Assembly (NCBI GenBank): GCA_029781115.1
Contig: JAKOXG010000004.1
Span: 124,001 to 188,000, forward strand
Reading direction: 5' to 3'
Source of the DNA: Candidatus Cloacimonadota bacterium
Lineage (GTDB): Bacteria; Cloacimonadota; Cloacimonadia; Cloacimonadales; Cloacimonadaceae
DNA length: 64,000 nucleotides
The first letter of the stretch is position 1. The number at the start of each line of letters is the position of its first letter. The position numbers and the translations under genes were made by a program. This document shows, one piece after another, positions 1 through 64,000 of this stretch. The notes under the pieces are model-generated. The model made no database searches, was not told the origin of the DNA, and saw only the letters and a program-made list of their open reading frames with translations.

Positions 1-1480
1 ACAGTAGCCATAGACCGCTCAGGATGTTTATGATGGGGTTTTTGCCGGGTTGGTTGAAGAGCATCATCAGAGCCAAGCCGGTGTATAAGGTGTAAGGTAT
101 ATAGGGTTTGATTGCTGAAATGTCGGCATCAAGCATTTCTGCTCCCAGCACCGCCAGGGAAGCGATTAAAAGAAAGGTTCCCAAGGGTGCAAGGCTATGC
201 TTCCAGCCAAATTGTACGGTTTTCTTGACTACGTTGATCGCTACACCAAAGAGTATCTGTATCACTCCCAAGAGCAGTGCAAAGTTAAAGATTTGATCGT
301 TGTTACGGATCAGCACAGTGGGATTGAGGATGGTCTCCTTGAGGTCGTAGGCCAAGAATGAACCCATGACCCATCCCATGATCACGCTCGATACACCGAA
401 CATGATCACCAGGTCCATGATCTTCTTGGCGGCCTTGTCCTTGGCTTTGTATCTCAAGAAGAGGCCCAAGGCAATAAAGACGAAGCCATAAGCCATATCC
501 GCATTGCAGAAGCCAAAGAAGAGCATGAAGAAAGGTGCAAAGAAGGGTGTGAGGTCAAACTCGTTGTAGTAAGGCAACATATACATCTTGCCAATGGGTT
601 CAAAGAGGCTGGCAAACCAGTTGTTACGCAGCTGGACAGGTGGTGAATCTTCTGCCTTGGCATCCTCTGAAAAGTGGATTACACCATTATCTTTGAGGTA
701 TGCGTCCAGTTCGGCTACCTTGGTGGTTGGAATCCAGCCAGCCAACACTTTCAGGTGATCGTCTGCCTCGTTTGTTGCTTGCTGAGTGGCGTCTTCATAC
801 TCATGTTCACGCATGATAGCGACAATCTCTTCTTCAAAGCGTGAGATTCCTTCAGCCGCAATATCTTCCAAGAACTGCCTGACGTCTGCTACTTTCTGCT
901 CGCATCTGGCCAGCTCATCTTCATGGTCTTTCAGGCTGCGCTTGTGGAAACTGAAAGTATCACAATCGAGATCTGGCTTTTCATCCATGTAGAGCACCAC
1001 AAAATAGACTATGCCTGCTACTTCATTGACCTTGAGGATGGTATAATCTTCCATCCATTGGGCATCGAAATGGCTCTTGGGACAGGTGTGGAAATCCACA
1101 TTGACGCCGGCATCTTCCAGCTTGGCTTCCAGCTCGCGGTCAAAGTGTCCCCAAGGGCTCAGGTCTCTGATATGCTTGCGCAGGATGTCTTCTTGGCGAT
1201 TCAGCTCATCTATTTGCCTTACAGCTTCTTCCACCTTATCAAGGATAGCTTTGGTGCTCATGCTGCTTTGGCTCTTTTCAGCTCCGGTATCCGCTTTTTT
1301 GAGGACTTTGATGGCAGCTGTATAGCGTGAGACCTGCTCCAGTTGCTTGACCTGGGTCTCGTTGGGAGTATCGACGTTGCGGATGATGTGCACCACTCCC
1401 AGCTTCTGCAGGTCTCTCAGGAAGCTGTTATAGTCCGCATGATGCAGCACAAAGTGATATTTCTTCATCTTTTGGATCAT
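1..1480 (-). CDS. ntpI: V-type ATP synthase subunit I (C-terminus beyond window)
   Basis: Subunit I is the membrane-embedded stator of V/A-type ATPases; with the K ring it forms the ion path. I read this frame myself: it is open from an ATG at 1480 to the window edge, so about 493 residues are present and the C-terminus is missing. The start begins MIQKMKKYHF and is preceded by AGGAGGT-like bases. It overlaps the subunit D stop by four bases (ATGA). The first roughly 300 residues are hydrophilic and helical, as in the cytoplasmic arm of the family; hydrophobic segments begin near residue 320. The proteolipid K gene normally follows and would lie off the left edge. Confidence 0.93.
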   Translation of the reverse strand, partial: MIQKMKKYHFVLHHADYNSFLRDLQKLGVVHIIRNVDTPNETQVKQLEQVSRYTAAIKVLKKADTGAEKSQSSMSTKAILDKVEEAVRQIDELNRQEDILRKHIRDLSPWGHFDRELEAKLEDAGVNVDFHTCPKSHFDAQWMEDYTILKVNEVAGIVYFVVLYMDEKPDLDCDTFSFHKRSLKDHEDELARCEQKVADVRQFLEDIAAEGISRFEEEIVAIMREHEYEDATQQATNEADDHLKVLAGWIPTTKVAELDAYLKDNGVIHFSEDAKAEDSPPVQLRNNWFASLFEPIGKMYMLPYYNEFDLTPFFAPFFMLFFGFCNADMAYGFVFIALGLFLRYKAKDKAAKKIMDLVIMFGVSSVIMGWVMGSFLAYDLKETILNPTVLIRNNDQIFNFALLLGVIQILFGVAINVVKKTVQFGWKHSLAPLGTFLLIASLAVLGAEMLDADISAIKPYIPYTLYTGLALMMLFNQPGKNPIINILSGLWLL

Positions 1481-2076
1481 GCAGTTACCTCCTGTGCCAA
1501 GCGGGATTTGAGAATCTTTTGAGCGGCTTTGGAGAGGTTTTCCTCGTCTTCCAAGAAGCGGATGATCTTGAGGATAGCCTCTTCATAGGCTGGGATCTGC
1601 ACCTTCTCATAGAGGTTCACTTTTTGAGTGGTTTTCTTGCGCACCTCTTCCAAAAGGTACATCTTTCGCAAGAGAAACTCACGCTCAATCTGCATCTGTG
1701 ACACTTCTTTGAGGATGCTGATACCATCCAGCCACCACGAGGGTGCCTTGAAAAGGTCGTATTTTGCCAGATCGTATTCGATGCCTTCCAGCTCAGGGGT
1801 GCGAACGCCAGCGATTCTGCGGGTGCGGATCTTGACCTCTTTGATGCTGATCAAGGAGGGGTCAAACTCCACCCAGAGCGACAGGAACTGCTCCAAAGCT
1901 TCGCTGCGCTTGGCGATCTCAACATCCATCGCCGCCGCGGCATCACGCGCCTTCTTCACCTCAACACGCAAGGCAGATTCCTTGTTCTTGAGCGTGGGCA
2001 AGGCGTTTTCTCTGACCTTCAACTGCTTTTGCAAGTTGAGTTGAGAGATCTTGTTGTATTGAAATTTTAGACTCAT
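1477..2076 (-). CDS. ntpD: V-type ATP synthase subunit D
   Basis: Central-stalk subunit that rotates inside the A3B3 head and couples ATP turnover to ion transport. The 199-residue product is almost entirely helical, with long charged N- and C-terminal helices as expected for the D coiled coil. I place the start at 2076 (MSLKFQYNK) rather than at the in-frame ATG 12 bases upstream, because 2076 overlaps the subunit B stop as ATGA, the same junction used between D and I. Length fits the family (about 200 residues). Confidence 0.93.
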   Translation of the reverse strand: MSLKFQYNKISQLNLQKQLKVRENALPTLKNKESALRVEVKKARDAAAAMDVEIAKRSEALEQFLSLWVEFDPSLISIKEVKIRTRRIAGVRTPELEGIEYDLAKYDLFKAPSWWLDGISILKEVSQMQIEREFLLRKMYLLEEVRKKTTQKVNLYEKVQIPAYEEAILKIIRFLEDEENLSKAAQKILKSRLAQEVTA

Positions 2077-3395
2077 GCCTTCTTCCAATATTTCTGGATC
2101 AGGTCATCTTGAATGGCCACTTCTTCGACCGTGAAGTACTTCTGCAGCAGGCCCCAAGTGACATCCAACATCTCATCTGTGCCGATATTTACGTCAATTG
2201 CCAAGATGTCATTTGCATATTCCTTGGCAAAGCCCAAGGCTCGCTCATCATAGTCGGTCAGCTCAAAGCCGTTCTCCATCTTGGTTCTGGCCTTGGTGGC
2301 GTCCGCATTGAGACGCACGGAAGCTTCCATGACCTTCGGGTGGTCTTCACGTGTCTTTTTACCCATCACTTTGGTCTTGAGACGTGAAAGTGAGCGAGCG
2401 GGGTCGATCACCACTTTGCCGATGTCCGTATCACGGCGCAGGTAGAGGTTTCCTTCTGTGATATAACCTGTGTTATCTGGAATGGCGTGGGTGATATCTC
2501 CACCGCTGATGGTGGTAACAGCCACAATGGTGATGGAGCCGCCGGCGGGGAATTGCACTGCCTTCTCATAGATCTTTGCCAGGTCGCTATAGAGGGAGCC
2601 GGGCATGGAGTCCTTGGAGGGGATTTGATCCATGCGGTTGCTCACGATGGAAAGAGCGTCGCAATACAGCGTCAGGTCGGTGAGCAACACCAACACCTTC
2701 TCATTCTTTTCGATGGCAAAGTATTCCGCAGCGGTCAAAGCCATATCCGGCACCAGCAGACGCTCCACTGGCGGGTCATCCGTGGTATTGATAAAGGAGA
2801 TGATCTTGTCGATCATTCCAGCGTTTTCAAAAGTGTGTTTATAATAGAGAAAGTCGTCGTTGGAGAGTCCCGTGCCACCGAGGATGATCTTGTCTGCGTG
2901 CGTTCTGAGCGCTACAGTAGCCATCACTTGGTTGTAGGGTTGGTCTGGGTCTGCAAAGAAGGGAATCTTCTGTCCAGTCACCAGGGTGTTGTTGAGGTCG
3001 ATACCGGCGATACCGGTGGCGATCAACTCGGAAGGCTCTTCGCGGCGCACTGGGTTCACAGAAGGGCCGCCGATCTCCACTTCCTTGCCTTGCACGGCTG
3101 GACCACCATCGATGGGGTCACCATAGGCGTTAAAGAAGCGTCCGGCAAGGTCATCGCCCACCTTGAGTGTGGGTGGTCTGCCAAAGAAGATCACTTCCGC
3201 GTCGGTTCCGATGCCTTCGGTTCCGGAGAAGATCTGCAAAGTTACAGAGTCACCGATGATCTTCACTACCTGAGCCAAACGTCCGCTCACCGTAGCCAAT
3301 TCGTCAAATCCCACTCCGGTAGCTCTCACCGTGCAGGTAGCCTTAGTGATCTGTGTCAGCTTGGTGTATACTTTTTGAAATGCAGTGCTGGTCAT
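2073..3395 (-). CDS. ntpB: V-type ATP synthase subunit B (regulatory, non-catalytic)
   Basis: Non-catalytic nucleotide-binding subunit of the V1/A1 head, 440 residues. It shows the family pattern: an N-terminal beta barrel with a GTEGIGTDAEVIFFG-type stretch, then the RecA-like core around GGTGLSNDDF. There is no P-loop, which separates it from subunit A. The gene starts directly on the last base of the subunit A stop (TAATG), which implies translational coupling and matched A:B synthesis. Confidence 0.96.
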   Translation of the reverse strand: MTSTAFQKVYTKLTQITKATCTVRATGVGFDELATVSGRLAQVVKIIGDSVTLQIFSGTEGIGTDAEVIFFGRPPTLKVGDDLAGRFFNAYGDPIDGGPAVQGKEVEIGGPSVNPVRREEPSELIATGIAGIDLNNTLVTGQKIPFFADPDQPYNQVMATVALRTHADKIILGGTGLSNDDFLYYKHTFENAGMIDKIISFINTTDDPPVERLLVPDMALTAAEYFAIEKNEKVLVLLTDLTLYCDALSIVSNRMDQIPSKDSMPGSLYSDLAKIYEKAVQFPAGGSITIVAVTTISGGDITHAIPDNTGYITEGNLYLRRDTDIGKVVIDPARSLSRLKTKVMGKKTREDHPKVMEASVRLNADATKARTKMENGFELTDYDERALGFAKEYANDILAIDVNIGTDEMLDVTWGLLQKYFTVEEVAIQDDLIQKYWKKA

Positions 3396-5149
3396 TATTT
3401 TGCCCTCCTTTCATCCACGATTTCGTTAAGGCGGGTTTCGTATTCATTGAATCTGTCGCTTTGGAATTCCAAATAGTTCATCTGTCTCAAGGCATTAATC
3501 ATGGTGGTGAAGTAGGGTTGGACTTCTTCAAAGCTCTCAAAGTTGTAGTCGTATCTGCATATCTTCAAAACCAGCTCCAACATGTAGCATTGACGCTTCA
3601 TGGGCGTGGATTTGTCCACTTTGTCAAAGCCGTCCTGTTGCAGGATGATCCTATCCAGGAGCTCGCTCTTCCACAATCTCTGATGATAGACCAAGGGCAC
3701 ACCGTCGTCGCCCAGGATGTTGATCTGATCGCCAGCTTCCTTGCCTCTAAGCAGAAGGTCTTTGGCTTCATAAACATCAGACACCCAGGTGGGAGAGATG
3801 TTTTTGTTCAGATACTCACGCACCTCATCATACTCCAGATACTTGGAATAGGATTCGATAGGGTCAACAGCGGGATAGCGCTTGGAGTCAGCCCTGTCTT
3901 GAGAGAGAGCATAGAAGCAGCGTGCTGCTTTCTTGGTAGCTTCGGTCACGGGTTCTTTGAGGTTTCCACCTGCAGGAGACACTGCTCCGATGAAGGTGAC
4001 AGAGCCCGGGGTTCCGTTATTCAGATACACATATCCATTGCGGGAATAGAAGTTTGAGATGATGGCGGGAAGGTCCATGGGATAGGCGTCCGGTCCGGGC
4101 AGCTCTTCCATGCGGTTACTCATTTCACGCAGTGCCTGTGCCCAACGTGAGGTGCTATCTGCCAAAAGCAGGACCTTCAGCCCCATGCTGCGGTAATATT
4201 CAGCGATAGTCATAGCAGTGTAAACTGATGCTTCACGAGCTGCAACCGGCATGTTTGAGGTGTTACAAATGATGATGGTGCGTTCCATCAGCTTGCGTCC
4301 GGTGCGTGGGTCATCAAGCTTGGGAAATTCCACAAAGAGCTCCACCACTTCGTTGGCACGCTCACCGCAGGCAGCAAAGATGATCATGTCCGCTTCTGCG
4401 TTTTGGCTGATGCTGTGTTGCAACACTGTTTTACCTGTTCCGAATGGTCCGGGTGTAAAGCCGGTTCCACCTTCGGCGATGGGGTTGAGGGTATCTATAG
4501 TGCGCACGCCTGTCTCCATCATTTTGAAGGGGCGTGGCTTTTCTTTGTAAGCTCTGATCGGCAGTTTCACCGGCCAATATTGCACCATGCTCACGTCATG
4601 CAAACCACCGTCTTCATCTTCCAATTTGGCAATGGTGTCTATAAGTTTGTAGTTCCCTTTAGGAGCAATGCTTTTGACTTTATATTTGCCTTCCATGACG
4701 AAGGGAACCATTATTTTGTGAGGGATCCAGTTTTCAGGCACCTCTCCCAGCCAATCTCCAGCGATAACGCTGTCTCCTTCTTTTGCGATAGGAGTAAAAT
4801 CCCAGGTGCTTTCTTCGTCGAGAGGATCGGTATATTCGCCTCTATTCAAAAACAAGCCTTCCATCTTATGAAGGTCATCCTGGAGCCCATCATAGATCTT
4901 GGAAAGCATTCCCGGCCCCAGCTTTACCTCAAGCATGCGTTGGGTAAACTCAACCGGTGAGCCGGGTTTGAGCCCGCGGGTGCTTTCAAACACCTGTGTA
5001 TAGGCGATATTACCCTGGACTTTGATCACTTCTGCCTTCAGCTTCACGCCATCAAGACCAATGAAGCAGATCTCGTTTTGTGCAACGGGACCGTTCACCT
5101 CGACGTGAACCAGGTTGGCAATAATTCCTTTAACAATACCTGTGGTCAT
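3395..5149 (-). CDS. ntpA: V-type ATP synthase catalytic subunit A
   Basis: Catalytic ATPase subunit, 584 residues. The P-loop GPFGTGKT sits at about residues 234-241, preceded by the bulge domain typical of A subunits (about residues 110-190), which F-type beta subunits lack. The GERANEVVE motif follows. Together with B it forms the hexameric head. It lies 11 bases downstream of the DUF2764 gene and one base overlaps subunit B. Whether the enzyme makes ATP or pumps ions cannot be told from this sequence, nor whether it uses H+ or Na+, because the K subunit is outside the window. Confidence 0.97.
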   Translation of the reverse strand: MTTGIVKGIIANLVHVEVNGPVAQNEICFIGLDGVKLKAEVIKVQGNIAYTQVFESTRGLKPGSPVEFTQRMLEVKLGPGMLSKIYDGLQDDLHKMEGLFLNRGEYTDPLDEESTWDFTPIAKEGDSVIAGDWLGEVPENWIPHKIMVPFVMEGKYKVKSIAPKGNYKLIDTIAKLEDEDGGLHDVSMVQYWPVKLPIRAYKEKPRPFKMMETGVRTIDTLNPIAEGGTGFTPGPFGTGKTVLQHSISQNAEADMIIFAACGERANEVVELFVEFPKLDDPRTGRKLMERTIIICNTSNMPVAAREASVYTAMTIAEYYRSMGLKVLLLADSTSRWAQALREMSNRMEELPGPDAYPMDLPAIISNFYSRNGYVYLNNGTPGSVTFIGAVSPAGGNLKEPVTEATKKAARCFYALSQDRADSKRYPAVDPIESYSKYLEYDEVREYLNKNISPTWVSDVYEAKDLLLRGKEAGDQINILGDDGVPLVYHQRLWKSELLDRIILQQDGFDKVDKSTPMKRQCYMLELVLKICRYDYNFESFEEVQPYFTTMINALRQMNYLEFQSDRFNEYETRLNEIVDERRAK

Positions 5150-5160
5150 TGTCGTACCTT

Positions 5161-6045
5161 CTATTTTATTATTTGTTTTACATTGAATTCAGCCGGAAAG
5201 CTAAAACTGTCTCTCAGCGAGGAAAGCGTATCAAAAAACACCTGCTTCCCCTGCTGGACATCAAAGCTCAGCCAACGGCTCAGGATCAGGAGCTGTGCAT
5301 AATAGCCAAGCACCTTATCTATGGAAAAGTATTGGAAAAAGTTTAATCGTTCGATGAACTTCCATGCCAAGATGTCGTAGGAACGTTCACGATAGAGCAC
5401 GGTATTCTGCTCGTAGGCGCGGTAATAATCATCGAAGATCTCGCTGCTCTTGCCGATGCCAAAGTCGCTGCCTCTGCCTGATGCCAACAGCTTGGTCAGC
5501 TCATCATCGCCGACCAGCCAAGGGGCATAATCCAGCTCGTGGTTGCGTCCATTGAGGGCGAGGATGATATTGCGCGCAGTTCTGCGGTATTCAAACCAGG
5601 CTTTGATAAATGTATTGCGGTGTTGAGCGGTAAACTCATATAAACCTTGATAGAACCTGTGTTCAAAGAGCAGTTTATCAGGCTTCTCTTCCAGCGAGAT
5701 AAACTCCAGCACCAAGCTCAGGAAAACCTCAGGTAGCTCTTTGAATTTAGCAGGTGTAGCCGCATCTTTCTTCTCATCTTTGTAGTGCGCAAATTCCAGA
5801 TAGTCTTCCCAAAAGCTTAGATTGTATGCTATGGGTAAATCTCGAGGCTCCTCCTTATACAGTAAGGATGTCAAGATAGGAATAGACGCTTCCAGATCCA
5901 GAAGCCTGAGTAGCTTTTGGTCTGTTTTGGTGAGCTGAGAGGAGGCCTGTTCCACAAAGCTTACAGGCTCGAGCTGCAGCTTGGTATCCTCCATGCTGAT
6001 GCGAGGTAGACCGCTCACAAAATAGTAGTATTGGCCGCTTGACAT
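5161..6045 (-). CDS. DUF2764 protein, V-ATPase operon subunit
   Basis: A 294-residue, mostly helical, soluble protein beginning MSSGQYYYFVSGLP. This is the DUF2764 pattern, a family found between subunits E and A in V-ATPase operons of Bacteroidetes and relatives. It takes the place usually held by subunit C, and I infer that it caps the rotor onto the membrane sector, but I know of no direct proof. No subunit C, F or G gene is visible in the operon. It lies 6 bases from subunit E and 11 bases from subunit A. Confidence 0.8.
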   Translation of the reverse strand: MSSGQYYYFVSGLPRISMEDTKLQLEPVSFVEQASSQLTKTDQKLLRLLDLEASIPILTSLLYKEEPRDLPIAYNLSFWEDYLEFAHYKDEKKDAATPAKFKELPEVFLSLVLEFISLEEKPDKLLFEHRFYQGLYEFTAQHRNTFIKAWFEYRRTARNIILALNGRNHELDYAPWLVGDDELTKLLASGRGSDFGIGKSSEIFDDYYRAYEQNTVLYRERSYDILAWKFIERLNFFQYFSIDKVLGYYAQLLILSRWLSFDVQQGKQVFFDTLSSLRDSFSFPAEFNVKQIIK

Positions 6046-6051
6046 GATGAA

Positions 6052-6657
6052 TTATTCGCTGAAGAGCAGTTCGGCAGTGCGTGGTCTGAGATAGCCTTTG
6101 AAGAGATTGGCAAAGTCTTCATCGGTAAAGCTGAGTTTGTAGCTTCCATCGACGGGGGAGAGGCTAAAGCCTTGCTTCATAGCGGGGCTGAATTCCACAT
6201 GGAGCTTGCCTTGAAGTTTGCTCCCCAAAGAGCCCAAAAATCCCTCATCGAGCTTGCCCTTCATGGATTCGCTGATCTGTATCGTTCCTTCAGCGTTATT
6301 GGCTTTCCAAGCATCCAATGTTGCCAAGATAACATCTTTCAGGAATGCGGGATCAGAAAAGCCGGCTTTGGTAGGCTCATCCAAAGCCTTGAGCAGGACG
6401 ACATCTACCAATTGTTGTTTTACGCTGTTCAGCGTGTGAGAAGCAGCCATCTTGAGGTCTGTTTCTGAGTTCTTCTTAAGTTCTTCAGCCTTGGTGTGAG
6501 CTTCATTAACGATTCGCTCTGCCTCGGTTTTAGCTTTGGAAACAGTATCATCTGCTTTAGCTTGAGCTTCCTTGACTATCCGCTCAGCTTCGGCTTGGGC
6601 TTTTTGCACGCCCTCCTGATATACTCGCTGTAAAAGGTCTTGCAACTGATCTGTCAT
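6052..6657 (-). CDS. ntpE: V-type ATP synthase subunit E
   Basis: Peripheral-stalk subunit and first gene of the ATPase operon. After MTDQLQDLL there is a long alanine/lysine/glutamate-rich coiled coil (about residues 10-90, repeats of the form AxAERIVxEAxxKA) and then a globular C-terminal domain. I chose 6657 (201 residues) over the longer reading from 6708 because a GGAG element lies about nine bases before it and the upstream codons look non-coding. No separate subunit G (its usual coiled-coil partner) is visible. The 230 bases upstream, to the next gene, show no promoter I would defend. Confidence 0.9.
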   Translation of the reverse strand: MTDQLQDLLQRVYQEGVQKAQAEAERIVKEAQAKADDTVSKAKTEAERIVNEAHTKAEELKKNSETDLKMAASHTLNSVKQQLVDVVLLKALDEPTKAGFSDPAFLKDVILATLDAWKANNAEGTIQISESMKGKLDEGFLGSLGSKLQGKLHVEFSPAMKQGFSLSPVDGSYKLSFTDEDFANLFKGYLRPRTAELLFSE

Positions 6658-6886
6658 TTGGTTTTCTCCAGCTTGATTTTCATTTGAACCCATTTTCTGA
6701 AAGATCACTTATATGTCAACAAATGTTTTACCTTTTCTAAACAAATTTCTTCATGGGATGCGGTATCTATTGATAGAGTGAGGATTACAAGCTTGAATTT
6801 ATCCGAATGCTTCAGATGCAAAACTAAAGGAAGTTACGCACTCGCAGGGCGTGACTATGTAAGATCAGAGGCTGTCGAATCTGCTC

Positions 6887-7270
6887 TTATTCTATGTCTA
6901 TCTTCGCGGGCACAATGCTTTGCGGCTTGAATACCAGTTCGTATTGGTAGCGGCTGACATCGCTGTGGTCAAGCTGCTCCACTATGTAAGTAACGTTGTC
7001 GCTGAGCCCAAGGAAATGCTTGCGATATTCATTCTCTCCAAGCTTCACGGTGACAGCAAGCTCCTTGTGATTTGCACTCGTCTCAATGCTCAAGTTTCCG
7101 ACCATTTCAAACATGATCTGATCGGTGATAGCATTATAAAATATCACACGCCGGCGCACCTTGAACTGGTCGGCGTCCTTGCTGATATTGCGTGACACAA
7201 CGTCGGCATCTCTGCAGCCAGCAATCAGCCCCAGCAGCAATGTAAGCATAATGATGATGGTTCTTCTCAT
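6887..7270 (-). CDS. small phage-type beta-sandwich lipoprotein
   Basis: A 127-residue lipoprotein with a signal peptide (MRRTIIIMLTLLLGLIAGC) and lipobox IAGC at Cys19. The mature part carries RRVIFYNAITD, NEYRKHFLGLSDNVTY and VEQL blocks. From memory these match a lipoprotein family encoded mainly by tailed phages, including many actinobacteriophages, where it is annotated only as a beta-sandwich lipoprotein. No other phage gene lies nearby. It is a single-gene unit with about 100-230 bases of non-coding DNA on either side. The role is unknown; superinfection exclusion is one guess. The lipoprotein call is firm and the phage link moderate. Confidence 0.75.
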   Translation of the reverse strand: MRRTIIIMLTLLLGLIAGCRDADVVSRNISKDADQFKVRRRVIFYNAITDQIMFEMVGNLSIETSANHKELAVTVKLGENEYRKHFLGLSDNVTYIVEQLDHSDVSRYQYELVFKPQSIVPAKIDIE

Positions 7271-7369
7271 TTAGACCTTCCTTGTTATTTCTTTTTCATA
7301 TCGTCGCCCTATATCGACCCGGCAAAGTAACACCAACGGGCGGCTGACGAGAATAATCGGTGATGTGGA

Positions 7370-8725
7370 CTATCTTTTGAGCTTCTCTATCGTCTCGTTA
7401 CAGATCTCTTCACTTCTGGCAGGATCTGTGCTTTCTACATATATCCGGATGATAGGCTCCGTGCCGCTTTTGCGGATGTGTATCCACCAATCTTTGGCAC
7501 TCACTTTCACGCCATCCTGAGTGTCTATCTCATATTCTGCAAAGAGTTTTGGCACCTTTGCCATGATGGTGTCCATCTGTTTGGGATCCACTTCCATCTT
7601 GGATTTGGCAAAGAAGTATTTGGGAAGCTCTTCCTGCCACTGCGACACCGTTTTTCCGCTCTGTGCCAGCAAGCCCAGGATCAGAGCCATGCCTGCCACC
7701 GCATCACGTGTGTAGTTTACTTCGGGGCAGATGATGCCACCGTTTCCTTCTCCACCGATGGGTGACTTCAGTTCCTGCATCTTTTTGCCCACATTGATTT
7801 CGCCCACCTTGGTCCTATGTACTTTCACTCCAAAGCGTGCAGCCACATCATCGCTCAGCATAGAACTGCTGAGGTTTACCACGATGTCTCCCTTGTGTTT
7901 GGGCAAGACAAATAGTTGTGCCAAAACCACGCTCAGCTCTTCTCCGATGCACTCGCCGTGCTCATTCACGATGGAGAGCCTATCCACATCCGGATCGGTG
8001 GCAAAGCCGAGGTCTGCACCGTGTTCTTTGACTGCATCTTCCAGTTGCTTAAGGTTTTCGTTCAGAGGCTCAGCAGGATGCGCAAAGTGTCCGCTGGGAT
8101 CCTCATTAATGAGTATCACTTCGCAGCCCAATTCCTCCAGGAGAGTGGGGGAGATGAGGCCACCGGCGCCATTGACGCTATCCACCACCACCTTGAAACG
8201 TCTGGAACGAATTTGTCCCACATTCAGGTAGCTGATGTTCATGATCTTGTCTATATGGTAGCGGATGGCATCATATTGAAATCTGCTTTGTCCCACGTTC
8301 TGCCAATCTTGCCAGGCGATGGGTTCATCGATAGACCCGAGATAAGCAGCAGAGCGTTCGGGTGCCAGAAACATCCCGTCGGAGTCTATCAGTTTCATCG
8401 CATTCCACTGTGGCGGATTGTGCGATGCGGTGATGGCAATGCCTCCATCGGCTTTGAAGCGCTGCACATTGAGCAGCACTGTGGGCGTAGCCACGATGCC
8501 GATATCGATCACATCGCATCCCACGCCCATCAGAGCTGAAATTATGGCTTTGTTCATCACCTGACCGGTGGTGCGGCTGTCTCTTCCCACCACGATGGTG
8601 GCTTTATCTTTATCTGCTTTGATAAATTCTCCAAAGCGAGCAGCAAAGCGCATCGCAACGAAAGGATCAAGTGTCTCGGCAAATATGCCTCTGACACCAC
8701 TGACACCGGTCATCAATTTACTCAT
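7370..8725 (-). CDS. glmM: phosphohexomutase, probably phosphoglucosamine mutase
   Basis: A 451-residue alpha-D-phosphohexomutase. It most likely converts glucosamine-6-phosphate to glucosamine-1-phosphate for peptidoglycan and other cell-wall sugars. The catalytic phosphoserine is in TASHNPP (Ser101), the Mg-binding loop reads DPDVDR, the sugar loop is GGEGNGG and the phosphate-binding loop is RKSGTEPIIR. The GGEGNGG form, rather than the GEQSGH of typical bacterial GlmM, resembles the archaeal-type enzymes, so phosphoglucomutase or phosphomannomutase activity is also possible. An AGGA ribosome site lies in the 11-base gap after the foldase gene, so the two are probably cotranscribed. Confidence 0.85.
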   Translation of the reverse strand: MSKLMTGVSGVRGIFAETLDPFVAMRFAARFGEFIKADKDKATIVVGRDSRTTGQVMNKAIISALMGVGCDVIDIGIVATPTVLLNVQRFKADGGIAITASHNPPQWNAMKLIDSDGMFLAPERSAAYLGSIDEPIAWQDWQNVGQSRFQYDAIRYHIDKIMNISYLNVGQIRSRRFKVVVDSVNGAGGLISPTLLEELGCEVILINEDPSGHFAHPAEPLNENLKQLEDAVKEHGADLGFATDPDVDRLSIVNEHGECIGEELSVVLAQLFVLPKHKGDIVVNLSSSMLSDDVAARFGVKVHRTKVGEINVGKKMQELKSPIGGEGNGGIICPEVNYTRDAVAGMALILGLLAQSGKTVSQWQEELPKYFFAKSKMEVDPKQMDTIMAKVPKLFAEYEIDTQDGVKVSAKDWWIHIRKSGTEPIIRIYVESTDPARSEEICNETIEKLKR

Positions 8726-8736
8726 TTTTCTATCCT

Positions 8737-10527
8737 TTAAAATCCAAAGTAGCTTCTATTGTCTACGATCTTGGCGTCTTTCTTAACCTGCTCAAACCAG
8801 CGCCCAAAAGCGGCGTTTTCCAGCTTGTCACGCAGTCTTTTCTGCTCATCCTTATCCTTGGCAAAAGCAGCCATATCGGGTCTGACTCTCTCTTCAGCCC
8901 AGATCACGAAGGGGCCTTCCTTGGTCTTTACCAACTTGCTGTATTGCCCTGTTTTCAGTTTGAGGGCAGCTTCGGTAAATTCTTCGCTAATTGCATGAAT
9001 TTCGCTGATATAGCTCTTGTGCTTGTGTCCATTGAGCTCCACCAGAGTCCATCCGGCATCCACACCTTTGGTAAAGTAATCCGCCTGAGCGGTTTTGCTC
9101 AAGAAGTCTTGCGCTTTCTTCTCTACATTTGCGATCTTCTTATTCTTTTCCAGCCTATACTTGATCTGCAGTTTGACGGTCTCAAAATCTTCGTAATAGA
9201 CCTTTTTGTTGTCTGTGAGATAGGCCACGATATAGCGTCCGCTTCTGTCTTTCAACACGTCAGACACGGATTTCTCTCTCTTTTTGAGCATGAAATTGCG
9301 CAGCTCGGGCAGGTTACCGATGCCGGGGATACTTTCCTGATCGTGAGGCAGCCAATTGCCTTCTATCACTTCCATCTTCAGCTCTTTAGCTGCGGCATCG
9401 ATGCCCTTTTTCTTGGCTATCTTCTGAGCTTTTTCAGCGTTGGCTTCGACCTCAAGATGTGTTTGGTCTGAAGGTTCAACCTTCATCAGAATGTGAGATG
9501 CCTTGATCTTGGCGTCTGCACCGGTGGATACCACCTCATCACAACGGATGATGTGCCAACCAAAGTCTGAACGCACAGGCTTGGATACTTCGCCGGCTTT
9601 GAGGGCAAAAGCCGCTTTTTCAAATTCCGGCACCATCTGTCCTCTGCCAAACTCGCCCAATGAACCGCCATTTTGTGCTGATCCCGGGTCTTCGGAATAG
9701 GTCTCTGCCAAGGTGGCAAAGTCTTCGCCTCTCATGATGCGTTGATAAATCTGATCCATATCGGCTTTCACCAGGCTGTAGTCCCTGTCACTGGCTTTCA
9801 CTTCAAACAGCAGATATTTGATCCTGGAAGCAGGGCCTTTCTTGAATTCTGTCTCTTTATTATCTTTGTAATACTTACTTACTTCGGCCTCGCTCACGTA
9901 TACCGAATCCGCTTTATTGTAGTCGAACCACAAAGCTTTACCATTGACTTTATCATTTTCCCGGGTGTATTCAACCTTGAGGCTGTCCATGGTGATCTTG
10001 GCGTCTTTCTTGATCTTGTCCTGTAGCTTCTTACGCGGCAGATAACTGCGCATGTAGTCTTCCATGATGGCATAAAACTGTACGTCATTCTTGAGTGCAT
10101 CGATGTATTTCCTTCTGTCGAAGACGCCGTTGGTTTGCAGTTGCTCATTTTGCATCAATTCTTGAGGAGGATTGTTTTGGATCTCGGTGAGAACCTCATC
10201 GTTGGATACCTTGATCCTGTGTTTCTTAATCTGTTGTTCCCAAAGCTTTTCGTTCACCAGCTCATCCCAGGCGGAGCTCATGATCCAGCCACGGGAACTA
10301 TCGTCAATCTGTTGACCTTGGTTGCGATATCTCTCCGTGATTTCTGCAACCTTTTCTTGAAATTCTTGAACGGTTATCTTGCTACGATTCACTTTTCCCA
10401 CATAGCGTCCGCGTCCGAATAGGCCTTCTTTGAGGCCGAAAATCGTGCCACCAGCACCAGTCAATATGAAGGCTGCCGCCACGATGTAAATGACCACTTT
10501 CTGTCTTTTTCTGAGGTCGTCAAGCAT
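8737..10527 (-). CDS. PpiD/SurA-type membrane-anchored peptidyl-prolyl isomerase
   Basis: A 596-residue periplasmic folding factor held by one N-terminal membrane helix (about residues 13-33, after a short charged cytoplasmic tail), the topology of PpiD. A SurA-N-like helical chaperone domain follows. A parvulin domain lies at about residues 235-345, with signature blocks EDFATLAETYSEDPGS, GGSLGEFGRGQM and FGWHIIRCDE. A second, degenerate parvulin-like segment follows (SHILMKVEPSD). It probably assists proteins leaving the Sec translocon. The 230 bases upstream (10528-10757) hold an AT-rich leader but no promoter or terminator I can defend. Confidence 0.88.
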   Translation of the reverse strand: MLDDLRKRQKVVIYIVAAAFILTGAGGTIFGLKEGLFGRGRYVGKVNRSKITVQEFQEKVAEITERYRNQGQQIDDSSRGWIMSSAWDELVNEKLWEQQIKKHRIKVSNDEVLTEIQNNPPQELMQNEQLQTNGVFDRRKYIDALKNDVQFYAIMEDYMRSYLPRKKLQDKIKKDAKITMDSLKVEYTRENDKVNGKALWFDYNKADSVYVSEAEVSKYYKDNKETEFKKGPASRIKYLLFEVKASDRDYSLVKADMDQIYQRIMRGEDFATLAETYSEDPGSAQNGGSLGEFGRGQMVPEFEKAAFALKAGEVSKPVRSDFGWHIIRCDEVVSTGADAKIKASHILMKVEPSDQTHLEVEANAEKAQKIAKKKGIDAAAKELKMEVIEGNWLPHDQESIPGIGNLPELRNFMLKKREKSVSDVLKDRSGRYIVAYLTDNKKVYYEDFETVKLQIKYRLEKNKKIANVEKKAQDFLSKTAQADYFTKGVDAGWTLVELNGHKHKSYISEIHAISEEFTEAALKLKTGQYSKLVKTKEGPFVIWAEERVRPDMAAFAKDKDEQKRLRDKLENAAFGRWFEQVKKDAKIVDNRSYFGF

Positions 10528-10757
10528 GTATATCCTCCACTTAGGGTTGAATTTTTACTATTAAGAGACCATCTTTTTAAAATGCCTATTTTATGCAAGT
10601 GTTTTTTACACCATTATCAGACAATCAGCGTTTTTGAAACGTGTACCTTCGGGTTAAGTAACCACCCATCTACATATAAATGCAGGCATTACTAACCGTC
10701 CCAAGTCCTTTTGACAGTGCCTTTGGAGCTGCGCTCTACTTTTGAAAAAGCACTACC

Positions 10758-13607
10758 TCAAGCCTGACAATCCAGGAAGGGTCTCACCACGCCGGCTCGG
10801 ATCCTGGTATGAGGAGCCAGGTAGCCGTGTTTGCCTTCATTTGCCTTCAGTTCTTGCCAGAGAGAAGCGGACATCGCTTGATCTCCAAAAGCCCTGAGGA
10901 GCAGAACGGAGTAGGCTAAGTTCTCATTTCCTGTATTGATTACACCCAACTCCTGTCCCACAAAGGCACACAAGGTTTTCTCCTCTATATTGCTACAGAT
11001 CAGGCCGGCTATTTTCTGCTCCTTCAGTGAATTGAGAAACTCCAAGCTGGGTGCAAAAGAGCAGGTGATCAGCTTGCCATCCAGATCCTGATTGTCTATC
11101 GCAGCTGCACTGTCTATGCACAGCAAGGTGCCGCTGCTATCTTTTCCCACACCCAAGCTGCCTTCCAGCCTTTCTGCTTCATAGCGCAGAGTGACGGATT
11201 CCTCCGGCTGCAGCTCAATGATCTCGCCTCTAACGTGTGCCGGGAAGTCTATGGGGGAGGTCTTGTACTGAAGCGTAATAACGCCGGTTTTGCTGTCAAA
11301 ATGCGTCACATTCCCCGTCTGCGGAGCCTTCACAAAGGCATACCCTCCGGCCGCCTTACGACTGGCTATCACATCGCCTCTGTAGGCAAAATCTCCCACC
11401 TGTTTATTCAAATAGCGGGCTACCTGCCTGGGTTTAACGCCCAATGCTGTTGCCAGATTTATCACCGTGGGCTTGGTACTGTAATCTTGGATTTCAGAGA
11501 GCACCACCAGCCCTGTGTGATAGTCCATCATCTCAACCTTGCCTCTCACGGGGCTGATGATGTTGCGGCTCTTACGCAGATAGGATGGCCAATTGGGATC
11601 ATCAGGGATTAGAGCGATCTGCTCATCAAAATCCACCTCGTCATGGAGTTTGATTCTAAAAGAGCTCCTGATCACATCCTCGCTCAGGCCGCCGAACTTG
11701 CTGAAACCATCCACGATAAACAGCCGCGGTGGATTAAAACGATTAACAGCAATGATATCTTGGGGCTCAACCGTTTGACCCACAGAGACTTGAACCTCTC
11801 CCTTGTAGGGCAGGCGAATCTGGCGCACGAAGCTGCTTGAATCCCGAAAACAGGGATCGCTCAGCTCTTCTGTGATGCGTATATCTGCCTCTGTCACGAG
11901 GTCTTGTGCAGTTAGCTTTTGGATTCTGCTGTCCAGGATCACCGGTAGAGATGTTTTCAAAGCTTTGCTATGAGTAGAATTGCCCAGATTCACAGCCGCA
12001 GAGAGCTGGAAACTGAGTTCCTTTTCGCCCTCCGGCAGTATCTCCAAGCTGTTTGGTTGCAACTGCTTAGCTTTGCCATTTACCGTGTAGCTGAGGAAGG
12101 CCTTTTTCTGTCTTTTCGGGAAGATGGGGGCGATGTGCCAAGCCACGCTCTGCAAGCTGTCTTGAGCCAGAAGCTGTGAGGCTGCATCTGGATTTGTCTC
12201 ACTCAAGACTCCGATGTGAGGGCTGATAAAGTCTTTATCCACTTTGATTTCCGTGATGCCTTTGGGTCGCGTGGCGTTCACCACGATCATCGCTGCATCG
12301 ATGGGGTCTTCCAAATGCGCAAAAACGCCTCCGGATGCGATAATCAGGTCTATATCACTCTGCTGAAAATGGTATCTCTGCTCATATACTTGGTAATTGA
12401 ATTTAAAATCAAAGCCATCCAGATCGTTGCCGACCACCCGATCCAAAAAGCCCACCTTCTCTTGATTGAAGTGCATTTCTCTATGCCGCAACAAAGCCAA
12501 ACGGATGGCTTGGGTAGCCAAAATCTGCTCGATTTTCCTTTCCGCTTCTGTAGCCGGGATCAAGGTGGGGTTAAGGCACTTATTTCCTATATAGTTGCGC
12601 ACTTCATTAGCTGTGAATCCCTCACCCAGCATCTCCATAAAGCTTTCTTCACCCGCCTCTGTAAATACGTTCAAGGCACTGTAACTCATACCCAAGTTTG
12701 CACTTACCGTGCGCTGTAAATGCCCATTGATCTGCGAAAAGACGTCCGTGGTGGCGCCGCCCACGTCAAAGGCAAAGATGTTGCGTTGTGCCTGCCGATC
12801 GAAGAGGCTCAAGGTGTTCAAGACGCCCAAAGGAGTGGGGATGATATTGCTTTGGGTGATTTGCTTCAGCTTGTAATAACCGGGTGCCCTTTCCATCACG
12901 TTTTCCATAAAGAGGTCGCGGATTGCTTCTTGCGTGGGGCTCAGGTTTTCCACATCCATCTTGGGGCGGAGATTGGGCATGATGTGCAGGTCAAAGTCCT
13001 TGCCTATCATCTTCTTGACCAACTCAGCCGCTTCGTTGTTTCCCGCATAGAGTGTGGGGATAGGCGTATCAGTTTCGTATTTTGGCAGTGGTTTTGCCAC
13101 TCGCAGGATTTCGGCCAATCTCAACACGCTGCTCAAAGCACCGCCATCCGTGCCGCCGCACAGTAAGATCATGTCAGGGTGCAACTTGCGCATCGACATC
13201 ATCTGCTCGGCAGCTTGACGACCATCATTGATGGCGAAGGTATCCAGAATCACGCCTCCAGCACCGTAGGCGGCTCTCTGAGCGCTACTGGCGGAATCAA
13301 ACAGCGTGAGCCCGATCACCAAAATCTGCAGGCCTCCACCCGCTGAACTGCTGCTCAAATACTGAACTTCCGGCAGGAAATTGAGCCCTTCGGCATCAGC
13401 CAAGAGCTTGATTCCTGTCTTTGCCTCCAAAGCCCTGCAGGCCTCTTTGATGCCTATACAAACATCGTTTTGTGGCAATTCCACCGTGGTAGGATGCGAT
13501 GCGAGTGCCAAAAGAGCAGGCACAGAAGATCTGATATCCAACAGGATAGCCTTGGTGGCAGTGCTGCCAACATCGATAATAACGGCGTATTCATGCTTTG
13601 CAATCAT
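10758..13607 (-). CDS. MutL/GlmL-family protein with long C-terminal extension
   Basis: A 949-residue protein. The first roughly 450 residues match the MutL family, best known as the GlmL accessory protein of B12-dependent glutamate mutase: an ASKHA-type phosphate loop (IIDVGSTATKA), LLCGGTDGG, AGNNEAA and a second phosphate loop (FDVGGATTDVFS). It is not the DNA-repair MutL. The remaining 500 residues are unlike standard GlmL (about 460 in total). They are rich in beta strands and hold barrel-like segments (KGEVQVSVGQTVEPQDIIA, SPVRGKVEMMDYHTGLVV, RGDVIASRKAAGG). It is divergent from the methylmalonyl-CoA mutase operon, and no glutamate mutase genes are present. I infer a cofactor or chaperone role for a B12 mutase. 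Confidence 0.8.
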   Translation of the reverse strand: MIAKHEYAVIIDVGSTATKAILLDIRSSVPALLALASHPTTVELPQNDVCIGIKEACRALEAKTGIKLLADAEGLNFLPEVQYLSSSSAGGGLQILVIGLTLFDSASSAQRAAYGAGGVILDTFAINDGRQAAEQMMSMRKLHPDMILLCGGTDGGALSSVLRLAEILRVAKPLPKYETDTPIPTLYAGNNEAAELVKKMIGKDFDLHIMPNLRPKMDVENLSPTQEAIRDLFMENVMERAPGYYKLKQITQSNIIPTPLGVLNTLSLFDRQAQRNIFAFDVGGATTDVFSQINGHLQRTVSANLGMSYSALNVFTEAGEESFMEMLGEGFTANEVRNYIGNKCLNPTLIPATEAERKIEQILATQAIRLALLRHREMHFNQEKVGFLDRVVGNDLDGFDFKFNYQVYEQRYHFQQSDIDLIIASGGVFAHLEDPIDAAMIVVNATRPKGITEIKVDKDFISPHIGVLSETNPDAASQLLAQDSLQSVAWHIAPIFPKRQKKAFLSYTVNGKAKQLQPNSLEILPEGEKELSFQLSAAVNLGNSTHSKALKTSLPVILDSRIQKLTAQDLVTEADIRITEELSDPCFRDSSSFVRQIRLPYKGEVQVSVGQTVEPQDIIAVNRFNPPRLFIVDGFSKFGGLSEDVIRSSFRIKLHDEVDFDEQIALIPDDPNWPSYLRKSRNIISPVRGKVEMMDYHTGLVVLSEIQDYSTKPTVINLATALGVKPRQVARYLNKQVGDFAYRGDVIASRKAAGGYAFVKAPQTGNVTHFDSKTGVITLQYKTSPIDFPAHVRGEIIELQPEESVTLRYEAERLEGSLGVGKDSSGTLLCIDSAAAIDNQDLDGKLITCSFAPSLEFLNSLKEQKIAGLICSNIEEKTLCAFVGQELGVINTGNENLAYSVLLLRAFGDQAMSASLWQELKANEGKHGYLAPHTRIRAGVVRPFLDCQA

Positions 13608-13709
13608 CTTAAATCTCCCAAGATTGTCATCATGTTAGCACGATATTCAGGCTGTGATTTTAGTCAATGACAAATGCTGTGCCTCACCAAATTATGTTGT
13701 CGCAACCCT

Positions 13710-14010
13710 CACTTTACTTTCCACCGTAATACCTATTAAAATAGTAGGAGAATCTTTCAGGATCCCGGCACCGGTAATCCACGGGCAAAAATCAATATTT
13801 GACCTATTGGTGGGATAATATAAAGCAAAACCGCCCTTTTCGACCCCTCTCAAATGCCCATTCCATGCGGCTTGCCAACTCCGCCCCTGCTGCTCTCCTG
13901 CTCCTCGAGTAAGTAACGAGTAAGAAAGCAGTAGGTTACGAGGAAGAGGTAAGTGAGGGAGAATACAGATTTCGGAGGGTGGCCGGCAGCTGCGAAAAGT
14001 CAATATTTTC
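13710..14010. repeat. intergenic repeat family 1, copy A
   Basis: This roughly 300-base block recurs near 54335-54635 in the same orientation. The best core, 13863-13908, matches 54487-54532 at 44 of 46 positions by eye (CCATGCGGC...CTCCTCGA). A second anchor, AAAATAGTAGG at 13738, sits 125 bases before the core; the other copy has it 124 bases before. A third, roughly AAAGTCAAxATT, closes both copies. Between anchors the copies have drifted. A 108-codon minus-strand frame across it is not a credible gene. It lies in the 717-base gap between the MutL gene and pgk. Confidence 0.75.
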
Positions 14011-14121
14011 GCAAGCACCCGATTGTTGCAAGCAAATTTAGGCTTGAATTGAGCAGCTATTTACGGGTGAAAGAGAGGAAAAATGACCCCGAATATCTCT
14101 CTCATTTAAAATGAACAAGGA

Positions 14122-14160
14122 GCCGCCCGTCACCCACCGGCTTCATAGGAGATAGGCGGC
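14122..14160 (+). other. hairpin in the pgk upstream region
   Basis: GCCGCC (14122-14127) pairs with GGCGGC (14155-14160) across a 27-base loop, followed by ACTTTT. It could be a weak terminator, a leader structure or the end of a small RNA. I see no B12-riboswitch signature here, although the genes downstream use B12. Confidence 0.3.
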
Positions 14161-14199
14161 ACTTTTCGAGCGTCTCTATATAATGATAAAAGAAAAGCA

Positions 14200-14227
14200 T
14201 TGACGGAATAAGGCGGTCAACTTTAAT
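14200..14227 (+). promoter_or_regulatory. candidate sigma70-type promoter for pgk-mut operon
   Basis: TTGACG (14200-14205), a 16-base spacer, then TTTAAT (14222-14227), about 98 bases before the pgk start. A second TATAAT-like box lies at 14179-14184 without a matching -35. The promoter consensus of this lineage is not known to me. Confidence 0.3.
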
Positions 14228-14324
14228 AACCCAAAGCTATATTTTGGTGGCTCGTCACGCTGTCACTTAAAGCCTAACTCTTTCTAACATCGAATTTTAA
14301 AATAAGATAAATCAGGAGATTAAC

Positions 14325-15608
14325 ATGAGTGCAAATCGTATTCCGGTAGTTCCCGAGAGCCGTTTGGACGGCAAAGTGGTATTGATCCGCATGGATCATA
14401 ACGTCGTGAAAAAAGGTAAGATCAAGGACACTATGAGAATTGACAGATCAATTCCTACCTTGAAGAGAATCCTCAAAGCGGGCGGATTACCCATCGTGAT
14501 GACTCACGTGGGGCGTCCCAAAGACAAGCAAACTGGTAAGATCACCATGAGTGAAGACGATGCCGTAACGCCCATCGTTCAGTATCTGGATCAGCAGCTT
14601 TCCCTCAAGGGCTTTGTGCCTCAGATGCAGGCGCAAGATGAATTTGGCATCACCGATCTTTCACCCTTGGCAGATGCGGTGGCAAAACTGAAAAATGGCG
14701 AAGTGGATTACGTCTATCTTCCCAATACACGCTGGTTTAAGGGCGAGGAAGCCAAGGATGGAACCGAAGAGGTTTTTGCCAAGGATCTGGCCTCTTATGC
14801 CGACCTCTATGTGAACGATGCCTTTGGCTCTTGGCAGCCGCACGCCAGCACTTACAGTGTCACCAAATATCTGCCCTCCTACGCAGGCCTGTTGATGATG
14901 AATGAAATCGATAATCTGGATGCCGTTTTGCAGCCCAAGCGTCCCATGGTCGCCGTGGTCGCTGGAGCGAAGTTTGACACCAAGATTGGGCCTCTTTCCA
15001 GTCTGATTAAAACCTGTGACTACCTGGTCTTGGGTGGCGTGATCTACAATGCTTGGTTGGCTCATAAATATGGTCTGAAGATCAAGGGTGTGGGTGAGGA
15101 AGACGTAGCGCAAGCTGCCAAGTTTGCAGCTGAGATCGGCGACAAAGCCTCTCGCATCATAGAGCCCAAAGTTGTGGTGGAATCCGATAGTTTCGATACC
15201 CGCACCGATGGAAGTTGGAGATTCATCAAACCGGCGGAGCTGGAAGCGGGCACGAGCTTGGCTTACATCCTGGATGCTGCACCTGTCGCATTTACAGACA
15301 AACGAATCAAGGATGTTTTTATGGAAGCTTCCACCATCTTTGTCAACGCCGTGATGGGCTTGACCAGCCTCTTTGATGAAGGCACGGCAGCCATGTATTC
15401 CCTGATCGACCAAAACAAGAAAGCGCTCAAGATCTATGGCGGTGGAGATACCATCCAGGATTTCAAGACCCTTTTGCCTGAAATCTTTGCAGCTGCTGCA
15501 GAAGACGATAGCTACTATTTCTTCACCGGTGGAGGAGCCGTGCTCAACGCCATCGAACAGGGTTCACCCTATGGAATGAAGCCGGTGGAAGCACTGATCA
15601 AGAAATAA
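14325..15608 (+). CDS. pgk: divergent phosphoglycerate kinase
   Basis: A 427-residue member of the phosphoglycerate kinase family (3-phosphoglycerate + ATP to 1,3-bisphosphoglycerate, reversible). Family landmarks are recognisable: VLIRMDHN (usual VDFN), THVGRPK (usual SHLGRP), PNTRW (usual ENTRF), NDAFG, AGAKFDTKIG, and GGGDT with TGGGA near the C-terminus. The substrate-contact segment that normally reads AHRAHAS is WQPHAS at residues 170-175, so the conserved His-Arg is missing and one residue is lost. A good AGGAG site precedes the ATG. It is the first gene of the methylmalonyl-CoA mutase cluster, 30 bases before mutA, an unusual place for a glycolytic gene. Confidence 0.85.
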   Translation: MSANRIPVVPESRLDGKVVLIRMDHNVVKKGKIKDTMRIDRSIPTLKRILKAGGLPIVMTHVGRPKDKQTGKITMSEDDAVTPIVQYLDQQLSLKGFVPQMQAQDEFGITDLSPLADAVAKLKNGEVDYVYLPNTRWFKGEEAKDGTEEVFAKDLASYADLYVNDAFGSWQPHASTYSVTKYLPSYAGLLMMNEIDNLDAVLQPKRPMVAVVAGAKFDTKIGPLSSLIKTCDYLVLGGVIYNAWLAHKYGLKIKGVGEEDVAQAAKFAAEIGDKASRIIEPKVVVESDSFDTRTDGSWRFIKPAELEAGTSLAYILDAAPVAFTDKRIKDVFMEASTIFVNAVMGLTSLFDEGTAAMYSLIDQNKKALKIYGGGDTIQDFKTLLPEIFAAAAEDDSYYFFTGGGAVLNAIEQGSPYGMKPVEALIKK

Positions 15609-15638
15609 TATAACGAGACAATAGAAGGAGAACCTTAA

Positions 15639-17672
15639 GTGGATTCAAAGACAAAACACAAGCTTGATCTGCGCAGTGAGTTTGAACTTCACAGCTTGGA
15701 AGAATGGAAACAAGCGGTGATAGACAGCCTCAAGGGTGCAGATTTTGACAAAGTGATGCGCACCAAGACCTACGAGGGCATCACCTTGAAACCCATTTAT
15801 ACCCGTGAAGACCTGCAAGGCAAACCTTGGCTGGAAAGCACTGCCGGTCAGGCACCCTACCTCAGGGGCAGCGATGCGGACGGCTTTACCCAGCAATCTT
15901 GGACCGTGGCGCAGAGACAGGATGAGCCGGATGCTGCCGAGCTCAATTCCATCCTGCTCCATGAGCTGCAAAGGGGCTTGGGAGCTGCAAATATAAAGAT
16001 AAACCCCGATACATTGAAAGCTAAGGGTGATAACTCTGACGCAAGAGGTTTGAGACTGGATACTCTCAAAGACCTCAGCAAGGCCTTGAAAGATGTGGAG
16101 CTCAGGGCAATACCCATCATGATGCTGGGCAACCGGAGCATGATACTCCTGCAGAGCATGCTCTATGCCTGGGCAGATGAAACCGGTATGTCGCTTGATA
16201 AGCTCACCGGCGCTGTGGCCTGCGATCCCTTCCTGGATCAGGTGCCGGATTATGACACCCTTTACCAGATGCAGAAGATGAGCAAAAAGCACTCTCCCCA
16301 GCTGAGGACAATCCTCTTGGATAGTTACAAATATGAAGCCATGGGAGCCAGTGCTACCGAAGAACTTGCCTACTTCATCTCAGCTGCCCATAACATCCTC
16401 AAAGAGCTGATTCAGCGCGGTGCCAAGATAGATGACATCGCACCCAGTTTTGTGCTCAAGCTTTCCCTGGGCTCAAACTTCTTTATGGAAATCGCCAAAA
16501 TCAGGGCTGCAAGGATGCTTTGGGCTGAACTGATCAAGACTTATGGAGGCAACGAGGAAAGCCAAAAGATACACATCCATGCAGCGACCTCATCATTCAA
16601 TAAGAGCCGTTATGATGTGTGGGTCAATATGTTGCGCACCACCACCGAGAGCTTTGCCGGCGTGGTTGGTATGGTGGATAGCATGGAAGTATCAGCCTTT
16701 GACAGCACTTTGAAGCCGGCTGATGAGTTTTCCGCACGCATTGCCAGAAATCAACAGCTGATCCTGGATGAAGAGTCACACTTCAGCAAGGTGATCGACC
16801 CTGCTGGTGGCTGCTGGTATATTGAAAGCCTGGTGGCTGAGCTTTGTGACTTGAGCTGGAAGAAGATGCAAGCGATCGAAACAGCCGGTGGCTTTGAAAA
16901 GCACGTTGATTCCGGCAAGCTGTATGAAGAGCTTAAGGAGCTGGCACGCAGGCGGATAGATATGGTTAATTCACGCAGAGATGTAAAAGTAGGCGTGAAT
17001 ATGTTTGCCAATCCGCAAGATACGCTTGATTTAGCTACAGCTAAAACACCTGCCAAAAAGGTGGCTATCACAGAAAGCGGAGTTGATCTTTCTGAGCTGA
17101 ATGCCAGTAAGGATGACGTGGACAAGCTGTTTGAAGCCTTGATCAAAGCATGGCAGCAAGGCGCTACCATCCAAGAGCTGGCCAAAGCTTTGGGCCTTGA
17201 GATTCAGCTGCGTGAATACCCGCGTCTGCGCAATGTGCAAGAAGTGGAAGCCTTGAGACAGACCATCGAAGCCATGCCGCAGAAGCCTGTGATCCATCTG
17301 CTGAATATGGGTAAGGTGTTGGATTTTAAGGCCAGAGCGGATTTCTCTTCTGCCTTCTTCCAGATGTCCGGCTTTGAGCTCATCAATCCCGCCGGCTATG
17401 AAAGCTGTGAAGCGGCTATCCAAGCGGCTGCCGAGAGCAAGGCCAAAGCGGTGTGCATTTGCAGCACGGATGCGCTCTATGAAGAGCTGGTTCCCACGCT
17501 TTGCCAAGGCTTGAAGAAGCTGGAACACGCACCCATCATCATCTTGGCGGGTTACCCCAAAGACAAGGTGGAAAGTTATCAAGAAGCCGGTGTGGATGTC
17601 TTTATCCACATCCGCGCCAATGCCTATGAAACCAACAAAGAAATCTTAAGTAAAATGGGGGTGGAACTGTGA
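15639..17672 (+). CDS. mutA: methylmalonyl-CoA mutase small (beta) subunit
   Basis: A 677-residue partner of the catalytic subunit in the B12-dependent exchange of methylmalonyl-CoA and succinyl-CoA. It begins with GTG at 15639 behind AGAAGGAG. The barrel half shows [26 protein letters not shown] and [11 protein letters not shown]. The C-terminal Rossmann half lacks the DxHxxG cobalamin-binding motif, as expected for the non-catalytic subunit. It overlaps mutB by four bases (GTGA), so the two subunits are translationally coupled. Confidence 0.95.
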
Positions 17673-19798
17673 TACCTGATCTTACTAAAATAAAACCGGA
17701 TTTTGCCGCAGGAAAGACGGTGAAAAAAGCTGAACTACCCTTGTGGAAAACAAACGAACAGATAGACGTGAAAGCACTTTACGAGGCAAAAGACCTGGAT
17801 AAGATGCAACACTTGGACTTCCTCAGCGGCTTTGCGCCTTACCTGAGAGGGCCTTATGCCTCCATGTATGTGCAAAGACCTTGGACCATCCGCCAATACG
17901 CCGGATTTTCCACAGCGGAAGAGACCAATGCCTTCTACCGCAGAAACTTGGCTATGGGCCAGAAAGGGCTCTCGGTAGCCTTTGACCTCGCTACGCACCG
18001 TGGATATGATTCGGATCATCCCAGGGTGATAGGAGACGTGGGAAAAGCCGGTGTGGCAGTGGATTCCATCCTGGATATGAAGATTCTCTTCGATCATATT
18101 CCGCTGGATAAGATGAGTGTTTCCATGACCATGAACGGAGCGGTGATCCCCGTCATGGCTTTCTACATCGTGGCTGCGGAGGAGCAGGGCGTAAAGCCGG
18201 AACAGCTCACCGGAACCATCCAAAACGATATCCTCAAAGAGTATATGGTGCGCAATACCTATATCTACCCACCTGAAGCGTCTATGCGCATCATTGCGGA
18301 CATCTTTGCCTATACCAGTAAGAAAATGCCCAAGTTCAACAGCATCAGCGTCAGTGGCTATCACATGCATGAAGCTGGCGCAACTGCTGACTTGGAAATG
18401 GCTTACACGCTTGCTGACGGCTGGGAATATGTGCGCACCGGCCTCAAGGCGGGAATAGATATCGACGACTTTGCACCCCGGATTTCCTTCTTCTGGGGGC
18501 AAGGGATGAACTACTTTATGGAGATCGCCAAGATGCGTGCTGCCAGGATGCTTTGGGCCAAGATCATCAATAAGTTTGATCCCAAGAATCCCAAGTCACT
18601 GGCACTGCGCACTCACTCTCAAACTTCGGGCTGGAGCCTCACAGAGCAGGATCCCTACAACAACGTGGCGCGCACCTGCATCGAAGCTTTGGCTGCTACG
18701 CTGGGGCATACTCAATCCCTGCATACAAACTCGCTGGATGAAGCCATTGCCCTGCCCACGGATTTCAGCGCCCGCATCGCCCGAAATACCCAGCTGTATC
18801 TGCAAAATGAAACCTACATCACCAAGGTGATAGATCCTTGGGCGGGTTCATATTATGTGGAATCTCTCACCGACGAGATCATGAACCGTGCCTGGGCGCA
18901 CATCATGGAAGTGGAAGAGTTGGGTGGCATGGCCAAGGCGATTGGAACCGGATTGCCCAAGATGCGCATCGAAGAAGCGGCAGCCAGACGCCAAGCTAAG
19001 ATCGATTCCGGAGCGGAAGTGATCGTGGGAGTGAATAAGTATCGCTTGGAGAAAGAAGACGCCATGGAAATCTTGGAAGTGGACAACACCGCAGTGCGTG
19101 AGGCGCAATTGGCCAGACTTGCACAGCTCAAGGCTCAGAGAGATGAAGCCAAGTGTCAGGCGAGCTTGGATGCGCTGACCAAGTGCGCTGAAACCGGTGA
19201 AGGAAACTTGCTGGAGCTATCCATCGTAGCCGCCAGAAACAGAGCCTCTTTGGGCGAAATCTCCGATGCGATGGAAAAGGCCTTCGGGCGCCATCAAGCC
19301 ACTACCAGGCTAATCAACAACGTGTATAGAAGCGAGTATACAATGACAGACGATATAGAAAAAGTGCGTGCTTTGACGGATGCCTTTGCGGAAAAAGAAG
19401 GACGCAGACCCAGGATATTGGTAGCCAAAATGGGGCAAGACGGTCATGACCGTGGAGCCAAAGTAGTAGCTACAGCGTATGCCGACATGGGCTTTGACGT
19501 GGACGTTGGCCCATTGTTCCAGACTCCGGAAGAGACTGCCCGTCAAGCCGTTGAGAACGACGTGCACATCGTGGGCATGAGTTCTCTGGCAGCAGGGCAT
19601 AAGACACTGCTACCTCAATTGATAGCAGAGCTCAAGAAGTATGGTCGTGAAGACATCATCGTGATCGTGGGTGGAGTGATCCCGCATCAGGATTATGACT
19701 TCCTCTTGGAACACGGTGCAAAGGCTATCTTCGGTCCCGGAACCAGGCTGCCCGAAGCCGCTACCATCCTCATTCAAAAGCTAATGGAAGTAGAATAG
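17669..19798 (+). CDS. mutB: methylmalonyl-CoA mutase large (alpha, catalytic) subunit
   Basis: A 709-residue catalytic subunit. The TIM-barrel half contains [42 protein letters not shown] and [20 protein letters not shown]. The C-terminal cobalamin domain carries [13 protein letters not shown], the DxHxxG motif whose His ligates cobalt, followed by [15 protein letters not shown]. Length and motif order match typical large subunits. The start is GTG, overlapping the mutA stop, with a purine-rich GGGGGTGG just before it. The reaction links propionyl-CoA metabolism with the TCA intermediates; direction depends on the cell's metabolism. Confidence 0.97.
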
Positions 19799-19799
19799 A

Positions 19800-20906
19800 T
19801 TGGATAAACGCAAACCGGAATGGATTCCTGAAGATGCAGGCCCGGAATATGCTTCCCGGGTGATGAGCGCCAAGACGGCCGAAACTGCCACCAGCAAGGC
19901 ACCTTGGCGCAAGTCCAGAAGCAGATATGATCTGGATGCCTTGCAAGCAGGAATCTTGAATGGAGACCGTGCAACGCTCTCCAGAGCTATTACTTTGATC
20001 GAAAGTAACTCAACCGACCATTTCGCTATGGGGCAAGAACTGATCAAAAGGATCTTGCCCCATACCGGTTCTTCCATCAGAGTAGGCATCACCGGCGTCC
20101 CGGGAGCGGGGAAGAGCACCTTCATCGAAAGCTTTGGCTGCTTCCTGATCTCGCAAGGAAAGAAGGTGGCGGTTCTGGCAATTGACCCCAGTTCCAGCAT
20201 CTCGCAGGGCAGCATCCTGGGGGATAAGACACGCATGGAAAAGCTGAGCCGCAGCGAGCATTCCTTCATCAGACCTTCGCCCAGTTCGGGTGTTTTGGGA
20301 GGTGTGGCACGCAAGACAAGGGAGTCTATGCTCCTCTGTGAAGCCGCCGGATATGATACCATCCTGATCGAAACCGTGGGGGTAGGCCAGTCCGAAATCA
20401 CGGTGCGCAGCATGGTGGATATCTTTATGCTCATCCAAATCGCCGGTGCGGGTGACGAACTGCAAGGCATTAAAAAGGGGATTATGGAGCTAAGCGATCT
20501 CATCATCGTCAATAAGGCAGATGGTGACAATCTCCAGGCTGCCAAGATGGCTAAAGCCGAGCTGGATCATGCTTTACACTATATACAGCCCAGCACCAAA
20601 GGTTGGCAGAGCCAAACGCTGCTTTGCTCTGCTTTGGAAGAAACGGGACTGGATGCCATTGCGGATAAGATCGAGGAGTTCATCGCCAATACCAAAGCCA
20701 GTTCCATGTTCTCCTCCAGACGTAAGGATCAGGTTTTGCATTGGTTTGATGCCCTTTTGGACGAGGCGGTATTGGCTACCATCTACGGAAAACCGGGTGT
20801 AAGGGAGAAGATAGCAAGCCTGAGAAACGAAGCCAGGGAAAACCAAAAACCTGTGGTGCTGGCGGTTCAAGAGGCTTTGGAAGAGCTGAAAATCGAGGGG
20901 TGCTGA
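19800..20906 (+). CDS. meaB: MeaB/ArgK-type G-protein chaperone of methylmalonyl-CoA mutase
   Basis: A 368-residue P-loop GTPase that gates B12 loading and protects methylmalonyl-CoA mutase from inactivation. Motifs: GVPGAGKST (P-loop), AIDPSSS, TVGVGQSE (switch region), and NKADGDN for guanine specificity. C-terminal helices suit dimerisation. The listed start is TTG, one base after the mutB stop, with GGAAG upstream; an ATG at 19818 is a possible alternative and would cost six residues. Its position directly after mutAB supports the assignment. Confidence 0.93.
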   Translation: MDKRKPEWIPEDAGPEYASRVMSAKTAETATSKAPWRKSRSRYDLDALQAGILNGDRATLSRAITLIESNSTDHFAMGQELIKRILPHTGSSIRVGITGVPGAGKSTFIESFGCFLISQGKKVAVLAIDPSSSISQGSILGDKTRMEKLSRSEHSFIRPSPSSGVLGGVARKTRESMLLCEAAGYDTILIETVGVGQSEITVRSMVDIFMLIQIAGAGDELQGIKKGIMELSDLIIVNKADGDNLQAAKMAKAELDHALHYIQPSTKGWQSQTLLCSALEETGLDAIADKIEEFIANTKASSMFSSRRKDQVLHWFDALLDEAVLATIYGKPGVREKIASLRNEARENQKPVVLAVQEALEELKIEGC

Positions 20907-20928
20907 ACATCAACTTTAGGAGAATATC

Positions 20929-21399
20929 ATGAAAACTGCAGAATTTAGCCATGCCTTCAATCAGGTGCATAAGCCGTCAAAGGTGGCATTGGCCGTCACC
21001 CAAAAGCTGGATGGCTCATATAATCTCATCACACTTGAATGGTTTATGCGCACCTCCATCAGACCGCCCATGTTTGCCATCTCCATCGGTAATAGCCGTT
21101 ACAGCTATCGCTGTCTGGAAGCAAATCCTTTCTTCAACCTCGTGTTTCCCACTTCAGAGATGAAGGAATTGTGCAAAGCTGCCGGTTCCACTACCGGAGC
21201 AGAGGTGGACAAGTTTGAGCTCAATGAGGTGGAATTCATCGATGGAAAACTTAAAGGTTTTCCGGTGCTTACCCAAGCTAAAGCGGTGTTTGAGTGTGAG
21301 GTGGTGACTCAAGTTCGCAGCGGAGACCACACGATTTACGTAGGGCAGGTTAAGCATAGCTGGCTCAATGATGAGGGCGACATCCTGCTCATTCAATAA
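20929..21399 (+). CDS. flavin-reductase-like FMN-binding split-barrel protein
   Basis: A 156-residue protein of the flavin reductase-like family, recognised from MFAISIG, RYSYRCLEANPFFNLVFP and a closing HSWLNDEGDILLIQ. These proteins bind FMN in a dimeric split barrel and often reduce flavin with NAD(P)H; some bind cofactor only. It is the last gene of the mut operon, 22 bases after meaB behind TAGGAG. A redox role in cobalamin reactivation would suit the location, but that is speculation. Confidence 0.8.
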   Translation: MKTAEFSHAFNQVHKPSKVALAVTQKLDGSYNLITLEWFMRTSIRPPMFAISIGNSRYSYRCLEANPFFNLVFPTSEMKELCKAAGSTTGAEVDKFELNEVEFIDGKLKGFPVLTQAKAVFECEVVTQVRSGDHTIYVGQVKHSWLNDEGDILLIQ

Positions 21400-21467
21400 G
21401 TTCCTTATATTGGGTTAAGCCCGGAAGCCAGCGCAACCTCTACTCACAATTGCAGGGAAGTGACCTG

Positions 21468-21570
21468 CCTCTTCCTTGCTCAGCCTCCCGGTGATTACCC
21501 GGAGCCTCCCGGGAAAAACCCGAGTATCTCCACGGCATCACCCTGCGGGTAAGTAAGGAACAAGTGGGTG
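21468..21570 (+). repeat. 103-base repeat family 2, copy 1
   Basis: The reverse complement of this segment matches 33037-33139 with only six differences in 103 bases by my hand alignment. It contains AGCCTCCCGG twice and can form two adjacent hairpins, one with a four-base loop (GATT between CTCCCGGT and ACCCGGAG) and one around CCCGGG with a run of A in the loop. This is a REP/BIME-like layout. It sits in the 273-base space between the convergent ends of the mut operon and secF. Confidence 0.85.
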
Positions 21571-21625
21571 GCGAGTCTGAAAATCAAGCCAACTAAAAAC
21601 CTCTACTGAATTATCTGGAATAAAA

Positions 21626-21652
21626 GAAGCCGCTCAAATGATGAGCGGCTTC
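21626..21652 (-). terminator. Rho-independent terminator of secDF
   Basis: A perfect 11-bp stem (GAAGCCGCTCA / TGAGCGGCTTC) with a five-base loop. On the minus strand it is followed by TTTTATT, about 20 bases after the secF stop. On the plus strand the tail is ATCTTGTTT, so it may also serve the converging mut operon. Confidence 0.85.
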
Positions 21653-21672
21653 ATCTTGTTTATCTGTAATGA

Positions 21673-22656
21673 TTAACGTTTCTTCTTGGTGAGAGTTTTC
21701 ACACTCTTCTTTTGCTTTCCGGTCAGGGTGAAGATATCCAATACCAAGGGGCTGGCAACGAAGATGGATGAATAGGTTCCCAAGATCACACCCAGAGTCA
21801 TTGCAAAGGCAAAATCATGCAACACCGCTCCACCAAAGAACAAGAGCGCCAGAGAGCTGAACAGGGTGGTGAGCGTGGTGATGGTCGTACGGCTCAGGGT
21901 AGCGTTGATAGCACGGTCAAATAGCGGAGCCAATTCCTCGCCGCGGTTCAACCTGAGCTCTTCACGGATACGGTCGAAGATCACGATCGTGTTGTTGATG
22001 GAATAACCCACGATGGTGAGCAAAGCAGCGATGATCTGGAAGGTCATCTCCTTGCCCGTGATTGCGAAAGCACCGACGGTGATGAAGACATTGTGGAACA
22101 GAGCCAGAATGGCGATCACACCAAAGGTGAGCTCAAACCGGAACCAGATGTAGATGATCATCAGCACCAAGGCAATCAAGACGGCGATCAGGGCTTGAGA
22201 GCGTAGCTCGCCACCTACCTTCGGGCCTACGATGTAGAACTCTTCAACCACTTCTGTTTCCAGGTTTCTACCTTCCACATACTGAGGGAAGTTCTCTTTG
22301 ATGATCTCTACTATGCGGTCCTTGGTGTCAGCACTCACTTGATCGGTATCTTTCTTACTCTTCATTTTTATCAGGAAGGTGGCGTTGTCTGCTTCTCCGA
22401 TGTTTTGGATGTCAGCTTCCGGGAAGCCATTTGCCCTCAAGACGCCACGAAGCTTGCCCACCTGTAGAGTAGGCACGTTTGGATCCTTGGCCTTGAGGTT
22501 GATTTTGGCAGATACACCGCTGGTGAAGTCCACGCTCCAGTTGAGGCCATTTACGATCAAGGCAATCAAGCTGACCAACATCAGAATACCTGATATTGCG
22601 TAAGACACTTTACGGTATTTAACGAAGGCGAATTTGGCATTTTTAAACAGTCTCAT
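21673..22656 (-). CDS. secF: protein translocase subunit SecF
   Basis: A 327-residue inner-membrane subunit that, with SecD, uses the ion gradient to pull exported proteins through SecYEG. It shows the expected pattern: an N-terminal membrane helix (about residues 17-36), a periplasmic domain, then five helices with GYSINNTIVIFDRIRE, RTTITTLTTL and the closing transmembrane block. A lysine-rich tail (KKSVKTLTKKKR) ends the protein. It starts eight bases after secD with a full AGGAGG ribosome site. Confidence 0.96.
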   Translation of the reverse strand: MRLFKNAKFAFVKYRKVSYAISGILMLVSLIALIVNGLNWSVDFTSGVSAKINLKAKDPNVPTLQVGKLRGVLRANGFPEADIQNIGEADNATFLIKMKSKKDTDQVSADTKDRIVEIIKENFPQYVEGRNLETEVVEEFYIVGPKVGGELRSQALIAVLIALVLMIIYIWFRFELTFGVIAILALFHNVFITVGAFAITGKEMTFQIIAALLTIVGYSINNTIVIFDRIREELRLNRGEELAPLFDRAINATLSRTTITTLTTLFSSLALLFFGGAVLHDFAFAMTLGVILGTYSSIFVASPLVLDIFTLTGKQKKSVKTLTKKKR

Positions 22657-22664
22657 GATTCCTC

Positions 22665-24257
22665 CTAAATACTCATTGTCTCTCTGTTGCCTTTCAGGAA
22701 CAGATTGTCAAGGATGGCGCGCACAAATACGATGGCGCAGAACATCGAACCTATAATACCGATACTCAAAGTGACTGCGAAGCCACGGATGGGACCGGAG
22801 CCAATATAGTAAAGCACTACAGCTGCAATCAAAGTGGTGATGTTGGAGTCCCACACGGTGATTACAGCACGATCAAAGCCAGCATCTACGGCGGTTCTGG
22901 GTGTCTTGCCGGCGTCGAGCTCTTCTTTGATGCGTTCAAATATGACCACGTTGGCGTCCACTGCCATACCGATGGTGAGGATGATACCTGCGATACCGGG
23001 TAAGGTGAGCGTGGCTTTAAACAGGGTGAGCATGGCCAGAATGAAGCCGATGTTGAATAGCAGCACAAAGTCTGCCACCAAGCCGGCACCTTTGTAGAAA
23101 ATAGCCATGAAGATGATCACGGCCAAAAGACCGATGATACCGGCTGTGATGCCGCTTTTGATGCTGTCAGCTCCCAGGGAAGCACCGATGATGGATGAGC
23201 TCACAGGGGTGATGGGAGCGTCCAAAGTGGGGCTGTTGAGCAGGATTTCCAGCTCTGTGGCTTCTGAAGTGGTAAACTGACCCGTGATTTGGGCGCGTCC
23301 ACCCGGGATGCGCTCTTGGATATTGGGTGCAGAGTAAACCACATCGTCCATCAGGATGGCCAGGCGTTTACCCACGTTCTCGCCAGTAACCCTTTCAAAT
23401 ACACGGGCGCCTTCGGATGTCATCTGTAGGGAGACATAAGGCTTGTTTGCGGTGCGTGGATCGGTTGATGTGGCAGAACCATATTCCATATTGGCTTTGG
23501 AGATGTGTTTCCCAGACATCTGAACAGCGCTGTTCAGCACGTAAAGTTCACGGTCAGCATTGGGATCCTGGCTGTCCATCTTACCAAAAGCAAGCTGATA
23601 CCCTGCAGGCACCAGAGAGAGGAACTCTTCAGTGTCCATGAGATCTGAGAGGGTGCGGTAGTTTTCACTGCGCACCACATAGTTGATCTCGGTTCTGTCT
23701 ATCATTCTGCGGAAGACCCATGCTTCTGTGCTCAGGCTGTCTACTGCCAATTTGAGGCTGTCAACCAGGGCTTTATCAGCCTTATCCAACTTAGCTAAGG
23801 TGGGGAAGAGGGCTACGTTCATCTTCAGGTTTTGGTCGATAGCTGTGAGAACCTTATCAGCTTCATCCGGAGCCGCTAAGAGCTTAAACTCCAGCATAGC
23901 TGTCTTCTTGAGGAGGTTTTCGGCGGCTAACTGGTCTTCTACACCAGGAAGCTGAACCTCGATGCGTTTCTCGCCCATCTTCTGGATGCTGGGCTCGGAA
24001 ACGCCAAATTTGTCGATACGGTTTCGTATCACTTCGATGTTGTTGTCAATCGCCTTACTCGCCTGGTCTGCGGGAAGCTTGGAAGTATCCACTTCCAATA
24101 CGATCTGCGTTCCGCCCCTGAGGTCCAAGCCCAGATTCAATTTCCAGGAAGCCCACCAACTCGGCAGGCTGTCTTTGAACACCAAAGGAGCAAGGAAAAA
24201 TGCAGTCCCAAGTACAAACACCAGGATAGCAAGTCCGCGCCATGAGAACTTTTTCAT
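22665..24257 (-). CDS. secD: protein translocase subunit SecD
   Basis: A 530-residue SecD: N-terminal membrane helix, then LGLDLRGGTQIVLEVD (D1 signature), a large periplasmic domain (IRNRIDKFGVSEPSIQ, GRAQITG), and five C-terminal helices with TLPGIAGIILTIGMAVDANVVIFERI. It works with SecF in late export. A GGAG precedes the ATG. The gene follows DUF3467 by 98 bases, which hold no clear signal, and may share transcription with ftsY further upstream. Confidence 0.96.
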   Translation of the reverse strand: MKKFSWRGLAILVFVLGTAFFLAPLVFKDSLPSWWASWKLNLGLDLRGGTQIVLEVDTSKLPADQASKAIDNNIEVIRNRIDKFGVSEPSIQKMGEKRIEVQLPGVEDQLAAENLLKKTAMLEFKLLAAPDEADKVLTAIDQNLKMNVALFPTLAKLDKADKALVDSLKLAVDSLSTEAWVFRRMIDRTEINYVVRSENYRTLSDLMDTEEFLSLVPAGYQLAFGKMDSQDPNADRELYVLNSAVQMSGKHISKANMEYGSATSTDPRTANKPYVSLQMTSEGARVFERVTGENVGKRLAILMDDVVYSAPNIQERIPGGRAQITGQFTTSEATELEILLNSPTLDAPITPVSSSIIGASLGADSIKSGITAGIIGLLAVIIFMAIFYKGAGLVADFVLLFNIGFILAMLTLFKATLTLPGIAGIILTIGMAVDANVVIFERIKEELDAGKTPRTAVDAGFDRAVITVWDSNITTLIAAVVLYYIGSGPIRGFAVTLSIGIIGSMFCAIVFVRAILDNLFLKGNRETMSI

Positions 24258-24355
24258 TGGCTTAAACTCCGTATTTCATTGTTTTATAACTTAATCTCAG
24301 TTTAATGACCCAGTTTTCCTGAGTCCGCTCATTCGTCAACACTTTTATGAAATGT

Positions 24356-24664
24356 TTAGTTCTGATCCGGCTTGAAACCCACGGGTTTGTTTTCAGGCAT
24401 GCCCTGAACTTTGATCTCGCCAAACTGGCTTTCAAAGGTGTTTACGTTCTTTTCCAAAAGCTGTAGAAGCTGCTTTGCATGTGATGGTGTGCACACCACG
24501 CGGGTGTAGATTTTGGCATCTGGAATGCCGGGAAGGATGCGACCAAAATCCATGATAAACTCACTCGGGGAGTTTGTGATTACAAAGAAGTTTGCATATA
24601 CTCCCTCGCCTACTTTTTCATCGATTTTGATGTTGATCTGTTGAGGTTGGTTTGGTTTTGACAT
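24356..24664 (-). CDS. DUF3467 family protein
   Basis: A 102-residue soluble protein matching DUF3467 in the order IxIDExVGEGVYANFFVITNSPSEFIMDF, LPGIPDAKIYTRVVCTPSHAKQLL, then NVNTFESQFGEIK. The family is widespread in Bacteroidetes and other bacteria, with no settled function. It lies 18 bases downstream of the helicase gene and upstream of secD, in the same orientation, behind AAGGAGT-like bases. Confidence 0.85.
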   Translation of the reverse strand: MSKPNQPQQINIKIDEKVGEGVYANFFVITNSPSEFIMDFGRILPGIPDAKIYTRVVCTPSHAKQLLQLLEKNVNTFESQFGEIKVQGMPENKPVGFKPDQN

Positions 24665-24682
24665 GGTGTTTACTCCTTATAT

Positions 24683-27600
24683 TCAAATACTATGTCCTAT
24701 TATTTGTTCACTTGAGATCACTTTATGGGAACTGCGAATTGTGTCTATCAAAAAAGCATAATGAGGGCTATTTCGACAGATATTGATGTTGCCGATTATG
24801 TATAGTTGCTCCTTGGCGCGGCTGATAGCCACATTGAGTTTGCGGTCAACCTGCTGGTCGTCAGAGATGGATTCCACGCTCCGGATATCATACTTGTCTC
24901 TGAGTGGCAAGCTCATGAGGATAATCTTGCGTTCCGAGCCCTGAAAGCGTTCAACAGTGTCGATGGTGACGACATCAAAGGGAGCAACCAGCTTATGCTT
25001 GAGTGCCTGGATCATGGCTCGGAAGGGAGCCACGATACCGACGTCGTTTTCCAAGTCTTGGATGCGTCCCACATCTTTGAGCCTCTGCAGCAAGCGATAG
25101 ATCAATTCGACTTGGTGGTTGTCGTAATAGGCATCAGCAGTGGGTGGACAGTCAATCCACACCACGCGGTGTTTCAGATATTCTTCCCAGTCATCTTGAT
25201 ATTGCAGCTCGCCCTTCTGATGTTCGGTTCCGCATTCAAGCTGATGGTTGTAATAGTGCTGCACCAAAGAGCTGATCTCGGAGTGCATCCGATACTGCTT
25301 GCTCAGCATGAATTTTGCCTGATCAAGGTTTCTTTCCTGGCAGAGCAGGAAAAGCCTCTCCATCATGGAACGGTTGTAGCTGCTGTAGTGCAAGCTTTGC
25401 AGACGTGGAGACTCGAAGTTGTAGACGGCTTCTTGTTGGCTGACGATGGGCGGCAATTGGTTTTGATCTCCCACCAGGATGAAGCGTGATGCCAGTGAGA
25501 TGATGCCCAAGATGTTGGACTCGATGATCTGTGAAGCTTCGTCGATGATCACCGTGCCGATATGAGGGACGATCTTGGTGAAGTCCTGAATCCAGGCGTT
25601 GCAGCTATGGACAGTGGCAACCCAGATGCGGTTGTTTTTGACGATTTGCTCGATCTCGGCAAACTTCTTGTCTTGGATCATGTTTTCCAAGAGCTTATCT
25701 TGAACACTTTGGCTTCTGCCGGTGCGGATGTAGTCTATATCATGTTTATCCAGATTGCCGCAGATTTCGTCTACTGCCCGGTTGGTGAAGCTGAGCACCA
25801 GGATGACCTGCTCGGTAGTTGTATAAAGCTCCTTGATCAGTCGGGTGACCAATCCCGATGTCTTCCCTGTCCCTGGAGGGCCTTGAACCACACAGTAGTC
25901 CTTGGTAGCCATGATCTTATCTATGAGTTTGCCAATTTCGTCTGAGGCTTTAGGCTCCACTTCATCGAAAGTGGGGTCTTGCAAGCCGATGACCTTCTGA
26001 CGCTTTTCTTTACCGGAAGCTGCCAAGCTCATAATGGACGCCAAGGGGCCAAAGAGCATGCTTTCCAAAAGGTCGTGCTCGATAGCCCAGCTGTGTGCTT
26101 CTTTAGAGACGATGATGGCGGGATTCAGCAGACCTCGGGCACGGATGACTATATAGTCCTTGCCCAGTTCTATCAATTCTGCCCGAATGATCTGCTGTTG
26201 ATAGATCTTGAGGTCTTCACAGTAGGCTATCACCACGTCGCCTTCCCGGAAGTTGCTGATCAGCTCTTTCTGCTTGATCTTGAAAGTGATGCAGTTTTTA
26301 TCGATACCTTGCAGCTCCAGGTCCGGCAATATCTTATAGCGCTGGAGCTTTTCCTCTTTGCTGTGTCTCCAAAGGGCGTTGTGCCCTCTTTGATTGCGCT
26401 CATCAGCACTGCAGGAGCCGATCTTGATATGCCAGGCTTCTCTTACCGCCAAGCGTATTTGCTGCAAAAACCATTCATATTCATCTGCATCCAAGTCATT
26501 CAGGGCTACGTTTATCGCCCTGATTTTAGTGATTATAAAGGGTGCCAATCCCTCGCCCGTATAGGTCTTGAACCAATCAAAGAAGCTCTTGGGATCGTCA
26601 GCCAACTGCTTCCAAATGCCCAAGATGCGGTTGCGGCACATCAGCAGGTTTTGCTCCTGAATCACGGTGTTGGAGACCAGGCGCAGGCTTTTGGTGGGGC
26701 TTTTGGAATAGAGAACAGCTGCACTGCCCAACTGCTGATAGCCATAACACTCCCTGATCATCATGTTGTAGCCTATCACCTGAGCCTGATGTTGCGGCCA
26801 CAGATTGCTTTGGGGCACAGAGCCACTCTTTAGTTCCGTGATATATTGTTTGCCATCCTTTTGATAGAGCAGATCCAGGCGCCCCTGCAAGCCATATTTG
26901 GGGCAGATGAAAGAAGGCTCAAGCATCATGGGATACGTCCTGGCGTATCTTGCCATCTGTCTGAGGCGTGGCAGATGCTCACTCTTGACCTTATTATAGA
27001 TGCCCAAGGCATCCTGCGCCCCCAAAGCAACCATTGGGATGGGCGAGCGCGCCAAGCTGTCCTTGAAAAGCTGATCATATTCGGCCTCAGGCTCAAACAT
27101 CAGATCATCAAAGATGTTATTCACCGTGGAGCCCAGAACTATGCTGCTGGAGCTGGGTTCGTCTATGAGTCTGTTGATCAGGGAGAGTTCCGGATGCATC
27201 CCGCTATAGGTCATGCAATCCGCAATGGTGCTTACATCCATCAGGTAATCCGGCTCTACCACAATCAGCGTGCCCGGTTCTGAAACATATCTGTTGTTCC
27301 CCGAGGATGCTTCTTTGAGCTTGATGCAGTTGAGCGTAACCCAAGGCCAGAGAACCTTGTCCAAAAGGCTCCAATTCCTGCCGCCCCTACCTTCGTCGCC
27401 ATCAAAAAGGCGGATGGACACATATTCCCCTTCCTCATCGATTGCATCTATATCTATACCTATAGAGGGAGTCAACTTCCAGCTCTTGACCACACAGAGA
27501 AAGTCCACTTTCTTGGTGCTTTTCAGCACTGTAAAAGCTTGGGCTTGACGCTGTTGGATGTAATTTGACAGAGCTGGATGTGATGCTGCTGCTTGGAAAT

Positions 27601-27940
27601 GTTCCAGCAGCTTCACCAAAACCCATACACAAGAAAGATAGTCCTTTTCCTTGGGGACAAAGCCGCTTTCATGGCTGACTTTATTGCCAAGCTTGCGCAT
27701 TTCGTTTGCCTGTCCCACCAGAAAGGACGGCATATTCACCTCATTGTGCAGATATTGCATCCTGGAAAAGAGGTTCCCCGTCGAGATGCGTGCGTCTTGA
27801 GTGAGGGTCTTATACAGGTCTTCCAGCAGCGACCTCAGCAAAAGGATGCGGCCTTTGATGCCACCTTCAGAGTTGCAGACTGAGTGTATTCTCTGCAAAA
27901 AGTCCTGCGCCACTTCCTGGCTGATCAGTTCAGCTTTCAT
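24683..27940 (-). CDS. HEPN-like / PD-(D/E)XK nuclease / SF1 helicase fusion
   Basis: A 1085-residue three-part protein. Residues 1-120 look like a DUF4145/HEPN domain, with MRKLGNKVSHE at 81-91. Residues of about 310-440 carry a Cas4/RecB-type nuclease core: GRLDLLY (metal Asp), ELKSGS (ExK) and QAQVIGYNMM (QxxxY). Residues of about 690-1070 are a Dna2/UPF1-like helicase: GPPGTGKT, VIIDEASQ, LVGDQNQLPP, KQYRMH, TVERFQGSE and VAISRAKEQLY. It abuts the ftsY stop (TAGATG). DNA end processing or repair is plausible. A defence role is possible given the HEPN part, but the location among export genes does not argue for it. Confidence 0.85.
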   Translation of the reverse strand: MKAELISQEVAQDFLQRIHSVCNSEGGIKGRILLLRSLLEDLYKTLTQDARISTGNLFSRMQYLHNEVNMPSFLVGQANEMRKLGNKVSHESGFVPKEKDYLSCVWVLVKLLEHFQAAASHPALSNYIQQRQAQAFTVLKSTKKVDFLCVVKSWKLTPSIGIDIDAIDEEGEYVSIRLFDGDEGRGGRNWSLLDKVLWPWVTLNCIKLKEASSGNNRYVSEPGTLIVVEPDYLMDVSTIADCMTYSGMHPELSLINRLIDEPSSSSIVLGSTVNNIFDDLMFEPEAEYDQLFKDSLARSPIPMVALGAQDALGIYNKVKSEHLPRLRQMARYARTYPMMLEPSFICPKYGLQGRLDLLYQKDGKQYITELKSGSVPQSNLWPQHQAQVIGYNMMIRECYGYQQLGSAAVLYSKSPTKSLRLVSNTVIQEQNLLMCRNRILGIWKQLADDPKSFFDWFKTYTGEGLAPFIITKIRAINVALNDLDADEYEWFLQQIRLAVREAWHIKIGSCSADERNQRGHNALWRHSKEEKLQRYKILPDLELQGIDKNCITFKIKQKELISNFREGDVVIAYCEDLKIYQQQIIRAELIELGKDYIVIRARGLLNPAIIVSKEAHSWAIEHDLLESMLFGPLASIMSLAASGKEKRQKVIGLQDPTFDEVEPKASDEIGKLIDKIMATKDYCVVQGPPGTGKTSGLVTRLIKELYTTTEQVILVLSFTNRAVDEICGNLDKHDIDYIRTGRSQSVQDKLLENMIQDKKFAEIEQIVKNNRIWVATVHSCNAWIQDFTKIVPHIGTVIIDEASQIIESNILGIISLASRFILVGDQNQLPPIVSQQEAVYNFESPRLQSLHYSSYNRSMMERLFLLCQERNLDQAKFMLSKQYRMHSEISSLVQHYYNHQLECGTEHQKGELQYQDDWEEYLKHRVVWIDCPPTADAYYDNHQVELIYRLLQRLKDVGRIQDLENDVGIVAPFRAMIQALKHKLVAPFDVVTIDTVERFQGSERKIILMSLPLRDKYDIRSVESISDDQQVDRKLNVAISRAKEQLYIIGNINICRNSPHYAFLIDTIRSSHKVISSEQIIGHSI

Positions 27941-28924
27941 CTATTCTGCTTGGTCAGATTCCTCATGTTCGCTGGAGTCTCTACTGAAGAAAGCACTTAC
28001 AAACTGGTGGATGTTAAAGCTTTCCAAGTCGTCAATCTGCTCGCCCACTCCGATCAACTTCACGGGCAGATTGAGGTTTTCTTTGAGGTTAAAAATGATC
28101 CCGCCTTTGGAAGTGCCGTCATATTTGCTCAGGATGAGCCCACTGAGCTTGATCGCCTGATCAAAGTGATGTGCTTGCGAGATGGCGTTTTGCCCCGTGG
28201 TGGCATCCAAGACCAAGAGCACTTCATGCGGCGCTTCCGGCAGCAGCTTTTTGATGCTGCGGTCAATCTTTGAGAGTTCTGCCATCAGCCTTTCCTTGGT
28301 GGGCTGACGTCCCGCAGTATCAATAAGCACCACGTCGTATCCTCTGGCAATCGCAGAATTAACTCCATCATAGACTACCGCTGCAGGGTCTGCGTTTGCT
28401 TGACTCTTGATGAAATGTGCTCCGGCACGCTCTGCCCAGATCTCCAATTGCTCGATTGCTGCCGCCCTGAAGGTATCCGCAGCTACGATCAGCACACTTT
28501 TACCCATCTTTACAAAGCGATGTGCGATCTTGCCGATGCCGGTGGTTTTACCCACGCCATTCACGCCCACAAACACGATTACCCAGGGCTTGGCATCTAT
28601 ATTATTGAAGAAGGCGTTTTCATCCACCTCAGACTCGTCTTCGGGTGCACCTTCCAACAGTATATCTCTCATGATGGATTGCAGCAGGTCCATCACAAGC
28701 TCTGCATCTTCTATCTTTTGCACGTGGATCTCATCCCTAAGTCGGTCCATGATGTTTTGTGTCATTTCCACACCAGTATCAGCTCTAAGCAGGATTTCTT
28801 CGATCTCATCCATCATCTCTTCATCTACTTTTCCCCTCAATTTAATGCTCTGCGCGATGCGCCCCCAAAAGTTGCTTTTCGTCGTGGCAATTTTCCGACG
28901 CAGGTTTTTCATAATGCTCAACAT
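27941..28924 (-). CDS. ftsY: signal recognition particle receptor FtsY
   Basis: A 327-residue SRP receptor GTPase that docks ribosome-nascent-chain complexes at the membrane. I start it at 28924 (MLSIMKNLRRK), where GTGGAG lies eight to nine bases upstream, and not at the longer reading from 28993, whose extra 23 residues (MTLEPWCNF...) look like read-through of leader DNA. The NG domain shows GVNGVGKTTGIGKIA, DTFRAAAIEQL, DTAGRQ and SKYDGTSKGG. The acidic A domain is nearly absent, as in many short FtsY proteins. The matching SRP RNA lies at 54802-54895. Confidence 0.95.
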   Translation of the reverse strand: MLSIMKNLRRKIATTKSNFWGRIAQSIKLRGKVDEEMMDEIEEILLRADTGVEMTQNIMDRLRDEIHVQKIEDAELVMDLLQSIMRDILLEGAPEDESEVDENAFFNNIDAKPWVIVFVGVNGVGKTTGIGKIAHRFVKMGKSVLIVAADTFRAAAIEQLEIWAERAGAHFIKSQANADPAAVVYDGVNSAIARGYDVVLIDTAGRQPTKERLMAELSKIDRSIKKLLPEAPHEVLLVLDATTGQNAISQAHHFDQAIKLSGLILSKYDGTSKGGIIFNLKENLNLPVKLIGVGEQIDDLESFNIHQFVSAFFSRDSSEHEESDQAE

Positions 28925-29015
28925 ATAATTCTCCACTTTTGTTATTGACATACAACAGCATGCCATAAAATTGCACCACGGCTCTAAAGTCAAGAACTAA
29001 AATTAAGGAAAAACG

Positions 29016-29726
29016 ATGATACGCTTTAAGTTCAGAGTAGATATACTGCTGGCAATCTTGATTCCGGTGTTGTTTACCTTTGTGGCGACGCTGCTTTTTT
29101 ATGGCTCACCCAAGCCTGAAGTTCAGCAAGTGGAATCCTTGCCCCAAAGCTCAGACAGTGTAGTGGTGGTCAGAAGTGTGGAAGGTCTGGAAGAAACGGT
29201 GACCCAAAAGGCGGCTCCCAAGCAGTTTATGGGTCCTATGCAGCTTGGTTTGGCTTTGGCTATTGTGATGAGTTTTGCTTCGCTATTTGGCTACTATTAT
29301 CCCAGCAGGGCATTTTGGTATGTAAACATCTTGCTCAGCTTGATATTTACCATTGTGGGTGCGGGTTATGTGGGCATCAAGCTCACCCTCTTTTTCCTCC
29401 CCAACCTCCTGTTGGTCTTCGCTCTTGCCTTGATGGTCTCCAAGCTCTTTTTCAGCCGCCGCCTGATCAGATTTCGCATGGTGCTCTGTTCCATCTTAGG
29501 GGCAGTGGCAGTGGCTTTATACTATTTTCTGCTCACCAAAATCACCCGCCAGCCCTCCGATTTTCAGGATATCAAGGTGTGGTTTGTTAATTCGCTGTTC
29601 AATCTGGTGTTCGTCACCTTTGGCCTCTCTTTGGCGCACCTTGCGATCCATCGCATCCGTTATAAGAAGCCTCAGCTATCCCACACCATGCTGTCGGATG
29701 ATGATGAGGACTTGCAGGAGCCTTAA
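29016..29726 (+). CDS. polytopic membrane protein of unknown function
   Basis: A 236-residue protein with about six or seven membrane helices. One is near the N-terminus (about residues 10-29), then a 45-residue polar, Ser/Val-rich extracytoplasmic stretch, then a group of helices from about residue 75. It ends in an acidic tail (DDDEDLQEP). I do not recognise a family. It is divergent from ftsY across 91 bases that contain TTGACA at 28945 and TAAAAT at 28966 (15-base spacer), a possible but short-spaced promoter. Its stop overlaps the trmB start (TAATG). Confidence 0.75.
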   Translation: MIRFKFRVDILLAILIPVLFTFVATLLFYGSPKPEVQQVESLPQSSDSVVVVRSVEGLEETVTQKAAPKQFMGPMQLGLALAIVMSFASLFGYYYPSRAFWYVNILLSLIFTIVGAGYVGIKLTLFFLPNLLLVFALALMVSKLFFSRRLIRFRMVLCSILGAVAVALYYFLLTKITRQPSDFQDIKVWFVNSLFNLVFVTFGLSLAHLAIHRIRYKKPQLSHTMLSDDDEDLQEP

Positions 29727-30349
29727 TGCTGAGTGATGCCGACTATTTCCTCATCGAAACAGGAGACCAATTGCTGGACTATACGCAAGTCTTTGGCAAT
29801 GATAACCCCGTCTATATTGAGATCGGCAGCGGGAAAGGCGAATTTATCTCCCAATATCCACTGCTGCATCCGGACTGGAATTTCCTCGGCTTTGAGGTTC
29901 GTCGCAAGCGGATCAACAACATCCTCAAGAAGATAGACCCTGTCAGGCACCCCAATGTGAGGTTGATAGAACAGCTGGTAGATGAAAAGATCAACCTGCT
30001 TTTACCACCCTCATCCATAGACGGATGCTTCATCCAACACCCAGACCCTTGGCCCAAGAGACGGCATCACAAGCGCCGGCTCTTTCAAGCTGATTTTCTC
30101 AAGGCTCTGGCCTCTATCCTCAAGCCTGACGCATTTGTGCAAATAGCCACAGATCACGAAGAATACGCCCAGTGGATAACGCGTGAGTTTGCCCGATGCG
30201 ATCTGTTTGCCAGTGTGCAGGACGATCCAATCAGCTCAGAACCTCATCTCAGCGACCATGTGGTCACTTTCTTTGAGCAGGAGCAGCGTCGCTTGGGCTT
30301 TGAGCCGAACTTTATGATGTATAAAAGTATAAAAGGAGACAAGTTTTGA
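29726..30349 (+). CDS. trmB: tRNA (guanine-N7-)-methyltransferase
   Basis: A 207-residue SAM-dependent enzyme that makes m7G46 in tRNA variable loops. The SAM motif reads YIEIGSGKGEF, followed by NFLGFEVRRKR. The tRNA-binding and catalytic motif PDPWPKRRHHKRRL is the family hallmark, and ATDHEEYAQW follows. Length is normal. It is coupled at both ends: TAATG with the upstream membrane gene and TTGA with the HD-GYP gene. Confidence 0.95.
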   Translation: MLSDADYFLIETGDQLLDYTQVFGNDNPVYIEIGSGKGEFISQYPLLHPDWNFLGFEVRRKRINNILKKIDPVRHPNVRLIEQLVDEKINLLLPPSSIDGCFIQHPDPWPKRRHHKRRLFQADFLKALASILKPDAFVQIATDHEEYAQWITREFARCDLFASVQDDPISSEPHLSDHVVTFFEQEQRRLGFEPNFMMYKSIKGDKF

Positions 30350-32028
30350 AGTACCAATTCAACGAGAACGTCGCCATCAACGAGATGCTGAACCAAGTGG
30401 TGGAAAGCATCAACGATTTGGCGCAGCAACAAGTCTTGCATATCAAGAGGCTCACCAAAATCGGTGAATCCCTCTCCAGCGAAACAGATCTGGCAAAGAT
30501 CTTTGATATGATCCTGGAAGAGGCAGTCGCCTACACCGGGGCTGATGGAGCCACTATTTACCAAGTTGACGAAAAAAGGGAAATGCTCGAATTTGAGATA
30601 GTCTACAACCGTAGCATGAACATGCGTCAGGGAGGTTCTCATGGCAAAGTGGCCTGGCCGGCAATTCCTCTGTACGACAGTGAGGGCAAGCCGCGGATAA
30701 ACCGTATCGTTACTTCTGTTTATCACACCAAAGAAGTTTTGTGCTTTGATGATGTCTACCAAGCTGAGGGCTATGACATCAGCGGCACCAAAATGACGGA
30801 TCAAGCCAATAACTACGTCAGCAAATCCATGATCACACTCCCTTTGAAAAACCATGAAGACGAGGTGCTGGGCATCATCCAAATGATCAATGCCATGGAC
30901 GATAAGGGCAATGTGGTCAGCTTTACAGAAGAACATCGCACCATGCTCAGTTCGCTTTCGTCTCAAGCGGCGATTGCCCTTTCAAACAAGCATCTGATCG
31001 AATCCTTGGAAGCCCTGTTGATGCAATTTATGACCGCTATCGCCAAGGCTATCGAACGCAAAAGCAAGTATTCTTCAGACCACATCACCAGAGTGGCCAA
31101 ACTGACGGATATGTTTGCCCTCAAACTCAATGAGAACGAGACCGGCAAGCTCAAAGACATCAAGTTCAGCACCAATGAGCTCAAAGAGCTTTCCATGGCT
31201 GGAATGATGCACGATGTGGGCAAGATCGTTACTCCGGAATTCATCATGGACAAAAGCACCAAGCTGGAGACCATCATGGATCGGATCAGCCTCGTGACTC
31301 AACGTTTTGCCAACATGAAGACCCTGCTCAAATATGCAAAGTTAGCTCTTTCTGAAAGCGAATATAAAGCCAAGATCGATGCTTGGTTCCATGGTAGGGT
31401 GGAGGCTGACAAGGTCGAAGAATTCCTGGAGGGTGAGCTGGAGTTTGTAGAAAAGATCAATCAAGGTGGAGAATGGCTGCCAGATGACGTGTTAGACCGT
31501 ATTTCAGCCCTTGCCAAAATCAATTTTGAATATGACGGCATGCACTACTGTCTGATCAGTGAAGACGAAATGATGAACTTGCAGATCCGCAAGGGCACAT
31601 TGTTGAAGGAAGAGATAAAGAAGATGTCGCAGCATGTATCCGTCACTTGGGAGATGCTTTCTCAGCTTACCTTCCCCAAAAAGTATGCCAATGTGGCCAA
31701 ATACGCGTCGCAACATCATGAAAAGCTCAATGGCACAGGCTATCCCAACGGTTTGACTGCCGACGAGATCCCCGTCCAATCACGCATCATTGCCGTTGCA
31801 GATATCTTTGAAGCTCTCACCGCGGCGGATAGACCCTACAAGAAGGCTAAAACTCTGACAGAATCCCTCAAAATCATGGCTTTCTGTGTGAAAGATGGTG
31901 AATTGGACAAGGATTTGGTGGATTTCTTCCTAGACAGTGGCCTGTATCTCGATTTTGCCAACAAATTCATGGATCCCGCTCAAATTGACAGTCCTGACAT
32001 CGAGGCACTAAAGAAAATATATTCCTGA
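30346..32028 (+). CDS. GAF and HD-GYP domain phosphodiesterase
   Basis: A 560-residue cytoplasmic signalling protein. A GAF domain at about residues 40-215 (sensory, ligand unknown) is followed by an HD-GYP domain, the class that hydrolyses cyclic di-GMP or related dinucleotides. Metal and signature residues are intact: HDVGK at 289-293, HHEKLNGTGYPNG from 457, then VADIFEALTAADRPYK. The stretch between the HD and HHE motifs is about 165 residues, roughly 100 more than usual, and largely charged and helical. The start is TTG, overlapping the trmB stop, behind AAAAGGAGA. I see no diguanylate cyclase in the window. Confidence 0.88.
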   Translation: MKYQFNENVAINEMLNQVVESINDLAQQQVLHIKRLTKIGESLSSETDLAKIFDMILEEAVAYTGADGATIYQVDEKREMLEFEIVYNRSMNMRQGGSHGKVAWPAIPLYDSEGKPRINRIVTSVYHTKEVLCFDDVYQAEGYDISGTKMTDQANNYVSKSMITLPLKNHEDEVLGIIQMINAMDDKGNVVSFTEEHRTMLSSLSSQAAIALSNKHLIESLEALLMQFMTAIAKAIERKSKYSSDHITRVAKLTDMFALKLNENETGKLKDIKFSTNELKELSMAGMMHDVGKIVTPEFIMDKSTKLETIMDRISLVTQRFANMKTLLKYAKLALSESEYKAKIDAWFHGRVEADKVEEFLEGELEFVEKINQGGEWLPDDVLDRISALAKINFEYDGMHYCLISEDEMMNLQIRKGTLLKEEIKKMSQHVSVTWEMLSQLTFPKKYANVAKYASQHHEKLNGTGYPNGLTADEIPVQSRIIAVADIFEALTAADRPYKKAKTLTESLKIMAFCVKDGELDKDLVDFFLDSGLYLDFANKFMDPAQIDSPDIEALKKIYS

Positions 32029-32975
32029 TGCTGCAAAGCTTAGTTCCCGGTAAACTATGGCTGGCGCCCTTAGCAGGCTTTACAGATAGAGCCTTCCGCG
32101 TCCTGTGCAAGGAAAATGGCGCAGACGTGCTGGTAAGCGAAATGGTCAGCGCAGACGGCCTGATCCGTGATGGCGGCAAGACCTTGATGCTGATGGAGTT
32201 TGGAGACTTTGAGCGTCCCTTCGCCATCCAACTTTTTGGCTCTGACCCCAAGGTGATGGCTCAGGCTGCAGAGTGCGCTCTGGACTATCACCCGGATCTC
32301 ATCGACATCAACATGGGCTGCCCGGTGAAAAAAGTGGTCAAGAGAGGTGCGGGTTCGGCTCTGATGAAAACACCCGCAAAAGCTGCTCAGATCGTGAAGG
32401 AAGTGAAGCAAGCCATAGCCGGAAGCGTGCCCTTGAGCGTGAAATTCCGCAGTGGTTGGGATCAATCCAGCCTCAACTATCTGGATTTTGGTCTGCTGAT
32501 GCAAGAAAGCGGGGCAGACCTCCTCTGCCTGCACCCCAGAACCACATCCCAAATGTTTTCCGGGCAAAGCAATTGGGAGCATATCGCCCAGCTTAAAAAG
32601 GCTGTAGATATACCTCTGATCGGCAATGGTGACATCTCTTCACCCGAAAAAGCCGCCCAGATTTATGAGCAAACCCACTGTGACGCAATCATGATCGGGC
32701 GTGGCGCTTTAGGGCAACCTTGGCTCTTTAACAACATCAAATCTTATCAAGCAAGCAATATCTATCAGCCCAGAACCGTAGACATGCTCCAAAACACTAT
32801 GCTGCGTCACCTGGAATTAGCCCTAAAATACAAGCCAGAAGCGGTGATCATCAAAGAAATGCGCAGCCAGCTTTGCCACTATCTCAAAGGGTATGTGGGA
32901 GCCGCACAGATAAGGGTGAGGCTCAATAGAGCCAGCAGCATCCAGGAATATCAAGAGATTATCTCCAAGCTGTAG
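32028..32975 (+). CDS. dus: tRNA-dihydrouridine synthase
   Basis: A 315-residue FMN-dependent reductase that makes dihydrouridine in tRNA D-loops. It shows LAPLAGFTDRAFR at the N-terminus, the active-site motif DINMGCPVKKVVKRGAGSALM with the catalytic Cys, LCLHPRT, and IGNGDI followed by MIGRGALGQPW. The layout is closest to DusB. It starts on the last base of the HD-GYP stop (TGATG), so trmB, the HD-GYP gene and dus form one coupled unit. Confidence 0.94.
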   Translation: MLQSLVPGKLWLAPLAGFTDRAFRVLCKENGADVLVSEMVSADGLIRDGGKTLMLMEFGDFERPFAIQLFGSDPKVMAQAAECALDYHPDLIDINMGCPVKKVVKRGAGSALMKTPAKAAQIVKEVKQAIAGSVPLSVKFRSGWDQSSLNYLDFGLLMQESGADLLCLHPRTTSQMFSGQSNWEHIAQLKKAVDIPLIGNGDISSPEKAAQIYEQTHCDAIMIGRGALGQPWLFNNIKSYQASNIYQPRTVDMLQNTMLRHLELALKYKPEAVIIKEMRSQLCHYLKGYVGAAQIRVRLNRASSIQEYQEIISKL

Positions 32976-33036
32976 CATTCATCCCTCATTCACGCTTGAG
33001 GTTACCCCTTAATCCTTTGTTACCTACCCGACGAGT

Positions 33037-33139
33037 CACCCGCTTGGCCCTTACTTACCCGCCCGGTGATGCCGTGGAGATACTCGGGTTTTTCCCGGGA
33101 GGCTCCGGGTAATCACCGGGAGGCTAAGCAAGGAAGAGG
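33037..33139 (-). repeat. 103-base repeat family 2, copy 2 (inverted)
   Basis: Inverted relative to the copy at 21468-21570, with six differences over 103 bases by hand alignment. It lies in the 341-base gap between dus and the GNAT gene; the rest of that gap holds the small palindrome at 33172-33228 and no coding potential I can see. The hairpin-forming core runs from about 33083 to 33125. Confidence 0.85.
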
Positions 33140-33171
33140 TGGGTGAACGATATGTTTTCACAATGAGATTT

Positions 33172-33228
33172 CCTGCCACCCACCCTACACCCTCCTTAAT
33201 TTAAATAGGGAGGAATTAAGGTGGCAGG
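33172..33228. repeat. 57-base inverted-repeat element
   Basis: CCTGCCACC (33172-33180) and GGTGGCAGG (33220-33228) form perfect 9-bp ends. Inside them, CCTTAATT (33194-33201) pairs with AATTAAGG (33214-33221), so two alternative stems compete for the right arm. It is followed by an A-rich rather than T-rich stretch, so I do not call it a terminator. It sits 33 bases from the family 2 repeat and may belong to the same element. Confidence 0.55.
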
Positions 33229-33316
33229 CAGGGGACAACAAGAAAATGGCTTTTTCCCTTGACATTCCAAGCCTCCAAAATGAGCGTGTCCTGTAAGAAT
33301 AATAAGGATTTGGATA

Positions 33317-34411
33317 ATGGATGATATCATCATAAAGAAATATACCAAAGCTGAGCTCATGCAGCTTTATCATGATTCAGCATTTTGGGAGCAAGACGAG
33401 TTGCCCTTCACCAGGGCACGTCTGGCTTGTTATCTGCAAAATTCGCGGGCCGAACCCGAGGATGTGTTGTGGATAATGGCTTTTCAGGGAGCTAACATAG
33501 TGGGATATAGGGCGTTGCTTCCAGAATACATCAATACTCTTGAGGGAGTGCTCAAGATTGCTTGGAGCAGCTCTTGGTGGGTGGATTCCAAGTTCCGTGG
33601 CACCGGGCTCGCCCAAGAATTGAACAAGGCGGGATTTCCTCTGTATAATGGCGTAATTATCGGTGCTGGCAATCCTTGGGCACTGAAGAGCAGCCGCAGG
33701 AAAGACAATTTTGAAGCCTATCAAATCAGGGAACGTAAATACTATTTCCTGGCAATGAACAAACAGATACTGCGAGATCATAAGGTTTCCAATCCCTTGC
33801 TATATTTGTTGTTGCCTTTGGTTAATCCGCTGCTGAGTTTGATTTCCAAGACCAGGATCAAGCGATGGTTGGCCAAGAATAAACAAGCCAACCTGAAGGT
33901 GGAATACATCCATAAAATAGATCAGGAGAGCTTGGACTTGATCCAGGCAAATGCAGATAGGGAGCTCGTTGTCAAAGACGCTGCCTACTATGAATACCGG
34001 GCTTTTTTGCCCTCCAGGCTGGCACTTCCCTCCTTTATCACGAAAAAACACCACAGCTACTTTGGGAATGTGGGTTCTGCTGCTGAATGCCGGATCGTGA
34101 AATTGTGGCAGGCTGATCAGCTGGTCGGCGTCATAAACTACTGTATCGTAGATAAGACCTTGAGGATCAGACTTCATCATCTGCTGGCAAATCATGAAGA
34201 TAAGCTGGTTTACCTGATTGCCAAAATATGTAGCAGGCTTCCTGTTGAAGCCATCGCCAGCCAGGATGCCTTTGTGATTAGCTATCTGCGGAGATTCAAG
34301 CTCCCATATCTTTTTTGTAAGACTCATACTGTGCCGATAATTATGACCCAATCTCTGGTTGATACCATCGGGCCGGGCCGGCATTTCTTTGATGGAGAAG
34401 GTGGATTTTGA
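33317..34411 (+). CDS. GNAT-fold acyltransferase-like protein
   Basis: A 364-residue protein. The N-terminal half (about residues 5-150) has the GNAT acetyltransferase pattern: strands around LWIMAFQGANIVGYRALLP, then SSSWWVDSKFRGTGLAQEL in place of the acyl-CoA loop, then a helix. A hydrophobic segment lies near residues 158-173, followed by a second, weakly GNAT-like half (VKLWQADQLVGVINYCIV). The double-GNAT layout and the polysaccharide deacetylase immediately downstream suggest glycan modification, but the substrate is unknown. AAGGA precedes the ATG. Confidence 0.65.
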   Translation: MDDIIIKKYTKAELMQLYHDSAFWEQDELPFTRARLACYLQNSRAEPEDVLWIMAFQGANIVGYRALLPEYINTLEGVLKIAWSSSWWVDSKFRGTGLAQELNKAGFPLYNGVIIGAGNPWALKSSRRKDNFEAYQIRERKYYFLAMNKQILRDHKVSNPLLYLLLPLVNPLLSLISKTRIKRWLAKNKQANLKVEYIHKIDQESLDLIQANADRELVVKDAAYYEYRAFLPSRLALPSFITKKHHSYFGNVGSAAECRIVKLWQADQLVGVINYCIVDKTLRIRLHHLLANHEDKLVYLIAKICSRLPVEAIASQDAFVISYLRRFKLPYLFCKTHTVPIIMTQSLVDTIGPGRHFFDGEGGF

Positions 34412-35352
34412 AGACACTGACATCGGCTTTGGGCTTGCTGCGCACTGTTACTGCTCCCAAGCTGCTTTACTTTCATCATGTAGGCAGCCGCAGGAGTCCA
34501 TATTACACGCTTAATATCTCAGCTCCGGCTCTGAGAAAGCTCCTTGAATATCTGATCAACTCGGGGTTTAGTTTCATCTCTCTGCGTGATGCCCTGGAGA
34601 GTAGAAATGTGTCTGGAAGGCAGATCTGCCTTTGCAGTGATGATGGTTTTGCCTCAAACTATGAGCAAGCACTGCCCATCTTGAAAGAACTGCGTATCCC
34701 TCTGACCTTATTCTTGCCGGGGATGTGTATGGACAATCGCGCTTTTGCGCCCAATCACCTCTTCGCATACCTGCGCACGCAAGTATCTGACCATCAACTC
34801 CATAAAGAGATTCCGGGCTTGGCTGCTAAATTTGGGCTTAAGCAATCTGACAGCATCAGTGGCACCTTGTTTTCCTGTCCGCATGAACGGCGTCAGGGGC
34901 TGCTGACATGGCTCTGGGAGAGGTTTGATCTCACTGAGCCCGCAGTCCTTTTGAGCCAGGAAAAGCCCTTTTTGAGTCAAGAGCAGCTCAAGCAGATGGT
35001 GAGCCAAGGCACGGACTTGGCTTTGCATTCTTACAGTCATGCCGACCTTTCACGGCTTAGCTATACCGAACTGAAGGGAGAGGTGCTGGCCAATATCCAA
35101 GCCCTTGAAGAGCTGGATTTGCCCTACCAGCCGTGGTTGGCGCTTCCTTATGGCAGGGAGATTTCTGCTGTCAGCATGCAGAGCCTCAAGAAAGAGTTGG
35201 GGATCAGCCGCTTCTTCGGCATCCGCAGTCACCTGGGCGACAATCTGCCCCACAACATCCTCTGGCAGAGGGTCAGTATTGAGGCGAAGGGGTTTGACGC
35301 TATCCTTGATCTGCAATTGAAGCCACTTGTGCGGAGGCGGAAAAGCCGATGA
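34408..35352 (+). CDS. polysaccharide deacetylase family (NodB-like)
   Basis: A 314-residue carbohydrate esterase family 4-like protein. The metal and catalytic-base motif reads CSDDGFAS (usual TFDDG) and the second motif is HSYSHADLS (usual HxxxH), so the zinc ligands appear kept. LYFHHVGS at the N-terminus is typical. No signal peptide is evident, although the start is weakly hydrophobic. The start is TTG, overlapping the GNAT stop, behind GGAGAAGG. It probably removes N-acetyl groups from a surface or lipid-linked sugar together with the upstream acyltransferase. Confidence 0.82.
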   Translation: MKTLTSALGLLRTVTAPKLLYFHHVGSRRSPYYTLNISAPALRKLLEYLINSGFSFISLRDALESRNVSGRQICLCSDDGFASNYEQALPILKELRIPLTLFLPGMCMDNRAFAPNHLFAYLRTQVSDHQLHKEIPGLAAKFGLKQSDSISGTLFSCPHERRQGLLTWLWERFDLTEPAVLLSQEKPFLSQEQLKQMVSQGTDLALHSYSHADLSRLSYTELKGEVLANIQALEELDLPYQPWLALPYGREISAVSMQSLKKELGISRFFGIRSHLGDNLPHNILWQRVSIEAKGFDAILDLQLKPLVRRRKSR

Positions 35353-35386
35353 GAGCATCATTTGAGCGGGGGTGAAAATATTATTC

Positions 35387-35414
35387 TTGACTCAGAAGCC
35401 CTGAAGTTTAAATT
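35387..35414 (+). promoter_or_regulatory. candidate promoter for the cDPGS-like gene
   Basis: TTGACT (35387-35392), a 16-base spacer and TAAATT (35409-35414) in the 103-base gap before the next gene. The base composition is AT-rich, in contrast to the coding DNA on either side. The -10 match is only four of six. Confidence 0.33.
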
Positions 35415-35455
35415 GGATCATAAATACTAAATTACATACCGAAAAGGAGTACGAA

Positions 35456-36769
35456 ATGCAACGCAATGTGATCATTATGGGAGCTGCAGGCCGCGACTTC
35501 CACAACTTCAACGTCTATTTTAGAGATAATGACCAATACAAGGTCGTAGCCTTTACCGCTACCCAGATTCCTGGCATCGATGACAAAAAGTATCCTGCCG
35601 CTCTGGCAGGGAAACTGTATCCCGAGGGAATCGAAATTCTCCCTGAAGCTGAACTTCCAAACTTGATCAAAAAGCACAATGTCGACCTCGTGGTGCTCGC
35701 TTACAGTGATCTGCATCATGAAGAAGTGGGGCACAAAGCAGCCTTGGTAAACGCTGCCGGTGCAGACTTCTGGTTGATGGGTGTTAGAAACACCTCCATC
35801 AAGACTACCAAGCCTTTGATCAGCATCTGTGCAGTGAGAACCGGCTGTGGCAAATCTCAGACCACCCGCACTGTGATCAATGCTCTCAAAGCCAAAGGCC
35901 GCAAGGTAGTGTCCATCCGTCACCCCATGCCATATGGTGATTTGGTGGCCCAAAGAGTGCAACGCTTCGCCGAATTGAGCGATCTCGAGAAACACAAATG
36001 CACCATTGAAGAAATGGAAGAATACGAACCGCACATCCAAATGAACAGCATCATTTACGCTGGCGTGGATTATGAAGAAATCTTGCGTAAAGCCGAAAAG
36101 GAAGCTGACGTAATTATTTGGGATGGTGGAAATAACGATATACCTTTCTACGTCTCGGACAAGCATCTCAACATCGTGGTGGTAGACCCACATCGTCCCA
36201 GTGATGAAGTGTCCTACTACCCTGGAGAAACCAACATGCACCTTGCCGACGTGATCGTGATCAACAAGATCGATAGCGCTGACCTGATGGACATCAACGA
36301 AGTGCGCGAAAACATCCGTGCGATCAATCCCAAAGCCAAAGTGGTCGACGCCGCTTCTCCCTTGAGCGTGGATAAGCCTGAGCTGATCGATGGCAAAAGA
36401 GTGTTGATCGTGGAAGATGGTCCTACCCTGACACATGGAAACATGGCCTATGGTGCGGGAACCATCGCTGCCAACAAATATGGTGCTGCAGAGTTTATCG
36501 ACCCTCGTCCCTGGGCTGTGGGTGAGATTGCAGAAACCTTTGAAAAGTATCCCGAAATTGGTGACTTGCTACCGGCTATGGGCTATGGCGAGCAGCAGAT
36601 CAAAGACCTCGAAGCCACCATCAACGCCACAGAGTGTGATGCAGTGGTGATCGCCACTCCCATCGACCTGCGTCGTGTCATCAATATCAAGCATCCCGCA
36701 TGTCAGGTGGAATATGAACTGCAAGAGATCGGTCGTCCCACCATTGAGGATGTGCTGAAAGACTTCTAA
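35456..36769 (+). CDS. cyclic 2,3-diphosphoglycerate synthetase-like GTPase
   Basis: A 437-residue P-loop protein of the family named after archaeal cyclic 2,3-diphosphoglycerate synthetase. The N-terminal Rossmann part (VIIMGAAGRDFHNFN, 5-19) is followed by a P-loop AVRTGCGKSQ at 126-135, IIWDGGNNDIPF, and VINKIDSAD for nucleotide specificity. Bacterial members are often labelled simply GTPase, and their reaction is uncertain. It has a strong AAAAGGAG site, its own terminator at 36793, and carbamate kinase immediately downstream, which hints at a shared phosphoryl-transfer pathway. The family call is firm; the function is open. Confidence 0.82.
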   Translation: MQRNVIIMGAAGRDFHNFNVYFRDNDQYKVVAFTATQIPGIDDKKYPAALAGKLYPEGIEILPEAELPNLIKKHNVDLVVLAYSDLHHEEVGHKAALVNAAGADFWLMGVRNTSIKTTKPLISICAVRTGCGKSQTTRTVINALKAKGRKVVSIRHPMPYGDLVAQRVQRFAELSDLEKHKCTIEEMEEYEPHIQMNSIIYAGVDYEEILRKAEKEADVIIWDGGNNDIPFYVSDKHLNIVVVDPHRPSDEVSYYPGETNMHLADVIVINKIDSADLMDINEVRENIRAINPKAKVVDAASPLSVDKPELIDGKRVLIVEDGPTLTHGNMAYGAGTIAANKYGAAEFIDPRPWAVGEIAETFEKYPEIGDLLPAMGYGEQQIKDLEATINATECDAVVIATPIDLRRVINIKHPACQVEYELQEIGRPTIEDVLKDF

Positions 36770-36792
36770 GCAAATCAAACCAAATAAGATAT

Positions 36793-36824
36793 GGGGCGGA
36801 ACACACAAGATTCTGCCCCTTTTC
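36793..36824 (+). terminator. Rho-independent terminator between cDPGS-like gene and arcC
   Basis: GGGGCGGAA (36793-36801) pairs with TTCTGCCCC (36811-36819), including one G-T pair, and TTTTC follows. It lies 24 bases after the stop codon. Some read-through into carbamate kinase is possible. Confidence 0.85.
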
Positions 36825-36847
36825 TATGAGATAAAAGAGAACGTAAA

Positions 36848-37795
36848 ATGAAGAAGATAGCGGTTCTTGCTCTGGGTGGAAACGCCATCATCAAAGCAGG
36901 CGAGAGAGGAGATATTCATCAGCAATTTGCCAATGTCCGAGATTCTTTGACCGGCATCGTGCAACTGATAGATCAGGGTTACAAACTGGCTATCACGCAT
37001 GGGAATGGCCCTCAGGTCGGCAATCTTTTGCGTCAGCAGGAAGCTGGCGGGAAGGAAGGTATCGCCATGTTGCCGCTGGGCGTGCTGAATGCGGCCACAG
37101 AAGGCACGATGGGCTATATGATCGAGCAAAGCTTGCAAAATATGCTGCGTAAGGAAGGGATAGAACGGCAGGTGATCACCATTATCTCGCAAGTGGTTGT
37201 GGATAAAAATGATCCCAGCATGAAAAACCCCACCAAATTCGTGGGCAGCACTTATTATACCGAAGCTGAAGCCGAGAAGCACAGGAAAGAACTGGGCTGG
37301 AGCCTCAAGGAAGACTCCGGAAAGGGCTACAGGCGTGTGGTTCCCTCACCCTATCCCACCCAGATTATCCCCGCTCAGCGCATCAAGGAACTGGTGGAGC
37401 GTGGGGATATCGTGATTGCCGTGGGCGGTGGCGGAATCCCCATCTACATTGATGATGAAGGCAATTATGAAGGTGTGGATGCAGTGATCGATAAGGACTT
37501 TGCTTCCATGCTACTGGCTTTAAACATCGAAGCAGAGCTGTTTGTGATCCTCACCGGTGTGGAGAAGGTAGCAGTCAACTACGGTAAGCCGGATCAAAAG
37601 GATTTAGACAGGATGACTCTCGCTGAAGCCCGCAAATACTACGAGGAAGGCCAATTCCCCGCAGGAAGCATGGGGCCTAAGATACTGGCTGCTATAGACT
37701 TCCTGGAAAAAGGTGGTCAGGAAGTGCTGATCACATCCATCGAAAAGATAGTGGACGCCTTTGAGGGAAAGACGGGGACGAGGATAGTTAAGTAA
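36848..37795 (+). CDS. arcC: carbamate kinase
   Basis: A 315-residue amino-acid-kinase-fold enzyme: carbamoyl phosphate + ADP to carbamate + ATP, an ATP source in arginine, citrulline or purine fermentation. Motifs: VLALGGNAI at the start, THGNGPQVGNLL, the SYYTE-like loop GSTYYTEAEA, KGYRRVVPSP, VAVGGGGIPI and DKDFASMLLA, and AGSMGPK near the end. Length is typical. No arginine deiminase or ornithine carbamoyltransferase lies beside it, so the source of carbamoyl phosphate is unclear. Confidence 0.95.
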   Translation: MKKIAVLALGGNAIIKAGERGDIHQQFANVRDSLTGIVQLIDQGYKLAITHGNGPQVGNLLRQQEAGGKEGIAMLPLGVLNAATEGTMGYMIEQSLQNMLRKEGIERQVITIISQVVVDKNDPSMKNPTKFVGSTYYTEAEAEKHRKELGWSLKEDSGKGYRRVVPSPYPTQIIPAQRIKELVERGDIVIAVGGGGIPIYIDDEGNYEGVDAVIDKDFASMLLALNIEAELFVILTGVEKVAVNYGKPDQKDLDRMTLAEARKYYEEGQFPAGSMGPKILAAIDFLEKGGQEVLITSIEKIVDAFEGKTGTRIVK

Positions 37796-37819
37796 ACTAC
37801 CCTTCAATAAAATAGATCA

Positions 37820-39493
37820 TCAAATCCGGGCAAAGCTTGGGCTCGGTTTTTTGGCCATAAGTATCTTGGCTGCCTTCACGATCACTTCCATATAGTCGAA
37901 AGCCTCATCCAAGCAGTAACCGAAGGTGAGCAGGCCGTGTTTGCTCCAGATGAGTGCTTTTTCGTCTTTTAGATCGGTGACGGAAGCCAGTGCAAGTGTT
38001 TCGCTTCCGGGGGGATACAGAGGGCAGACATGGATGCCGGTATCCAAAAACAGGGGCAGTTCCGGCAGAGCGGCTGCCAATTCCTGATAGAGCACCTCTT
38101 CATCTTCGATAAAGTCCTGATGTGAGAGGCAGATCACTTCAGTCGGATGGCTGTGAAGTATGACACGTCTATCCAAGCCCATCTTTTTGAAATGCCTGTG
38201 CAGATTCAGGTGGGCGTTCCATTCGGAGGTGGGTTTTGCCTCTGCGTCCAGGCAGCGATATTGATCACCCTTCACTTCAATCAGCACAAAGTTATTCATC
38301 GTGTTCCTGTCAAATTGGCGGTAGCGTGTACCGGTCTTAGACACCAAAAACAACACGGGATCATCTTCTTGCCCGCCATAATCCGTGAGGCGGATGCTCA
38401 CATTGCCTGCGTTTGCTTCCGCCCAGCCTCTCTGCCAGATGCAGGTTCCCACCTCTGCCAGATTGGCTAAGAGTTTGTCGAAGTCAATATCTTGAGGGAT
38501 AGAGGTGTATGGGAACTGCTCTTTCTTCTCCAGCTTCAGTTGCACTTGGCTGATAATCTCTCGTGCAGTGGCTAAAACGCTGCCAGGAGCGGCAGAAGTG
38601 GCGGTTTCATTTGTGAGGATAAAGCCGTCTGCGCCGTCCATGATGGCGTTGGCGATGTCTGCGACATTGGAGTGTGAGGGCGCCTCTTGATAGGCTAATG
38701 AGGCTAACAGCCCCGTGGCGATATAGATGGGTTTTCCTTTGGCGTTACAGAGCCTTGTGAGCTGTCTTTGCATGATTGGAACCTGTGCGAAAGGTATGGA
38801 TGCGCTCAGGTCTCCGCGACCCAAGAGCAGCAGGTCGGATAGATCAATCAGTTCTTCCAAATGGTCCAAAGCAGGCTTGGTCTCTATCTTGGTGCAAAGC
38901 AGACCCTTGAAGTCCTGAAGATGCTCCCTTGCAGTGCTCACCTGGCTTGGGTGATTGATGTGCGAAAGCACCACGATGTCCACATCTTGCTCCAGAGCAA
39001 AGTTCAGATAGGGGAGGTCTGGGTCTTGGTCAGAAAGACCGTTGGCGTCCAGACCCACGAAGCTGATGGAGGCATTGGGGCGCAAGATGCCGCCACTGAT
39101 GATCTTTATATCCACAGAATCGGGGGAAACCTTGCTGATTTGTGCTCTAATTTCTGAGCCTTGGATATAGACGTCCATGCCCAAGCTCAAGCTGTCCCAA
39201 GCATCAAAATTTCCTCTCAAGCCTTGAGGTGAATCGCCAAGATGGATGGTTTGTCCGGCTTCCAAAGGGAGGTTTTCGCTCAGGCCTTGCAGACGAATTT
39301 CATGACCGGGCAAGTCCAGCATGATCTTGATATTCTCGCTTTTGAGCCTGGAGGTGAGCGGCAGCAGTTCTTCCACAGAAAGGTGGGAACAGTTCAAGCG
39401 AACCATCTCCAAACCCTGCGCTACCATTTCCTCAAAAGCAGGGCTCAGGATCTGTGAGCTGTCCAAGGTGGCGATCAGGTCTATCTTGCGCAT
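37820..39493 (-). CDS. pyruvate-kinase-like barrel fused to class II aldolase
   Basis: A 557-residue fusion. Residues 1-325 match the A and B domains of pyruvate kinase: VRLNCSH (31-37), LDLPGHEIR (59-67), TKIET with the catalytic Lys202 and Glu204, GRGDLS (225-230), IATGLL with Thr260 and TNETA (294-298). The C-terminal regulatory domain of pyruvate kinase is absent. Residues 340-550 match class II aldolases of the rhamnulose-1-phosphate/fuculose-1-phosphate type: AGNVSIR (362-368), SKTGT, SEWNAH with a candidate catalytic Glu424, and zinc ligands HSH (447-449) and SKHG (His519). Both sites look intact. It lies 13 bases after a five-gene membrane operon. Substrates are unknown. Confidence 0.85.
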   Translation of the reverse strand: MRKIDLIATLDSSQILSPAFEEMVAQGLEMVRLNCSHLSVEELLPLTSRLKSENIKIMLDLPGHEIRLQGLSENLPLEAGQTIHLGDSPQGLRGNFDAWDSLSLGMDVYIQGSEIRAQISKVSPDSVDIKIISGGILRPNASISFVGLDANGLSDQDPDLPYLNFALEQDVDIVVLSHINHPSQVSTAREHLQDFKGLLCTKIETKPALDHLEELIDLSDLLLLGRGDLSASIPFAQVPIMQRQLTRLCNAKGKPIYIATGLLASLAYQEAPSHSNVADIANAIMDGADGFILTNETATSAAPGSVLATAREIISQVQLKLEKKEQFPYTSIPQDIDFDKLLANLAEVGTCIWQRGWAEANAGNVSIRLTDYGGQEDDPVLFLVSKTGTRYRQFDRNTMNNFVLIEVKGDQYRCLDAEAKPTSEWNAHLNLHRHFKKMGLDRRVILHSHPTEVICLSHQDFIEDEEVLYQELAAALPELPLFLDTGIHVCPLYPPGSETLALASVTDLKDEKALIWSKHGLLTFGYCLDEAFDYMEVIVKAAKILMAKKPSPSFARI

Positions 39494-39506
39494 TGTCTTG
39501 TCATTC

Positions 39507-40145
39507 CTACTTTATGATATGGAGCCAATCTTTGAGCAGGAATTCCAGGCGTCCGATCAAAAGCGAGATTCTGGCCATCACGGTGTAGCCAAAGGTAGCG
39601 CCAAAGCTCACCATCAGGAAATAGACGCCGATCTTGGAGGGGATTTTGGCGATACCTTCTTGCTTTTTGCTAAAGTAAAAGAAGTAGACACCGCAGATGG
39701 TGCCGATGATGATCATTAGTTTGCCCACGATCTCAGATGGGACCTTGGTTTCAAAGGGATTGATCATCGTGGCAGCCACTTGGGCGATGAGATCGCTCTT
39801 CAAGAAACGTAAGAGGCTGATAGCTGCGCTGGTTCCGATCACGATCGAAAGCGGGTAACGGCTCATCCACTGGAATTTGGGAACCATGCGCGTGATCATC
39901 ATCAGTCCCAAAACAAAGGGGATGAGCAGGATCAGGTTGCCGCTGAAGTCGGTTGCCAGTTTGTGGAAAAGATTGGGTATCAGAGCGGCATAGATGATGT
40001 AGATCAGTCCATAGCCGGCGCTCAAGCCCACGAAGATCTGCTCAGCCAGCTTGTAGAAAGGGTTATCTTTGTACAAAAAGCTGAAGATGGCAAAGGTGAA
40101 GAAAGCACCCAGCCAGATTCCGACGGTGTTCATGATCTCAGGCAT
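39507..40145 (-). CDS. conserved membrane protein, last of five-gene membrane operon
   Basis: A 212-residue protein with about six membrane helices and very short loops, positive near the ends. No motif I recognise. The start overlaps the preceding gene by eight bases, and the PK/aldolase gene begins 13 bases downstream, so it is probably cotranslated with both. I infer that it is a subunit of a membrane complex with the products of the next three genes upstream. Confidence 0.75.
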   Translation of the reverse strand: MPEIMNTVGIWLGAFFTFAIFSFLYKDNPFYKLAEQIFVGLSAGYGLIYIIYAALIPNLFHKLATDFSGNLILLIPFVLGLMMITRMVPKFQWMSRYPLSIVIGTSAAISLLRFLKSDLIAQVAATMINPFETKVPSEIVGKLMIIIGTICGVYFFYFSKKQEGIAKIPSKIGVYFLMVSFGATFGYTVMARISLLIGRLEFLLKDWLHIIK

Positions 40146-40995
40146 TTGTCACCTCCGTGTTGTTGACTTTGTCTCTTTTGCGTATCCATACCTTGATGTT
40201 GCCTGCAGCAATCAACACCAAGATCAAGATGTGAGCCACGGATTGGGCGTCCATCTTGGTGGTGGCTGGTCCCTTTTTGCCGATCAAGGCTTCATATTCA
40301 GATGCTGCCTTGAGTCCTCCTAAAAGGCCTGTGAGCTGTCCATTCTTATTCACATAGGGCAAAAAGCCGGGAGCACTCACGGCTGTAGTGCCTCCGGTAA
40401 CCGGAACTTTGTGCACGTCGTGAGCTATCATGATCCAATCCTTGAGGCCGGGCTCACCTGCTGACAGAGAGCAGATCCAGCTCAAGCCTTTGAGGTTCTT
40501 CAGGTCTTTCAACATGGGAAGCGTGTCCCAATCCCTACCGGAAGAATCCTTGGGGTACACATCCTTGAAGCTGCTGCCCAAAGCCTGGACTGTGACCATG
40601 CCGCCTACTTTGTAACCCAGATTCACATAGTCCACGCCATACTCTTTATCCTTGAAAAGCGGGTTGCGCTTGGCTTCCTCAAAGCTTTGGGCTGCCATTT
40701 GCGGGCCTTGAGGCCAGAGAGCTGTGGCAATCACCTTTTGCCCCTTGCTCCAGGCATGCTCGATCTGAGCTACAGCCATGGGTTGTATTTCGGTGATGGT
40801 GGAAGCTTCATAGTCAAAAGAGATCAAGCCAATGCCTCCTGCGGGAGTTTGGTCGATCAGATCATAGCTCATTTTTACCACCGGAGAGACGTCTGAACCC
40901 CAACCGATGGGGAAGAGGAGCGGTAGAAGCACGGCTAAGAACAGCAGGAAATACACGATGCGACGTTCGATAACAGAGCTGGTATTCTGGCTCAT
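40138..40995 (-). CDS. bitopic membrane protein with large alpha/beta domain
   Basis: A 285-residue protein. A membrane helix at about residues 14-32 leads to a domain of about 200 residues on the far side (DYEASTITEIQPMAVAQIEHAW, ALWPQGPQMAA, NLGYKVGGMVTVQALG, VPVTGGTTAVSAPGFLPYV, GQLTGLLGGLKAASEYEAL), then a second helix near residue 255 and a basic tail. The alternating strand and glycine-rich turn pattern suggests a Rossmann-like or protease-like fold, but I find no catalytic motif. It overlaps its neighbours on both sides by four to eight bases. Confidence 0.75.
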   Translation of the reverse strand: MSQNTSSVIERRIVYFLLFLAVLLPLLFPIGWGSDVSPVVKMSYDLIDQTPAGGIGLISFDYEASTITEIQPMAVAQIEHAWSKGQKVIATALWPQGPQMAAQSFEEAKRNPLFKDKEYGVDYVNLGYKVGGMVTVQALGSSFKDVYPKDSSGRDWDTLPMLKDLKNLKGLSWICSLSAGEPGLKDWIMIAHDVHKVPVTGGTTAVSAPGFLPYVNKNGQLTGLLGGLKAASEYEALIGKKGPATTKMDAQSVAHILILVLIAAGNIKVWIRKRDKVNNTEVTNA

Positions 40996-41690
40996 TTGTC
41001 ACCTCCCAAATAGGAGCGTTCTATGCCCAATATAATGCGCAAGCTGCTTCCTATGATACCCAAAGATGCGCTGATCAAGATGGCTCTTTGAGCGGCTGTG
41101 TTGGGATATTCCATGATGAAATCTGCCAAAACGGGTAGCTGCCAGATCCTGTAGCTCTCTGGAATCCAAGAGGTAAGCATGGTGCCAAAACCGGTGCGTC
41201 CCAAGATCACAATCACTGCAGAGATCATCAAAAGATTGGATTCAAAGGTGCGGATGATAAAGGCACGATAGGCAGCAGAGGCGATAAAGAAAGCCAGCAG
41301 CGAAAACATGGTGGCGGAAAGCGGAACCAGGGCGTTGTCATAGGTGTAGTCAAAGGGCTTCTTTCCCAGCCAGGAGACGATCTTCTCTCCTTGACCCAAC
41401 AAGCCGGGCTGGTCTTCCATGCCCCAGAGTGCCCCCATGATCACGATAAGTGCAAAGGCAATCACGCAAGACAAATGATAGCCCCAGTTCTCTGCTTTGG
41501 TGCTGATTTTCTGGTAGTTCATCTGTAGCAAAGAGGCCAATCCCAAGACTATGGAGAACCCGGCAATGATCATAAACCAATCCTCCAAGGTCTCCACCAT
41601 GTTGCTGAAGGGGCGATGCGGGATAAACTCACTGGCTATCATCAGTAGTCCCGCCAGGAAAGCCAAGATTAGAGGTATGTTGCGTTTCAT
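40992..41690 (-). CDS. conserved membrane protein of the DUF6754 operon
   Basis: A 232-residue protein with about six membrane helices (near residues 6-24, 38-58, 73-91, 122-142, 152-170 and 200-222) and one longer loop after helix three (GMEDQPGLLGQGEKIVSW). Family unknown to me. It overlaps the preceding and following genes by four bases each (ATGA), consistent with a stoichiometric complex. Confidence 0.75.
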   Translation of the reverse strand: MKRNIPLILAFLAGLLMIASEFIPHRPFSNMVETLEDWFMIIAGFSIVLGLASLLQMNYQKISTKAENWGYHLSCVIAFALIVIMGALWGMEDQPGLLGQGEKIVSWLGKKPFDYTYDNALVPLSATMFSLLAFFIASAAYRAFIIRTFESNLLMISAVIVILGRTGFGTMLTSWIPESYRIWQLPVLADFIMEYPNTAAQRAILISASLGIIGSSLRIILGIERSYLGGDK

Positions 41691-42799
41691 GATCCTGCTC
41701 CCATTAAGAATGTTTTAAGCCAGCTAATACCGGCGATCTCAAGGGCAACTCCCACTATGATAAGGATGATAACCAAGAGTTTGCCAAAGTCGTGCCCTTT
41801 GAGACTGCCTACCTGTTCGGCATCTCTGGAAAGGTAAGCAGATGCTGCAAAAAGCTCTTCGCCAATCAGTGTGTAGTCACAAGAAACAACAAAGAAGGGT
41901 AGCTGGTGTGCATTTGCTGTGCCTGCGGTCTGGATGGCGCCAGTGCTGAGGCCTGTCTCTGCCAGGATCAGGGATTCTGCATAGAAGGAGCCCAAAAAGA
42001 AGTTGGCTGCGGGCTCTTCCCTCACAATGATGCCGTCAATTCCAGCCACGAAACCAAATTGATCATCTGTCAGGTAGAAGATATTCTCCTCCCTGAAGGC
42101 GTCACTGCGCCCGGCCTTGAGATATGCTTCTTCGACCACTTCTCTGGCAGCGGAGAGTACCATTGAGAAGCGGCAAGGGACGATGATCTCGGTGTTGTAT
42201 TCTGCAGCTTTGTAGGCCAATTGGCTGAGGATGGAGAGTGAGGATAGCGTTTGGATGTCTCCAAGTTCAGCTACTCCGGGTACAAAGAGGATGGGCTTGC
42301 CCTTCTCTGTGGCTCTGCCTATGGCTTCTTCCATAGAATCCAAGCCACTTATGCGCCGGATGAAGAACTCTTTGCCTCGCTTGGCGGCCAGGATGTAATA
42401 GATGATGGCTGCGCTGAGGATGATCAGCATCAGGAGATAGGCCAGCTTGTCCATGTAAAACCAGTTCTGCTTTGTCATAGCCGAGGCTGAAAGCAGCAAG
42501 CTGTCTCCATCTGCGGAGCCAAGGGCCAAGAGGCGATATTTGTAGCGGGTGTCATAGCTGAGATCTTGATCCACAAAGCTGGTTTCGCCTTCCAAGGGGA
42601 TAAAGAGTGGCTGATATACTTCCAGGCTGTCCGCCTTTTGGATCTGCAGCGAGTCTATCGTAGCTGGGAGCTTCCACTCCAAGATGATGGCATCGCCCTT
42701 GTCGTAAGGCCTGTCCTTTGCTGTAAAGAGTGGAGCTCCATCCGCAAGCAGCGACGTGAGGGTGCTGAGTATGAAAAGGATGGTGAGTATACGTTTCAT
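41687..42799 (-). CDS. DUF6754 family membrane protein
   Basis: A 370-residue protein: signal peptide (about residues 1-19), a fibronectin-III-like domain (about 25-105, with the YDTRYKYRLLAL strand pattern), a membrane helix (about 118-138), a cytoplasmic or periplasmic domain (150-320), and a closing helix near 342-362. The central domain, including FVPGVAELGDIQTLSSLSIL, GFVAGIDGIIVREEPAANFFLGSF and TANAHQLPFFVVSCDYTLIGEEL, resembles what I remember of DUF6754, a family of unknown function. It is the second gene of the five-gene set. Confidence 0.72.
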   Translation of the reverse strand: MKRILTILFILSTLTSLLADGAPLFTAKDRPYDKGDAIILEWKLPATIDSLQIQKADSLEVYQPLFIPLEGETSFVDQDLSYDTRYKYRLLALGSADGDSLLLSASAMTKQNWFYMDKLAYLLMLIILSAAIIYYILAAKRGKEFFIRRISGLDSMEEAIGRATEKGKPILFVPGVAELGDIQTLSSLSILSQLAYKAAEYNTEIIVPCRFSMVLSAAREVVEEAYLKAGRSDAFREENIFYLTDDQFGFVAGIDGIIVREEPAANFFLGSFYAESLILAETGLSTGAIQTAGTANAHQLPFFVVSCDYTLIGEELFAASAYLSRDAEQVGSLKGHDFGKLLVIILIIVGVALEIAGISWLKTFLMGAGS

Positions 42800-42823
42800 A
42801 TTTGCCTCAAATCAAGAAAAGGT

Positions 42824-42857
42824 GAAATCCCAGCTCTGGGGAGAGAAGACTGGGATT
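42824..42857 (-). promoter_or_regulatory. 10-bp perfect hairpin inside the membrane operon
   Basis: GAAATCCCAG (42824-42833) and CTGGGATTTC (42848-42857) pair perfectly across a 14-base loop. On the minus strand it is followed by ACCTTTTCTT, not a clean T run, and it lies between the lipoprotein gene and the DUF6754 gene. It may act as a partial terminator or mRNA processing/stability element. Confidence 0.55.
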
Positions 42858-42901
42858 TCGTGAGGTTGCTTTAGAGGTGCTCATTTGAGCGACTGAGTTC
42901 A

Positions 42902-43705
42902 TTATTTGGGAAAAGCTTGCTTGAGCTGCTCCGTGAGTTGGATCAGCTCTTCCACTTGTTCTTTGGTATAGGTGTCGTCGGTGTGACTGGCAAGAAGCTG
43001 GCTGACTTTGGCGGTCAAATCAACTAAGCTCTTGTAGGTTTGAGTGCCCTTGAACTCTGCTGCTGAAAATAGCTCAAGGTTGGCTTGCATGGCCTTCCAG
43101 GTGCTCTCGTGGCTAAGCGCCTTGGTGGCTTCAGCTGAGTAGCTGCCGGTCAATATCTTGCCCACACCGTTTAGAGCCTCCGTCCAGCCACCCAGAATCA
43201 TCAGAGTGTAATACTCATAGTCTTCAAGCTCCCAGAGCTTGTCTTCCAGTCTCTTCCTCAGGAAATCCAAGGTCTTCTCAACTTCGCTCCACTTACCTTG
43301 CTTAGTGTAGCCGGGGAGCAAGCTGTCCAAACGCTTGATTTCATCCTGAAATCCCATGAGGTTACCGAGCTTCTTCAATTCGGCAGATGCGGCTGTAAGC
43401 TGATTTTTGTTTCTTGCCTTGGTGGCAAATACCACATCTGCAGTCAGCACTCCCAAAGCGAAGGCATTATTGTGGAGTTCGGGCTGAACGCGGTAGAACT
43501 TATCGCTCAGGCTGGGCGCATAGTCTTTGGCTTTCAGGTCGTCCAGCAGGCGAAAAGCTTCCTTGAAGGAGGGCAGCGGCGCATAGGTGGCAATCTGTGC
43601 CTTAATCTCATCTGTAGGCATCTTGGCTGCATCTCTTCTCCCTTTGCAGGATGCGAGTGTCAGGAGCAGCAAGCTTGCCAGTAAGATCATTATGATTCTT
43701 TTCAT
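42902..43705 (-). CDS. helical lipoprotein, first gene of the membrane operon
   Basis: A 267-residue lipoprotein with signal peptide and lipobox LASC at Cys20. The mature protein is almost wholly helical and charged (repeated KKL, LDSLL and QLTEQL segments), like an adaptor or scaffold of about a dozen helices. I recognise no family. It lies 102 bases before the DUF6754 gene, with a hairpin in between, and 39 bases after DUF2851. Membership in the five-gene set rests on orientation and localisation. Confidence 0.75.
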   Translation of the reverse strand: MKRIIMILLASLLLLTLASCKGRRDAAKMPTDEIKAQIATYAPLPSFKEAFRLLDDLKAKDYAPSLSDKFYRVQPELHNNAFALGVLTADVVFATKARNKNQLTAASAELKKLGNLMGFQDEIKRLDSLLPGYTKQGKWSEVEKTLDFLRKRLEDKLWELEDYEYYTLMILGGWTEALNGVGKILTGSYSAEATKALSHESTWKAMQANLELFSAAEFKGTQTYKSLVDLTAKVSQLLASHTDDTYTKEQVEELIQLTEQLKQAFPK

Positions 43706-43744
43706 TTAAGGTAACTCCTTGGTTCTAAAAAGTGGTTAAACGGT

Positions 43745-45040
43745 TCATAAGCAGCGCAGCTTAAAGCATTCATCACAGAGATGAAACCTGCAATAGCGGT
43801 GATGCAGCTCGATCAGAGCCTGCTGGTAAATGGCTCTGGAATCTATCATCTTCTGATACTGGGGGTCTGTAAAAGAGCCCATCATGCGCGTGATATGGTT
43901 TTGGGCAAGACCTGGATGAGCTTGATATGCCTCACGCACGTCGTTTTGCAGCTCGGTGTCGTTTGTCTTATCCGCCCAAAGCTGGAAGATGGGAAGAAAG
44001 ATGTTCAAGTAAAGCGAGTTCAGCACCGACTTACCCGGCTGAGGAAACTTCTCTGCGCCAGGCAGCACGGTGCTGGCAAACATGGCCTGTAGTGCTTTGA
44101 CCCTCTTGGGTGCTTCGAGCTTGGGATGAGCTTCAGTGAGCATCGCCCGTAAAAGGCCACCTTTGCCGTAGTGTAGACACATGGGTAGCGTAGCCAGAAT
44201 CCTGTAGATGGGGTGGTTTGCGGGACGTATCCTGAAGAGTTGCCAGTCCAGCTGCAGGTTCTTGGCATAGCACTTCTGGTTCTGCCAGCTTTGTTGCAGC
44301 ATCTCGGTTAAGCTGGCAGGGATGAGCTTGCCGCTTCTGGCCAAGATTCCACTGGCAACACTCACGATGGCCAAGATGTCTATGTTTGTGCAGCCTCGTT
44401 CCTTAAACTCCAGGAGCTTGGCAAGGCTCAGCTCCTGAGCCAGATGCAGCATAGGAGTCTTGTTCTTGTCATAGCCCATCGCTTCAAAGATGCCTTCATA
44501 GAGGATCTGATCAAAGTCGCTGAACATCAACGAGGCATTGAAGCGACGCACCTTACCCATAAAGCGCGTCATGCCAATATCCCGCAGGGTCATCTGCAGG
44601 CGATCTCTATCCAGCGCGGAAAGCAGGTCACAATAGCTGGGACGCACATTGGGCAGTCGCGGTTGATGCTCCTCAAGCAGCTTGTTGATGTCTTGGCTGA
44701 GCTGACTCTTCAGCTCCAAAATCTCAGTCGTATCGCCGCTTTCTTTGATGGTCAGATTGTGTGTGCTGTTATGGGAATACACCACGTGCAGCACCACATT
44801 GTTATAGAAGGGATCATCGCTATGGTTGTGGGCATGCCAATCCGAGGTCTGCTTGTGTATCTCCACATCGCCCCGCAGCGCAAAGCCGTCGATCACGATA
44901 CCTGCATTGAGAAAGTCCGCACCCCTACCTGTGTTATACTGTCCCTGATAGGCGATGCGCAACGTCTTACCGCTCACCGTCCTCAATTGGACGTTCAGGT
45001 GTAAACCATCCCAAATATGATGCAGAAACTTCTCATCCAT
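43745..45040 (-). CDS. DUF2851 family protein
   Basis: A 431-residue soluble protein. The N-terminal block (IAYQGQYNTGRGADFLNAGIVIDG, GDVEIHKQTSDW, DPFYNNVVLHVVY) matches DUF2851, common in Bacteroidetes and related phyla and sometimes compared with nucleases because of the conserved G(D/E)VEIH...SDW motif. The rest is helical and ends in a CDECFKLRCL cysteine cluster. Function unknown. Its ATG lies two bases after the mtgA stop. Confidence 0.83.
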   Translation of the reverse strand: MDEKFLHHIWDGLHLNVQLRTVSGKTLRIAYQGQYNTGRGADFLNAGIVIDGFALRGDVEIHKQTSDWHAHNHSDDPFYNNVVLHVVYSHNSTHNLTIKESGDTTEILELKSQLSQDINKLLEEHQPRLPNVRPSYCDLLSALDRDRLQMTLRDIGMTRFMGKVRRFNASLMFSDFDQILYEGIFEAMGYDKNKTPMLHLAQELSLAKLLEFKERGCTNIDILAIVSVASGILARSGKLIPASLTEMLQQSWQNQKCYAKNLQLDWQLFRIRPANHPIYRILATLPMCLHYGKGGLLRAMLTEAHPKLEAPKRVKALQAMFASTVLPGAEKFPQPGKSVLNSLYLNIFLPIFQLWADKTNDTELQNDVREAYQAHPGLAQNHITRMMGSFTDPQYQKMIDSRAIYQQALIELHHRYCRFHLCDECFKLRCL

Positions 45041-45042
45041 AG

Positions 45043-45729
45043 CTAAAAGTATCTGTTTAGCATGCGATAGCGCTGTCTTGCAGAGGCTGAATTATACAGG
45101 TTATGGGGACTATTCAGGATGGGCGAGCTCAAGATGGAAATCAAGCGCTTGGATTGATCTCTGCTGATACGGCTACATCCACGCCCATAATAGTGCAAGG
45201 ACGCAGTCTGGATGCCATAGATTCCCTTTCCCCATTCCACATAGTTCAGATACAGCTCCAGCATGCGGTCTTTGGTCATGATGATTTCCATGATCACCGT
45301 TACCTGTGCTTCCAAGTATTTGCGCAGGTAGTTGCGGTCTGTAGTGAGGAAAATGGTGCGTGCCACCTGATTGCTGATGGTGCTGGCTCCAAAGCGGATG
45401 CGTCCTGCTTTCTTGTTCCTTTGCCAAGCTTTCTTGATCTCTGGAAACTCAAAGCCAAAGTGCTTGTAAAAGTTGCCATCCTCCAGTGCAATCACCATCT
45501 TTTGCGTGGAAGAGGGGATATCTTCCAGGGGGACGTAGTATCTTTTATGCCAATCATACCCCCTGATCAGGTATCGTTGGAGCATAAGGGGAGTGACGGG
45601 GGGATTGACGAAAGAATAGATCAAGCAAAAGAAGGCGATTATGCCCCAAAAGCCCAGATGCAAAAACAGAATAAAACGCAGGACTCTAACGATGGGAGCT
45701 CTGCGTTTCTTGGGTTTGCTCTTGCCCAA
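45043..45729 (-). CDS. mtgA: monofunctional peptidoglycan glycosyltransferase
   Basis: A 228-residue GT51 enzyme that polymerises lipid II without a transpeptidase domain. After a basic N-terminus there is one membrane helix (about residues 21-42), then the GT51 motifs EDGNFYKHFGFE with the catalytic Glu, GASTISNQVART, RKYLEAQVT and ELYLNYVEWGKGIYGI. It starts 50 bases after rpsT and may share its transcript. Confidence 0.93.
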   Translation of the reverse strand: MGKSKPKKRRAPIVRVLRFILFLHLGFWGIIAFFCLIYSFVNPPVTPLMLQRYLIRGYDWHKRYYVPLEDIPSSTQKMVIALEDGNFYKHFGFEFPEIKKAWQRNKKAGRIRFGASTISNQVARTIFLTTDRNYLRKYLEAQVTVIMEIIMTKDRMLELYLNYVEWGKGIYGIQTASLHYYGRGCSRISRDQSKRLISILSSPILNSPHNLYNSASARQRYRMLNRYF

Positions 45730-45779
45730 AACTATCCCTCTTTGCCCTGTAAAATAAGGGCTTCAAGAAAAGATGTCGT

Positions 45780-46052
45780 TTATTCTTCGGTTGTTTCAGC
45801 TAAAACACTGTTTACATAAGCCGCAATGCGAGCCTTTCTTCTGGATGCAGTGCGTTTATGTATCACGCCTTTCTTGGCGGCCTTATCCAGCTGAGAATAG
45901 ATTCTATCCAATAGAGCTTGTCTCTCTTCAGCGGGCATATCTGCCTGCATCTGCTTGGAGAGGGTCTTGATAGTGCTTTTCACGTAGTTGTTACGTGCTC
46001 GCTTCTTGGCGTCCGTCTTCAGCCGTTTCAAGGGAGATTTGTGTTGTGGCAT
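45780..46052 (-). CDS. rpsT: 30S ribosomal protein S20
   Basis: A 90-residue basic, three-helix protein with the S20 pattern: KSPLKRLKTDAKKRARN, then SQLDKAAKKGVIHKRTASRRKARI. It binds 16S rRNA early in 30S assembly. AAAAAGAGG precedes the ATG. The 113-base AT-rich leader (46053-46165) should hold its promoter, but no pair of boxes is convincing. Confidence 0.96.
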   Translation of the reverse strand: MPQHKSPLKRLKTDAKKRARNNYVKSTIKTLSKQMQADMPAEERQALLDRIYSQLDKAAKKGVIHKRTASRRKARIAAYVNSVLAETTEE

Positions 46053-46165
46053 TTTTACCTCTTTTTATGTGTTAATTAGTTAAATTGTTGTCTGTTATAA
46101 AGTGCGGGCTTTCAAAACTGCTTACTTTATGATACCAAACTATATGGAGGCATTTATTGTCAATA

Positions 46166-47482
46166 CTATTCTTCTTCACATTCGCTTTTTTCTGGATCAT
46201 CCAGCAAATTTGAGAGGGCATTTAGCAATATCTTGGACTGTTCAAGTGAGCTCAAACTGCTGCTATCCTTCGCTTCTGAAGCGAGATTCCCGCTTTGATG
46301 GAGTTGATGCTGCCGCCTTAGCCAATCTCTCGCTTGAGAAACTTGATCAGCATCGAAAGCAGCGCCAGCCTGATGCGCTTGGATCAATTCTTCTGCTTCA
46401 CCGCCCCGTGGTCCAAGCGCCAAAATGGGAACTCCCACGCCCAGATATTCAAAAAGCTTGGTGGTGAGCATGCCCTGATACCCTTCATAACGGTTTATCA
46501 GGAGAAGCAGCACATTTGATGCTGCCATATGCTTCAGAGCCTGCTGATGAGGCATAAAGGGCAGCAGCTCAAACTTATCATTATCCATGGCTTGGATTCT
46601 CTCCGACAGCTCAGCTGACACGTTGCTGCCTATGAAGCGGATTTTCACGTCATTTTCATCCATCACGGCCTCCAAGACATCCAGCAGAAAGCTGATATCC
46701 TGCCCCATGGTAAATTGTCCCACATAGCTGATCAGGAAGGTATTTGCCTGTTTCTGGGCAGCTTGTTTGGCTGCCTCAACAGCTTGAAGATCATATCCAT
46801 TGCGCAAAAGCAGCTTATTGGCATCAGGCAACCGCTCCATCAGGTATCTTGATATAAGCAGATTCAAATCTGCACTTTTCAGCACTTTATTCTGCAAATA
46901 GCGCTGGATGAACCTGGCATGGTGGAGGGGCTTTTGCAGCTTTAGATAGTAGATTTCGCTCCAGGGGTCGCGCCAATCCGCTATCCACTTTATCTTCTTG
47001 AACTTTCTTTTGAGATGCAGCCCGATCAGGTGAGAAGAATGAGGTGGCCCTGTGCTGATTACGAGGTCAAAGCCATATATGCGATGCAATTGACAAGCTT
47101 TGGGAATGGCGGTAGGCAGCCAAAACACTCTCAGATCCGGAAAGATGAGGTTGAGCCTCACCCACAGCAATAGCCTCTTCAATAGCGATGTCTTTTTGTC
47201 TATGCTCAGGTCTCCATGCGGCAGCTTGGCTTCTTTGCCTCCGAATAGCTGCCACCATTTGCCAATCTTGGGCGCAGAAGTGTGATGCATCCTCACTTCT
47301 TTGGGAATCTTGGCAACCAAACTCTCATCTGTGCAGGGGAAGTCTCCATCTTTAGGTGCCAGGACGTGCATTTCATAGCCGGCGTCCACCAAAAAGGGCA
47401 GAAAGCGTAGCCATCTCTGCACCGCTGCACCTCCACAGGGAGGGAAGTAATAGCTGATCAGGAGTAGCTTCCGCGGTTTCAT
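46166..47482 (-). CDS. glycosyltransferase family 4-like protein
   Basis: A 438-residue GT-B glycosyltransferase. The N-terminal acceptor domain begins LLLISYYFPPCGGAAVQRWLRFLPFL, a common start for surface-glycan GT4 enzymes. The donor domain has ISYVGQFTMGQDISFLLDVL and KLFEYLGVGVPILALGPRGGEAEEL with the nucleotide-sugar Glu region. I use the ATG at 47482, six bases after the upstream stop, instead of a TTG inside the upstream gene. It ends in a low-complexity Ser/Glu/Asp-rich tail. Donor and acceptor sugars are unknown. Confidence 0.87.
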   Translation of the reverse strand: MKPRKLLLISYYFPPCGGAAVQRWLRFLPFLVDAGYEMHVLAPKDGDFPCTDESLVAKIPKEVRMHHTSAPKIGKWWQLFGGKEAKLPHGDLSIDKKTSLLKRLLLWVRLNLIFPDLRVFWLPTAIPKACQLHRIYGFDLVISTGPPHSSHLIGLHLKRKFKKIKWIADWRDPWSEIYYLKLQKPLHHARFIQRYLQNKVLKSADLNLLISRYLMERLPDANKLLLRNGYDLQAVEAAKQAAQKQANTFLISYVGQFTMGQDISFLLDVLEAVMDENDVKIRFIGSNVSAELSERIQAMDNDKFELLPFMPHQQALKHMAASNVLLLLINRYEGYQGMLTTKLFEYLGVGVPILALGPRGGEAEELIQAHQAGAAFDADQVSQARDWLRRQHQLHQSGNLASEAKDSSSLSSLEQSKILLNALSNLLDDPEKSECEEE

Positions 47483-47487
47483 GACAG

Positions 47488-48585
47488 TTAAAGCAGCATT
47501 TCTGCCAGAGCTTCCCAAGTGAACTGGCCGGCTTTCTCCAATTGTGCTTGGCTCATCGAGGCAAAGGCTTGCGTATCAAAGAACTCGATGATCTTGAGAG
47601 CCAAGTCTTCAGGAGTGGGTTCAGGCTCAGCATTCACCAAAAGACCATTCACTCCATCTTGGATATACTGTGCCAAACCCTCAAAGCGGGAAGCCAAAAC
47701 AGGCACTCCCAGAGCCATAGCCATCGCAATCACGCCACTTTGAGAGGCGGTGCGATAGGGTAGCACGCAGAGGCTTGACCTCTGGAAAAACACCGCCACT
47801 TCATCATCTTCCACATATCTGAAGTGGCTTTCCACGTTATTCTGGATGCCCAATTCATCGATCAGGTTTTGGTAAAGCCCGTCTGAGCCATACACTTCAC
47901 CCACGATGAGCAGCCTGGCATCCTCATACTTTTCCAAGACCTTAGGCATGGCAGAAATGAGGATATCCAGCCCCTTATACTTCTTGATCAGGCCAAAGAA
48001 CAGCAAGGTGCGAGGTTCTCTGGGGATCTCATCGTGCATCTGATACTGATCATAGACAGGGTGAAAACCCAGCTTGCTCTTGAGATAGATATTGTTTGGC
48101 ATCAATCGCTTAAGCTCACTTCTGGTGGCTTCAGAAAGGCAGACGATACAATCTGCATGCTTGAGCACCGATCTTGCCAAAAGCTTTGCTGCAGGCCAGC
48201 TTTCATGGGGGACTAAGTTGTGCAGGATCATGCTGACTTTAGTCTGCTTCATCGCCCTTGCCACAAAGAAATACAAGGGCGCAAAGAAGGGTATAAAGTA
48301 GGAAATAAACAAGATATCCGGCTTGAACTCACGTATTGCTTTCAATCCCTTAGGCCAACTATCAGGTCTGTAGGGTATAAAGCAGTTGTCTATCTGCAAT
48401 CCCTCGGGCAGCTCGAAGCTGGCAGTCTGGGACTTACCTGGAAAGATCAAAGCCGGATATTGCTTTTTAAAGCCAAACATCTTCACTTCATGTCCCGCTT
48501 CCAAATAGCGCTTGGCCAGCTCCGTAGCAAAAGCCGATATTCCACCTCTGATGGGCGGTGCAGGGCCCAGAAAGGCTATCTTCAT
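47488..48585 (-). CDS. glycosyltransferase family 4
   Basis: A 365-residue GT-B enzyme: IAFLGPAPPIRGGISAFATEL at the start, ILHNLVPHESWPAAKLL, LLFFGLIKKYKGLDILISAM at the domain boundary, and SQSGVIAMAMALGVPVLASRFEGLAQYI as the donor-binding segment. It sits five bases after ansA and just before a second glycosyltransferase, so the pair probably adds successive sugars to one surface polymer. Confidence 0.9.
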   Translation of the reverse strand: MKIAFLGPAPPIRGGISAFATELAKRYLEAGHEVKMFGFKKQYPALIFPGKSQTASFELPEGLQIDNCFIPYRPDSWPKGLKAIREFKPDILFISYFIPFFAPLYFFVARAMKQTKVSMILHNLVPHESWPAAKLLARSVLKHADCIVCLSEATRSELKRLMPNNIYLKSKLGFHPVYDQYQMHDEIPREPRTLLFFGLIKKYKGLDILISAMPKVLEKYEDARLLIVGEVYGSDGLYQNLIDELGIQNNVESHFRYVEDDEVAVFFQRSSLCVLPYRTASQSGVIAMAMALGVPVLASRFEGLAQYIQDGVNGLLVNAEPEPTPEDLALKIIEFFDTQAFASMSQAQLEKAGQFTWEALAEMLL

Positions 48586-48590
48586 CCCCT

Positions 48591-49574
48591 TTACTCTCCC
48601 AATTGCAGGCTCTGAATGAGATACTTTCTCACGCTCTGGACATCCTTGTATTTGCCCAGCAGCGCCATCAGTTTGAGCCGCACCTTGATACCCTGCATAT
48701 CGGAAGCCAAGATTGCACCCATATCGTGCAAGTGTTTACCGCCGCCTTCATATCCATATTCGGGCAATACTCTTCCCGTGTGTGCTCTGGAGGTGATAAC
48801 CACCAACACGCCCTGATCCAAAGCATTTTGGATGGCAGGAAGTGTATCCGGGGGCAGATTCCCACGCCCCATAGCTTCGATTACGATTGCCTTTGCTCCC
48901 GTGGCCAAACTCGCCTCGATATGGCGTCCATCCATGCCTGCGACAGCTTTGATGAGGTCTACACTGGTGTCGATTTCCTGCGTCCAAACATTCTCTCTAT
49001 ACAAGGTGGCACGATGATAGACCACGATGTCTGGATCCACGTTTCCCAGTGGCCCATAACCTGGTGAGATGAAGGAATCCACCTTTCCGGTATCCGACTT
49101 TGTGACGTCTCTGGCGGTATGAATCTCATCATTCATCACGACCAGCACGCCTTTGTCTGAAGATTCGGCTTGTGAAGCCACCCTCACCGCTCCGATGATA
49201 TTACGGGGCCCATCCAATCCCAGTTCGCTCCCACTGCGCATTGCCGCCGTGAAAACTACCGGTTTGCGTGTGGTGAGCACCAGGTCACAGAGAAATGCGG
49301 TTTCTTCCAAAGTATCAGTTCCATGCGTGATGACCACGCCATCGTAATCTATTATCTTGATGTCGATTAGCTTTGCCAGTTCCAGCATCCTTTGGGGTGT
49401 GATCTGAGGGCTGGGCAGATTCAGGTATTCATGCACTTCCACATTGGCCACGTTTTTCAGCTGAGGAAACTGGCGTAAAAACTCGGAGAACTCATTGGAG
49501 GGAACCACGCCCAAGCTTCCGGAGCTCTTCATGCCAATTGTGCCGCCGGTAAGGATGATAAGGATGTTTTTCAT
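48591..49574 (-). CDS. ansA: L-asparaginase
   Basis: A 327-residue asparaginase (asparagine to aspartate + ammonia). The two catalytic threonines lie in ILTGGTIG and ITHGTDTLEETA, and the Lys/Asp region is present further on. There is no signal peptide, so it is probably the cytoplasmic type I enzyme. It overlaps the queC stop by four bases. It suits amino-acid fermentation. Confidence 0.93.
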   Translation of the reverse strand: MKNILIILTGGTIGMKSSGSLGVVPSNEFSEFLRQFPQLKNVANVEVHEYLNLPSPQITPQRMLELAKLIDIKIIDYDGVVITHGTDTLEETAFLCDLVLTTRKPVVFTAAMRSGSELGLDGPRNIIGAVRVASQAESSDKGVLVVMNDEIHTARDVTKSDTGKVDSFISPGYGPLGNVDPDIVVYHRATLYRENVWTQEIDTSVDLIKAVAGMDGRHIEASLATGAKAIVIEAMGRGNLPPDTLPAIQNALDQGVLVVITSRAHTGRVLPEYGYEGGGKHLHDMGAILASDMQGIKVRLKLMALLGKYKDVQSVRKYLIQSLQLGE

Positions 49575-50251
49575 AGTGTTTCAGCTCCTTGATAGATGAT
49601 GGGGTCTTCAAATCCTGCTTTGGCAAAGGCTTTTAGCCTCAAATTGCAGCTATCGCACTTACCGCAGGCTTTTTCTGAGGCAAAGTAACAGCTCCACGAA
49701 AGCTCAAAAGGCGCATGCAGGCTCATTCCCGTAGCAACGATCTCGCTTTTGCTCATGTCGATCACAGGCGCATGCAAGCGGATGGGATGTGACGTGCCGC
49801 GGGCTATATCGATGGTCTTTTGCATGGCTTGAATAAAGCTTTTGCTGCAATCCGGATAGCCTGAGCTGTCTTCTTCCACCACGCCTAAATAAATGCTTTG
49901 TGCGCCAATCACTTCCGCCCATGATACTGCCATGCAGATCAGGTTTGCGTTGCGGAAGGGCACATAGGTATCTGGAAAGCTTCTTGCCTGGGATTCATCT
50001 GTGGCTTCAAATCCGGCATCGGTGAGACGCGAACCTCCCAAGTTTCTCAGCCAGCCAAGGTCTATTACTTTCCGGTCTTTAGCCCGATAATGAGCGGCAA
50101 TTTGCTCAAAGCTCTGAAGCTCTTTTTCTTGCGTGAGCTGCCCGTAGGAGGCGTGCAAAAAGTAGAGCTCACGATTCTCTTGGGCTGCTATGGCTGCCGT
50201 CACCAACGAGTCCATCCCCCCGCTTAAGAGCACTATCGCTTTGTTATTCAT
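49571..50251 (-). CDS. queC: 7-cyano-7-deazaguanine synthase
   Basis: A 226-residue ATP-dependent enzyme that turns 7-carboxy-7-deazaguanine into preQ0 in the queuosine pathway. The PP-loop reads VLLSGGMDS, and the zinc site is CYFASEKACGKCDSCNLR with four cysteines in the usual spacing. YVPFRN and SKSEIV are also family features. No queD, queE or queF is nearby. It heads the queC-ansA-GT-GT unit. Confidence 0.95.
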   Translation of the reverse strand: MNNKAIVLLSGGMDSLVTAAIAAQENRELYFLHASYGQLTQEKELQSFEQIAAHYRAKDRKVIDLGWLRNLGGSRLTDAGFEATDESQARSFPDTYVPFRNANLICMAVSWAEVIGAQSIYLGVVEEDSSGYPDCSKSFIQAMQKTIDIARGTSHPIRLHAPVIDMSKSEIVATGMSLHAPFELSWSCYFASEKACGKCDSCNLRLKAFAKAGFEDPIIYQGAETL

Positions 50252-50376
50252 GTTCTTTATCTCTATATCCTTGATTTATTATGTATTAACTGTATCAAAG
50301 CCCAAGCTCTGAGACATGAGAGCAGTTTTCATGATGGGGAGTTTATGTCAAGCCTGTTCTGAAATCCAAGCCCAAG

Positions 50377-50408
50377 AAAAAGCCCCGGAACTTTCTTCCA
50401 GGGCTTTT
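50377..50408 (-). terminator. Rho-independent terminator after the Omp28-like gene
   Basis: On the minus strand, AAAAGCCC-TGGAA pairs with TTCC-GGGGCTTTTT around a five-base loop (one mismatch), ending in a T run, about 30 bases past the stop at 50437. Confidence 0.85.
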
Positions 50409-50436
50409 CCAATATTGTGCATTCTAAATGCTTGAG

Positions 50437-52326
50437 TTATTTGATCTTTACGATTCTGCCATTGGCACTTAGGTCTCTACCGTTCATGCGATAGAAGTAG
50501 ATGCCGCTTTGGACTTGATTTCCTCTGTTATCTCTACCATCCCAGACGATGGTGCTGGTACCGGAACCGGATACAGTAACCTTGTCTGTCTTAATCAATT
50601 GGCCTTTAAGGTTGTAGATTTCCAGCTCCACTTCGCTATTTGCTTTGGCATTCACGCTGAACTGGGTGTAATCCTTGAAGGGACTGGGATATACGCTCAC
50701 GTTCATCGGGCTGCTCACCACGTCGTCGTTGGGAACATTGATTGTGACTGTCACAACGTTTGAGGGCTCGGAGAGCATCATGGGATTGGTGAATAGGGTG
50801 CAGACCCAATATTCATAGGTTCCATCGCGCAGACCGTTGTCTCTGAATGTGAGTGTGCCAGTATTTGTGATATTGGAGATATTCAGTCCATTTCTAAATA
50901 CACGGTATCCCACAAAGCCGCGCCCATCGAAATATTGAGGCGGTTCCCAAGTAAGCACTGCGGTGTTTCCTTCCACCACTGTAGCACTGAGGTTTCTTGG
51001 AGGTGGCAGCTGTGCAATCGGAATGGTGGGTGTGCTTCTCACCACTTCACCCGGCATGCCGTGACAGTCGTAGGGTGTTACCTCAAATACTATCTGGTAG
51101 CCCGTATCTGCAGCTTGCAATTGATAGGTATCCGTGTTGCTGTGCTCAATATAGACATATTGATCGTTGACGATGCGATACCAAGCCAGCACGGTCTCAC
51201 CTTCATCATCGCCATCTGGATCTGAATACTGATAGCTTCCGGTCAGCGTCTGATATTCTACAGGCGGGCCCAGGATACACACATCTTCAGCAATGGGCGG
51301 GTTGTCCAAAAACCCTGTTCCCGTAAGCGGAATGGTGATAGAGGGATGATTGTAGAGGTTGCTGGTGATGGTGAGGTTTCCGGTGTAGTTTTGTGCTGCG
51401 GTGGGGCTGAAGATCACGTCGACGTCAATATGCCCTGCTGCCGGAATGCTGAAGCTGTTTTGGCTGACGCTGAAGACGGGGTTGTCCATAGCAAGAGTTC
51501 CATTGGCCACACTGCTGCCATAATTGGCAATTCTGATGGGGATAATGGAGCTACCACCCACATACATATCCGGGAAGTCCAAGTTTTCTGCAGAGATTGG
51601 ATATGCACCCACGAGCTGCGGAAGGTAGTATTTCACGCCCTGCAGGATCTCTTTGGAAGAATTGTTTTGCAGGAAGAAAACCATTTCACAATTGGCTGCG
51701 TTCCAAGCGTTGTTAAATGTAAAAGTCAGGTTTACAGTGGTTTGTTCACCTGTGCCAAGGTTGATTGCGGTCCCATTTTGGTTGGGCACCATGAGACGAT
51801 TGACGTTGTCCACGGTAGTCTGGTTACCCCAATTGAATGGGATGTTGGATTCCGTGAGCACAGCGTGCAGTTTCACGTTTGTATTTGTGTCTGCTTCATC
51901 TTTACGCACGGTTACGGTTACGCTGTAGTTGTTCCCCGTAGCTTCACCAAGTGCTGAAATTGAGTATTTGGCTGGCACGTTCAAGCGGGCATTTACCTTG
52001 GGCAGGTAATTGCTATAAAGCGAGTTGCTTGCGCTGCCGCCCTCGGAGGGGTTTAGACCGTCGAAGAACGCAGTGGGGAAACCGCTTACTGCATAATAAG
52101 AGTTGCGGGCATTGGAGTAGGTGTTGGCAAAGCTATCACTGCCATGGTTTTTGATGATAGCCACAGGATGCCCGTTTGTCAAAAGATCATGACATCCCAT
52201 TGCTGCGCCCGGACAATAGCCGCACCATGTTCCAGTGGCGACTTCCACCACGACGAGGTTGCGGGGCACGGCGTTCAGTGTGAACACCAAGCCGATTAAT
52301 AAGACTAAGGAAGCTAATTTTCTCAT
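50437..52326 (-). CDS. secreted Omp28-like protein with FlgD-type C-terminal domain
   Basis: A 629-residue exported protein. I start it at 52326 (MRKLASLVLL), behind GGGAGAAAG. A signal peptide ends near residue 21. A thioredoxin-like domain follows with TWCGYCPGA, a CxxC redox motif as in Omp28-like proteins. Next come an ASH/Hydin-like Ig domain (about 230-330, NPVFSVSQNSFSIPAAG), an Ig-like segment, a fibronectin III domain (PPPRNLSATV...) and a C-terminal FlgD-like domain (VYPSPFKDYTQF, EIYNLKGQLIKT, GIYFYRMNG) of the kind used as a type IX/Por-like sorting signal. It may act on disulfides at the cell surface. Confidence 0.83.
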   Translation of the reverse strand: MRKLASLVLLIGLVFTLNAVPRNLVVVEVATGTWCGYCPGAAMGCHDLLTNGHPVAIIKNHGSDSFANTYSNARNSYYAVSGFPTAFFDGLNPSEGGSASNSLYSNYLPKVNARLNVPAKYSISALGEATGNNYSVTVTVRKDEADTNTNVKLHAVLTESNIPFNWGNQTTVDNVNRLMVPNQNGTAINLGTGEQTTVNLTFTFNNAWNAANCEMVFFLQNNSSKEILQGVKYYLPQLVGAYPISAENLDFPDMYVGGSSIIPIRIANYGSSVANGTLAMDNPVFSVSQNSFSIPAAGHIDVDVIFSPTAAQNYTGNLTITSNLYNHPSITIPLTGTGFLDNPPIAEDVCILGPPVEYQTLTGSYQYSDPDGDDEGETVLAWYRIVNDQYVYIEHSNTDTYQLQAADTGYQIVFEVTPYDCHGMPGEVVRSTPTIPIAQLPPPRNLSATVVEGNTAVLTWEPPQYFDGRGFVGYRVFRNGLNISNITNTGTLTFRDNGLRDGTYEYWVCTLFTNPMMLSEPSNVVTVTINVPNDDVVSSPMNVSVYPSPFKDYTQFSVNAKANSEVELEIYNLKGQLIKTDKVTVSGSGTSTIVWDGRDNRGNQVQSGIYFYRMNGRDLSANGRIVKIK

Positions 52327-52481
52327 ATTTCTTTCTCCCATATTGGTAGTTTATTATTTGGATAGTTTAATACGTTTTACATCTTCAAGCAAGCAGAATC
52401 GTGCGATCCTGTGTGCGCATCTGAGATCTGAATCAGGCTCATCGTTGCTCAAGCGAAGGCAACTGCTTTGGAAGCGACTCA

Positions 52482-54188
52482 TTATTTCTTACTTTTCTTT
52501 GCCCAGCTATCCCGCAGCTCGACCACACGATTGAATACCGGCGTTTCTTTGGTGTGATGGTCATCCGCCACAAAGTAGCCAAGGCGCAGGAATTGGAAAC
52601 ATTCCCCGGGTTTCGCATCCAAAAGCGAGGGTTCAGCCAATGCTTTATTGTTTACGATGAGGGAATCCGGGTTTAGGTAGTCAAGATAGGTCTTGCCTTC
52701 TTCCACATCGTTGAAGTCTGCCAGGGTAAAGAGGTGGTCATAAAGTTTTACCTTGATAGGTTTTGCATGCTTTGCGCTTACCCAGTGGATAGTGCCTCTC
52801 ACCTTGCGTCCATCTTCGCTCCAACCGCCCCTGGATTCCGGGTCGTAGGTAGCGTAAAGGTGGGTGATATTGCCTTCTTCATCCTGTTCCACTCTGGTCA
52901 GCGTGATGTAGTAGGCATGTTTGAGGCGCACTTCCTTGCCCAAGGCCAAACGGAACCAGCCCTTGGCCGGCTTGAGCGACACATCTTCACGCTCCACAAA
53001 GAGTTCTCTGCCAAAGCTGAGTTTGCGCGTGGTGGCATTGGGGTCTTCGGGGTTGTTGTCCGCATCCACTTCTTCAAATTTATCTTCAGGGTAATTCTCT
53101 ATGGTCAAAGGAATTGGGTCAAGCACAGCCATCACCCTGTTGGTGGTTTTATTGAGCTCTTCACGCACGCAGAATTGCAGCAGATCAAAGTCTACCAAAG
53201 AATCCGCCTTGGATACTCCGATGCGGTTGGCAAATTCACGGATCGCCGCCGGTGGGAAGCCTCTGCGCCGCATTCCCGCCAATGTAGGCATGCGGGGATC
53301 ATCCCAAGATGGCACTATGCCTTTCTCGACCAGCTCCAACAACAGCCTTTTACTCATCACCGTATAGCTGAGGTTGAGCCGTGCAAATTCTATCTGTCTG
53401 GGATAAGAAGGCACAGGAAGCTGCTCCACAAACCAGTTGTAGAGCGGGCGGTGGTTTTCAAATTCCAAGGTGCAAAGCGAGTGCGTGATCATCTCCAGCG
53501 CATCCGATATACTGTGTGTATAGTCATACATGGGATAGATGTTCCAAGTGTCGCCGGTGCGATGGTGGGTGCAGTTTTTGATCCTGTAAATCACGGGATC
53601 ACGCATGTTGATATTGGGCGAGTTCATGTCTATCTTGGCTCTCAGGGAGCGCGAACCTTCGGGATACAGCCCCGCTTTCATGCCCTCGAAGAGTTCCAGG
53701 TTTTCCTCTACGCTACGGTTGCGATAGGGGCTCTCTTTGCCACCTTCAGTGAGCGTGCCACGATATTCGCGGATTTCATCCACCGAGAGGTCGCAGACAT
53801 AGGCTTTGCCGTCCTTAATCAGCATCAAAGCATATTCATAGAGCTGCTCAAAATAGTCTGAGGCATAAAAAAGCTTGTCATGCCAATCAAAACCGAGCCA
53901 ACGCACATCTTCAATGATGGCTTGCACATAGCGGTCTTCTTCTTTGCTGGGATCGGTGTCGTCAAAGCGAAGGTGACACACACCGTCAAAATCGAGAGCC
54001 AAACCAAAGTTCAAGCAGATGGATTTGGCGTGGCCTATATGTAAGTATCCATTGGGCTCAGGCGGGAAACGGGTGATGATTCCTTTATGCTTCCCACTGG
54101 CGAGATCTTCCTCAATGATCGTCCTGATAAAGTTTGGAACAGGTTGTCTGTCCGCATCTTGCGTAGTTGTTTTTTCTTTTATAGACAT
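52482..54188 (-). CDS. glnS: glutaminyl-tRNA synthetase
   Basis: A 568-residue class I synthetase. The HIGH motif is [10 protein letters not shown] (HIGH at 50-53), the KMSKS-like loop is VMSKRLL, and DDTDPSKEE and NWFVEQL place it with GlnS, not GltX. The C-terminal beta-barrel anticodon domain is complete. Having glnS implies direct Gln-tRNA charging. Upstream 54189-54801 is non-coding; downstream, 155 bases separate it from the Omp28-like gene. Confidence 0.95.
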
Positions 54189-54334
54189 TAGCTTACCCTA
54201 ATTTTGTGTTATTGTTTTCAATATTTGTGGAAGTGCCATTCTCGTCAAGGGTTAAATCTTAACGATAGCAAAATCGAGCCTTTATCAAGCTGATTGTCTG
54301 CTGAATATTGTCCCTTGGATCAGAGCAGACATTT

Positions 54335-54635
54335 CCGCTCTTTCCCACCTCGATCTCATACTAAAATAGTAGGCATTCCTGTGCAATGAAGGAGGCTGAA
54401 AAAGTGGGTCATTTTGAAATAATTGATTCCATACTCATAAACTATAAAGCATAACTGCCTGTTTCGCTACCCCTCAAATGCCGACTCCATGCGGCCTCCC
54501 AACTCCGCCCCTGCTGCTCTCCTGCTCCTCGACCAAGTAAGGAGCAGAAAAGCAGGCAGTTAGGAGTAAGAGCCAAGTGAAAGAAAAAGCGTTCTGTGGG
54601 AGGTGGTCAAACCGGGCATAAAGTCAAAATTATCA
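54335..54635. repeat. intergenic repeat family 1, copy B
   Basis: Same-orientation partner of 13710-14010, with the core at 54487-54532, the upstream anchor AAAATAGTAGG at 54363 and a similar closing AAAGTCAA segment near 54620. It lies in the 613-base gap between glnS and the SRP RNA gene; I see no coding frame or other signal in 54189-54334 or 54636-54760. Confidence 0.75.
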
Positions 54636-54801
54636 TAAATGTCGGGTTAGTGTCAAACAATAACGAGTGGTTAGCAAGGGCTGTTTTCAGGTTCGGATTT
54701 TGCGGCTTTTTGCCGGTAGTTTTGCCTTGGAAAAAGGTGGTTTAACGGAAAAGCAGTTTTTCTCATTGACAAAATGAAGTCCTTTAAAAAGGGTGTTTAT
54801 T

Positions 54802-54895
54802 GCCAGGCGCAATGCAATGGATGCCCGTGAACCATGTCAGGTCAGGAATGAAGCAGCATTAAGCGACGTATTCCATGTGTCGTTGTCAGCCTGGC
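54802..54895 (+). ncRNA. ffs: signal recognition particle RNA, small (4.5S) type
   Basis: A 94-base hairpin RNA whose ends pair as GCCAGGC (54802-54808) and GCCTGGC (54889-54895). The apical domain holds the conserved SRP signature GTCAGGTCAGGAATGAAGCAGC, cut here into GTCAGGTCAGGAA (from 54837) and TGAAGCAGC, with a GGAA tetraloop at 54845-54848 closed by an A-U pair in place of the common C-G. This is the Ffh-binding site. There is no Alu domain. CTTTTA follows the 3' end. TTGACA lies at 54766, without a good -10 at normal spacing. It works with FtsY (27941-28924). Confidence 0.93.
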
Positions 54896-54959
54896 TTTTA
54901 TAGAGAACAATCGAGATGCATTTCTATCTGATAAACATATCATTTCAAGGACTTTAACG

Positions 54960-57854
54960 ATGAAGAAAATAATGGTTATCCTCACAACGCTACTTCTGCT
55001 TGGCAGCTTGGCAGCTTTTGAAGTGCATATCATCAGTGATGATATTGATGCCGATCTCAAGCAGCTCATCTCAGACAATATCAGCATTGACGGCGTGGAT
55101 AGGACGGAGAACCTGATTAAGGCCTATGTGCGCGGCCAAGAAGAATTTCAACTGCTTTTGGATAGAGGCTTTGCTGCCAAAGCTTTGCCCAATCCGGCGA
55201 TAGAACTGGCGCGTGAGCTCAACGACCCGCTCAGGGTGCGTTCGCAGGATCGCTATGAATATTATAGCTTTAACGATTATGTGACCTTCATGCAGCAAAC
55301 CGCCAACACCTATCCCGAGATTTGCACGCTGCACAATATCGGGCAAAGTGTGCAGGGGCGGCCGCTTTACTTCTTGAAGATTTCAGACAATCCACAGATT
55401 GACGAGGCGGAGCCCAGATTCAGGTATGTATCCAGCATGCATGGTGATGAAGTGGTGGGTTATGATATGATGATCCGCTTGATCCAACTGCTTACCGGAG
55501 AGTATAATACAAATCCCAGAATCACTCAGATAGTCAATAACACCGAGATCTGGATTTGCCCGATGCTGAATCCGGATGGCTTTGTAGCGGGACAAAGATA
55601 CAATGCTGCGGGAGTCGATCTCAACCGCAACTTTCCCATGCCCTCCGGAGAGCAGCATCCCGATGGAAACGCATGGGCACCCGAAAACATCGCTTTTATG
55701 AACCATGCAAACCAAAACCACTTTCAGCTCAGTGCGAACATGCATGGGGGAGAGCTGGTGGTAAACTACCCTTGGGATTACACTTACACCCTCACTCCGG
55801 ACAACAATCTCATCCGCGAAGCAGCCCTCACCTATGCGCGTCTAAATTCCAGCATTTACAATAACAGCAGCTTTACCCAAGGTGTGGTGAATGGGGCACA
55901 GTGGTATGTGATTACCGGCTCATTGCAGGATTGGAGCTATGGCTACACGGATTGTATCGACCTAACCTGTGAAATCAGTGCGATCAAGTGGCCGCCAGCC
56001 AGCCATTTGGCAAGCTATTGGAACTTAAACAAGGAATCCATCCTCGCCTTGCTGGAATTTGTCCAGAGAGGAGTGCATGGCACGGTCGTTTCCACCAGTG
56101 GGATCCCGCTCACCGACGCCGTGATCAGCGTCAGTGGCAACGACAAACTGATGCACGTGGGGCCTGCTTGTGCGGATTTTCATCGCCTCTTGCTGCCTGG
56201 CAGCTATACAATTACAGCCAGTGCACCTGGCTATCTGGAGCAAAGTGCAGAGATTACCATCGATACCGGTGGCACAGCTTATCATAACTTCGTGCTGCGT
56301 CCGGCTGAAATGACCTATATCTCGGGACAATTGCGCTATCCCGACGGAACAGCTGTGCCCAATGTGAAGGTGATTTTGGATGACAATCCACCCATAACAT
56401 CCGATGAAAATGGCTCATTCTTGGTGGCTTCGGTGCTTGAGGGACGGCATACCATCACCTTCATGCAGGGTGGAGAGACGATCTATGAAAAGGTTTTTGA
56501 TCTTGATGCCTCTCAAACCGAGCTGGTGTTCATCCTGGCCTCAGAATCGGTTGTCTTTTACGATCCCTTTGATAACATGTCAAATTGGACAGCCGCCCAA
56601 CCCTGGGGAGTCACAACCTATGAGGGCGAAAGCGTCTTGGCGGATTCTCCCTCCGGCAACTATGAAAACTTTATCAATAAGGCCTGCAGGCTCACCAATC
56701 CAGTGAATTTGCAGCATGTGCTCAATCCCGTGTTGAGCTTCCGCACCCGCTATTCTCTGGAAAATGGCTACGACTATGTATATCTGGAAGCGTCTTTGGA
56801 TCAGAGCGACTGGCAGCGACTCAAGCAATTCACGGGTTCGCAAAGCAGTTGGCTCAACGTGGAAGTGCCACTCAATCAATACAGCGGGCAGCAAGTGTAT
56901 TTCAGGTATAGAATTCAGACGGATCGGGCGGTAAACCACGATGGGATCTATATTGACGACTTTAAGATCAGCGGCATAGATATGACGGGCAGATATTTTG
57001 GCGATCCGGATGGGGATTTGATTGTGTGCCAGAAAGATGCGCTGATCATCCTGGATTATTGTGTGGGCTTGGATCCCGCCCCTGAAGCGCCCCTGCCTTG
57101 GAGTCAGGAGATGATTACCTGTAGCGATGTGAGCCAAGACAACGGTGTAGATGCCTTGGATGCTCAAATGGTGATGCGCTATATCAGGGATCCTCTCTTC
57201 AGATTCCCTGCGCAAACATTGGAGCCTTATAGTCTTCCCAATCCCGGTTTTTGTTATGAGTATCAGGAGGGAGTGCTGAGCTTTGATTTTGAGCCGGAAG
57301 AGGAACCGGTAGCATTGCAGATGCAGTTTTCGCCCCTGGGAGAGATTGACGTCTCAGAAATAGTTGTGGAAGGTGCGGAAGATAGCATGTGGACGATCAA
57401 CCCGGCTGAGAATAGATTGGCTGTTATCAAGAACCGTCAGGCCATTACCGGCTTTGATTTGGACTTGCAAAGCGCTGAAAACACGGTGCGTTGCAATTAT
57501 GTAATCAATGGTCACGTGGGTTGTGTGGATATCCCTCTGTATGGCTCCAATGATGACTCTTTGCTGCCGCATCCGGGCTTTTATCTGGGGCAGAATCATC
57601 CCAATCCCTTCAATCCCTCTACCACCATCCGCTTCTGCGTAGAAAACCCCGCAGAGGTCACCTCTCTGAAAATCTACAACCTTAAGGGGCAATTGGTGCG
57701 TACACTCATCAACGCACCGCTTTCCGGCGGAGAGCATCAACAAAGCTGGAACGGAATGGATGATGAGGGGAACCCGGTTTCCTCCGGGGTGTATCTGTAT
57801 CGCTTGCAGAACGGTAACTCTATCACTATGAAAAAGATGGTCTTAAGCAAATGA
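54960..57854 (+). CDS. secreted M14 zinc carboxypeptidase with dockerin-like and FlgD-type domains
   Basis: A 964-residue multidomain exported enzyme. After a signal peptide (about 1-19) and propeptide, the M14 catalytic domain spans about 95-370, with the zinc motif MHGDE (HxxE), DLNRNFP, the third ligand in NMHGGE and a candidate catalytic Glu in DLTCEIS. Carboxypeptidase-regulatory beta domains follow (VHGTVVSTSGIPL, ISGQLRYPDGTAVP), then a jelly-roll-like adhesion domain (FYDPFDNMSNW...). A dockerin-like pair of Ca-binding repeats (GDPDGDLIVCQKDALIIL and DNGVDALDAQMVM) and a FlgD-like sorting domain (NHPNPFNPSTTIRF...) end the protein. AAGGA precedes the start. Confidence 0.88.
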   Translation: MKKIMVILTTLLLLGSLAAFEVHIISDDIDADLKQLISDNISIDGVDRTENLIKAYVRGQEEFQLLLDRGFAAKALPNPAIELARELNDPLRVRSQDRYEYYSFNDYVTFMQQTANTYPEICTLHNIGQSVQGRPLYFLKISDNPQIDEAEPRFRYVSSMHGDEVVGYDMMIRLIQLLTGEYNTNPRITQIVNNTEIWICPMLNPDGFVAGQRYNAAGVDLNRNFPMPSGEQHPDGNAWAPENIAFMNHANQNHFQLSANMHGGELVVNYPWDYTYTLTPDNNLIREAALTYARLNSSIYNNSSFTQGVVNGAQWYVITGSLQDWSYGYTDCIDLTCEISAIKWPPASHLASYWNLNKESILALLEFVQRGVHGTVVSTSGIPLTDAVISVSGNDKLMHVGPACADFHRLLLPGSYTITASAPGYLEQSAEITIDTGGTAYHNFVLRPAEMTYISGQLRYPDGTAVPNVKVILDDNPPITSDENGSFLVASVLEGRHTITFMQGGETIYEKVFDLDASQTELVFILASESVVFYDPFDNMSNWTAAQPWGVTTYEGESVLADSPSGNYENFINKACRLTNPVNLQHVLNPVLSFRTRYSLENGYDYVYLEASLDQSDWQRLKQFTGSQSSWLNVEVPLNQYSGQQVYFRYRIQTDRAVNHDGIYIDDFKISGIDMTGRYFGDPDGDLIVCQKDALIILDYCVGLDPAPEAPLPWSQEMITCSDVSQDNGVDALDAQMVMRYIRDPLFRFPAQTLEPYSLPNPGFCYEYQEGVLSFDFEPEEEPVALQMQFSPLGEIDVSEIVVEGAEDSMWTINPAENRLAVIKNRQAITGFDLDLQSAENTVRCNYVINGHVGCVDIPLYGSNDDSLLPHPGFYLGQNHPNPFNPSTTIRFCVENPAEVTSLKIYNLKGQLVRTLINAPLSGGEHQQSWNGMDDEGNPVSSGVYLYRLQNGNSITMKKMVLSK

Positions 57855-58360
57855 AGAAGATAATATATATATTGATTTCAGTCAGCCTCATCTTGGGGCT
57901 CTGTGCTTGCAAATCTCAGGCAGATTCAGCAGCAGAGCAGGAGGTCGAGGCGCCCAAGTTTCGTCATGATGGCGTCCTGCGTGTTATGGATGCCGGTGGC
58001 AATCTCAAAGCCACTTTCCGGATAGAAGTCGCAACCACAGAGATGGAATTGCGGCAGGGTCTGAAGTTTAGAGATTCCATGGAGGATGATCAGGGCATGC
58101 TCTTCGTCTTTGATGGCAATGAGCCGCATGGCTTTTGGATGGAAGACACCTATATGCCGCTGGATATGCTGTTTATAGACTATACCAACACCATCTTTCA
58201 GATCGAAGAAAACACCAAGCCTTTTAGTACCGATCTCATCGATTCTGAGGGCTTCAACCTCTACACCCTGGAGGTAAAAGCAGGCACTTGCGCCAAACAC
58301 AATATCACCGTAGGAGATAAGATAGAATGGGAAAGAATAGCATCGCCGTCTTCACACTGA
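57851..58360 (+). CDS. DUF192 lipoprotein
   Basis: A 169-residue lipoprotein with Cys20 at the lipobox (LCAC). The mature part is a DUF192 domain: EVATTEMELRQGLKFRDSMEDDQGMLFVF, then FWMEDTYMPLDMLFID and EVKAGTCAKHNITVGD. The family is small, extracytoplasmic and of unknown role. It overlaps the M14 stop by four bases and the next gene by 34 bases. Confidence 0.88.
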   Translation: MKKIIYILISVSLILGLCACKSQADSAAEQEVEAPKFRHDGVLRVMDAGGNLKATFRIEVATTEMELRQGLKFRDSMEDDQGMLFVFDGNEPHGFWMEDTYMPLDMLFIDYTNTIFQIEENTKPFSTDLIDSEGFNLYTLEVKAGTCAKHNITVGDKIEWERIASPSSH

Positions 58361-59259
58361 TTGCTGCAATACTGCTCTTCGGACTCAATGCCTGTAAAAA
58401 AGCTGAGCCTTCGTACGATGATGCTCAGGAACTTTTGCCGGATAGCTATGAATATTCGGAAGATGCAACCGTAGATTCTTTATCGGAAAGCGACCCTGCG
58501 ATGGCTGAGAAGCAGGCTCTGAGCGACCTCAAACAATTTACCTATAGTTGGACTGATTCCAAGGAAATCCCGCCCGTGATCGTGATCGTGGATGACTTTG
58601 GCTATGCGGGCGGATCACTTCTGCAGGGTTTTGCAGACCTGCCTCAAGAGGTTGTCTTTGCCATCCTGCCGGATCTGCCTTATACGGCCAAGTCAGCTCA
58701 AATTGCTGCTGAAACGGGGCGTGATGCCATCATCCACATCCCCATGGAAGCAGCTAAAGCCCGCACGAGTCCGGGCGAACGCTACCTCAAAACCGGTCAA
58801 GATGAGCAAACCGTCAAAGATATGCTGGATGCTTTTATCACCCAGATTCCCAATGCCATCGCGGCAAACAACCATATGGGCAGCACTGCGACCAGCAATC
58901 GGGAGCTGATGACCACCGTCTTGAATCATCTCAATGATAGAGGATTGTATTTCATCGATAGCGTTACTACCGGTAGCACGGTCGGCTACAATCTGGCTCA
59001 TACTCTGGGCTATAAATCCATCCGCAGAAACCTGTTTTTGGATGTTCCGGATAATACTGACGCCACCATTGCGCAGAGGATTTCCGATCTCGGTAGATTC
59101 AAGGGGAGGCAGGAGCCCGTCGTGATCATCACTCACTGCCACAATCAGAGTAAATTGGATGCCTTGAAGAAGTTCCTGAAGCAGATCGATGAGATGGGCG
59201 TGAAGCTCACTTCACTTTCCCGATATTATGGCAGTTTGGCTCTGGCAGCCAATCACTAA
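58327..59259 (+). CDS. divergent polysaccharide deacetylase (DUF610/YibQ type) lipoprotein
   Basis: A 310-residue protein with lipobox LNAC at Cys23 and a 65-residue acidic linker before the catalytic-type domain: VIVIVDDFGYAGG, AILPDLPYTAKSAQIAAETG, IHIPMEA, NNHMGSTATSN and VVIITHCHN. This is the divergent polysaccharide deacetylase family, whose substrate is unsettled. It probably sits on the cell-envelope side. The start lies inside the DUF192 gene, with GGAG about 12 bases upstream; the 34-base overlap is unusually long. Its stop is five bases from the converging tsaD stop. Confidence 0.88.
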   Translation: MGKNSIAVFTLIAAILLFGLNACKKAEPSYDDAQELLPDSYEYSEDATVDSLSESDPAMAEKQALSDLKQFTYSWTDSKEIPPVIVIVDDFGYAGGSLLQGFADLPQEVVFAILPDLPYTAKSAQIAAETGRDAIIHIPMEAAKARTSPGERYLKTGQDEQTVKDMLDAFITQIPNAIAANNHMGSTATSNRELMTTVLNHLNDRGLYFIDSVTTGSTVGYNLAHTLGYKSIRRNLFLDVPDNTDATIAQRISDLGRFKGRQEPVVIITHCHNQSKLDALKKFLKQIDEMGVKLTSLSRYYGSLALAANH

Positions 59260-59264
59260 GACTC

Positions 59265-60284
59265 TTACAGTAGTTTGGTGCCTTTGAGGCTGAAGGCGTT
59301 TACATTCAAATCTGAATAGTGGCCTGTCAGATACTTGGGAATGGCAGCTGCAGCCACCATCGCTGCGTTATCCATGCACAGGCTCAAGCCCGGATAGTGT
59401 AGCTTCATGCCATATTTGGCGGCTTTTTGTCCTAACTGCTCTCTCAAGGCAGAATTAGCAGCCACACCTCCGGCTAAGAGTATGTCCTTGATCCCGTTTA
59501 CTCTGGCCCAAGAGATGCTTTTATTGATAAGAGGGTCGATGATTGCCTGTTGCACGGATGCAGCGAGGTCGTGGAGACGTGCCTCTCTTTCGTCCGGATC
59601 CATGGAGAGGATATGGTTGTAGATGGCCGTTTTGGTGCCGCTATAGCTAAAGTTGTAGTTGCCCTTCTTGTTTAAACCACGAGGGAAGTCAAATGCCTTG
59701 GGATTGCCTTTCTTGGCCAGCTCGTCAATAATCGGCCCGCCCGGGAATCCTAAACCCAGTATCTTGGCAGTCTTATCAAAAGTCTCACCCGCAGCATCAT
59801 CCAAGGTCTTGCCAACCACGGTGAACTTGAGCATGTCTTCAAAATGAACCAGCTCCGTATGTCCGCCCGATACTACCAAAGCCAAAAAGGGTGCTTTGAT
59901 GTCCTTGTGGGTGATGAAGTTGGCAAAGATGTGGGCTAACATGTGGTTGACCGTGATCAGAGGCAAGCCTAAGCTCCAAGCATAACTCTTGGCAAAGGAA
60001 AGCCCAACGATCAGGGAACCGATCAGGCCGGGGTTGATGGATACAGCAACAGCAGAGATGTCGTCTTTGCTGAGCCCTGTCTTGATATATGCGGCTTCGG
60101 TGAGTCTGAGGATGTTCTTTAGGTGTAGTCTCGAAGCAAGCTCCGGCAACACTCCACCGTAATCTTGGTGCTCTTTCTGGGAGGAAATGAGGTTGCACAA
60201 CACATTGTAATCGGTATCCACAATGGCTACTGAGGTGTCATCGCAAGAGGACTCAAAGGCGAGGATATATGCGGGCTTACTCAA
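59265..60284 (-). CDS. tsaD: tRNA N6-adenosine threonylcarbamoyltransferase
   Basis: A 339-residue ASKHA-fold enzyme that completes the t6A modification at position 37 of ANN-decoding tRNAs. Motifs: FESSCDDTSVAI, NPGLIGSL, the metal-binding HMLAHIF, LVVSGGHTELV, DDAAGETFDKTAK and the late AGGVAANSALR. The start is TTG, overlapping the YbbR stop by four bases. Partners TsaB, TsaC and TsaE are not in the window. Confidence 0.95.
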   Translation of the reverse strand: MSKPAYILAFESSCDDTSVAIVDTDYNVLCNLISSQKEHQDYGGVLPELASRLHLKNILRLTEAAYIKTGLSKDDISAVAVSINPGLIGSLIVGLSFAKSYAWSLGLPLITVNHMLAHIFANFITHKDIKAPFLALVVSGGHTELVHFEDMLKFTVVGKTLDDAAGETFDKTAKILGLGFPGGPIIDELAKKGNPKAFDFPRGLNKKGNYNFSYSGTKTAIYNHILSMDPDEREARLHDLAASVQQAIIDPLINKSISWARVNGIKDILLAGGVAANSALREQLGQKAAKYGMKLHYPGLSLCMDNAAMVAAAAIPKYLTGHYSDLNVNAFSLKGTKLL

Positions 60285-61153
60285 CGCAGGCTCACCTTTC
60301 GGGGTGTGATTTCATACTTGATGATGCCTTGAGGTAAAACGGCTTCCAGCTCCAACATCTTGTCCTTGTCTGCCTCTTTAGCTGCTTTGATCTGGAAGTC
60401 CGAGGATTTGAGCTGCTTGATAATTTGCGGGTCTCCCTCCACTTTGATAGTCGCAGTTTGCGGGAAGATCTCCCGCGAATCAGAGTCGATCTTAATGGCT
60501 TCAAAGACCTTGGCCTGAATCTGTTTGGGCAGCCTGCTCACGTGCACCCTCAAGACAGAGGAGCTGATTCTGCTGCTACTCAAGGCGATGGGGATGTAAA
60601 ACTCCTTCTTGCCCAGCATGGACATGTTTATCGGTGCGGTGGAGATGGATTTGAGGTTGTTGAGCTCGCGCCTGGGGCCATGAATCTTGATTCTGGAGGG
60701 ATTGAGGATATAGTCCAACTGATTAAACTTCACCCGCGTGGCCTCATTCTCAAAGACGGGGGCGACCCTTACGTTTTTGTAGAGCATCACATCCGTAGAT
60801 ACCGTCATTTCCCTATCGATCGCAGGGCCGAAGATCTCTATATTGCAATTGGAGGGCAGCTCCCTCAGATTGTAGTCATCAAGGGGTAGCTTCTCCTCGC
60901 CTGCACGTAACTTGGATGCGTCTATCACCACTTTGGCGGATGAAAAGTAGAGCTTTACCAGATCAATCCCATTGCCTCTCACATCGAAGGGAATGGTTTT
61001 GGGGAGTTTGGAAAGGGACACATCTGGAGACAGGTTCACCAAGACAACGGGAAAGTTGACCACGGTGCGATGTTGGCTTCTCAGAGTAATCTGCAGCCAG
61101 ATGAGCAATGCCAGGAATACGGATAAGATTATCAATCCCTGTTTCTTATCCAT
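60281..61153 (-). CDS. YbbR-domain membrane protein
   Basis: A 290-residue protein: one N-terminal membrane helix (about residues 6-24), then about three YbbR-type beta repeats facing out of the cytoplasm (FPVVLVNLSPDVSLSKLPKTIPFDVRG; VRVAPVFENEATRVKF...; the third near residue 225). In Firmicutes such proteins regulate the diadenylate cyclase CdaA; no cdaA is seen here, although it may lie elsewhere. It overlaps the regulator gene upstream by eight bases and tsaD by four. Confidence 0.83.
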   Translation of the reverse strand: MDKKQGLIILSVFLALLIWLQITLRSQHRTVVNFPVVLVNLSPDVSLSKLPKTIPFDVRGNGIDLVKLYFSSAKVVIDASKLRAGEEKLPLDDYNLRELPSNCNIEIFGPAIDREMTVSTDVMLYKNVRVAPVFENEATRVKFNQLDYILNPSRIKIHGPRRELNNLKSISTAPINMSMLGKKEFYIPIALSSSRISSSVLRVHVSRLPKQIQAKVFEAIKIDSDSREIFPQTATIKVEGDPQIIKQLKSSDFQIKAAKEADKDKMLELEAVLPQGIIKYEITPRKVSLR

Positions 61154-62567
61154 GGCTTGAGCCCTCAGTTGTGCTGATTCCCAGCTGCTTCATTTTCTTG
61201 TATAAAGTGGTTCGCTCCAAACCAATAGCCTCTGCTGTTCTGCTCACATGCCAGTCATTCCTTCCCAAGTGGTGAATGATGTATTCCCGCTCGAAGCTGG
61301 AGGTGCTTTCCTTGATGTTCTCAATGGCAAAGAAGCGGCTCAGCTCCTCTTTGTCATCTGTCTTCTGAGCATTGATTTTGTTTCTGAGATGTCTGAGGAT
61401 CACCTTGTTTGAGATCTCCCTTTCTTTGATGGTGATGGATTTGCAGAAGTTCCTGAGCTCTCTCACATTGCCTGGCCAATCATAGGCTTGCAATACATTC
61501 TTGATCTCCAAGAGGTTGAGCTGGTCGCTGATGTTGTAGCGAGATGAGAAGTTTGTAAAGAAGTAGGCAGCGATGAGCAGGATGTCGTCTTCCCGCTCTC
61601 TGAGCGGTGGCAGCTCAACCACAGAGCCCTCGATGCGATAATATAGGTCGGGACGCAGGTGTGCGGGATCTGCAAGGACGTCCAACGTAGCATTTGAGGC
61701 AAAGATCAGGCGGGTATTGACCTTCTTCATGGGTCCGCCCACCACCTGGATTTCTTTGTTCTCGATAGCTCTCAGGATCTTGGATTGAGCAGGTAAGGGG
61801 AGGCTGGTGATGTCGTCCAGGAAAAGCAAGCCGTCAGAGCATTCCTCAAAGAAGCCGATGTTCTTGCGGTCTGTTCTGTTAGTGGAATTCAGCACATTGC
61901 CAAAGAGTTCGCTTTCTATGTCATCTTCGGTCAGGACGCTGCAGTTGACGGTATGGAATGGCTTGCCAAAGCGGGGAGAGTTGAGGTAGAAGTAATTGGC
62001 TGCCACTTCCTTGCCTGTGCCTGTTTCGCCGATCAGGAACACGTCCTCATCCGCTTCTGCCAGCCTAACTAACTGGTCTCTTACCTTGCGGATGGCGTCA
62101 CTTTCTCCAATAAAGGGAAAGCTGCGTGTGAACTGCTTTTTGAGGTTAATATACTCAATCTGCAGGTCGATGTGCTCTTCTTCCTGGCGTTTGAGCGTGA
62201 TGGCGTTGTCTATGTGCAACAGTAACTGATTGATGCTGAAGTTGACGCCCTTTTCCACAAAGTGATAAGCACCCAGCTCCCGGATTTGTAACACTTGGGA
62301 TGCTGACACCTCGCCGCTGATCACGATAATCTTGTAATTGAGGTCAAAGTTCTCTCTGAGGTATCTAAGCACCTGTATTCCATTCAGGCGGCTACCGACC
62401 AGGAAGACATCCAGCAGAATCACATCTGGAGCAAAGGAGCGCAATTCTTCAAAGAAGGCATCACTATTGGAGGCGTGCAGCACCTCATAGTCGTAGTTTT
62501 CCAGAACCTTGCAGACCTGTCTGGCCAGCATCAGGTCGTCTTCAAGGATTATTACTTTGCCTTTCAT
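61146..62567 (-). CDS. NtrC-like response regulator lacking GAFTGA motif
   Basis: A 473-residue regulator: receiver domain (phospho-acceptor Asp53 in ILLDV, acidic pocket EDD at 9-11, Lys in VEKG), a linker helix, an AAA+ domain (GETGTGKE; Walker B LLFLDD; RPDLYYRIEG; PPLRERE) and a Fis-type HTH (SRTAEAIGLERTTLYKKM). The sigma54-contact motif GAFTGA is absent: after ELFG the sequence continues NVLNSTNRTDRKN. Walker B also has Asp where Glu is usual. Activation of sigma54 is therefore doubtful. I use the ATG at 62567, with AGAGG upstream, and not the longer reading. No sensor kinase is adjacent. Confidence 0.87.
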   Translation of the reverse strand: MKGKVIILEDDLMLARQVCKVLENYDYEVLHASNSDAFFEELRSFAPDVILLDVFLVGSRLNGIQVLRYLRENFDLNYKIIVISGEVSASQVLQIRELGAYHFVEKGVNFSINQLLLHIDNAITLKRQEEEHIDLQIEYINLKKQFTRSFPFIGESDAIRKVRDQLVRLAEADEDVFLIGETGTGKEVAANYFYLNSPRFGKPFHTVNCSVLTEDDIESELFGNVLNSTNRTDRKNIGFFEECSDGLLFLDDITSLPLPAQSKILRAIENKEIQVVGGPMKKVNTRLIFASNATLDVLADPAHLRPDLYYRIEGSVVELPPLREREDDILLIAAYFFTNFSSRYNISDQLNLLEIKNVLQAYDWPGNVRELRNFCKSITIKEREISNKVILRHLRNKINAQKTDDKEELSRFFAIENIKESTSSFEREYIIHHLGRNDWHVSRTAEAIGLERTTLYKKMKQLGISTTEGSSHG

Positions 62568-62577
62568 GCTTTTCCTC

Positions 62578-63774
62578 TTATAGCATTCTTTCTTCCAAGT
62601 CAGCCAAGGCATTGATGTAATAGATATATGCCTGATCTGGTGAGTCGTAGGGCGAGAAGTATTTGTGCACGTCTCCATCTTGGAAGTATTTGGTGCACAT
62701 GTAGTAGAAGTGGTCTGAAGTGCTCAGGCGACGTGCCATGCATATCAGTTCCTCATTGTGAGTAGCTTTCACCTTGCTAAAGAGCTCATAATAGGTGTTG
62801 ATGGCGTTCTTTTGCATATCGTTTTCCACCCAAGCGGAGATGTCTCGCTGCTCATCTGCCCAAGAGACTGGCTCAGGGAAGGTAAGCGACTCTTGTTGAT
62901 AGTTTGCCCACTGTCTGACCTGGCTGGGGTTGGCAAAGCCCAGATGTGGTCTCTTCAGCACTTCATCGGGGAAATGTCTCATAAAGTCAAAGATACCAGT
63001 TTCTGCCCACTGGTGTTCGCCGAAGGTCTCATAGTCCATAAACAGGTTCAGGAAGAGGTTGCGTTCCTTTTGTTCTGCGAGGGTAAGCTGCTCTATCCAG
63101 TGGATAAACTTATCCACAGTCAGCGGGTAATCCGGCCAGTCTCGATTGGAAAACCTGAAGGCAATATCATCCGACAGCTTGTAATACTTGAGCAGCATAT
63201 TGAGGTTTTTCCTATAGTTTTTATAGGCATAAAGCGGGCTGCGCCATTGCAGGATGCGGTCTACTCCCTCGGTGAGGATGGTGTCGAAGCCGCCTGCCTC
63301 AAAGACCAGGTCGCCGATCGTGTCTTTATAGATCAGCTCTGTATTTCTGAAGGTGGTGGTGTGGACGCCAAATTCGTCCATCATCAGCCTTCTGTGCATC
63401 ATCACTTGATCCAGAAACTCATTGGTATCATACAGTGCGGCCAGGCTATGATAGTATGTTTCTCCGATCATCTCCACACAGCCAGTTCTCACCAGTTGCT
63501 TGAAAGATTCCAAGGTCTCGGGGCTGTAGAGCTTAAACTGTTCTATAGCGGTTCCAGTGATGGAGAAGGCCACCTTAAACTTGCCTTCATATTTATCGAT
63601 CAGCTCCAGCAGGAGCTTATTGGTAGGTAGATAGCACTTTTGTGCCACTTTGCGCATCACCTCAGCGTTGAGTTTGTCGTCAAAGAGATCCAAATCCTTG
63701 CCGATGTCCAGCACGTTCACGTGTCTCAAACGGAAGGGTTGATGCACTTGGAAATAAAATACTATGTTCAGCAT
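62578..63774 (-). CDS. glycoside hydrolase family 57
   Basis: A 398-residue GH57 enzyme acting on alpha-glucans (alpha-amylase or 4-alpha-glucanotransferase type). Conserved regions: YFQVHQPFRL (region 1), GETYYHSLAAL (region 2), TTFRNTELIY with the expected region of the nucleophile Glu, and MDYETFGEHQ with the acid/base Asp. There is no signal peptide, so it is probably cytoplasmic. It follows a GT4 gene by 11 bases, with AAGGAG before the ATG, suggesting a glycogen-like storage polymer. Confidence 0.93.
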   Translation of the reverse strand: MLNIVFYFQVHQPFRLRHVNVLDIGKDLDLFDDKLNAEVMRKVAQKCYLPTNKLLLELIDKYEGKFKVAFSITGTAIEQFKLYSPETLESFKQLVRTGCVEMIGETYYHSLAALYDTNEFLDQVMMHRRLMMDEFGVHTTTFRNTELIYKDTIGDLVFEAGGFDTILTEGVDRILQWRSPLYAYKNYRKNLNMLLKYYKLSDDIAFRFSNRDWPDYPLTVDKFIHWIEQLTLAEQKERNLFLNLFMDYETFGEHQWAETGIFDFMRHFPDEVLKRPHLGFANPSQVRQWANYQQESLTFPEPVSWADEQRDISAWVENDMQKNAINTYYELFSKVKATHNEELICMARRLSTSDHFYYMCTKYFQDGDVHKYFSPYDSPDQAYIYYINALADLEERML

Positions 63775-63785
63775 GGGGAGTCTCC

Positions 63786-64000
63786 TTACTCTTGGCTTTT
63801 CGTGTGTTGAGATAGCACTTCGCTATATACTTTGTGGATCTTGTCTGCCGCTTCAGTCCAACGGATCTGATTAACTTCTTTCATGCCTCGGTAGCCCATA
63901 GTGATGCGCTTGTCGGGGTTTTCGATCAGGTTATTGATTGTATCAGCCATCAATTGCACATCCCAATAGTCCACTTTGTAGGCATTGTGCACCACTTCGG
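63786..64000 (-). CDS. glycosyltransferase (GT4-like), C-terminal fragment
   Basis: Only the last roughly 70 residues are in the window; the N-terminal part runs off the right edge. The visible piece (VDYWDVQLMADTINNLIENPDKRITMGYRG, then RWTEAADKIHKVYSEVL) matches the end of GT4-family glycosyltransferases, which close with a helix returning to the N-terminal domain. Being just upstream of GH57, it may be a glycogen/starch-synthase-like enzyme. Confidence 0.75.
   Translation of the reverse strand, partial: EVVHNAYKVDYWDVQLMADTINNLIENPDKRITMGYRGMKEVNQIRWTEAADKIHKVYSEVLSQHTKSQE

Follow-up and report, generated by a model that had tools for sequence, protein, structure and literature searches.

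The window that we analyzed, a 64,000-nucleotide stretch of DNA from a Candidatus Cloacimonadota bacterium, encodes a protein in which a pyruvate kinase (PK) barrel is followed by a class II aldolase, and comparison with related genomes confirms that this fusion is a real two-domain protein in a small number of uncultured, Cloacimonadaceae-like bacteria, neither a chance product nor an assembly error. The explanation that we favor, and to which we would give about an even chance from sequence comparison, is that a working RhaD-type aldolase carries a repurposed, phosphoenolpyruvate (PEP)-binding PK barrel, which would serve as an accessory domain and not as an efficient kinase. The fusion is a new architecture built of known domains, and its distribution is restricted. 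An earlier, sequence-only reading of this DNA knew of no described enzyme with such a domain order; a literature search using both Pfam accessions likewise found no account of a PF00224 + PF00596 architecture, which here occurs in a phylum that uses PPDK instead of pyruvate kinase.

Both enzyme halves lie in a single 557-codon open reading frame on the minus strand (Table 1). The N-terminal half matched PF00224 (residues 1-303, E 1.8e-41, 142.8 bits against a curated cut-off of 30), and the C-terminal half matched PF00596 (Aldolase_II; residues 344-545, E 1.8e-28, 100.1 bits against a cut-off of 22.2). The sequence-only reading had described this frame as a PK A/B unit joined to a rhamnulose/fuculose-type aldolase, and the matches bear it out; the residue numbers that it gave (Lys202, Glu204, Arg226-Gly227-Asp228, Thr260, His447, His449, and His519) are all correct in our alignments. 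It had also noted that the PK C-terminal domain is missing, and indeed from residue 326 on the protein consists of linker and aldolase. The full-length PK equivalog TIGR01064 matches residues 4-330 with 191.8 bits, under its cut-off of 306.4. An AF2 model of the fusion (30 sequences) has a mean pLDDT of 90 and good confidence across the aldolase half, with weak stretches at the C-terminal end and at linker residues 328-331 (pLDDT <50), and the mutual placement of the two domains in the model is uncertain (pTM 0.61). In a Foldseek search against the PDB, the best 50 matches listed are all pyruvate kinases, and with phmmer the aldolase half matches the Thermotoga sugar-phosphate aldolase 1pvt.

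Table 1. Features of the fusion gene and of the conserved operon upstream of it, in positions of the window
Feature	Positions	Strand	Evidence
Fusion gene, 557 aa (PK barrel followed by class II aldolase)	37820..39493	-	ORF, Pfam, homologues in G002, G001, G011
Pyruvate kinase A+B unit, residues 1-325	38519..39493	-	PF00224, TIGR01064, AF2, Foldseek
Lid B domain of PK half, residues ~70-157
Linker, residues 326-337	38483..38518	-	AF2 pLDDT
RhaD-type class II aldolase, residues 338-548	37850..38482	-	PF00596, PRK03634, residue alignment
212-aa membrane-type protein, next upstream gene, 13 bases from fusion	39507..40145	-	synteny, same operon family-wide
285-aa membrane-type protein, conserved operon	40138..40995	-	synteny
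232-aa membrane-type protein, conserved operon	40992..41690	-	synteny
DUF6754 protein, conserved operon	41687..42799	-	PF20539 E 2.7e-117, synteny
Putative lipoprotein, first gene of conserved group	42902..43705	-	synteny; lipoprotein call from N-terminus only

Both halves occur in one frame in 4 of the 125 Cloacimonadota genomes searched, spread over two genera at 34-79% identity. Besides the window genome (G000), the carriers are G002 (79%), G001 (47%), and G011 (34%, from another genus), and the copies in these three lie on different contigs of different assemblies with zero internal stops or frameshifts. Nearly all other members of the window's family have the aldolase without the PK half. 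A scan of genome contigs for the fusion reaches close relatives only, and the distribution that we describe is one within Cloacimonadota; a plasmid search gave 200 matching records, none of them covering 80% of the query. The genomes are draft assemblies, in which an assembly or sequencing error might glue two genes together, but the same junction recurs, with conserved flanks, in four genomes at 34-79% identity, and a fifth, G005, carries a deletion scar of the same fusion. We therefore reject this explanation, the chance of which we put close to nil. The earlier reading had raised a stop or frameshift at the junction, or halves that are always separate, as possible objections, and what we find is four intact copies and the scar. 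At the start of the G001 fusion (L034 12737-12800) there is no ATG, GTG, or TTG ahead of the first barrel strand, and beginning at the first ATG costs 18 residues, so this copy must either use a rare start codon or contain a sequence error.

Nearly all of the family members examined share one string of genes, which opens with those for a putative lipoprotein and a DUF6754 protein, continues with three for membrane-type proteins and one for an AMP-forming ligase, and closes with the aldolase. Since nearly all relatives have the aldolase, on its own, in this last position, it is the older, family-wide resident gene, and the PK barrel is the addition. In most relatives, the ligase, an acyl-ACP/CoA ligase-like enzyme (L034 11207-12736 and equivalents), is encoded between the membrane-protein genes and the aldolase gene; it is lost altogether in G000, G002, and G005. 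In the window, this family-wide string (39507-43705, minus strand) consists of the genes for the putative lipoprotein, the DUF6754 protein, and the three small membrane-type proteins, with identity within the genus reaching 98%.

The deletion scar is in a 99% complete genome of the same genus as the window genome, with flanking genes identical in kind. The 254-aa protein of G005 begins with MRKIDLIATFNSSQ, the first 14 residues of the PK half, continues with VDQIQQKLDEKDKP, which matches the last PK helix, and then enters an aldolase that is ~82% identical to that of the fusion, so that roughly 300 codons of the PK half have been lost in frame at the same locus. No PF00224 match is found anywhere in the G005 genome. 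Because this close relative cleanly deleted the PK part, the PK half seems to be an optional add-on to the aldolase. We looked for further scars among the standalone aldolases, and G005 remained the only case. G003, which has no PK half, groups with the fused G001 in the operon-protein tree (support 98/95), and this placement suggests either a second loss of the PK half or an independent history. In the PK tree, the fused PK halves cluster (90/90) on long branches, with the barrel-only PKs from family f2 nearby. The aldolase tree does not unite the fusions in a single clade (AU p 0.035), a result that loss of the barrel from many relatives, or its lateral movement, would produce; to keep to one origin, several losses or transfer have to be assumed. 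We favor, but do not consider shown, a history in which the PK A+B unit joined the operon's aldolase once, early in the family, and was later lost in several lineages.

The aldolase half has the features of RhaD-type class II aldolases, namely the PF00596 match, the metal His triad, Glu117, Glu171, and the phosphate site. The RhaD residues N29, N32, G76, T115, S116, E117, H141, H143, E171, and H212 are kept, and S75 is replaced by Thr. From the residue alignment, Glu424 is predicted to be catalytic, and His447, His449, and His519 are predicted metal ligands, in line with the zinc histidines of the earlier reading. The best NCBIfam match is PRK03634, rhamnulose-1-phosphate aldolase, at 149.8 bits, short of the cut-off of 170, and a sister-family homologue in L076 reaches 189.7 bits against the same model. 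In each genome of the genus, this aldolase is the sole PF00596 protein. RhaA is absent from all six genus genomes, and an FGGY sugar kinase over cut-off is absent from all 50 family genomes, the window genome being included in both counts. Rhamnose catabolism is therefore unlikely, and we reject rhamnose or fucose catabolism as the role of this gene.

Gene neighborhoods in related families give some indication of what the aldolase may act on. In four genomes of the sister family f10, the homologous RhaD-like aldolase overlaps or abuts gpsA, which encodes glycerol-3-phosphate dehydrogenase (L076 7290-9003, L096 5174-6878, L083 4662-6393, and L095 6433-8176), and this adjacency supports dihydroxyacetone phosphate (DHAP) as a likely product or substrate. 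Taken together with the acyl ligase of family f1, gpsA in f10 hints that the aldolase might have a role in glycerolipid supply. For the window aldolase, a DHAP shunt is conceivable but no more than that: the enzyme resembles RhaD, which bears on stereochemistry, and its gene is unlinked to mtnA. In family f9, a FucA/DrdA-type aldolase follows mtnA within ~10 bases (L127 3123-4810; L129 3312-5001), forming a DHAP-shunt-like pair. In the window genome, mtnA adjoins a deaminase-like TRZ/ATZ hydrolase, and the gene for a purine nucleoside phosphorylase lies elsewhere. The co-occurrence of mtnA with the aldolase is uninformative because mtnA is near-universal in the phylum (102 of 125 genomes; 46 of 50 in the family).

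We then consider the PK half, using as reference 51 positions that are near-invariant across 18 freestanding PKs. The number kept declines from 45 in G011 to 38 in G001, 32 in G000, and 31 in G002. The 14 positions that we take, from general knowledge of PK, to form the PEP/metal/K+ core are all kept in G011, and 13 are kept in each of G001, G000, and G002, with Ala243 to Gly as the sole core change in the window protein; the equivalents of K220, E222, D246, T278, R32, N34, S36, D66, and R73 are all retained. Outside the core, G000 keeps 19 of 37 near-invariant positions (Fisher p 0.005) and G002 keeps 18 of 37 (p 0.003), an enrichment computed on rows related by descent and with a core list of our own choosing. 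The residues lost in both G000 and G002 are D127, G128, G248, Q279, M280, R292, and E294; the lid pair D127-G128 has become Gly-Ser, Q279 has become Gly, and position 70 is also altered, from Pro to His or Tyr. Between these two closest copies, both halves are under similar purifying selection, with dN/dS (NG86) of 0.123 (PK) and 0.136 (aldolase), values that are approximate because synonymous sites are near saturation. Because the PK half is constrained and is altered away from the nucleotide side, we think it more probably an accessory domain that binds PEP than a standard kinase. The earlier suggestion of a working kinase is less well supported: the PEP/metal core is kept, but in this lineage 19-20 of the 51 near-invariant residues, including Asp127-Gly128 and Gln279, are gone.

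Some of our observations count against the accessory-domain reading. Between G000 and G002, the PK half is selected as strongly as the aldolase, a pattern that a working catalyst would show as well; Ala243 is the only classical PEP/metal residue missing; the PK half of G011 is near-canonical; and the aldolase tree does not group the fusions together. The fusion could be a true bifunctional enzyme with an active, non-allosteric PK, the only one in G000 and G002, whose expression is tied to that of the aldolase, and we hold this to be possible but do not favor it. The retained catalytic residues and a dN/dS of 0.12 agree with it, as do the existence of barrel-only PKs in the phylum and the lack of any PF00224 match other than the fusion in G000 and G002. 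However, the lid pair, Q279, and R292/E294 are lost though near-invariant in the freestanding PKs, G001 and G011 hold a separate canonical PK besides the fusion, and the sister genome G005, having dropped the barrel, is left with no PK. PPDK is also present: all 50 family genomes have a PPDK_N match, whereas PF00224 is found in 10 of 50, and a published reconstruction has PPDK standing in for PK in Cloacimonadota (PMC13082233). The sequence-only reading had taken the missing C-terminal domain as a sign of lost allostery; the absence is real, but it does not set the fusion apart, since barrel-only PKs of 329-347 aa also occur unfused elsewhere in the phylum. Such PKs, without a C-terminal domain, are encoded at L064-L070 in other Cloacimonadota families, with lengths of 329-366 aa, and the 366-aa protein runs off its contig end.

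It is also conceivable, though we think it unlikely, that the barrel has turned into another PEP or pyruvate enzyme, acting on a phosphate acceptor other than ADP or on an oxo-acid, with its product or substrate in the aldolase pathway. A kept PEP/metal core with lost nucleotide-lid residues, strong purifying selection, and a family without an FGGY sugar kinase over cut-off would all suit such an enzyme, but the sequence and fold matches listed for it are to PK only, no acceptor or pathway can be named, and G005 deleted the barrel while keeping the aldolase. An HpcH-type lyase, the alternative raised earlier, is unsupported, since no HpcH/HpaI-type family appears in the Pfam, NCBIfam, or PDB matches listed for the PK half, and we reject it. 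A channel shared between the halves is likewise without support, because the two reactions are not consecutive and G005 kept the aldolase alone. Finally, the barrel may be a functionless vestigial passenger on its way out, which we consider quite improbable. The stepwise loss of conserved residues from G011 through G001 to G000/G002 and the outright deletion in G005 are what a passenger might show, but its dN/dS equals that of the aldolase half, frameshifts and stops are absent from all copies, and the catalytic core is selectively retained.

From these comparisons, we propose that the aldolase half would carry out metal-dependent cleavage or formation of a ketose-1-phosphate with DHAP as one partner. 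The accessory barrel of the window lineage would most likely still bind Mg-PEP or Mg-pyruvate, would no longer be an efficient pyruvate kinase, and might act in regulation, for example by sensing PEP, or help in assembly. A bolder version, about which we are doubtful, is that the barrel has acquired a new function in direct service of the aldolase, as a PEP-dependent phosphotransferase or a sensor of PEP, and that PEP, not ATP, drives or gates the formation or cleavage of ketose phosphate by the aldolase. The genomes provide a natural series, from a near-canonical fused PK (G011) to an eroded one (G001), a strongly altered one (window and G002), a scar (G005), and the rest, in which the PK half was never fused or is lost. 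This series makes it testable what a metabolic enzyme domain is for once its original enzyme role is no longer needed.

Compared with known systems, the fusion shares with the pyruvate kinases PykF, PykA, and PKM the A-domain barrel, the inserted B domain, and the K/E/D/R/T core, but it lacks the C-terminal domain, has lost the lid, Q279, and interface residues, and scores under the TIGR01064 cut-off. The freestanding barrel-only PKs (329-347 aa, e.g., L064 7631-8620) have the same A+B unit without a C domain, and those of family f2 fall near the fusions in the tree, with weak support; they differ in being unfused and in keeping nearly all PK-invariant residues. RhaD (EC 4.1.2.19; Thermotoga 1pvt) is the best family match of the aldolase half and shares the phosphate site, Glu117, Glu171, and His141/143/212, but the score is below the PRK03634 cut-off, and the genus lacks RhaA and the family an FGGY kinase. 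The C4 stereochemistry usual for RhaD is opposite to that of DrdA, giving the other C4 epimer. The DHAP-shunt enzyme Ald2/DrdA (EC 4.1.2.62), for which the ketose phosphate substrate is 3R,4R (PMC6079011), is also a class II aldolase, and the window genome has mtnA and a purine nucleoside phosphorylase, but Ald2/DrdA is FucA-like, whereas the window aldolase is RhaD-like and unlinked to mtnA. Arabidopsis DEP1 sets a precedent, as a multifunctional fusion in which a class II aldolase-type domain is joined to a HAD phosphatase (PMC6079011); the partner domain there is a different one, and DEP1 catalyzes consecutive reactions, whereas those of the window fusion would be non-consecutive.
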